The translations under genes and the position numbers were made by a program. From the NCBI GenBank assembly GCA_021818865.1, contig JAKASX010000039.1, positions 1 to 32,473 on the forward strand: a stretch of DNA of 32,473 nt, written 5' to 3'. Below the pieces are notes generated by a model. It was not told the DNA's origin, did not search any database, and was given only the letters and a program-made list of their open reading frames with translations. Positions 1 through 32,473 of the stretch are shown one piece after another. The DNA comes from Acidobacteriota bacterium. GTDB taxonomy: Bacteria > Acidobacteriota > Terriglobia > Acidiferrales > UBA7541. Numbering within the stretch: position 1 is the first letter of the stretch; each line of letters begins with the position of its first letter.

Positions 1-924
1 GCTGCCGAGCCGGTTCGGAACGCCGGCAGCACAAAAATACCGCGGTAAAACCCGCTCAGCATCCCCAAATCAGCCCAAAAGAAAAGAAAAACAGCCACCC
101 AAAGCGATTTTTCAGCAGCCTGCTAGATTCTGGGGAATCCGAGCGTATCGTGACGGATTCTGGGAAATTGTTCGAAGTCCGGTCGGAACGCTGCTGACAC
201 CAACGCCAATGAAGGAGGTTCCGCCTCTGGGAGGCCTACTCGTCATCGCGATTTGAAGGTTGTGTGGGCAAATGAAAGCAAATGTTCTACCGAGAAACCA
301 GATGGCCTCTGTGACCAAAGTCGCAGACTCTTCATTCAGGGGACTCTACGTTAGGCGGTGTTACCGAGCGACGTGGCCAAGGGGACTCACACCTACTCAG
401 TTGCTCAAATTCAGCTCAAACCGTCCGAGCGTCCCGCTCGGCGGACTCGACCAAACGAGGGAGAAAGAGACTGGTGTGGTAGTAGGCGTGTGGGTCCCGG
501 CCACTCGCAGGCCCTGCGGGATGGATTTCTGGGTGAATTCAAGCGGTTGAATATTTGAGGGGTGTCGAGTTCTACCTGCCGAATCATTACTTTCGTGGCC
601 GAAAGTTGCATTCACCCCAATCTGCTGGAGTCCAGGCGTGACTGCCGATGAGCGGATTGGTGAACCTGAAGGCGGGTCGTTTAGGGGACCTCTCGCACGT
701 GGGCACGACGGTGATCTGCTTGCGGATGAAGTTTCTGGCGATCGCGGTCGTATTGTGAAAGCGTTTTGCCAGTGGCACTGGCCCTTGAGAACAGTTTCAG
801 GTTCGCTCCGAGCGCCGAAAAAAGCTGCCCATGTCTATTCCGATCTACCGGCAATAAGCCGAGATCCTCTCGTCCGGGTTCCTCAACCCCCGGTTTATGA
901 GCAGCACCGCTGCATCAGCTATAA
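1..924. other. non-coding or decayed accessory stretch
   Basis: No open frame here reads like a conserved protein on either strand, and the short frames lack ribosome sites and family motifs. The stretch opens with a small hairpin (7-bp arms GCTGCCG/CGGCAGC at 1-7 and 24-30) and holds the tandem IS21-like repeats listed separately. Base composition is less GC-biased than in the genes that follow, as expected for decayed mobile DNA. The remnant at 925-1238 belongs to the same patch. Confidence 0.5.
126..168. repeat. tandem terminal-type repeats, possible IS21-family end
   Basis: GATTCTGGGGAAT (126-138) recurs as GATTCTGGGAAAT (156-168), 12 of 13 identical and exactly 30 bp apart. Multiple short repeats at each end are a known trait of IS21-family elements, and the wording resembles ends of that family as I remember them. 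No istA or istB is recognisable and the opposite end was not found, so this would be a solo end or relic. The assignment to IS21 is inference; the repeat itself is directly visible. Confidence 0.35.
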
Positions 925-1238
925 GCCTGGCTGTATGGAGCTAAACCGTTGAAGAAACAGGTTGGGGCGTGGAAGGGAGCCCGCCTTCCAGACGAAGCGG
1001 CGAAACTGGTCATCTACCTGGCATTCATCCAGGGGGAGTTGGATGTCCCCAGGCACCTGGCCCGCCGCTCCACGACCTGTATTTCAGTCCACAGGTCGAG
1101 GAATTCGCTCCGAGGACGACCTGGAGTCTCTCCCATGCGTTCACGAGCGCGTTTGAGGAACTCGACCCGATCCGGCAGTTCAAAGCAACCGCCAAGCCAG
1201 GGCCATTTCTCGAGTTGGCGAGCGCTGGCGTGAACTGA
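925..1238 (+). pseudogene. frameshifted C-terminal remnant of a DUF932-like protein
   Basis: Two frames together read as one protein tail. From 925 to about 1068 one frame gives LPDEAAKLVIYLAFIQGEL then DVPRHLARR. A one-base loss near 1067 shifts it, and the next frame gives HDLYFSPQVEEFAPRTTWSL, then SHAFTSAFEELDPIRQF, ending at TGA 1236-1238. The EEF..RT.WSL..AFT block is typical of the C-terminus of DUF932-type phage/plasmid-associated proteins. The frame is closed by a TAA at 922-924, so the N-terminal two thirds are missing. A TTG at 949 could open the first half but no ribosome site is seen. I read it as a degraded gene; the family name is recalled, not searched. Confidence 0.5.
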
Positions 1239-1253
1239 TCGTTCCGGAGTGAC

Positions 1254-1269
1254 CTCCCGCTGATGGGAG
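1254..1269 (+). terminator. weak hairpin after the DUF932-like remnant
   Basis: CTCCC (1254-1258) and GGGAG (1265-1269) form a 5-bp stem with a 6-nt loop, followed by only three T residues. It lies 16 bp beyond the pseudogene stop, where its terminator would be expected. The stem is short and the T tract poor, so this is a tentative call. Confidence 0.2.
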
Positions 1270-1419
1270 TTTAGAGCGATTATTCACATCTGAAATTGCA
1301 GAGAACGAGGCGCTCGACTGTATGGAGCGGAGCGCCGGGGGAGCCGTGACGGTCTTGAAGCCATTTGTCGGCGTGAGTGGGTTGCTAACCCTCTCACACG
1401 ACCTCGAACGGATTTCAGA

Positions 1420-4107
1420 TTACTCACTCCGAAGCGCCGTCGCCGGATCGACGCGCATGGCTCGCGAGGCGGGGATGTAGCAGGCGACGAGGACGACGGC
1501 GGCGAGCAAAACGCACCCGCCCGCCAGCGTGAACGGGTCGTTACCGGAAACGCCGACAAGGAACCTGCCTACCACCCGCCCCGCGGCAAGGGAAAGCAGC
1601 AAACCCAACGCCAGTCCGATGGAGACGATGAGGAGTCCCTGGCGCAAAATCATCCACCGAACCTGGTCTGGCCGCGCTCCGATAGCCATACGAACGCCGA
1701 TTTCGTGGGTCTTCTGGCTCGCGGCACTGGAAACTACGCCGTAAACCCCAATCACGACTAACACCAAACCTAAGAACCCGAGTGTGCCCGACAGCGCCGC
1801 GGCAAGCCGAAAAATCCGAAGACCTTCAATTCCGCCGACCGACTGATCCATCGTTTGAGCACCAAAAATCGGCAGGCTCGGGGCCAGAGCCGCGATTTGG
1901 CCACGTAGCGTTTCCAGCATCGACGCCGCGGGCAGCGAACTGCGAACCAGGACCGTCCCGAGCGAGAAATAGTGCTGCGCGAGCGGAACGTAGTAATAGG
2001 GCTGCACGGGCGCGAAGATGCTCTGGTATTTCCCGTTCTTGGCGACTCCAACCACTTCGATCCGGCGGCCCGGTTTCGAGGCCCGGGAGAAATGTTGGCC
2101 GATTGGATTCTGTTTCGGCCAGAACGTGTTGGCCATTGTCTGGTTGATCACGGCCACGAGCTGGGCGTGGGCATCGTCGGCCTGGGTGAAGGAACGGCCG
2201 CGAAGGATGGGAATGTGCAAGGTCTGGAAGTAACCGGGGGTGATGTTGGAAAAGGACACTGCAGGCATTTGTTGCCCCTGCGGCGGCTGGTAGCCGGGAA
2301 CCGCGATTTGGTCGTTCCTGAAAACGGAACCGAGTGGAACGCAGCACGACTCGCTGGCCGAGCGGACAGCGGGCAGCGCCCGCAGGCGGCGAAGCAGCTC
2401 CGTGTAAAATTCCTGGCCCCGGGTGTCGGTGTAACCTGCTTCGTGCGGGTCCATGCTTACTGTAACGACGTGATGCGGATCGAAGCCGAGGTTGATTTGC
2501 CCGGCATTATCCATGCTGCGTACGAACGAGCCCGCAACGACCAGGAGCGTCAGCGATCCCGCCACCTCGGCTATCACCAACGTGCTCCGCAGCCGCTGCC
2601 GCCGGCCTGCGCGTTGGCCTCCTTCATGCAAGGTTTCGTTCAGATTGGTGCGCGAGGCGCGAAACGCGGGCACGATGCCCACCGCCAGCCCGCAGAGAAG
2701 CGCGATCGCCAAGCCGTAGGCGAAAACTGTCCAATCAGGCTTGAGACCAAGGGACAGCGGCACGCCGAAGTGCAAATCGACTGAGTCCATTCTCGCGGCG
2801 ACCCATCCTCCGACACAGACGCCGACCAAACCACCGGCAAGCCCGATCAGGACGGTTTCAACAACCAACTGGCGGACGAGCCGGAATCGCGTTGCTCCGA
2901 GCGCGGCTCGCAAGGCCATCTCCCGTTGCCGCGCCATCGCCCGCACTAGCACGACCCCAGCGACGTTGATGCACGCCAGCACGAGCACGACGAGCGCCAG
3001 CACGAGAAAAAGTGCGGCCATGCTCATTATCGGCCGCTCCGCTCCGAAGCCAAATTTGCTCAAGATTTCCGGCGTAAGGGTAAGCTGGATGTTCCGGTCG
3101 CTTTTCGGATGGGCTTGCGCCAGACGGGCGGCGACCACGCGCAGTGCGGCGTGGGCTCGCTCGAGACTGATCCCAGGCCGGAGCCGCGCCAGGACCGAGA
3201 AATTTCGATAACTTCGGTCTGTCGTGAAGTTTTTCGAAAGCCATCCCTCCCTTGCCAGCATGTCCAAAGGCAGGTACGCCTGTACGTCCAAGGGCCATTG
3301 GAGCCCGTGAAACTTTTTCGGCGCCACTCCGACAATCGTCACCGGCTGGCCGTCGATCGAAGCTGCCCTGCCGACCATGTTTAGGTCACCGGCGAAATGA
3401 ACTTTCCAATAGGAGTACCCGAGCACCAGAACAGGATCGACGCCGGGGAACTTGCCTTCGGAAGGCAACAGCAGCCTACCGAGCGCCGGCTTGAGCCCGA
3501 GAACCGTGAAGCAATTCCCGGTGACGTAGTTGGTTACGACCCTATCGGGACGGCCGTGGACACGCAATCCGTCCAGACCCGTCCTATGTGCCACCAGGCC
3601 GGAAAAGATGCCGGTGGTCTGGCGGCGGATGTCTCGGAAATCAGGATAAGACAGAAGCTGCGACGCTGGCTGGCCTTCTTGCCTCATGCCCAGAACCACC
3701 AACTCCCTTGGGGCAGGCGCTGGCAATGGTCGAAGCAGAAGCCCGTCGACCATGCTGAAAATGGTCGTGTTTGCGCCAACGCCGATTGCCAGCGTCAGCA
3801 CCGTGGCGAGCGTGAAGCCTGGCGATTTGCGCAGCATTCGCAGCCCGAAGCGGAAATCCTGGAGCAGCGTTTCCACCCACACAAATCCCCACGCCGCGCG
3901 CACGTCCTCCTCGACCTGTAGCTCGTTGCCGAGCGCGCGATGCGCAGCATGACCGGCTTCTTCGGGAGACAGGCCCGCCGCCCGCTGTTCCTCGGCTTCT
4001 AGCTCGAGATGACCCCGCAGCTCACGGGCAAGGTCCGCTTCACGCGCTCGCCGGCGATACCAGGGAAACCAGGAAAGCCAGGATTCGAGCCTGCGCCAGA
4101 CCCCCAC
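1420..4107 (-). CDS. ADOP-type ABC transporter permease (MacB/FtsX), distal copy
   Basis: About 895 residues in the layout of acidobacterial duplicated orphan permeases: a charged N-terminal block ([19 protein letters not shown], then a HLELEAEEQ helix), a first MacB-like periplasmic core followed by an FtsX membrane domain, then a second copy. The first transmembrane helix follows [10 protein letters not shown], and the C-terminus ends in the usual PA.RAMRVDP.TALR. An ATG-like opening exists farther upstream (TTG at 4158), but I choose GTG 4107. It has GGGGAGGG just upstream, and the surrounding bases match the real start of the next permease. It is the last gene of padR-ADOP-ADOP, about 83 bp after its paralogue. 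No ATPase gene is nearby, hence orphan. The substrate is unknown; export or lipid/lipoprotein handling is possible. Confidence 0.9.
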   Translation of the reverse strand: MGVWRRLESWLSWFPWYRRRAREADLARELRGHLELEAEEQRAAGLSPEEAGHAAHRALGNELQVEEDVRAAWGFVWVETLLQDFRFGLRMLRKSPGFTLATVLTLAIGVGANTTIFSMVDGLLLRPLPAPAPRELVVLGMRQEGQPASQLLSYPDFRDIRRQTTGIFSGLVAHRTGLDGLRVHGRPDRVVTNYVTGNCFTVLGLKPALGRLLLPSEGKFPGVDPVLVLGYSYWKVHFAGDLNMVGRAASIDGQPVTIVGVAPKKFHGLQWPLDVQAYLPLDMLAREGWLSKNFTTDRSYRNFSVLARLRPGISLERAHAALRVVAARLAQAHPKSDRNIQLTLTPEILSKFGFGAERPIMSMAALFLVLALVVLVLACINVAGVVLVRAMARQREMALRAALGATRFRLVRQLVVETVLIGLAGGLVGVCVGGWVAARMDSVDLHFGVPLSLGLKPDWTVFAYGLAIALLCGLAVGIVPAFRASRTNLNETLHEGGQRAGRRQRLRSTLVIAEVAGSLTLLVVAGSFVRSMDNAGQINLGFDPHHVVTVSMDPHEAGYTDTRGQEFYTELLRRLRALPAVRSASESCCVPLGSVFRNDQIAVPGYQPPQGQQMPAVSFSNITPGYFQTLHIPILRGRSFTQADDAHAQLVAVINQTMANTFWPKQNPIGQHFSRASKPGRRIEVVGVAKNGKYQSIFAPVQPYYYVPLAQHYFSLGTVLVRSSLPAASMLETLRGQIAALAPSLPIFGAQTMDQSVGGIEGLRIFRLAAALSGTLGFLGLVLVVIGVYGVVSSAASQKTHEIGVRMAIGARPDQVRWMILRQGLLIVSIGLALGLLLSLAAGRVVGRFLVGVSGNDPFTLAGGCVLLAAVVLVACYIPASRAMRVDPATALRSE

Positions 4108-4123
4108 GTCATCCCTCCCCGGC
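3814..4123 (-). repeat. 310-bp direct repeat, copy 1 (start of distal ADOP gene)
   Basis: This block aligns without gaps to 6561-6870 (constant offset 2747). By eye about 19-20 bases differ, roughly 94% identity. It covers the ribosome-binding region, the start codon and about the first 98 codons. Immediately beyond it the two genes diverge strongly even in protein sequence. Confidence 0.85.
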
Positions 4124-4190
4124 GAAATCTGGCCACCGATGGTCCTGCGGGGGACCAAGTACGGGACACCAGCCGCTGGTCACCGTTACC

Positions 4191-6854
4191 TCACTCCTGT
4201 CTCAGCGCGGCCATGGGATCGACGCGCATGGCCCGCCGAGCAGGTACGTAGCACGCCAGCAGCGTCACCGCGCACAGAATCGCCGCAACCGCGCCGAAGA
4301 TCAAGGGATCGGTCGGCTTGATGCCGTAGAGCAGGCTCGACAAGAGGCGCACCAAGGTCAGCGAGACAAGGATTCCAGTTCCGAGCCCCAGCAAAGCCGG
4401 CATCATTCCTTGGCCTACCACCCGCCCGAGCACATCCATCTTTTGCGCGCCCAGCGCCATGCGAATGCCAATTTCATGGGTGCGCCGCGCAACCGAATAG
4501 GAAACCACGCCGTAAATTCCCAAGCACGCCAGAAGAAGCGCAGCAACAGCGAAGACAGATGTCAGCAACATCTCGAATCGCCGCGGCGCGAGTGAACTGG
4601 ATACGATTTGGCCCATCGTGCGTACAGGCGGAACGGCCACGCTCGAATCCACTCGCCAGATTGCGCGCCGCAACTCCAGAGCGACCGCAGCGCCGGGCAT
4701 GCGGGTGCGGAAGATGAGCGATCCTGTCATTCCGCCGCCGTAGAGTGCATACACCATCGGCGTTGGCCCTTTGGAAAGCGTCACGCTACGAGTATCGCCG
4801 ACAACCCCGACAACGTGGAGCACCCCAGGGTCCCCGTCAAATTTCTGGCCGATGGGATCGAGGCCCGGCCAAATAGTCTCGGCAGCATTGGCGGAAATCA
4901 CCACCGCGCCGGTGTCTGCATCAGCCCACGTCAAACGTCGGCCGCGCACCAGTGGAATCTCGAGCGTCCGAAAATACCCGGGGCTTACGTAGCGGTAGCT
5001 GGCGAACGGGCGCTCAGCGATAGGCCGCGTATCACCAGGCAAGTTCACTGGATCGTCGTCTATTTCGCCGCCGGGAGGCAGCCGACTGGTAACCGCGGAG
5101 GATTCCACGGCGGGCAGCGCGGCCGTAGTCACCAGCAGCCGGCGCCAGAATTCGCTACGCTGCTCCCTTCGCGTATATTCCGCCGAAGGCAATTGCAGGT
5201 TCAGGGTCACGATGTGCTCGACGGTAAAGCCCTTCGGTGCCCGCTCGAGCTTCGCAAAACTCGTAAGAAACAACCCCGCCGCGATCAGCAGCATGGCCCC
5301 AAGGGCCGTCTCGATCCCGACCATCGCTTCGCGTGCGCGCAGCCCAGCCCCCCGGTCCGTGCTCCGCGTGCTCGCCGAGCGCAACGCGTCCTGCGGATTG
5401 GCTCTCGCCATCCGCCATGCCCCCAGTAAGCCCGCCGCCACTCCTGCCAAAACCGAGATACCCAGCGTAAAAACCAGCACCACGCCGTCGAGGCGAACGT
5501 TGTGCAGCCGTGGCAACCCTGCCGGCGCCATCGCCAGCAGCGCCCAAAGTGCCCAGCGTGCCAAAACGAGCCCCAGCGCTCCGCCCGCGAGCCCTAGCAG
5601 CAGCGTCTCCGCCAGCGTCTGCCGCAACAAGCGGCCGCGGCTCGCTCCCAGCGCGCTCCGAATCGCCGCCTCCTGCTCTCCGGCGGCCGCGCGCGTCAAA
5701 ATAAGGCTCGCCAGATTCACGCAGATGATGAGCATCACCGCCAGCACCGCCGCGAGTAGCATCCAAAGTCCCCGCTCAGATGACCGCACGATCATGCCGT
5801 GCAGCGGCGTCACAACCGCCGTTGGGTAAGGCAATGGGAACGACTGCGAACGAAAAAGCCGACTCAAAATCACATTCAATTCCGCAGTGGCCTGAGCTCG
5901 GCTCACGCCCGGCCTAAGCCTCGCAATTGCGGCGATCCCGAAGCCAGCATCCGCCGCCAGGTCCGACTTCCCGAAAACTTCTGGCACGAAAAGTTCTGGC
6001 TTTGGCGTGGGACCCATGACAGACATCAATTGATTCCCTTGGAAAAAGTGGAATGACGCCGGCAGAACGCCCACTACGCTATACGGAATTCTATTCAATG
6101 CGATCGCATGCCCGATGATGCCGGGGTTGCTGTGGAATCGGTTTCGCCACAGGGCGTTTGTGAGAATCACCTCATGGTTTCGGCCGGGCTGATCCGCATC
6201 TTCCGAAAAATTGCGCCCAAGCAGCAGCCTGACGCCCAGAACGTCGAGCAGGTTCGCACTTACCGAGTCCGCGTTCATCAGCGCGGGCTCTCCGCGCCCC
6301 GTCAGATTCAAGCTGCCGCCCACCTCGACTGCCGCGATTCCCGCCAGCGACTTCGCCTGATGTGCCCAGGCCACGTAGGACGCCGGATTCGGAGGAATCA
6401 CCGGAAATTTCCGCGCAAACTGAGGCACGGCCAGTTCGACAGTGACCAACTGGCTGGGGTGAGGAAATTCGAGTGGGCGTAAAAGCACACCGTTGACGAT
6501 GGAGAAGATAGCCGTATTCGCCGCCAACCCCAGAGCCAGCGTGAGAATTGCAATGGCGGCGAAGCCTGGTGATTTGCGCAGCATTCGCAGCCCGTAGCGG
6601 AAATCCTGGAGCAGAGTTTCCACCCACATAAATCCCCACGCCGCGCGCACGTCCTCCTCGACCTGTAGCTCGTTACCGAGCGCGCGACGCGCCGCATGGG
6701 CGGCTTCGTCTGGAGTCAGGCCCACCGCCCGCTGTTCCTCGGCTTCTAGCTCGAGATGATCCCGCAGCTCACGGGCAAGGTCCGCTTCACGCGCTCGCCG
6801 GCGATACCAGGGAAACCAGGAAAGCCAGGATTTGAGCCTGCGCCGGATTCCCAT
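4191..6854 (-). CDS. ADOP-type ABC transporter permease (MacB/FtsX), proximal copy
   Basis: 887 residues with the same plan as the distal copy: N-terminal charged helix region (residues 1-85), a first membrane helix near 100-120 ([20 protein letters not shown]), a MacB periplasmic core, three FtsX helices near 370-475, a second periplasmic core, and three C-terminal helices ending in [17 protein letters not shown]. The ATG at 6854 has a GGGGAGGG ribosome site. It follows the padR stop codon by a single base, so translation is probably coupled. PadR repressors next to ADOP permeases are a recurrent acidobacterial arrangement. The transported molecule is unknown. Apart from the first 98 codons the protein is clearly diverged from its neighbour, so the two probably have different specificities. 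Confidence 0.9.
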
Positions 6855-6870
6855 GTCATCCCTCCCCGGC
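6561..6870 (-). repeat. 310-bp direct repeat, copy 2 (start of proximal ADOP gene)
   Basis: Partner of 3814-4123. The copy spans the end of padR, the ribosome site, the ATG and the first 98 codons of the proximal permease. Confidence 0.85.
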
Positions 6871-7212
6871 AGGTTCCATCACCCGGCCGATCGACGCCAC
6901 CAGCCGGCGCCATTCGGAACGCTCCGCGGTCAGCTGCTTTTTCCCGGCGGGCGTGAGCCGGTAATACTTGAACTCGCGCTTCCCGCCCTTGGGTATCTCC
7001 CATTTCGAGACGACCCAGCCTCGGCGCTCCAGCCGATGCAGCGCCGGATAGAGCGAGCCATGCTCGACCTGCAACACGTCGTCGGTGGTGCGCTGGATGT
7101 GCTTCGCGATTTCGTGGCCGTTCGCGGCACCGAACAGAAGAGTCCGCAGAATCAGCATATCGAGTGTGCCTTTCATCAGTTCGATTCGGTTTGAGCAGTC
7201 TTTCTTCGGCAT
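6856..7212 (-). CDS. PadR-family transcriptional repressor
   Basis: 118 residues, the usual size of a short PadR protein. [17 protein letters not shown] opens the winged helix. [20 protein letters not shown] holds the recognition helix, followed by the PadR signature [15 protein letters not shown]. The wing is [15 protein letters not shown] and a short C-terminal dimerisation helix ends the protein. It is the first gene of a three-gene operon and ends one base before the ADOP start. An inverted repeat lies in its own promoter, so autorepression with relief by an unknown ligand or membrane stress is likely. It starts at ATG 7212, which is preceded by a -10-like hexamer rather than a Shine-Dalgarno. 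Confidence 0.93.
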
Positions 7213-7219
7213 GGTCGAA

Positions 7220-7249
7220 ATCCTACCCCAAATCAGGGTAGAAGTTCAA
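7220..7249 (-). promoter_or_regulatory. candidate padR operon promoter
   Basis: On the minus strand TTGAAC (7244-7249) and TAGGAT (7220-7225) are separated by 18 bp. Only 7 nt lie between the -10 hexamer and the padR ATG, so the transcript would begin at or within a base or two of the start codon. The promoter is assigned by eye only. Confidence 0.4.
7223..7241. promoter_or_regulatory. candidate PadR operator, CTACCC-N7-GGGTAG
   Basis: Perfect 6-bp inverted arms at 7223-7228 and 7236-7241, with a 7-bp spacer. The repeat fills the space between the proposed -35 and -10 of padR and overlaps the -10 by three bases, where a bound dimer would block polymerase. PadR proteins bind short inverted repeats in their own promoters. 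Assignment to this PadR is inference from position. Confidence 0.5.
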
Positions 7250-7321
7250 CCATCATTTGACTAACCCGCTGGCCGAGCCCACTCGAGGCGACCCCCAGAG
7301 CCACCGCCTTCAAGGAGAGCT

Positions 7322-8077
7322 GTGATGACCTGTATTGTCTGCGGTTGCCGCATCGAGGAGGCGCGCCCGGGGCAGCCACCACTTGTGGCGAAGTATTGCC
7401 GTCCGTGCCGAACAGAGCGTCGGCGACAGGCAAAAGCCATATACGTCTGGCACCCGCAATACGAGGACTACTTGCGAGCGCAGTACCACGGCGGGCTGAA
7501 CAGAAGAATTCGGGTGCTCAATTGGATGGTGCGCGAAACTGGTTTGCCGCGCTGGTACATCAAACGCCAAGCCGCACGCCTGGGCCTGACGATGCACATG
7601 GACCGCACGCCCTGGACGGATGCGGAAACGGATCTCCTGGAAAGGCTGGTCGGCCGGCTCTCGACCGCGACCATCGCCAAGCGTTTACATCGACCGGAAA
7701 GCTCGGTCGTCAACAAACTGAAGCGCATGGGCACGTCACGGCGTGTGCGCGAAGGTTACACAATGAGAGACCTTGAGATGTGCTTTGGCGAGGACCATCA
7801 CAAGATCGCTGGATGGACAAAGAACGGTTGGCTCCGTGATCGACTGCAAGGCACGCGACGCCACGACGGCAATGGCAATGACATTCACCGCATCCGCGAA
7901 AAAGATGTCCTGGCCTTTCTAAAGGCCCACCCGGAAGAGATCAACCTGGGCAAAGTGGACCAAACCTGGTTCCTGGATCTCGTGTTGCTGCGAGGCCGCG
8001 AACTGCACGAAGGAAGGCCATCCCACCAAACGGGGATCCGCGAAGACCAACCCCCGAGTAAGAATGCCGTGGATTAA
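7322..8077 (+). CDS. zinc-ribbon and multi-HTH DNA-binding protein
   Basis: 251 residues, function unknown. Two CxxC pairs (C4/C7 and C26/C29) with a basic tail make a zinc ribbon at residues 1-35. An HTH-like segment follows at about 60-90. Residues 95-138 resemble a SANT/Myb-like helix-turn-helix (WTDAETDLLERL ... TIAKRLHRPESSVVNKLKRMG). Residues 148-200 (MRDLEMCFGEDHHKIAGWTK ... IREKDVLAFLKAHPE) look like a MerR/excisionase-type DNA reader. The start is GTG 7322 or ATG 7325; AAGGAG near 7310 suits either. It is divergent from padR. Together with the attachment-like repeats and the tRNA fragment just downstream, it looks like cargo or a regulator of an integrated element. No catalytic domain is visible. 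Confidence 0.75.
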   Translation: MMTCIVCGCRIEEARPGQPPLVAKYCRPCRTERRRQAKAIYVWHPQYEDYLRAQYHGGLNRRIRVLNWMVRETGLPRWYIKRQAARLGLTMHMDRTPWTDAETDLLERLVGRLSTATIAKRLHRPESSVVNKLKRMGTSRRVREGYTMRDLEMCFGEDHHKIAGWTKNGWLRDRLQGTRRHDGNGNDIHRIREKDVLAFLKAHPEEINLGKVDQTWFLDLVLLRGRELHEGRPSHQTGIREDQPPSKNAVD

Positions 8078-8147
8078 CGGGCGATCTTGGAGTGGGCCAA
8101 GCATGCGTTTGTTACACTCAGGTGCGCGAGTGGTCAAACCTCTCCAC

Positions 8148-8164
8148 TGTCACAAAATTGTCAC
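8148..8164. repeat. TGTCAC direct repeats, attachment-arm-like
   Basis: TGTCAC occurs at 8148-8153 and again at 8159-8164, an 11-bp period (one helical turn), in an AT-rich context. Evenly phased short direct repeats beside a tRNA fragment resemble arm-type binding sites of tyrosine integrases. The functional reading is inference. Confidence 0.4.
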
Positions 8165-8216
8165 TAAAATTGGCGCAAAACAGGCAAAAACAGCGAAAAT
8201 TAGGAGAAGCTCAATT

Positions 8217-8254
8217 TTCAGCTAAATGACAGCTGGCAAAGGGATTTAGCTGAA
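8217..8254. repeat. 11-bp inverted repeat, AT-rich
   Basis: TTCAGCTAAAT (8217-8227) and ATTTAGCTGAA (8244-8254) are perfect reverse complements with a 16-nt spacer. AATTTTCA flanks the structure on the left (8213-8220) and again on the right (8253-8260). It could act as a bidirectional terminator between the convergent flanking genes, or as a protein-binding element of an attachment site. Confidence 0.6.
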
Positions 8255-8286
8255 TTTTCAACCAGTTGGGCAAGCAGCGAAATCGC

Positions 8287-8326
8287 TTTTCAAGACCGCC
8301 GGTTTCAACCACTCACCCACTCCTCC
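8287..8326 (-). pseudogene. 5' half of a tRNA-Ser(UGA) gene
   Basis: Read on the minus strand from 8326, forty bases match a serine tRNA: acceptor strand GGAGGAG, T8 G9, a D arm (GGT...ACC around AGTGGTTGAAA), then anticodon stem GCGGT and loop CTTGAAA with anticodon TGA. The next bases should be ACCGC to close the anticodon stem but are AGCGA. No variable arm, T arm or CTCCTCC acceptor strand follows in this region. The gene is therefore broken immediately 3' of the anticodon loop, a classic crossover position for tyrosine integrases. It cannot yield a functional tRNA as it stands. Confidence 0.75.
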
Positions 8327-8429
8327 ACGGAGGGTGCCAGGAGTGATTGTAGACCGTGGGGTGGTTCTTAGAAATGAAGATCGGCGGGGTGGTTGCATGG
8401 GCGGGGTGACGCGGAGGGCGGCGAAGGGC

Positions 8430-8450
8430 GGGCGATCCAGTGGATCGCCC
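8430..8450. repeat. short palindromic repeat element
   Basis: Arms GGGCGATCCA (8430-8439) and TGGATCGCCC (8441-8450) are perfect reverse complements around a single G. They are followed by CTAC. Palindromes of this GGGCGA...TCGCCCCTAC type are scattered as REP/MITE-like repeats in many environmental genomes, from general knowledge. Only one copy is in this window. Confidence 0.65.
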
Positions 8451-8668
8451 CTACCAAACCCGTAAACCGGAGATTCTTAGGATTGCGACTCGATGCGGCT
8501 GTTAGGCTTCGCGGAGGTTGAAGCCGCCAAGGCGGCCCGTTCGCTCCGCGCGGTCATTTTCAGGGTAAGGGCGACGGCGGAAAGAATGCTGGGCGCTGTT
8601 GGCTGGTTCTGCTCTACTCGCTCGATGATCCGACGAGACGCCGTTCCGCAGCGTGAGAGGCCAAGGAG

Positions 8669-10717
8669 TTATGGGACGTCTGTGAGCGGGACGGCAGAGA
8701 ATCGAACGGTGAACTCTGCGGTGCGGATCTCGGCGACGAGGTTGATTCCATTCCGAGTCTTGTAGGAAACAACTGGCGGTTGCTGGGATTGCTGGCCAGG
8801 AGCGGCGGGATGCTCTTCGACTTGAACGACGGCCTGAGCGATCTTTTGCGGCTGCGCTTCCCAATCCGGAGGCAGAAAATAGGCTTCCGCCGGCTTTCCG
8901 GCGGATTCCAGGAGAACTACGTCGTAGGACCCCGACGCCAATTCTTTCCAGCCAACGTAGGCGGAACTGGCGAGGAAGACGTGGACCCTTCGATGGCTTT
9001 CACTTCGCAATTCATGGAGCAGGTTTGCAGCCAGTTCGGGTACGTTCATCCATTTTTTGTGAGTGACAGAGTTCAGTTCGGCCAGGAGCGCCGGATAGTC
9101 ACTTTCGTCGACCCGTAAGACAATATTCTTGAGAACTTCGTTCTCACGCCAGTCGATCCGAATGAAGTGCTGGGTGGTCTTCATGGAATCGAGAATCGCG
9201 CCAGCGATCATTACGATGGGCATAAGCGCCAGAGCTCCGGCAGCCTGCTCGGGAGTCTCGATGTTTGCGTTGCTCCAGAAGCTGAACCAAGGATCGGAGG
9301 GATTCTTCACTTCATTGCTGTAGGCGACCGCGATGACGGAGTTCACGGGGATGGAGAACAACTCATTTCCCTCCTCGCGGGCGAAAATCCTTTCGGAATT
9401 CACCGTGAGCGCGAATTGCTTATCCGGCTCGATTTTTTCGTCACCCGAAGCATACTTCACGTTCCACCACTTACCGCCGATTGTCACGGGACCGTGGCGA
9501 GAAGGGAGCGGCCGAAATGCTCCGATGCGGGTGACGATCAGTTCGGCGAGTTCAGGCGCCGCGGTATCCTGAATCGCGGCTTGGACCATTCCCGCGCCGA
9601 GTTCGACTCCGCTTCCCTGACGGATCAGTTTGTAGTTCCACTCCCAAGAGAGAAACGGAAGAGTGATGGTGATGACGACGTCGGCGCCAACGCGGCTCTT
9701 GAGCGGTTGAAGGCCCCAGGCGGCGAATTCCGGACGCTTCATCAGAGCTTCCTCAAGCACTTCTTGTTCCATGAAGATCGTGTCCGAATCCACGTAGAAC
9801 GTGCGGAAGGTGCGCAGAATTTCGGCCGGATCCGTTGAAGAAGCGGCCGGAAGGGTTTGTGGGGCCGGCCTGGCCGTTTCAGCAACTGCCGGCTTTTGTG
9901 AGATCGAGGGAACGGGCGCAGGGGCAGGGGTGCTCGTCGGACCCACGAACCCGGCGCCAAGCTTTCCGCTTGCCAGGCCCGCGACCGTTTCGATCGGAAC
10001 GGTGAAAATCTTGCCAGATTGGTCCCCCGGTTCAACGAGGATCCCCAGGAGGCGTCCTTCACGATCCACCAGCACACCTCCGCTCGCCTTGGCAGACAGT
10101 GGCACCGTGTGTTGCAAGATTTGGTAGCCCGTGCCTGCGCCGGGGATTTCGTCGGCAAGCTGCATCCCTCTGTAGGTTCCGGTCGAGACAATCCAGCCCA
10201 AACCAGCGGAGTTGTAGACGACCGAAACCGGGTCACCGGGCCCGATCGAACCGGTTTGCGCGAACGGCAGCGCACGCAGGCCGATGGCGGATATCCGGAG
10301 GGCCGCCACATCGCGCCTTTGATCGAAAGCTATCACTTCCGGCCGGTCGTATACCTCGCCACTTGTGAGCCGCACTTGAATAGCTGAAGCGTCTTTGACG
10401 AGGTGATAAGGGGCAAAAAGGACACCTTCAGGACGAACGATTACGGCTGTAGCCGTCGCGACCGGGCGGCCTGATACATCAAGCCGCGAAATTACCGCGA
10501 GCGAAGGTACGACTTTTTCGACAATCGCGTCGGTGGCTTCCGGGGTCGCAGTTCTGGTTTGCCGCATGGGAACCGCTGAATTTTGCTGCTTCGGCAGGGC
10601 GTCGGCCCCATGGGCGTTCCTCGACGAAACGGGAAGCAACCGGTGTTGCGCAAGCAACCCCGGAACTGGAACGAACAACAGGGTCAAAATAAGAAGATTC
10701 CAGGGCCGAAGTCTCAT
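8669..10717 (-). CDS. secreted HtrA-like (trypsin-2 fold) protease with large novel C-terminal region
   Basis: 682 residues with a signal peptide (hydrophobic 7-23, ending near LLAQ). Residues 60-250 look like an HtrA/DegP-type serine protease fold. Candidate triad residues are H105 (FAPYHLVKDA, replacing the usual TNxHV), D136 (DQRRDVAALRI) and S212 (KASGGVLVDREGRLLGI, replacing GNSGGP). A proline-rich linker (about 255-290) follows, and there is no PDZ domain. The C-terminal 390 residues are unrecognised; they contain a possible hydrophobic segment near 495-515 and several beta-rich stretches. The odd motif around the serine leaves activity uncertain. ATG 10717 has a modest GGAG upstream. 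Periplasmic quality control is a guess from the fold. Confidence 0.7.
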   Translation of the reverse strand: MRLRPWNLLILTLLFVPVPGLLAQHRLLPVSSRNAHGADALPKQQNSAVPMRQTRTATPEATDAIVEKVVPSLAVISRLDVSGRPVATATAVIVRPEGVLFAPYHLVKDASAIQVRLTSGEVYDRPEVIAFDQRRDVAALRISAIGLRALPFAQTGSIGPGDPVSVVYNSAGLGWIVSTGTYRGMQLADEIPGAGTGYQILQHTVPLSAKASGGVLVDREGRLLGILVEPGDQSGKIFTVPIETVAGLASGKLGAGFVGPTSTPAPAPVPSISQKPAVAETARPAPQTLPAASSTDPAEILRTFRTFYVDSDTIFMEQEVLEEALMKRPEFAAWGLQPLKSRVGADVVITITLPFLSWEWNYKLIRQGSGVELGAGMVQAAIQDTAAPELAELIVTRIGAFRPLPSRHGPVTIGGKWWNVKYASGDEKIEPDKQFALTVNSERIFAREEGNELFSIPVNSVIAVAYSNEVKNPSDPWFSFWSNANIETPEQAAGALALMPIVMIAGAILDSMKTTQHFIRIDWRENEVLKNIVLRVDESDYPALLAELNSVTHKKWMNVPELAANLLHELRSESHRRVHVFLASSAYVGWKELASGSYDVVLLESAGKPAEAYFLPPDWEAQPQKIAQAVVQVEEHPAAPGQQSQQPPVVSYKTRNGINLVAEIRTAEFTVRFSAVPLTDVP

Positions 10718-11013
10718 GGCTTTTTCTCCGAACCCAAGGTGATGGATTGCTTTTTAAGAGTGGAATCGGCAAGCGACTGGCCATCCCAAAAGTGGCGCTG
10801 CCGGCGAAAAAGAGAAGGATCCGAAGGACTTGGAATATCCAGCTTGCCGCTTCCGTTAGAGATCGCCTGGCTCTGCGCGAAAATGCACTGAGCATTCGCG
10901 ACATATCGCGCAAGCAGCACGACCTCTTTCGGGCGGCGCTTGGCCCTGACCTCGGCCGCTCGAGGAATTCTTGATAAGCATGGAGTTGCGCGGCGAGCAA
11001 CCTAAAAAGCCGT
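10718..11013. other. intergenic, no convincing gene
   Basis: Minus-strand frames are open here. One of them (GTG 10920 to TGA 10714-10716) overlaps the protease start as ATGA, which could mean a small upstream cistron. Its 68-residue product (LLARYVANAQCIFAQSQ...) has no motif I know and no clear ribosome site, so I do not call it. Confidence 0.4.
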
Positions 11014-11391
11014 TTACAAGGAGCGACGGCGATTGCGCGCCCGCGGACGATTTGGAGCTTTTCGAGTTAGAAACTTATGGGCCATCCCGAGCAAGTCTCG
11101 CAACGCATCCGGATTCAGTTTGGATAGCCGGACGAGAACGCACTCATATGGAAGATAGTGGTCCGTCACGTAGTAGGTGTCAGGCGCTTCGGCGAGTAAC
11201 GCGGCGCGGTCGTCCAAATCCACGCAAACGGCGAGCGAATCGGGCTCGGCGGAACGGTGAGTGGGGATACAGGCGAGGAGTTTGCCGCGAACCTTGAGCG
11301 CGGGGGAACCGTAAGCGGTGCTCTCCTCGACGCCGGGGAAAGCAAGCCCGATTTTTCGGACGACGTCGAAGGTGATCGTTTTCTCCGGCAT
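11014..11391 (-). CDS. MmcQ/YjbR-fold protein
   Basis: About 125 residues, the normal length for this family. Characteristic features are VVRKIGLAFPGVEESTAYGS at the start, PALKVRGKLLACIP in the middle, and the ETYYVTDHYL-like segment (DTYYVTDHYLPYECVLVRLS) near the end, followed by the LRDLLGMAHK helix. The fold is CyaY-like and usually annotated as a DNA-binding protein, but its biochemical role is unsettled. I place the start at ATG 11391 because family members begin a few residues before ITFDVVRKI. A longer reading from ATG 11466 adds 25 atypical residues. It lies 105 bp after the kinase gene on the same strand and may be co-transcribed. Confidence 0.85.
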   Translation of the reverse strand: MPEKTITFDVVRKIGLAFPGVEESTAYGSPALKVRGKLLACIPTHRSAEPDSLAVCVDLDDRAALLAEAPDTYYVTDHYLPYECVLVRLSKLNPDALRDLLGMAHKFLTRKAPNRPRARNRRRSL

Positions 11392-11496
11392 CGGTGAACC
11401 GTCCGAAGTTTCCTGCCGAGGCGGCTTCGTGGTGATTATCCTCGGCAGCGCAATTCGTTTCAACATACGTTTGGAAAGTCGGGGCGCAGATCCAAG

Positions 11497-14331
11497 TCAG
11501 CGGGTGGAGGGATTGGAGGATTGGAGGAGAATCACGTCGGAGCTGGACTGCCCCCGCTGGAGGGCCAGATTTTTACCGTCAGGCGACCAGGCGAAGTACG
11601 CGATCTGTCCCGAGCTAAAGCGGGTGATCTGGCGTCCTTTCGAGCCATCGAGCGGCTCGACCCAGAGATTGTCGACGCCGTTTACTTCGATGGGATAAGC
11701 GACGGCTTTGCCATCCGGTGTGAACGAGAGCCAGGCACTCGTCGTTCGTGGGTCCACGTCCAACAGGCGCGGCGAGGATTTTCCTCCGCCTGACAGATCA
11801 ATCAGGGCAAGTTTCGTCGAAGCGGTATTTGCCCCCACGTTCAAAAGCGCGGTGAGCATGGCCAGCGTTTTACCGTCAGGCGAGAGTGCGATTGTGAGGG
11901 GCAATGAATTCGGGATCGCCGTGCCGGGAACGACCTCGGCTGAGCTGCCAGCGACCGGTACGCGCATGACGCGGCCTTGTTGGGTATCGTCGTAATAGAC
12001 CCACTTCCCGTCCGGCGAACAGAGGGGAGACAGGTCCCAGGTGCCATGGGTAAGCCGCACCGGATTCGAGCCGTCGGCATCTGCGCGCCAAATGCTGGTT
12101 TTTTCGGTTTCGTGGAAGGGCCAGTCGAAGACGATGTATTTCCCACCCGCGCAAGCCGATGGCAAAACGGTTTGGGCGGAGGGATCGTCCACCAGTGTCA
12201 CGGAACCCGTGCGGTCGATTGGCGTGCGCAGGATCCGGCCTGCCTGCGCGACGAGCAGGTGATGATTCCCCGTCCAGCCAAGGCCAAGAATGGGTTCCCT
12301 GCTGGGAATCCCGGGAACGGGTACGGGCGCGCCATTTCCGGAAGCGGACAAAATATCGATTTGTGCGGAGGATTGCACCTGGACTGTGGCGAGGCTTTTT
12401 CCATTGCCGGAAAGCGTGAGCGTGGAATAGCTGTTCGTGTCGTTGGTGACGGTGCGGAACTGGCCGCCGGGGTAGGAGAGATAGCCGATCTGCATTCCCA
12501 GGCCGGTTTGTGGGTTGAGCAGCATATGGGAATAGATCATCAGCAGGCCAGCGCCATCGGGCGGCCAGGCCAATTCGAACGGGGCCTTTTCGGCGAATCT
12601 GGCGAATGATTTCAGATGGCCGCTCGCCAGATCGAACATATCGATTCCGCCGCGCGCGCCCGCGGGGAGAACCAGGCTGCAAGCGATCCGTTTTCCATCC
12701 GGGGACCACGCCATATAGAGACAGCCCCATCCGCCGGGCGCCACCAATCGGACATTTTCTTCCGAGCCGTCGGCATGGGCGGTGAGCAGACGCCATTTCC
12801 CGACCACCGGGGCGTTGAAGCGGGCGTAGGCGATCCGTTTGCCGCCGGGGGAAAACGTGATGTTCGAATCGATATTCCGGACGATGACGCGCGGCGTTCC
12901 GCCGAGCAAGGGAGCGCGATACAGATTGAACGTATTCTGCTGGCTGTTCGTGGCCTCGCGGAAATAGATGTGATTGCCGCCGGGCGAAAAGGCGAGGGTT
13001 GCGAACAGGACGGGAGCCGGTGGAAGAATTTGCGTGTTGCTGCCGGTGGGAATATTGCGCAGCCAGAGGCTCTCGTCGCCTCCGGAGTTCTTGACGCTCA
13101 GAAGGAATTTGCCGTCGGGAGAAATGGCGGCTTGGGACTCATCGCCGGAATTCGTGAGTTGGGAGATGGTGAAATTCTGGAATGGCGCCGGCGCGGCAGA
13201 ACCCGTGCGCGCGGGAGCGAAAAAGGAATAGACGCCCCAGGCCGCGGCAGCGAGAACGGCGAGCACGACGACCGCTCCCGCCAGAACGGCCGATTTGTGG
13301 CGCCGCGCGACCGCGACAACGGCCGAACTGCCGGAGCCGGGCGCGGAGGCAGTTGCCGCACTGGGCGAAGGCGTGTCGGGTGATGACTTTAAATCCGCTC
13401 CGGCGATGGATGACGAGGATGCGGGCTGGGTAGCCGCAGAGCGTCCCGAGCCGGTGTCGCGCTTGAGACGCTCGAGATCGGCGTGCAAGTCGGCGGCGTG
13501 CTGGTAGCGGAGTTTCCGGTCCTTTTCCAGCGCTTTGAGAATGATGCGCTCGAAGTCCGGCGGCAGATCGGGATTGAGACGCACGGGACTCGGCGGGGCC
13601 GAATACTGGATCGCGCCGAAGATGGCTCCGCCGGTGTCGCCGCGGAACGGGAGAACGCCGGTAGCCATCTCGTAGAGCACCACGCCGAAAGAGAACAGAT
13701 CGGTGCGCGCGTCGAGTTCTTCGCCGCGAACCTGCTCGGGCGACATGTAAGCGACCGTGCCGACGGTTGTGCCGGGACTGGTGAGTTGTTCGGGCGAAAC
13801 GCCGAGGGTGGCCGTGGGAAGATTTTCGGCGTGAGGTTGCACCTTGCTGACTTTCGCCAGGCCGAAATCGAGAATTTTCGCCTGGCCGCGCTCGGTGACG
13901 AAGATGTTCGCCGGTTTGATGTCGCGATGAACGATGCCTTCGGCGTGGGCGGCGTCGAGTGCATCGGCGATTTGCGAGGCCAGATCGAGCAGCACTTCGA
14001 TTTTCATCGGGCGGCCGGCAATCCGCGAGGCGAGCGAGTGGCCGCGGAGCAACTCCATGGCGATGAAGGATTGGTTGTTGTGCCGGCCGATTTCGTAGAT
14101 GGTGCAAATGTTGGGATGGTTGAGCGCAGCGGCGGCGCGAGCCTCGCGCTGGAAGCGTTCGAGGGCCTGGGGATTATTCGAAACGTCCGCGGGAAGGAAT
14201 TTCAGGGCGACCTGACGGCCCAGATCGACGTCTTCGGCGCGATAGACCACACCCATGCCGCCGCCACCGAGACGCTCGATGACGTGGTAGTGAGAGATCG
14301 TTTGGTCAATCCGTGCGGAAGAATCGTCCAC
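11497..14331 (-). CDS. membrane Ser/Thr protein kinase with PD40/TolB-like propeller sensor
   Basis: 944 residues. The N-terminal PknB-type kinase is complete: glycine loop LGGGGMG (21-27), lysine K44 (VALKFL), helix-C E63, catalytic HRDIKPAN (135-142) with D137, DFG (155-157) and SPEQ of the activation segment (197-200). A low-complexity Ser/Pro/Ala juxtamembrane stretch (about 295-335) leads to one membrane helix near 348-371. The extracytoplasmic part holds about eight repeats of the SPDGK/SPGGK kind (from 404 to the end), a TolB/PD40 beta-propeller probably sensing a protein or glycan. This architecture is expanded in Acidobacteriota. The start is GTG 14331, supported by a promoter immediately upstream and the absence of a Shine-Dalgarno. 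It is divergent from the STAS gene. Confidence 0.93.
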
Positions 14332-14340
14332 GCCGTGGAA

Positions 14341-14369
14341 ATCTTAGGCCGGGCACGGATTCAAGTCAA
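14341..14369 (-). promoter_or_regulatory. candidate sigma-70-type promoter of the kinase gene
   Basis: TTGACT (14364-14369, minus strand) and TAAGAT (14341-14346) are separated by exactly 17 bp. Nine nucleotides separate the -10 from the GTG at 14331, so the leader would be 0-4 nt long. This is the best promoter match I noticed in the window. Confidence 0.55.
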
Positions 14370-14559
14370 CGAGCGGAGGGGGCGCAAGGGTCAAGAATCG
14401 GCGGCGTGGGAACGAGCCCTATTCCACGACTCATGAGTACGGGATGGAAGCAGCGGCTGGAGCGGAACGGATTCGAGCCGCGGCGGTGCCGGGATGGAAG
14501 CTTTCACTTGCTTGATTGGCCGGGTTCGGCTAGCTTGGCTTGGATAACGGAGGAAGAGT

Positions 14560-14895
14560 TTGCGCATCGGCATCCGCAGGGCAGGTTCAACGACGATTCT
14601 GGATCTGGAAGGTCCGCTGCTGCTCGGTGCGCCGCAACAGGACCTGCGCCGGACGGTTGAGGAATTGGCCGCGAACGACACGAAGCGAATCGCCCTCAAT
14701 CTGTCCGGCGTTACCCACATGGACAGCTCGGGGATCGGGGAACTGGTGCGGGCGTTCACGACGATGCGGAACAACGGGGGACGGCTGCTGCTCTTCGCGC
14801 CCAACAAGCAGGTGGTGATGCTGCTGAAGATGGTCCGCCTGGACACGGTGCTGGAAATCGCCAGCGACGAGGCGGCAGCGCTCGCGCGCGAATAG
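14560..14895 (+). CDS. STAS-domain anti-sigma factor antagonist
   Basis: 111 residues, a stand-alone SpoIIAA/RsbV-type STAS domain. The signature MDSSGIGEL places the phosphorylatable serine at S57 (by analogy with SpoIIAA S58), preceded by the beta strand IALNLSGVTH and followed by a helix and RLLLFAPNKQV. Such proteins bind a kinase anti-sigma factor and release it from a sigma factor when dephosphorylated. No RsbW-like kinase or PP2C phosphatase is present in the window, so the partner is elsewhere. The start is TTG 14560, chosen because GGAGG lies 6-7 nt upstream. It is divergent from the membrane Ser/Thr kinase, which makes a regulatory link conceivable but unproven. Confidence 0.9.
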   Translation: MRIGIRRAGSTTILDLEGPLLLGAPQQDLRRTVEELAANDTKRIALNLSGVTHMDSSGIGELVRAFTTMRNNGGRLLLFAPNKQVVMLLKMVRLDTVLEIASDEAAALARE

Positions 14896-14986
14896 GCGGC
14901 CTTCCCGCCCGCGACGACCCCGAATACCCGGGGCTTGCAATGCCTTACAACTGGGAGTACAAGCGAAAGAGGGGGGGTAGCCGCCC

Positions 14987-15967
14987 ATGCGGCCCTTATG
15001 GCTGGTTTTGGCGGTGCTGGTAGGCGCAGCGCCACTTTTCGCGCAATCCTCGATAGGTCCTGGCAGAACCCCTGTGATCCAAGGAGAGATTACCCTGCCA
15101 AACGGCAATCCCGCTCCGCTCATTTACCTGCAACTCGAGCCCGAAAACGGCGGCGGAATGATTCAATCGGCAACCACCGATTCGGCCGGCTTTTACATCT
15201 TCAATCAGGTGGGAGTGGGAAACAACTACACCATCGTCATCAACATCCAGGGATTCGAGCCGATCAACAAGCTGGTGATGGTGACGGACTGGCTCACGGT
15301 GGAGAATTTCACACTGGTGCCGATTCCGCGGCCCGGTGAGCCGAACGCCGGATCCTCGGTTCCGGTGCAGGCGGTGAAAATTCCGCCCGAGGCGTGGCAG
15401 GCGTACCTGCAGGCGGTCCGGCAGATTGACAAGGGGGACGACGCGGGCGCGGTCAGCAACTTGCACAAGGCGATTCACGCTTATCCGAAATTCGCCGCGG
15501 CGTACCGGAAGCTGGGCGCGGTGGATGCGAACCTGGGCAAGTTCGCCGACGCGGCGGTGGCGATCCGGCAGGCGTTCAAGCTGGAAAAGAACAGCGATAG
15601 CTACGCGTATCTGGGTTACCTCTACCTGCAGGAGAAGCAGACGAAAAAGGCGAGAGCCGCTTTCCTGGAGAGCATCCGGCTATCGCAGAACGACTGGCTG
15701 GCGCAACTCGAGCTGGGACGGATGCTGTACGACCAGAAGGATTACCAGGGAGCGTATCCGCACCTCTCGCTGGCGCGGAAACTGCGGCCGGAACTTCGCT
15801 CGACGCACCTGCTGTTTTACGACGACCTGATCCAGCTGAACCGGAAGCAAGAGGCACTCGACGAACTGAACAGCTTCCTGAAGCGTTTCCCCAAAGCGCC
15901 GGAAGCGCCGCAGATGCAGAAGATGAAAGTGGCGCTCGAGGCTTCGCTCGCCCATCAGCCGCACTAA
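14987..15967 (+). CDS. secreted TPR protein with N-terminal carboxypeptidase-regulatory-like domain
   Basis: 326 residues. A signal peptide (MRPLWLVLAVLVGAAPLFAQ) is followed by a beta-sandwich resembling the CarboxypepD_reg fold at about 30-110 (VIQGEITLPNGNPAPLIYLQ, TDSAGFYIFNQVGVGNNYTI). After a short linker come four or five tetratricopeptide repeats (about 135-310), such as AVSNLHKAIHAYPKFAAAYR and DAAVAIRQAFKLE. This pairing is common in Acidobacteriota. It is probably a periplasmic or surface scaffold; the partner is unknown. It is about 90 bp downstream of the STAS gene on the same strand and convergent with the SIS gene, with a 15-bp gap. Confidence 0.85.
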   Translation: MRPLWLVLAVLVGAAPLFAQSSIGPGRTPVIQGEITLPNGNPAPLIYLQLEPENGGGMIQSATTDSAGFYIFNQVGVGNNYTIVINIQGFEPINKLVMVTDWLTVENFTLVPIPRPGEPNAGSSVPVQAVKIPPEAWQAYLQAVRQIDKGDDAGAVSNLHKAIHAYPKFAAAYRKLGAVDANLGKFADAAVAIRQAFKLEKNSDSYAYLGYLYLQEKQTKKARAAFLESIRLSQNDWLAQLELGRMLYDQKDYQGAYPHLSLARKLRPELRSTHLLFYDDLIQLNRKQEALDELNSFLKRFPKAPEAPQMQKMKVALEASLAHQPH

Positions 15968-15982
15968 ACAGCCGCCTGGCCG

Positions 15983-17017
15983 CTAGATCGTGCGCGTGAT
16001 CACCTGCAGGAAGCGCGGCTTATCCGGATTCAAACCTTTGGCTTCGGCCAGCAACGCCGCGAAAATCTGACCGGGAACGATATACGGGATGGGGGTGTAG
16101 ATTTCCGGGATGGTGGCGGGAATCGAGATGGCGCGCGTCGAGCGCGGCAGGGTGACTCCTTTCGAGCTGAAGAGCACGGTTTCGGCACGCATTTTCGCGA
16201 GACGCCGAGCGAGCGCGGAAAGAGCCGGACGGCAAGGACCGGGAGGTAGAAACAGGAAGATAGGCAGGTCGCGCTCGACCATGGCGATGGGGCCGTGGAG
16301 GAAATCGGCGGAACTGAAGCGCTCGGCCACCACGTAACAGGTTTCCATCAGTTTCAGGGCGAATTCGAAGGCGCTCGAATAGTTGAGCCCGCGCGCGACG
16401 ACCACCGCCTGGCGCATATAGCGGTACCGCTCAACCAGATCCTCGATTTGGCGGCGCAGCGTGAGCGCACGCTCGGTCCAGGCGGGGATGCGGGCAACGT
16501 CGTCGAGCCGGACCGCAGGGCCAAGACCGCTGGCAATCAGATAGAGAGCGAGAAGCTGGCCGGTGTACGTTTTCGTGGCGGCGACCGAGCGCTGGCGGCC
16601 GGCGCGAACCACGAAAAGATCGTCCACGATGCCCGCCATGGCGGAGCGGGCTTCGTTGGTGATGCCGATGGTGTAGGCGCCCTGGCGGCGGCCGGAACGC
16701 AGCACGAGATTCACGTCGGTGGATTCGCCCGATTGCGAGATGCCGACCATCAGCGTCTGCTTCAAATCGAGCTTGGCGTGATAGAGCGTGTAAATGGAAG
16801 GAGCGGAAAGCGACACGGGGATGCCGGTGGTGAGTTCGAGCAGGTAGCGGCCGAAGAGCGCGGCGTTATCGGAAGTGCCGCGGGCAACCAGCACGATCGT
16901 GCGGAATTTCTGCCGGCGCGCGAATCGCTGGAATTCAAGGGCGTGGCCGCGTTCGGCGGCAAGGGTGCGCTCGATGGCTTCGGGCTGCTCGGTGATTTCC
17001 TGCGTCATTAACGACAT
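15983..17017 (-). CDS. SIS-domain sugar-phosphate isomerase/deaminase (GlmS isomerase-like, no glutaminase)
   Basis: 344 residues made of two SIS domains. Family motifs are ARGTSDNAA (about 45-53), ISQSGEST (93-100), SVAATKTYTGQL (144-155), FSSADFLHGPIAMVERD and the C-terminal IPYIVPGQIFAALLAEAKG. These match the isomerase half of GlmS, but the N-terminal glutaminase domain is absent. That arrangement is typical of NagB-II/GlmD-type glucosamine-6-phosphate deaminases or AgaS-like enzymes. The ending PRFLQVITRT replaces the PRNLAKSVTVE of GlmS. I use ATG 17017, which has GGAAAGGAAAG upstream; a longer frame to 17110 adds an unlikely Arg-rich leader. It is downstream of the PIG-L and permease genes on the same strand. 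The exact substrate is uncertain. Confidence 0.82.
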   Translation of the reverse strand: MSLMTQEITEQPEAIERTLAAERGHALEFQRFARRQKFRTIVLVARGTSDNAALFGRYLLELTTGIPVSLSAPSIYTLYHAKLDLKQTLMVGISQSGESTDVNLVLRSGRRQGAYTIGITNEARSAMAGIVDDLFVVRAGRQRSVAATKTYTGQLLALYLIASGLGPAVRLDDVARIPAWTERALTLRRQIEDLVERYRYMRQAVVVARGLNYSSAFEFALKLMETCYVVAERFSSADFLHGPIAMVERDLPIFLFLPPGPCRPALSALARRLAKMRAETVLFSSKGVTLPRSTRAISIPATIPEIYTPIPYIVPGQIFAALLAEAKGLNPDKPRFLQVITRTI

Positions 17018-17125
17018 GTTTTTTTGCGCTTTCCTTTCCAGCGCACACCCGGCGGGGTGCGGCGCTGCTCGACAACCAAATTTGCCGGGCCGAAGCCCGC
17101 GGCGGCGCAAGACGTGCGGCGGCGT

Positions 17126-19981
17126 TCAGTGGCGCTTCACGGCTCCCGCGGCGGCGGGCGCGCCAGACGCGAGCAGCGGATTGCGGCCGAGGCTCAGCAG
17201 ATTCGCGAGAATGCGATAGGCGCCGGGCACTCCCTCGGGCAATTGGCGATAGAGCGCGAGCGCCAGATAAACATACTCGCCGTTGCCGTAGCGCGCCACG
17301 AGCAAACCTCCCTTTTGCGGCGGCTGGCCATCGTCGTGCATTTCGAAAAGCGCCTGCCAGCGAGGATCCCACGACTGCGGGTAACCGTGCCCGCGTTCTT
17401 CGATCCAGCCCAGGAAATCCCGCGGGCCGATGCGGTTGGGCCAGCGCAGGACGGGGCTTTGCGGAGCGAGAAATTCCACCGGGCAGTGCTCCTGCGTAAC
17501 CGTCTGCGCGTTGCCGAGATGGAAGGGATAGGGACCGTAGTTGTGGTCGTAGTCGCCCGACTGATATTGCACGACGAGCACGCCGCCGCGATGGACGTAG
17601 TCGAGCAGACGCTCGTTGTAAGTGGCGAGGTCGGGCCGCACCGAATAGGCGCGAACGCCGAGGATGATAGCGTTGTAGGCGGAAAGATTGGCGGAAGCGA
17701 CGTCCTCGGGATTGAGGAACGTGACGTGGATGCCGAGATCCTCGAGCGATTGCGGAACGGCGTCGCCGGTGCCGACGATGTAGCCGACTTTGAGGCCAGG
17801 CGCGATTTTGACCGGAGCGACGTGAGCGGCGTATTGGGCCGGGCGATAGAGGTAATACGGACGCAGACCAGGATAACTGATTTTGCGGTAGCCCTCGGCG
17901 TAGGTGCGGCCGGCGTACGCCGCGGCGGCGCGCAAATCGTAGTCGCCGGGCGCGGCCGAGCCGGGATGAAGCAAGAAATCGAGCGTTTCGTCCTGACCAT
18001 CCTTGGCCATGGAGAAAGAAACCGCGGCCGGGGTCGACGTCCAGCCGGCGGGCATTTCGATCCGCACGGTTCCCTGCGCCGGACCTTTTACGTTGCTGTG
18101 AACGAGCACAGAAACGTCGAACGATTTCCTGCCGAGCGGCACGACGCCGGCATGCGGCGAAATCCAGAGAGAAATCGCGGGCCCGACGACGAGCGGCCAA
18201 GCCACCTGGCCGAAGCCGCGCTCGTGCCGGAGCGTCTGCGCCACCTGGCCGATGCGCACCGGGACGCCGTCGTATTCGAATTCGATCCAACCGGAGACGG
18301 GATAGGGCTTGAACGGCAGATTGAGGTACTTGGGATCGGTGATGTTGTAGTAGGACTGCTCCAGATTGCTGCGCGAAAAATAGGGCTGCGTGTAGCTGGC
18401 GTTTTGCGGGATGCGGACCTGGAATTTTTCCGACGCCACGGTGGACGCGTCCAGCGTGGACGGGGCCTGGCCCTGAGCGGTTGTGGTCCACGATTCGCTC
18501 GGCGGCGTGGCAATCCAGACGCGGCGAACGGCGATGGGCAGGTTGCCTTCATTCGCGGCGCGGACCTCGACGTAGAAGGTCTGGCCGGGAATGGCGACGC
18601 GGAAGGTATCGGCGGGACCGCGGAAAAAGGCGAATGGACCGGCGGGACCGGGGCGAGTGACGTTGACGCGAACGGAAAGCGCGAGCGATTCGGCGAGCGC
18701 GGCGTTGAATTGCGCCTGCTTGATGGTCAGCTCATGGAGGACGTTGTATTTCGCGGTTTCGCTGAGCGAACTGGTTTCGACCTGATGAATCAGGGCCAAA
18801 TTCGCTTTCGCGCCATCGGCCAGATATGGCGCGATCGTTTCGAGATGGAGCGCGTCGAAGCGCTTCATCGCTTCGTCCACGTCGGCGTTGATTTTGGCGA
18901 GGCCCTCCTTCAGGAAGGCATCGTTCTGGCCGGCGGCGAGATCGGCGATGCCGGCGAGCGAAACGTCGATGCCGGAGAAAAGTGAATTTTCGTGCTCGGC
19001 CGCGGGAACGCGCGAGCCGAAGCGATGATAGGCGACATTGACGGGGCCGGGCGGCGGAACGGCGATGCCGCCGTTTTGCGATTTCTGATGACTCAACCCT
19101 TTGCGGCCGATTTGAAAAAACGTGGCGCCGAGGAGGGGATCGTATTCGCCCTCGGGGATGACGACGTTCGTCGCAAGCTGGCCATCGATCCATTGCCCGG
19201 AAATGTAGTTGTAGAAGCGCAACGGATAGGTGCGGTCGTTGGCGTAGTCCCAGATGTGGCCATTGCGGACGGTGAAGGTGGGGACGCGGGCGTACATCTT
19301 GAGTGGCGTCCACGGCAGCAGACCGGCGCGAATCTGATCGGGGAAGACGTTGGGATTGCCGGCGGCGTTGAAGACCTGCTGGGCGTATTGGCCGGCGACC
19401 TGATGGTGGCCGTGGCCATCGGAATGCCCGCCGACGAAAACCGAGGTGACGACGAGCGGACGGACCATGCGAACGACGCGAACGACATCGTAGAAGGCGC
19501 GGCCGCCTTTCCATTTGGCGAGGGTTTCGTGCTTCGATTTGGAGAAGCCGAAATCGATTACGCGGCCGAAATACTGCTGAACGCCGTAATACTGGTCGGC
19601 GGCGAGGAGTTCCTCGGTGCGAAGCAGGCCCATGGCGTCGAAATAATCGGAATTCATGAGGTTCTGGCCAGCTTCGCCTCGATTCAGCGTCATCAGGGCG
19701 ACGCGGGCACCCTGCCCGCGGGATTCGTAGGTGAGCAGACCGCCATCCTCGTCGTCGGGATGGGCGACGATCATGATCATGCTGGCGCGCGTGTGGAGTT
19801 TCAGCAGACTCTGCCAGAGCGCGGCGGCGCCGCGATCGATCGCGATCGCGCGCTCGCGGATTTCAGGCCGCTCGGTGACCGCGCGCGGCGGCACGGCGAC
19901 CAGCCGGCTCGCCACCGAACCCAAAACCAGCGCCACGGCGCCGGCCACCAGCGTGATGCGCAGCATTCGATTGATTTGCAT
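17126..19981 (-). CDS. large secreted PIG-L (LmbE-like) deacetylase with C-terminal amidotransferase-like domain
   Basis: 951 residues. A hydrophobic signal or anchor lies at 8-30. The PIG-L catalytic domain follows, with zinc motif AHPDDE (73-78), TLNRGEAGQN (98-107) and the second motif GHSDGHGHHQ (185-194). Middle beta-rich modules resemble NEW3/alpha-galactosidase-associated sandwiches. The last 230 residues (GLKVGYIVGTGDAVPQSLED, YNAIILGVRAYSVRPDL, LLDYVHRGGVLVVQYQSGDY) look like a ThuA/class I amidotransferase fold without an obvious catalytic triad. PIG-L enzymes remove N-acetyl groups from amino sugars. The start is ATG 19981, with GAGGGGG just upstream; a longer frame to 20074 is not supported. 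It lies between the APC permease and SIS genes, suggesting extracellular amino-sugar processing coupled to uptake. Confidence 0.85.
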   Translation of the reverse strand: MQINRMLRITLVAGAVALVLGSVASRLVAVPPRAVTERPEIRERAIAIDRGAAALWQSLLKLHTRASMIMIVAHPDDEDGGLLTYESRGQGARVALMTLNRGEAGQNLMNSDYFDAMGLLRTEELLAADQYYGVQQYFGRVIDFGFSKSKHETLAKWKGGRAFYDVVRVVRMVRPLVVTSVFVGGHSDGHGHHQVAGQYAQQVFNAAGNPNVFPDQIRAGLLPWTPLKMYARVPTFTVRNGHIWDYANDRTYPLRFYNYISGQWIDGQLATNVVIPEGEYDPLLGATFFQIGRKGLSHQKSQNGGIAVPPPGPVNVAYHRFGSRVPAAEHENSLFSGIDVSLAGIADLAAGQNDAFLKEGLAKINADVDEAMKRFDALHLETIAPYLADGAKANLALIHQVETSSLSETAKYNVLHELTIKQAQFNAALAESLALSVRVNVTRPGPAGPFAFFRGPADTFRVAIPGQTFYVEVRAANEGNLPIAVRRVWIATPPSESWTTTAQGQAPSTLDASTVASEKFQVRIPQNASYTQPYFSRSNLEQSYYNITDPKYLNLPFKPYPVSGWIEFEYDGVPVRIGQVAQTLRHERGFGQVAWPLVVGPAISLWISPHAGVVPLGRKSFDVSVLVHSNVKGPAQGTVRIEMPAGWTSTPAAVSFSMAKDGQDETLDFLLHPGSAAPGDYDLRAAAAYAGRTYAEGYRKISYPGLRPYYLYRPAQYAAHVAPVKIAPGLKVGYIVGTGDAVPQSLEDLGIHVTFLNPEDVASANLSAYNAIILGVRAYSVRPDLATYNERLLDYVHRGGVLVVQYQSGDYDHNYGPYPFHLGNAQTVTQEHCPVEFLAPQSPVLRWPNRIGPRDFLGWIEERGHGYPQSWDPRWQALFEMHDDGQPPQKGGLLVARYGNGEYVYLALALYRQLPEGVPGAYRILANLLSLGRNPLLASGAPAAAGAVKRH

Positions 19982-20078
19982 GAGCCCCCTCAATCCAGAC
20001 TGACAACCTTTGTGAGATTCCCCGCGCCAGCCAATCGGTGCAGGAAATCGCCTCGCGCCGCCAGAGCCACGCAACTGT

Positions 20079-21554
20079 TCACGGAGCCACGGGACGAGCG
20101 CCGGAGCGGGCGGCGAACGGCCATTCGCCGCGGCGCCAGGAGCGCACGCCGTAAATCACGAGGCCGGCGATCAGAATCGCGAAGCCGTAGCGCAGCTCCC
20201 GGGCGAAGTCCGGGCGCGAAATCAAAATATACAGGAAGCCGGCAATCGCCACGAGCGCGGGCACGGGATAGAGCCACATGCGGAACGGCCGATCGAGGTC
20301 GGGCCGGCGCACGCGCAGCACGATCAGACCAATGGCTTGAATGAGAAATTGGAGCAGAAGGCGAATCACGACGAGCGCCGCGATCACGTCGGCCAACTTG
20401 AGCGAGCAGAACGCCATCGCCACCAGACCCATCGTGAGCACGGAAATGTGCGGGAAACGGTGCTTGGGATGCAGGCGAGCGAAGGCGCGGAAATAATTGC
20501 CGTCGAGCGCGGCGGCGTAGGGCACGCGCGAATAGCCCAGCATCAAGGAAAAAATCGAGGCGAACGCCGTCCAAAGAATGAGCAGGGTAACCACCACGGC
20601 CGCGGCGTGGCCGTAGATGCGCTGCATGAAGGCGGAAATCACGAAATTACGCGCGGGGGAATGTGCGGTAACGAGCAGATCGCGCCAGGGAATTACGCCG
20701 ATGACGCCGAGCGTCATGGAAAGATAAAGCGCCGCGACGATCAGGATGGAATAGAGCACGGCGCGAGGGATGGTCCGGCCAGGATCGCGGACTTCGCCAC
20801 CGAGGAAACAGATGTTGTAGTAGCCCCAATAATCGTAAGTGGCCACCAGCATCGCCGAGCCAAGGCCGAGGAAAAAGCCCGAGGAAAAGCGGAACGCGCC
20901 GGGCGGGAAATCGAAGGCGAGCGAAGGATGAAAATGAGTGAAGCCGGCGAAAATCACCCACAGAATCGTACCGACCACGCCCCAGAACAGCAGATTCGAA
21001 ATCCGGCCAATGAAACCGATTTTGCGATACGCGAGGACGAGCGCCACGAGACAAGCGGCGAGCGCGAGCACGGTGCCATGCGTCAAGACCAGATCGGCGC
21101 GCAGCGCGCCAATGAGCGGAAGCGGCACGGACAGATGATGGGCGGCAAATTGCCGGAGCAGACCCGGCCAAAGGTACGCAGCGTAAAGCGAGAAGCCGAT
21201 GCAGCCTGACGCGATGCTCAGCGGAGCGCTGAAGGTGAGTTGCCAGACGTAAAGAAAGGAGAGGAGACGGCCAAGGCGATCGCGGCCGTAAATATCGCGA
21301 ATGTAGGCATAGCTGCCGCCCGCTTCGGGCATCGCCGCGCCCAGCTCCGCGACGATCAAACCGTCACAAACCGCCAGCAACGCGCCCATCACCCAGCCGA
21401 GCATCGCCTGCGGGCCGCCCATCGCCTGAATGACGAGCGGCATGGTGATGAAGGGGCCAACGCCAATCATCAGATTGACGTTGAGGGCGATCGAGCCGCC
21501 GAGCCCCAGGCCGCGAACGAGTTGCAGTTCTTTCGACGAAGCGTTTGGTTCCAT
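20079..21554 (-). CDS. APC-superfamily amino acid permease
   Basis: 491 residues with about twelve membrane helices. The first helix carries the APC signature (ALNVNLMIGVGPFITMPLVI), and LIVAELGAAMPEAGGSYAYI is the usual TM2-TM3 passage with the conserved E and PEAGG. The C-terminal part has LIVLRVRRPDLDRPFRMW before the last helices, as in amino acid transporters. It imports amino acids or amines by cation or proton symport; the substrate cannot be read from sequence. The start is ATG 21554, since a longer frame to 21815 adds 87 hydrophilic residues untypical of the family. It is divergent from bshB1 and upstream of the PIG-L gene (97-bp gap), probably the same transcription unit. Confidence 0.9.
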   Translation of the reverse strand: MEPNASSKELQLVRGLGLGGSIALNVNLMIGVGPFITMPLVIQAMGGPQAMLGWVMGALLAVCDGLIVAELGAAMPEAGGSYAYIRDIYGRDRLGRLLSFLYVWQLTFSAPLSIASGCIGFSLYAAYLWPGLLRQFAAHHLSVPLPLIGALRADLVLTHGTVLALAACLVALVLAYRKIGFIGRISNLLFWGVVGTILWVIFAGFTHFHPSLAFDFPPGAFRFSSGFFLGLGSAMLVATYDYWGYYNICFLGGEVRDPGRTIPRAVLYSILIVAALYLSMTLGVIGVIPWRDLLVTAHSPARNFVISAFMQRIYGHAAAVVVTLLILWTAFASIFSLMLGYSRVPYAAALDGNYFRAFARLHPKHRFPHISVLTMGLVAMAFCSLKLADVIAALVVIRLLLQFLIQAIGLIVLRVRRPDLDRPFRMWLYPVPALVAIAGFLYILISRPDFARELRYGFAILIAGLVIYGVRSWRRGEWPFAARSGARPVAP

Positions 21555-21713
21555 ATGGCTCAGAAGGTCGCGCGCCGGCTCAAAGCGAGGCCGGCGCACG
21601 CCACAAAATACCCCGGGTCGAACGGTTCCAGCCACTCCTTTTGCGAGGAAGGCCGAAGGCGCCGGGGTCAGCGGCGGCCGTTGTGTCGCACGGCAGACGC
21701 GCGCGGGGCGTTC

Positions 21714-21719
21714 TATACT
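21714..21719 (+). promoter_or_regulatory. candidate -10 of bshB1
   Basis: TATACT lies 43 bp before the bshB1 ATG in the 208-bp divergent region shared with the APC permease. No convincing -35 is seen at the right spacing. Confidence 0.25.
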
Positions 21720-21762
21720 GATGCGCGCATGGCGGTTGCCACTTCCAAAGAACGGGGATGGA

Positions 21763-22479
21763 ATGAAACTCGATCTATTGGTTATTGCGGCGCATCCGGA
21801 CGATGCGGAACTCACCAGCGGCGGGACGCTGCTGAAAATGGCCGCGGCGGGCTATCAGACCGGGATTCTCGATTTGACGCGAGGCGAAACGGGAACCCGC
21901 GGAACGCCCGAATTGCGTCTGCGCGAGGCCGCGCGCGCGGGCAAAATTCTGGGCGTGCGCGTGCGGCGCAATCTGGGACTTCCCGACGCGCATTTGCACG
22001 TCTGCGACGAATACAAAGCCGCCATCGCCAAGACGATTCGGGAACTCGAGCCGCGCACGGTGATCCTTCCCTACTGGGAAGGCCGCCATCCGGACCATTA
22101 CGCCGCCGCGGCGCTCGGCTACGAGGCTTGCTTCGTTGCCGGACTCAAAAACTATAAGGTGCCCGGCGAGCCGTTTCGCCCCTCGAAAATTCTGTACGCT
22201 GCGGCTTACGCGGACGTTCGGCCGACGTTTGCCGTGGACATCACGAAATATTACGAGCGCCGGCGCCGTGCGATCCTCGCCTACGCCTCTCAATTCCGGC
22301 CGCCGAAACGGGAGCGGGGATCGCGCGTGCATATCCCTCTGGACGAGCTCGAAGAGCGCATGGGCCTGCAGGCGAGGGCCTACGGCATCATGATCGGCGT
22401 GCGCTACGCCGAAGGCTACGTCGTCAAGGAAGCGCTGCAAGTGGACGACGTGGTGAACATGCCTGTGCGATCCCTCTAG
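21763..22479 (+). CDS. bshB1: bacillithiol biosynthesis deacetylase BshB1
   Basis: 238 residues, the size of BshB1. The PIG-L fold is clear: AAHPDDAELTSGG with zinc ligands H11, D14 and the second cluster H109-P-D-H112 (EGRHPDHYAAA). DLTRGETGTRGT and the C-terminal VRYAEGYVVKEAL are typical of BshB1. It removes acetate from GlcNAc-malate, giving GlcN-malate, the second step of bacillithiol synthesis, in the cytoplasm. ATG 21763 has GGGGATGGA directly upstream; a longer frame from 21430 is out of keeping with the family. The gene is convergent with bshA, 62 bp away, which strongly supports the assignment. No bshC is in the window. Confidence 0.93.
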   Translation: MKLDLLVIAAHPDDAELTSGGTLLKMAAAGYQTGILDLTRGETGTRGTPELRLREAARAGKILGVRVRRNLGLPDAHLHVCDEYKAAIAKTIRELEPRTVILPYWEGRHPDHYAAAALGYEACFVAGLKNYKVPGEPFRPSKILYAAAYADVRPTFAVDITKYYERRRRAILAYASQFRPPKRERGSRVHIPLDELEERMGLQARAYGIMIGVRYAEGYVVKEALQVDDVVNMPVRSL

Positions 22480-22541
22480 CCGAGCTCTCGAACTAGAAGC
22501 ACCGGAGAATTCGCTCCAAACCTCTCGAAAGGGCGTGCCGG

Positions 22542-23675
22542 CTAGGAGCCGGCGGACTGAGCGATGACGCTGGCGTAGTAGCGTTCGTAGAGCGGGACGA
22601 CGTCTTTTGCGGAGAATTTTTTCTTCGCGTCGGCGCGCGCGCGCAGGCCCATTTCGCGGCCGCGATCGGCGCGGGACAGAATTTCGATGGCGTGGCGCGC
22701 GGCTTCGGCCACGTCTCCCGGCTCGACCAGAAAGCCGTCCACGCCGTTTTCCACCACTTCGGGCACGCCACCGACGTTCGTTGCGATCACGGGAACCTCG
22801 CAGGCCATGGCTTCGAGCGCGGCCAGACCGAAGGATTCAAGCTGCGAAGGCAACAGGAAAAGATCGGCGCTGGCGAGCTTTTCGTGGACGGCGTCCTGCT
22901 TGCCGAGGAAATGCACGTCTTCGCGCAGGCCTTTTTCGTGAGCGAGGTATTCGGCGGCGGCGCGATCGGGGCCGTCGCCGATCATCACCAGCTTCGCGGG
23001 CATTTTGGCGCGAACCAGAGCGAAAATCTCGACCGCATCGACGGCTCGCTTGACGGGACGGAAATTCGAAAGGTGCATGAGGATGGGCTCGCCGGCGGGA
23101 GCGACGCGGGCGCGCAGCGAGCCGTCCGCCGAGCGGGTGTAGACGTCGCAATTGACGAAGTCGGGAATCACTTCAATCGGGCGCTTGATGTCGAACACCT
23201 TGACCGTCTGCGTCCGCAGGTACTGCGAAATGGCGGTGACGCCGTCGCTCTGTTCGATGGAAAAACGGGTGATGGGCAAATACTCGCGATTGGTGCCGAC
23301 GAGGGTGATATCGGTGCCGTGCAGCGTGGTGATGAAGGGCAAATGGCGCGGAGCGGCCATCGCGCGAGCCAGCATGGCGCTGACGGAATGAGGAATCGCG
23401 TAATGGACGTGGAGCAGATCGAGGGACTCGAGTTCAAATACCTCGAGCATCTTCGTGGCGAGCGCGAGGGTGTAGGGCGGATGGTCGAAGAGCGGGTAGG
23501 TGGAAACCTCGACCTCGTGAAAGCTGACGTTGGGATCGTTCAGGTTCATGCGAATGGGCGGAGCGTAACTGATGAAATGAACCTGATGGCCGCGGGCGGC
23601 GAGTTCCTGGCCGAGTTCGGTGGCGACGACGCCCGAGCCGCCGTAGGTGGGGTAACAAGTGATGCCGATTCGCAT
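22542..23675 (-). CDS. bshA: N-acetyl-alpha-D-glucosaminyl L-malate synthase BshA
   Basis: 377 residues, a GT4 glycosyltransferase matching BshA end to end. MRIGITCYPTYGGSGVVATE opens the N-terminal Rossmann domain with the donor loop GGSG (12-15). HGTDITLVG (119-127), SNFRPVKR (203-210) and the EX7E pair E280/E288 (ESFGLAALE) follow, then VPVIATNVGGVPEVVENG. It joins UDP-GlcNAc to L-malate, the first step of bacillithiol synthesis. The start is ATG 23675, with AAGG upstream. A ROK regulator ends 102 bp upstream on the same strand. A small hairpin (GCCGGC arms, 22537-22553) spans its stop codon without a T tract. Confidence 0.94.
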   Translation of the reverse strand: MRIGITCYPTYGGSGVVATELGQELAARGHQVHFISYAPPIRMNLNDPNVSFHEVEVSTYPLFDHPPYTLALATKMLEVFELESLDLLHVHYAIPHSVSAMLARAMAAPRHLPFITTLHGTDITLVGTNREYLPITRFSIEQSDGVTAISQYLRTQTVKVFDIKRPIEVIPDFVNCDVYTRSADGSLRARVAPAGEPILMHLSNFRPVKRAVDAVEIFALVRAKMPAKLVMIGDGPDRAAAEYLAHEKGLREDVHFLGKQDAVHEKLASADLFLLPSQLESFGLAALEAMACEVPVIATNVGGVPEVVENGVDGFLVEPGDVAEAARHAIEILSRADRGREMGLRARADAKKKFSAKDVVPLYERYYASVIAQSAGS

Positions 23676-23777
23676 GATGTTCGCCTTGTCGCCTGAAAAA
23701 AGTAAATTACGGTGCCCTTTCCGAGAGCGCCGCTCCGAGCTAGCCGCAGTCTGGCGCCGTGTTTTTCGCGGCCAGCC

Positions 23778-25043
23778 TCACTCCGGCTCGGCCGTCAGGA
23801 CGCGAGCTTCCGCGGCGCGAGTGGCCAGCCAGACCGCGCCCATCAGCTGCGCCTCCTGCCCCAACAGGCTCATCGCGAGGAGCGGTGTGGCGATGCGGCT
23901 TTGCGCGATCACCCGTTCGGTGGCGCCGAAAAGAACCCGATGCGCGCCGATCTGGCCGCCAAATACGACGAGCCGGGGATTCAGCACGACGCTCAAATTC
24001 AGGATTCCGGCAGCCAGCACGCGCGCGGTGCGTTCGACGATGCCTTGCGCCAGCCGGTTTCCGTCTTCCGCCAGATCGAGAATCTCTTCCGCCCGCAACC
24101 GCTGCCGGCCTCCATTCGCCCGGCGCCAGGTCTGCTCGATGCCGCGCCCGCCAACCACTTCTTCCAACGGGCCGGGCTGAAGCTCGTCGAGCGGGCCGGA
24201 GCGCGTGCCGGGAACGGCGAGGTAGCCGATTTCTCCGGCGGTCCAGTCGGCTCCGTGGTACAGACGTCCATTCAAAACGACGCCGGCGCCAACGCCGTCG
24301 CCGATGCCGACGAAAACGAATTCGGGCACCGCTCGGGCCGTGCCGCGCCAGCTTTCCCCGAGCGCGCCAACGTTCATGTCATTTTCGATGATCGCGGGCA
24401 GCCCAAGATTCGCGGAAATCAGCCGGCCGAGCGGAACATTTTCCCAATCGGCCAGATGCGGGGCCGAACGAACGATTCCCTCCCGCGAATCGGTGGCGCC
24501 GGGAGCGCCGAGCGCGATGGCCAAAAGTTTCCTGCGGGAAACGCCGTGCGTTTTCAGCAGCCGGGCAACGGCCGTCGAGACCATCGCCACCACGCGCGGC
24601 GGCGTTGCTCGCCCGCGGATCGGCACATTGAGCTTGCCGATGATGTTTCCCGCGAGATCGGCCAGGGCAAAGCGAAGCGCCGAACTGCCGATATCCACGC
24701 CCACAACGCAACCGAAGGAATGATTGAAACGGACGATCTCCGGCGGGCGTCCGCCCTTCGAGCCGCCCATTCCAATCCTCTCGACAAGCCCGCGCTTTTC
24801 GAGATAGGCGATGCTGCTCGATACGGTGGGAACGCTGAGCCGAGAGCCGCGCGAAAGGTCGGCGCGGGAACAGGGGCCGTGGAGGCGGACCAAGCGGAGG
24901 ATTTCCGCGGCGTTCACCTTACGGAGCAGTTCCGGACGGCCGGGGCCGAGGCTTTCTTCGGAGGCGAGTTGCGGCGGAGAAGCGATGGTTGAGCGGCGCA
25001 AGAAACCGAGGCCCCCGTCGGAAAATCGCCCATACTTAATCAT
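23778..25043 (-). CDS. ROK-family transcriptional regulator (NagC-like) lacking the zinc motif
   Basis: 421 residues. An N-terminal winged HTH (about 42-92: NAAEILRLVRLHGPCSRADL ... VPTVSSSIAYLEKRGLVER) precedes a ROK sugar-kinase fold starting at VVGVDIGSSALRFAL. The catalytic-type END motif is kept (E220-N-D222). The ROK zinc motif CxCGxxGCxE is absent: the region after AGEIGYL (269-275) reads AVPGTRSGPLDELQPGPLEE without a cysteine, and the usual histidine of GEIGH is tyrosine (Y274). Loss of zinc ligands suggests altered sugar sensing. Amino-sugar genes nearby make GlcNAc-6-P or a relative a plausible effector. The first 40 residues are unusual, so the true start may be downstream. It begins 15 bp after the AI-2E fragment. 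Confidence 0.85.
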   Translation of the reverse strand: MIKYGRFSDGGLGFLRRSTIASPPQLASEESLGPGRPELLRKVNAAEILRLVRLHGPCSRADLSRGSRLSVPTVSSSIAYLEKRGLVERIGMGGSKGGRPPEIVRFNHSFGCVVGVDIGSSALRFALADLAGNIIGKLNVPIRGRATPPRVVAMVSTAVARLLKTHGVSRRKLLAIALGAPGATDSREGIVRSAPHLADWENVPLGRLISANLGLPAIIENDMNVGALGESWRGTARAVPEFVFVGIGDGVGAGVVLNGRLYHGADWTAGEIGYLAVPGTRSGPLDELQPGPLEEVVGGRGIEQTWRRANGGRQRLRAEEILDLAEDGNRLAQGIVERTARVLAAGILNLSVVLNPRLVVFGGQIGAHRVLFGATERVIAQSRIATPLLAMSLLGQEAQLMGAVWLATRAAEARVLTAEPE

Positions 25044-25058
25044 CTTTAGAAAGCGGCG

Positions 25059-25544
25059 TCAACCGCGCGAGCCTCCGCGGCCTGCCGACGCGCGAGCGGC
25101 GCGCGCCCAATAGGCGTAGTAGACGGCGAGCAACGGCGCCGCGAGCACGACGCCCCAGAAACTGAAGGCCAAGCCCAGCGCGATCGGAGCTAGAACAGAG
25201 GCCCAAATGGGAATTCGCGCCACGCGCTTGAAAAGCAGCGGCTCGATCGCGAGACCGTTGAACAGCGTGATTGCCGCGTAGAGCGCGAGAACCAGGAAGA
25301 AGCGCTGTTCGCCGCCCGCAATCGCCGCAGCAATCGCCGGTCCGACCAGCGCGACGACCGGGCCGATGTGCGGCACGAACTGAAACAGGCCGGCGAGCAC
25401 CGCCCAGAGCGGGGCGAGCGGAACGTGAAGCGCGTCCAGACCGACCCACCAGACCGCTCCCAAGAACAGCGAGTCCCAGAGGCGCGCGACGAACCAATCC
25501 TTCAGCGCGCCGGCAACCAGACCCACATGATCGTTCCATTCCAT
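25059..25544 (-). CDS. truncated AI-2E/PerM-family exporter (C-terminal half)
   Basis: 161 residues corresponding to the C-terminal half of the family, which normally has about 340. Family features present are LFQFVPHIGPVVALVGPAIA and the following helix pair LYAAITLFNGLAIEPLLFKR, then PIALGLAFSFWGVVLAAPLLA. Four or five of the usual eight helices remain. In-frame reading upstream meets TAG at 25572-25574 after ten codons, so the N-terminal half is absent. There is no good ribosome site at ATG 25544. It may be a relic or a short variant. The exported substrate is not inferable. Confidence 0.6.
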   Translation of the reverse strand: MEWNDHVGLVAGALKDWFVARLWDSLFLGAVWWVGLDALHVPLAPLWAVLAGLFQFVPHIGPVVALVGPAIAAAIAGGEQRFFLVLALYAAITLFNGLAIEPLLFKRVARIPIWASVLAPIALGLAFSFWGVVLAAPLLAVYYAYWARAARASAGRGGSRG

Positions 25545-25645
25545 CGGAGCGGCTTTCAGGCGTTTCCGCGCCTATTGCTGACAGACGGCGCGCGGCGCGG
25601 AGGGGTTGTGCGGGAGATTGAAGAGAAAATGCGGAGGCGGACGGC

Positions 25646-26653
25646 TCAGGCGACGCCGGCGAGGGTTTCGAGTTCCTTCAGTTGCTGCGCTTCGCCCATC
25701 GCGATCAGAAAATCGCCGGCGCGGATTTCGTCGTCGCCGGAGGGGTTGAATTCGATTTTGCCGGTTTGGCGGCGAATGGCGAGGACGAGAATACCAAGCC
25801 GTTTGCGCAGGTCGGCGTCGCGCAGGCGAATGCCGGCCAGATGGGAGCGCTCGGCGACGGCAACTTCCTCGATGTGGAGGTCGAGTTCGCTGCCGAGCGA
25901 GGACATGGCGAGGTCGAGGAAGCGCTGAACGTGCGGGCGCGTCATCATGCGGGCCATGCGCTGGCCGGCGTAGGAATAGGGCGAGACGACAAAATTGGCC
26001 CCGGCGGTGAGAAGCTTGGATTCGGCGTCTTCCTCGCTGGCGCGCGCGACGATGGCGAGATCGGGCGCGAGGCTGCGCGCGGTGAGCACGACGTAGACGT
26101 TCTGGGCGTCGGTGGCGACGGCGCTCGCCAGGCCGCGCGCGCGCTCGATATGCGCCTGGCGAAGCACGGATTCGCTGGTCGCGTCGCCCAGAACGACGGG
26201 GACATTGCGCTCGACCGCCCACTGCGTGCGCGCCTGGTCGCGTTCGATGAGGACGAGCGGCAGGCCGCGCGCGAGAACTTCGCTGGCGATGCGGCGGCCG
26301 ACGCGGCCGGCGCCGCAAATGATGACGTGGTCGTGGAGATGAGCGATTTCGCGGTCCATGCGACGGCGGCCGAAAAACACGCCGAGTTCGGATTGTATCA
26401 CTCCGTGGGTGAGGGTCCCGATCGCCGTGCCAATCACGCCGAGGCCCAGAAAAATCAGCACGACGTTGAAAATCTGGCCGGAATGCGATAGCTGATTTTC
26501 CGGCTCGGCGCCGATGGTGGAAATCGTCATCAGCGTGGCGTAGAGGCAGTTGAACCAGGGCCAGTGTTCCGTCAAACGGAATCCCAGCGTGCCGATGCCG
26601 AGCAGCACGGCCACCATCCCGGCCACAACCGCAACATGGCGGAACAGGCGCAC
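25646..26653 (-). CDS. two-TM potassium-channel-like protein with RCK domain
   Basis: 335 residues from GTG 26653. TM1 is about 6-26, a pore helix about 33-44 and TM2 about 62-82. The RCK/TrkA-N Rossmann domain follows from 108 (VIICGAGRVGRRIASEV, acidic end of beta-2 at ER) and a TrkA-C domain occupies roughly 250-330. The filter region reads TISTIGAEPE, where cation channels have TVGYG or TVGFG. It should gate ion flow in response to nucleotide or ion binding at the RCK ring, but selectivity is uncertain. A longer frame reaches 26893, with ATG 26704 as an option. I prefer GTG 26653 because TATAAT lies 6 nt upstream and the added residues are not membrane-like. Confidence 0.82.
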   Translation of the reverse strand: MRLFRHVAVVAGMVAVLLGIGTLGFRLTEHWPWFNCLYATLMTISTIGAEPENQLSHSGQIFNVVLIFLGLGVIGTAIGTLTHGVIQSELGVFFGRRRMDREIAHLHDHVIICGAGRVGRRIASEVLARGLPLVLIERDQARTQWAVERNVPVVLGDATSESVLRQAHIERARGLASAVATDAQNVYVVLTARSLAPDLAIVARASEEDAESKLLTAGANFVVSPYSYAGQRMARMMTRPHVQRFLDLAMSSLGSELDLHIEEVAVAERSHLAGIRLRDADLRKRLGILVLAIRRQTGKIEFNPSGDDEIRAGDFLIAMGEAQQLKELETLAGVA

Positions 26654-26659
26654 GCCAGC

Positions 26660-26665
26660 ATTATA
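26660..26665 (-). promoter_or_regulatory. consensus -10 of the RCK channel gene
   Basis: A perfect TATAAT on the minus strand, six bases before the GTG at 26653. The expected transcription start coincides with the start codon, implying a leaderless mRNA. No good -35 hexamer is visible at 16-18 bp. Confidence 0.4.
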
Positions 26666-26712
26666 CGAAGACGGGCTGTGGAATGGCCGGGATTTGGTGT
26701 ACATCGACCGCG

Positions 26713-26752
26713 CACAGCCAGGAGCCGGCTGTGCTGCCGCCAAACCGGCGGC
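26713..26752 (+). repeat. two consecutive inverted repeats in the tnaA upstream region
   Basis: CACAGCC (26713-26719) pairs with GGCTGTG (26727-26733). GCCGCC (26736-26741) pairs with GGCGGC (26747-26752). The hairpins are only 2 bp apart and lie 80-120 bp before the tnaA ATG. They could be RNA structures of a leader or operators; function unknown. Confidence 0.5.
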
Positions 26753-26831
26753 CTGGCTTTGGAGCGCGGCTTGTGCTGGCAACGGAGTTGTGTTTTGCTG
26801 GTGCCGGAACGCTTTCCACCGGGAAGGCCCG

Positions 26832-28196
26832 ATGCCCGTCAAGACCATCATCGAACCCTTTCGCATCAAGAGCGTGGAACCGATTCGGAGCACGACGCGA
26901 GAAGAGCGAGAACAGCTGCTCGAAGCGGCCGGCTACAATCTGTTCGCGGTTCCCGCCGAATCCATTCTGATCGATCTGCTCACCGATTCCGGCACGGCGG
27001 CGATGTCGACGGCGCAGTGGGCGGCGCTGGTGCGCGGCGACGAATCGTACGCCGGTTCGCCGAGCTTCACGCGATTCCGGGAGTCGGTGGAAGCGATTTT
27101 CGGATTCCGGCACGTGATTCCGACGCACCAGGGACGCGCGGCCGAGCGCATCCTGTTTTCGGTGATGTGCAAGCCGGGCGACGCGGTGCCGAACAACACG
27201 CATTTCGACACGACGCGCGCCAATTGCGAATTCGTCGGCGCGGAAGCGGTGGATTTGCCGATACCCGAAGCCGCCGAGCCCGGTCTGGTGCACCCCTTCA
27301 AGGGGAACATGGACGTGGAGCGGCTGGAGCGGCTGATCGCGGAAAGGGGAGCCAGGCGCGTGCCGCTGGTGATGCTGACGATTACGAACAATTCCGGCGG
27401 CGGCCAGCCGGTTTCGCTCGAAAACATCCGGGCGGTGCACGCGGTTTGCCGAAAACACGGGATTCCGCTCTACCTGGACGCGTGCCGATTCGCGGAAAAC
27501 TCCTATTTCATCAAGCTGCGCGAAGCCGGCTACGCCGCGAAGTCGCCGCGCGAAATCGCGCGAGAGATTTTTTCCCTGGCGGACGGCTGCACGATGTCGG
27601 CAAAGAAAGACGGCATGGCGAATATCGGCGGATTCCTGTGCACGAACGACGATTCGCTGGCGCAGCAGGAGAAAAACCTGCTGATTCTGACCGAGGGATT
27701 TCCGACCTATGGAGGCCTGGCGGGGCGTGACCTGGAAGCGATCGCGGTGGGACTGAACGAAGCGCTCGAGGAGGATTACCTGCATTACCGGATCGTTTCG
27801 ACCGGCTACCTGGGCGAGCACATCGCGCGCGCCGGCGTGCCCATCGTGCAGCCGCCGGGCGGGCACGCGATTTATATCGACGCGCGATCGTTTCTGCCGC
27901 ACGTCCCTCCCGAGAAATTTCCCGGGCAGGCGCTGGCCATCGAGTTGTTTCTCGAAGGCGGAATCCGGTCGTGCGAAATCGGGACGCTGATGCTGGGACG
28001 CCACGCGCGGATGGATCTGGTGCGGCTGGCGATTCCGCGGCGCGTGTACACGCAAAGTCATATCGATTATGTAGTGGAAATCATTCTGGAAGTGTTCGCG
28101 CGGCGGGAAAAAATCGGCGGTTTGGCGCTGACCTACGAAGCGCCGTTTCTGCGGCATTTCACCGCGCGCTTCCGCCGGTTGGGCGGTGCGGCATGA
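26832..28196 (+). CDS. tnaA: tryptophanase (beta-eliminating lyase family)
   Basis: 454 residues, slightly shorter than E. coli TnaA. PLP lysine is K259 in MSAKKDGM; other motifs are LIDLLTDSGT, PTHQGR, ITNNSGGGQPVS and GFPTYGGLAGRD. The residues separating tryptophanase from tyrosine phenol-lyase all favour tryptophanase: D126 (HFDTT; Thr in TPL), I383 (CEIGTLMLGR; Arg in TPL) and H442 (LRHFTARF; Phe in TPL). Elsewhere it resembles TPL (EPFRIKSVE, NIGGFLC, AGRDLEA), so it is an intermediate member. It cleaves tryptophan to indole, pyruvate and ammonia. ATG 26832 is preceded by GGGAAGG. The stop overlaps the next gene by four bases (ATGA). Confidence 0.87.
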   Translation: MPVKTIIEPFRIKSVEPIRSTTREEREQLLEAAGYNLFAVPAESILIDLLTDSGTAAMSTAQWAALVRGDESYAGSPSFTRFRESVEAIFGFRHVIPTHQGRAAERILFSVMCKPGDAVPNNTHFDTTRANCEFVGAEAVDLPIPEAAEPGLVHPFKGNMDVERLERLIAERGARRVPLVMLTITNNSGGGQPVSLENIRAVHAVCRKHGIPLYLDACRFAENSYFIKLREAGYAAKSPREIAREIFSLADGCTMSAKKDGMANIGGFLCTNDDSLAQQEKNLLILTEGFPTYGGLAGRDLEAIAVGLNEALEEDYLHYRIVSTGYLGEHIARAGVPIVQPPGGHAIYIDARSFLPHVPPEKFPGQALAIELFLEGGIRSCEIGTLMLGRHARMDLVRLAIPRRVYTQSHIDYVVEIILEVFARREKIGGLALTYEAPFLRHFTARFRRLGGAA

Positions 28197-29557
28197 ATCC
28201 GGAAACCGGAACGGGAGCGCTTTTTCCACGCGATTTTCGCAGGCGATATCCGCTGGCGGCGCGCGGGGAGGGTTGCTGGATTTTCACTGACGAAGGGAAA
28301 AAACTGCTGGACGCGGCGGGAAGCGCTGCGGTGGTTTCGATCGGGCACGGCGTGGGGGAAATCGGCGAGGCGATGGCGGAGCAGGCGCGGCGGCTCGCTT
28401 TCGTGCATTCCTCCGAATTTCACACGCGCGCGGCGGAAGAGTTGGCTCGGCAGCTGCTGGATCTCGCGCCGGCGAATTTCCGGCAGGGAGGGCGCGTGCT
28501 GCTCACGTCCGGCGGCTCGGAAGCCACGGAAACCGCGATCAAGCTGTGCCGGCAATATTTTCTGGAACGCGGCGAGCCGCAGCGGGCGAAAATCGTTTCG
28601 CGGCGGCAGAGCTATCACGGAAGCACGCTGGGCGCGCTCGCAGCTTCGGGGAACGTAGGCCGGCGGGAACCGTACGAACCGCTGCTGGCAAATTGGGACA
28701 AAATTGCGCCGTGCTATTGCTACCGCTGCCCGCTGGGACTGCGATTTCCCGAGTGCAACATTGCTTGCGCCGACGACCTCGAAACGCATTTGCGGGAAAA
28801 CGGCTCGGAAGACGTGGCCGCGTTCCTTTTCGAGCCGGTGTCGGGCGCGACGCTGGGCGCCGTGGCGCCACCGGAAGGCTACGCGAAGCGGATTGAGGAA
28901 ATTTGCCGGCGCCACGGCATCCTCCTCATCGCGGATGAAGTGATGACCGGCGTGGGACGCACCGGGAAATCGTTTGCCGTGGAGCATTGGGGCGTCGAGC
29001 CGGATCTGCTGCTGGTGGGCAAGGGAGTAGCGAGCGGGTACGCTCCAGTGGGCGGGGTGATTGCGTCGGCGGGCGTGGTGGAGACGATCGCAAAGGGATC
29101 GGGACGCTTCGTTCACGGATTCACCTACAGCGCGCATCCGGTGGCCGCGGCGGCGGGCGTCGCGGTGCTGGACTACCTGGAAAGACATCATCTTTTTTCG
29201 CGCGTCTCTGGCGTAGGCGCGGAATTGGGACGCGCAATCGAGGGGCTGCGCGGCGAATTTCCCATCATCGGCGACGTGCGCGGGCTCGGGCTGCTGTGGG
29301 GAACCGAGCTGGTGAGGCAGCGGGATACGCGACTGGCGTATCCGGCGGAACTCAAAGTGGCGCAGCGCGTGTTTCAGGCCGCGTACGAGGCGGGCGTGCT
29401 GACGTATCCGATTCAGGGCTGCGTCGACGGGCACGCAGGCGACCATTTGTTGTTCGCGCCGCCGTTCATTCTGTCGAGCGCGGAGATCGAAGCGCTGGTT
29501 GCGGGGCTGCGAACGGCGCTGACGCAAGTTGTGGCGGCGCTGCCGGTGGAGCGATAA
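28193..29557 (+). CDS. class III PLP-dependent aminotransferase
   Basis: 454 residues of the omega-aminotransferase (class III) family, closest in feel to the YhxA/aspartate-aminotransferase-family group. TSGGSEATE (105-113) binds phosphate, SYHGSTLGAL (140-149) follows, and ADEVMTGVGRTG (247-258) contains the cofactor aspartate D248. K277 in VGKGVASGYAP is the PLP lysine. A cysteine cluster C174-x-C-x2-C179 plus C188 and C192 (CYCYRCP ... ECNIAC) is a subfamily trait and may bind metal. Translation starts within the tnaA stop (ATGA). Class III enzymes often use pyruvate as amino acceptor, so the pyruvate released by TnaA could be its partner substrate; the amino donor is unknown. Confidence 0.9.
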   Translation: MNPETGTGALFPRDFRRRYPLAARGEGCWIFTDEGKKLLDAAGSAAVVSIGHGVGEIGEAMAEQARRLAFVHSSEFHTRAAEELARQLLDLAPANFRQGGRVLLTSGGSEATETAIKLCRQYFLERGEPQRAKIVSRRQSYHGSTLGALAASGNVGRREPYEPLLANWDKIAPCYCYRCPLGLRFPECNIACADDLETHLRENGSEDVAAFLFEPVSGATLGAVAPPEGYAKRIEEICRRHGILLIADEVMTGVGRTGKSFAVEHWGVEPDLLLVGKGVASGYAPVGGVIASAGVVETIAKGSGRFVHGFTYSAHPVAAAAGVAVLDYLERHHLFSRVSGVGAELGRAIEGLRGEFPIIGDVRGLGLLWGTELVRQRDTRLAYPAELKVAQRVFQAAYEAGVLTYPIQGCVDGHAGDHLLFAPPFILSSAEIEALVAGLRTALTQVVAALPVER

Positions 29558-29592
29558 AGCCCACGCAGGGTCGCGAAAGGCGATCCGCGCGT

Positions 29593-30060
29593 TCAACGCT
29601 TGTAGATGACCTTGCGGTGAAATAGCGGTGCATCGCGGCCGACCTCTTTGCCGATGTACGCGCCAAGGGCGCCAAAGATGACCGCGCCGAGGCCGCGGGC
29701 GCTGCTCGCCTCGCCGAGCCCCGCGCCAATTCCGGCGCCGACACCCATCCCGATGGCCGCGTTGGCCCTATCTGAATGTTCCAGCCGGACCTCGCGCACG
29801 ATTCTCCGGTCGAATCGGTAACGGGATTCGATTGGCGGCACGTAGGGCGGCGGCGAACTCCAGAAGCGGTCGCAAGACAGCTCGTTTTTCGTCGCGCGCA
29901 CGAAAATGCACAGAACACGGCTCTCATTTGCCGGTTTGACAGAGATGGGCGTGCCAGCGCGGAGGCGCATGACGTCGCGCCAATGCCCGGTGCGGGCGTG
30001 TGCGGCGGGGACGATGGAAACGATAAAGAATGCGATGGGAAGAACGAGTTTGTGTCTCAT
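29593..30060 (-). CDS. small secreted protein with glycine-zipper segment
   Basis: 155 residues from ATG 30060 (a GTG six bases earlier is possible). A signal peptide (MRHKLVLPIAFFIVSIVPAA) is followed by a polar region with two cysteines and a short beta-rich part (GTPISVKPANESRVLCIFVR). A glycine-rich hydrophobic stretch (AAIGMGVGAGIGAGLGEA ... GALGAYIGKEVGRD) is typical of glycine-zipper segments in outer-membrane or surface proteins. It is common in Acidobacteriota as an uncharacterised protein. It is convergent with the aminotransferase, 35 bp away. The function is unknown. Confidence 0.75.
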   Translation of the reverse strand: MRHKLVLPIAFFIVSIVPAAHARTGHWRDVMRLRAGTPISVKPANESRVLCIFVRATKNELSCDRFWSSPPPYVPPIESRYRFDRRIVREVRLEHSDRANAAIGMGVGAGIGAGLGEASSARGLGAVIFGALGAYIGKEVGRDAPLFHRKVIYKR

Positions 30061-30101
30061 GCGCACATGCTAAACGCATGCGCGTGAGGCCGGGCGCCGG
30101 G

Positions 30102-30127
30102 CTGTGACACTTTTCGAGCTGTCACAG
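30102..30127. repeat. 8-bp inverted repeat across the GntR gene stop
   Basis: CTGTGACA (30102-30109) and TGTCACAG (30120-30127) are perfect reverse complements with a 10-nt spacer; the second arm contains the stop codon of the GntR-type gene. There is no T tract. It may act as a simple terminator hairpin or be a binding site. Confidence 0.5.
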
Positions 30128-31048
30128 GCGGGAGCGGAGCGGAGGGCGAATCTGCTGCTCCCAGCGTTTGAGCTCGCGCCGGGAGGGTTCGGAAAGCAGC
30201 GGAAAGCGGACAACGCGAATCGTTTTCGACACGGCCTGCGCGGTGAGCGAATCGGCGACGACGGCGGCCGCCTGCTCCAAACCTCGCTGCCAATCGCGCC
30301 TGCGGGCATCGCGAAAGATCAGGCTCTCCGGCGCGAATCCCGCGGCCAGAAGCATCGCGCGAGCCCATTTCAAAAATTCCGGCCAGCGCGAAGCCACCGC
30401 CACCAGCGCGTCGTAGGGAGCCGGAAGCCAATGCGCGAGCGACGAAGACGGCGATTCGATTTGTAGCGTGAGCAGCTCGGCGTGCGGCGGCAACAGTTTC
30501 CGCACGAGGTTCGCTTTGCTGGGCAGGACGACGGGAATCGCGCGCGCCGCGGCGCGGGTGAGAGCGCGCTCGCGCAGACCCACGGATTTCACCGGAACGG
30601 CAAGCACTTCGCGCATTTCCGCCTCGACGATGCGCCGCAGCTCACGGTCGGGCTCGATCAGCAGGAAACGGATGGGCGGTTGAAACGCCAGCCATTCGCG
30701 AAGCCGCCGGCGGATGGCCTCGGGCGGAAAGCCGCGCTCGCGAGCCTGGCGAAACAGATTGGCGATCAGATGGTCGAGTGCCAGAGGCGAATCGGCGGGA
30801 AGGTCAGGAGCGCTTTTGCGAACGAAAACGCCGCTGCCGCGGCGCGACTCGAGCCAACCGTCGCGTTCGAGCCGGCGATACGCGGCGCTGACGGTATTCG
30901 GATGCAGGCGGAAGCGGCGCGCCAATTCGCGCGTGCTCGGCAGTCGCTCGCCCGGGGCGACGTCGCCGGAAAGAATGGCCAGAACGACCTGTGCGAAGAG
31001 CTGCTCGCGCAGGCTGATTTCGGCGCCGCGTGCGAACCAGAAGCGCAT
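30122..31048 (-). CDS. GntR-family (YtrA-like wHTH) regulator with unusual ligand-binding-like C-terminus
   Basis: 308 residues. Residues 9-78 are a GntR winged helix (ISLREQLFAQVVLAILSGDV, RLPSTRELARRFRLHPNTVS, WLESRRGSGVFVRK). After a helical linker (about 85-120), residues 125-290 form two alternating alpha/beta lobes (RFLLIEPDRELRRIVEAEM; IPVVLPSKANLVRKLL; YDALVAVASRWPEFLKWARA), resembling a periplasmic-binding-protein-like fold rather than UTRA, FCD or an aminotransferase. It is divergent from the POT peptide transporter, a likely target. ATG 31048 has no Shine-Dalgarno but TAAAAT lies 8 nt upstream. The effector is unknown. Confidence 0.85.
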   Translation of the reverse strand: MRFWFARGAEISLREQLFAQVVLAILSGDVAPGERLPSTRELARRFRLHPNTVSAAYRRLERDGWLESRRGSGVFVRKSAPDLPADSPLALDHLIANLFRQARERGFPPEAIRRRLREWLAFQPPIRFLLIEPDRELRRIVEAEMREVLAVPVKSVGLRERALTRAAARAIPVVLPSKANLVRKLLPPHAELLTLQIESPSSSLAHWLPAPYDALVAVASRWPEFLKWARAMLLAAGFAPESLIFRDARRRDWQRGLEQAAAVVADSLTAQAVSKTIRVVRFPLLSEPSRRELKRWEQQIRPPLRSRL

Positions 31049-31056
31049 CGGCGGCT

Positions 31057-31062
31057 ATTTTA
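31057..31062 (-). promoter_or_regulatory. candidate -10 of the GntR-type gene
   Basis: TAAAAT on the minus strand ends 8 nt before the ATG at 31048, again implying a leaderless or near-leaderless transcript. No good -35 is present at the standard distance. Confidence 0.3.
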
Positions 31063-31166
31063 CTCGCCCGGCGCGGCGGCAAGCGCGGAAACAGGGGCCC
31101 CGGCCCTGCCACCGGAAAGTGTTCGGTCCGAAAAAGTTCCTTCTAGGCGCGGACGGGGGGAATAGG

Positions 31167-31172
31167 TACAAT
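31167..31172 (+). promoter_or_regulatory. candidate -10 of the POT transporter gene
   Basis: TACAAT lies 21 bp before the ATG at 31194; a Shine-Dalgarno (GAGAGAGGG) lies between them. No clear -35 is visible. Confidence 0.25.
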
Positions 31173-31193
31173 CCCCGCCGCGAGAGAGGGCGA

Positions 31194-32473
31194 ATGAACC
31201 CGTCGCCGACAGCCACGAAGGCCCACCCACGGAAAGCGTTTCTCGTCCTGTTCTTTGTAGAGATCTGGGAGCGATTCGGCTACTACGGAATGGCGTCCCT
31301 GATGGTGCTCTACATGGTGCAGAAGCTCGGACTCGGCGACGAACGGTCCGACATGATCTGGGGGACGTTTTCCGCGCTGGTCTACTCGATGCCGATGCTG
31401 GGCGGCTACGTGGGCGACCGCGTGCTGGGCCTGCGGCGAACGCTGGTGCTGGGCGCGATAACGCTGGGACTGGGCTACGTGGCGCTATCGATTCCGGTGA
31501 ATGCGACGTTTTTCCCGGCGATGGGGCTGATCGCGCTGGGCAACGGGCTGTTCAAGGTGAATCCGAACAACCTGGTTTCGCGATTGTACGAGGGCGAGCG
31601 ATCGAAGATGGATATTCTGTTCACCATCTACTACATGTCGCTGAACATCGGCTCGTTCGTCTCCGTTCTGCTGACGCCGTGGATCAAGGAACATCCGAGC
31701 TGGACGATCGCGGTGGGGCCGCTGCGCTTCGACAGCTGGCATCTGGCGTTTGGCGTGAGCGCGATCGGGCTGACGCTGGGCCTTCTGAACTACGGGGCGT
31801 TCAGCCGCTATTTGCGGCCGTACGGCGCGGCCACGGATTTTGAGAACTTGCGTTGGAACAGGCTGGGCGCGGTGCTCGGGGCGTCGGTGGCGATCGTATT
31901 CGTGATCGCGGAGATCATCCGTTACCGCGCGGCTTCGCTGGTGGTCGTCGTGGTGTGCTCGGCGCTGATGATTTACGTTTTCGGGCACCTGCTCGTGACG
32001 GGTGAACGGCAAGCGCGAAGGCGCGTGGTGGCGTGCATCCTTTTCACGGTGATGTCCGTCATCTGGGCCGTTTACAACCAGCAGATTTACACCTCGCTCA
32101 CGCTGTTCGCCCTGCGCAACGTGCGACACCAACTGCTCGGCGTGCACGTGGCGGCGGCGCAATTCCAGGATTTGAACCAGTTCTGGCTGATCGTGCTGGC
32201 GTTGCCGCTGGCGTGGCTTTACGACCGGATGGCGAAATCGCCGCGCGGCGATTTTTCGATGGCGACGAAATACGCGGCCGGGCTCTACCTGCTCGCGATC
32301 GGATTTTTTCTGTACGCCGGAAGCGGCATGGCGGCGCGGAACGGGATCGTTTCGCCGTGGTGGCTGGTGGCGGGATACGGGGCGCAATCGCTGGGTGAGT
32401 TGCTGATCAGCGCGCTGGGATTTTCGATGGTGTCGCAACTGGTGCCGGAGCGGTCGCGGGGAATCGTGATGGG
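31194..32473 (+). CDS. POT/PTR2-family proton-coupled peptide transporter (3' end outside window)
   Basis: At least 426 codons, open to the window edge; the end is missing. The first helix has the POT signature EIWERFGYYGM (E-x2-ERFxYYG), needed for proton and peptide binding. The second family signature appears as YYMSLNIGSF, and MPMLGGYVGDRVLGLRRTL is the MFS loop 2-3 motif. It imports di- and tripeptides with protons across the inner membrane. The start is ATG 31194, with GAGAGAGGG upstream. It is divergent from the GntR regulator, 145 bp apart. Confidence 0.93.
   Translation, partial: MNPSPTATKAHPRKAFLVLFFVEIWERFGYYGMASLMVLYMVQKLGLGDERSDMIWGTFSALVYSMPMLGGYVGDRVLGLRRTLVLGAITLGLGYVALSIPVNATFFPAMGLIALGNGLFKVNPNNLVSRLYEGERSKMDILFTIYYMSLNIGSFVSVLLTPWIKEHPSWTIAVGPLRFDSWHLAFGVSAIGLTLGLLNYGAFSRYLRPYGAATDFENLRWNRLGAVLGASVAIVFVIAEIIRYRAASLVVVVVCSALMIYVFGHLLVTGERQARRRVVACILFTVMSVIWAVYNQQIYTSLTLFALRNVRHQLLGVHVAAAQFQDLNQFWLIVLALPLAWLYDRMAKSPRGDFSMATKYAAGLYLLAIGFFLYAGSGMAARNGIVSPWWLVAGYGAQSLGELLISALGFSMVSQLVPERSRGIVM

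What the first reader, a model, noticed from the sequence alone, without database searches (positions are those of the whole stretch)
8148..8326. tRNA-Ser(UGA) broken at the anticodon loop beside attachment-like repeats
Seen: forty bases matching the 5' half of a serine tRNA stop exactly after the anticodon loop. They are followed on that strand by AT-rich DNA with an 11-bp inverted repeat and TGTCAC direct repeats phased at 11 bp. Known: tyrosine integrases cross over in tRNA anticodon loops and bind phased arm-type repeats. Inference: this is one end of an integrated element (att-like junction), with the nearby DNA-binding protein as residual cargo. It is odd that the 5' half is left rather than the usual 3' half. 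That implies the element supplied the 5' part, or that a later deletion removed the 3' half.
Basis: partly seen in the sequence, partly recalled or inferred. Interest (0 to 1): 0.65.

Follow-up and report, generated by a model that had tools for sequence, protein, structure and literature searches.

The report
Mobile element end splitting tRNA-Ser
The half-tRNA in this acidobacterial contig is one end of an inserted mobile DNA element that cut an essential serine tRNA gene at its anticodon loop and, unusually for bacteria, rebuilt it by supplying the front half, probably with a new promoter; the same design recurs across related soil bacteria.

Summary
Window 8326→8287 (minus strand) is the exact 5' half (40 nt) of tRNA-Ser(UGA), ending at the anticodon loop, and no tRNA is intact in the window. 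The other end of the insertion lies in the same genome at C121:42249-42338, an intact, single-copy tRNA-Ser(UGA). A tyrosine integrase gene on the same strand stops 4 bp upstream of it. Joining the host side of the window to the host side of C121 gives a sequence that matches, without a gap at the junction, an uninterrupted tRNA-Ser(UGA) locus in a congener (84% over 409 bp). The paired motif GTGACA-N5-GTGACA occurs exactly twice in the 3.97-Mb genome, once at each junction. The attL module recurs 28 times in 25 of 95 order-level genomes, 23 of them after a tRNA-Ser 5' half; 12 of 14 integrase relatives end beside an intact tRNA-Ser. Elements restoring the 5' half are a known minority (159 of 3919 in Islander). 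This is a new, well-resolved clade of that kind, not a new mechanism. The covarying inverted repeat in attL has no proven role.

The parts
8287..8326 (-). displaced host 5' half of tRNA-Ser(UGA), ending just past the anticodon loop; the att core
   Evidence: identical 40/40 to the intact tRNA at G000:C121:42249-42338; no complete tRNA in the window
8327..8400 (-). original host promoter side of the tRNA gene (contains TACAAT), host flank
   Evidence: aligns at about 84% to the upstream flank of the uninterrupted tRNA-Ser(UGA) in G002:C270; similarity resumes at 11051-12421 (79-91%)
8140..8288 (-). attL module of the element (the stretch covered by model R1)
   Evidence: conserved in 28 places in 25 of 95 genomes; E=2.5e-25 at this site (the site is in the training set)
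8217..8254 (.). 11-bp inverted repeat (8217-8227 / 8244-8254) around the near-invariant core CTAAATCCCTTTGCCAGC (8232-8249, minus strand)
   Evidence: core (17 nt) absent from 395 other genomes sampled across the phylum
8148..8164 (-). phased pair GTGACA-N5-GTGACA, candidate integrase arm-type sites
   Evidence: only two occurrences in 3.97 Mb, here and inside the integrase 3' end at C121:42421-42437, identical over 17/17 nt
8111..8116 (-). third, inverted, degenerate copy (TGTAAC; TGTCAC in most relatives)
   Evidence: alignment
1..8286 (.). element interior in this contig (contig ends at 1); the other end is C121:42339-56684
   Evidence: absent from the uninterrupted locus of G002
7322..8077 (+). 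cargo DNA-binding protein (251 aa), weak match to a phage-type transcriptional regulator
   Evidence: PHROG 323, 1.8e-11; patchy in the family
6856..7212 (-). cargo: PadR-type regulator
   Evidence: PF03551
4191..6854 (-). cargo: MacB/FtsX-type ABC permease
   Evidence: PF12704 and PF02687
1420..4158 (-). cargo: MacB/FtsX-type ABC permease
   Evidence: PF12704 and PF02687

Best explanation
Window 8140-8326 is attL of an integrated mobile element (genomic island, at least 22.6 kb, split over contigs C12 and C121) in an acidobacterium. SHOWN: the element sits in the anticodon loop of the only tRNA-Ser(UGA) gene. The host's own promoter and 5' half stay in the window, cut off. At the other end an element-borne 5' half is joined to the host 3' half, giving an intact tRNA 4 bp after the integrase stop codon. 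INFERRED from the integrase family: its tyrosine integrase recombines attP, which carries a 40-nt copy of the tRNA 5' half, with the chromosomal gene across the 7-bp anticodon loop, and binds phased GTGACA arm sites on both sides, one set lying inside its own 3' coding end. INFERRED: the restored tRNA is transcribed from element DNA, either from a -10-like box at the element's end or by read-through from integrase. The inverted repeat in attL is probably a further protein-binding site that controls directionality (weakest step).
For: Uninterrupted locus in congener G002: its upstream flank matches the window and its downstream flank matches C121; the joined sequence aligns at 84% over 409 bp with no gap at the junction. 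The 40-nt direct repeat is identical at both ends. Integrase P0001 has Pfam PF00589 (9.7e-32) with the R, HTLRH, GH and Y catalytic motifs. GTGACA-N5-GTGACA occurs exactly twice in the genome, once at each junction, with zero matches for the reversed-pattern control. Across 15 right ends carrying integrase or its remnant, 14 hold the arm pair (or a one-base variant), 10 at exactly -99 from the tRNA; the G035 element has the altered motif GTCACA at both its ends. 23 of 28 attL modules follow a tRNA-Ser 5' half (18 UGA, 5 GCU) broken at the same place. 12 of 14 full-length integrase relatives end immediately upstream of an intact tRNA-Ser (UGA, GCU or CGA), including relatives 46-53% identical in other families of the class. 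In G035 both ends lie on one contig, 25.4 kb apart, same orientation.
Against: The two ends of the window genome's element lie on different contigs and its middle is not assembled, so their physical linkage there is inferred from the congener site, the motif and G035. No excised circle, expression or binding data. The sigma-70 scan found no good promoter immediately before the restored tRNA; the -10-like box is by eye and is missing in some relatives. The arm pair is absent in one remnant and in the distant G324 relative.
Confidence: 0.93

Rival explanations
1. The half gene is a relic of an ordinary island whose 3' half was later deleted; the intact tRNA in C121 is an independent duplicate.
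For: Most tRNA islands leave a 3' fragment (PMC4383910), so a 5' fragment is unexpected.
Against: The host 3' half and its downstream flank are found in C121 in the order expected from the uninterrupted congener locus. The same 5'-half-plus-attL junction recurs in more than 20 genomes. An integrase ends 4 bp upstream of the intact gene.
Confidence: 0.02
2. Split or permuted tRNA gene, or intron in the anticodon loop, expressed by trans-splicing or intron removal.
For: The break is at the anticodon loop, as for tRNA introns and split tRNAs.
Against: A complete tRNA-Ser(UGA) exists elsewhere in the genome; no 3' half follows in the window; no Rfam match other than tRNA in the sources searched; the downstream module is shared with integrase elements.
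Confidence: 0.01
3. Assembly chimera joining a tRNA end to unrelated DNA.
For: The window is from a fragmented draft assembly of 165 contigs.
Against: The same junction is found independently in many genomes, with the same breakpoint and the same conserved 180 bp.
Confidence: 0.01
4. The conserved attL inverted repeat works as a folded single strand (as in integron attC sites) or as an RNA, rather than as a duplex protein site.
For: Arms covary: 5 of 10 pairs have changes on both sides, 90% of cells paired, above every shuffle for three of five measures and above all slid controls. Short integrase-less intervals with a conserved attL exist, some holding a single sizeable ORF.
Against: A palindromic duplex binding site gives the same covariation; the consensus RNA fold is weak (-3.7 kcal/mol); arms are partly lost in the window's own genus; short elements look like deletion remnants whose right ends keep mainly the last 35-50 bp.
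Confidence: 0.08

Closest known systems
Genomic islands in tRNA genes with a 5' tDNA fragment (Islander, PMC4383910)
   Same: tyrosine integrase, anticodon-loop crossover, fragment and intact gene flank the island, same orientation, displaced piece is the 5' fragment
   Different: a rare class there (159 of 3919). Here a clade-wide rule for one tRNA-Ser integrase lineage in Acidobacteriota, with a conserved attL module and arm sites inside the integrase 3' end
pTN3-type archaeal integrases (reviewed in PMC8371274)
   Same: att site in the 5' half of a tRNA gene, so the restored tRNA comes under element-side transcription
   Different: in pTN3 the integrase gene itself is split on integration. 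Here the integrase ORF stays whole and stops 4 bp before the tRNA; bacterial; sequence kinship to pTN3 integrase was not tested
HP1-like and other anticodon-loop tyrosine integrases that carry the 3' half
   Same: tyrosine recombinase domain and anticodon-loop core (HP1 integrase 1aih matched at 5.4e-12)
   Different: opposite polarity: those keep the host promoter and replace the 3' half (from general knowledge and PMC8371274)

Membership tests
tDNA genomic island (Islander definition) | intact tRNA gene and a cognate end fragment flank the element in the same orientation | tested here: met
   shown on one contig for G035; on two contigs for the window genome
tDNA genomic island (Islander definition) | integrase (PF00589) inside the island | tested here: met
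   PF00589 at 9.7e-32, beside the restored tRNA
tDNA genomic island (Islander definition) | 5' fragment lies upstream of the intact gene | tested here: met
tDNA genomic island (Islander definition) | a related genome has the uninterrupted site (extra test, not part of Islander's filters) | tested here: met
   G002:C270
tyrosine recombinase | catalytic R, HxxR, H and Y motifs | tested here: met
   TGLR, HTLRH, LLGH, MRY read in the translation; domain match
heterobivalent phage-type integrase | arm-type sites bound on both sides of the core | tested here: inconclusive
   sequence pattern strongly supports arms; no binding assay possible
conjugative element or prophage | relaxase/T4SS or capsid/terminase genes | tested here: inconclusive
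   none seen among the ORFs scanned, but not every ORF was scanned and the middle of the window's element is not assembled
integron cassette / attC | folded single-strand recombination site used by IntI | not testable with these tools
   covarying inverted repeat only

The most novel reading that the evidence does not exclude
A lineage of tyrosine integrases, spread across at least the class, is committed to replacing the promoter and 5' half of serine tRNA genes, so the host's essential tRNA comes under element control. Its attL carries a dedicated covarying inverted-repeat site of unknown partner that may also let short integrase-less pieces move in trans.
Probability: 0.2. Interest if true: 0.65.

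Novelty: new member of a known kind. Interest (0 to 1): 0.42.

Why it matters
Bacterial elements that restore the 5' half of a tRNA gene are rare in the literature read here, and such elements replace the host tRNA's promoter. This clade gives many examples, with an uninterrupted site, arm motifs that change together at both ends, and three serine tRNA targets, so the rules of polarity and the cost of re-promoting an essential tRNA can be tested. The conserved attL module is also a marker for finding islands in Acidobacteriota drafts that tools requiring an integrase and at least 2 kb would miss.

Tried and rejected
Rfam: nothing but tRNA in the sources searched. Viral contigs: one close integrase relative, again beside tRNA-Ser(UGA); the core motif is absent there. 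Phage and plasmid records: integrase relatives only below 60% identity, best rows about 35%. I first read the half at G030:C3 as tRNA-Cys; with its full length it is a decayed tRNA-Ser(GCU) half, so the Cys reading is dropped. The idea that short intervals (about 1-3 kb) are active cassettes was considered and not adopted: their right ends mostly lack the -99/-88 arm pair and keep only the tRNA-proximal stretch. Structure prediction was not used because it would not decide between the explanations. Williams 2002 is not held.

Full report
OBSERVATION. The minus strand of 8326-8287 is exactly the first 40 nt of tRNA-Ser(UGA), ending one base past the anticodon loop. ARAGORN sees no tRNA in the window.

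OTHER END. The window is the whole of contig C12 of a 3.97-Mb, 165-contig draft genome. The only full tRNA-Ser(UGA) found in that genome is C121:42249-42338. Directly upstream, same strand, stopping 4 bp before the tRNA, is a 361-aa tyrosine integrase. The 40-nt 5' halves at the two places are identical.

UNINTERRUPTED SITE. In congener G002 one contig (C270) carries an intact tRNA-Ser(UGA) whose upstream flank matches the window and whose downstream flank matches C121 over 4.5 kb. Joining the window's host side to C121's host side gives a sequence that aligns through the junction without a gap there, 84% over 409 bp. So the window keeps the original promoter and 5' half, while the working gene is element 5' half plus host 3' half. 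No base of the displaced half has changed while the flanks differ by about 15% from G002, which suggests (inference) an insertion after the species split.

ARMS. GTGACA-N5-GTGACA occurs twice in the genome, at the two junctions, identical over 17 nt; the reversed-pattern control gives zero. In right ends with integrase or its remnant, the pair or a one-base variant is present in 14 of 15 and sits at -99 in 10; in the window's genome it lies within the last codons of integrase. In G035 both ends carry GTCACA instead, as expected if one protein reads both. Binding itself is inferred.

RECURRENCE. The attL module was found in 28 places in 25 of 95 order-level genomes, all within the window's family. 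23 follow a tRNA-Ser 5' half, 18 UGA and 5 GCU. 12 of 14 full-length integrase relatives (the window genome's own included) end next to an intact tRNA-Ser; the class-level ones are 46-53% identical and use UGA, GCU and CGA genes. The exceptions are G009:C163 and the first of two tandem integrases in G311, the second of which does adjoin tRNA-Ser(CGA). A complete example, G035:C46, spans 25.4 kb. Named loci from the close relatives are Acidobacteriota draft genomes.

ATTL INVERTED REPEAT. Across 15 aligned modules the arms GCTATCTGAC/GTCAGATAGC surround a strongly conserved AACTAAATCCCTTTGCCAGC. 90% of cells pair and 5 of 10 pairs show changes on both sides, above all slid controls. The 17-nt core is absent from 395 other genomes sampled across the phylum. 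This shows a maintained dyad, not its partner; a directionality-factor or host-protein site is the simplest guess.

CARGO. Window side: two MacB/FtsX permeases, a PadR regulator and a DNA-binding protein. C121 side: a DUF6094 methyltransferase, a helicase with weak DpdE resemblance, another permease and a Gp3-like protein. G035 carries DarT and DarG. Integrase is the only gene shared between the window genome's element and G035's at the threshold used.

LITERATURE. Islander counted 3760 islands with 3' fragments and 159 with 5' fragments (PMC4383910). A review of archaeal recombinases says pTN3-type integrases use the 5' half and that this is seldom met in bacteria (PMC8371274). Hence a known minority kind; I found no description of this clade in the papers searched, which cover only open-licence texts.

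LIMITS. Draft metagenome-type assemblies; element middle missing; no experiment; some remnant calls rest on short matches. E-values from the covariance model are rough and 15 of its hits are its own training sequences.

Noticed in passing
L063:1994 (G026:C24) and L072:2062 (G029:C5:37062): A second kind of junction: tRNA-Ser(UGA) 5' half followed by a different conserved sequence with AGTACT inverted repeats; no P0001-like integrase found in the roughly 18-kb G029 interval.
   Followed up: partly
G000:C121:42158-42181: A perfect 24-nt copy of the tRNA-Ser 3' end lies 67 bp downstream of the intact gene, degenerate in G002; possibly a scar of a conventional 3'-type element.
   Followed up: no
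G003:C80:41904-41961 (L013): Only a broken, partly decayed 5' half was found in G003; no intact tRNA-Ser(UGA) in its assembly, perhaps an assembly gap.
   Followed up: partly
L061, L062, L063, L064, L077: Short intervals (about 1-3 kb) between a broken half with attL and the next tRNA half, without integrase; contents include a PIN-domain protein (L064) and a Band-7 protein (L062).
   Followed up: partly
L059:8175-9931: DarT-DarG toxin-antitoxin pair as cargo of the G035 element, with a DUF4062 protein, a Mutator transposase and an AAA/RNase H-like protein in the same element.
   Followed up: partly
L109 / L111 (G311:C61:55442-58111): Two related integrases in tandem before a tRNA-Ser(CGA), suggesting stacked elements.
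   Followed up: no
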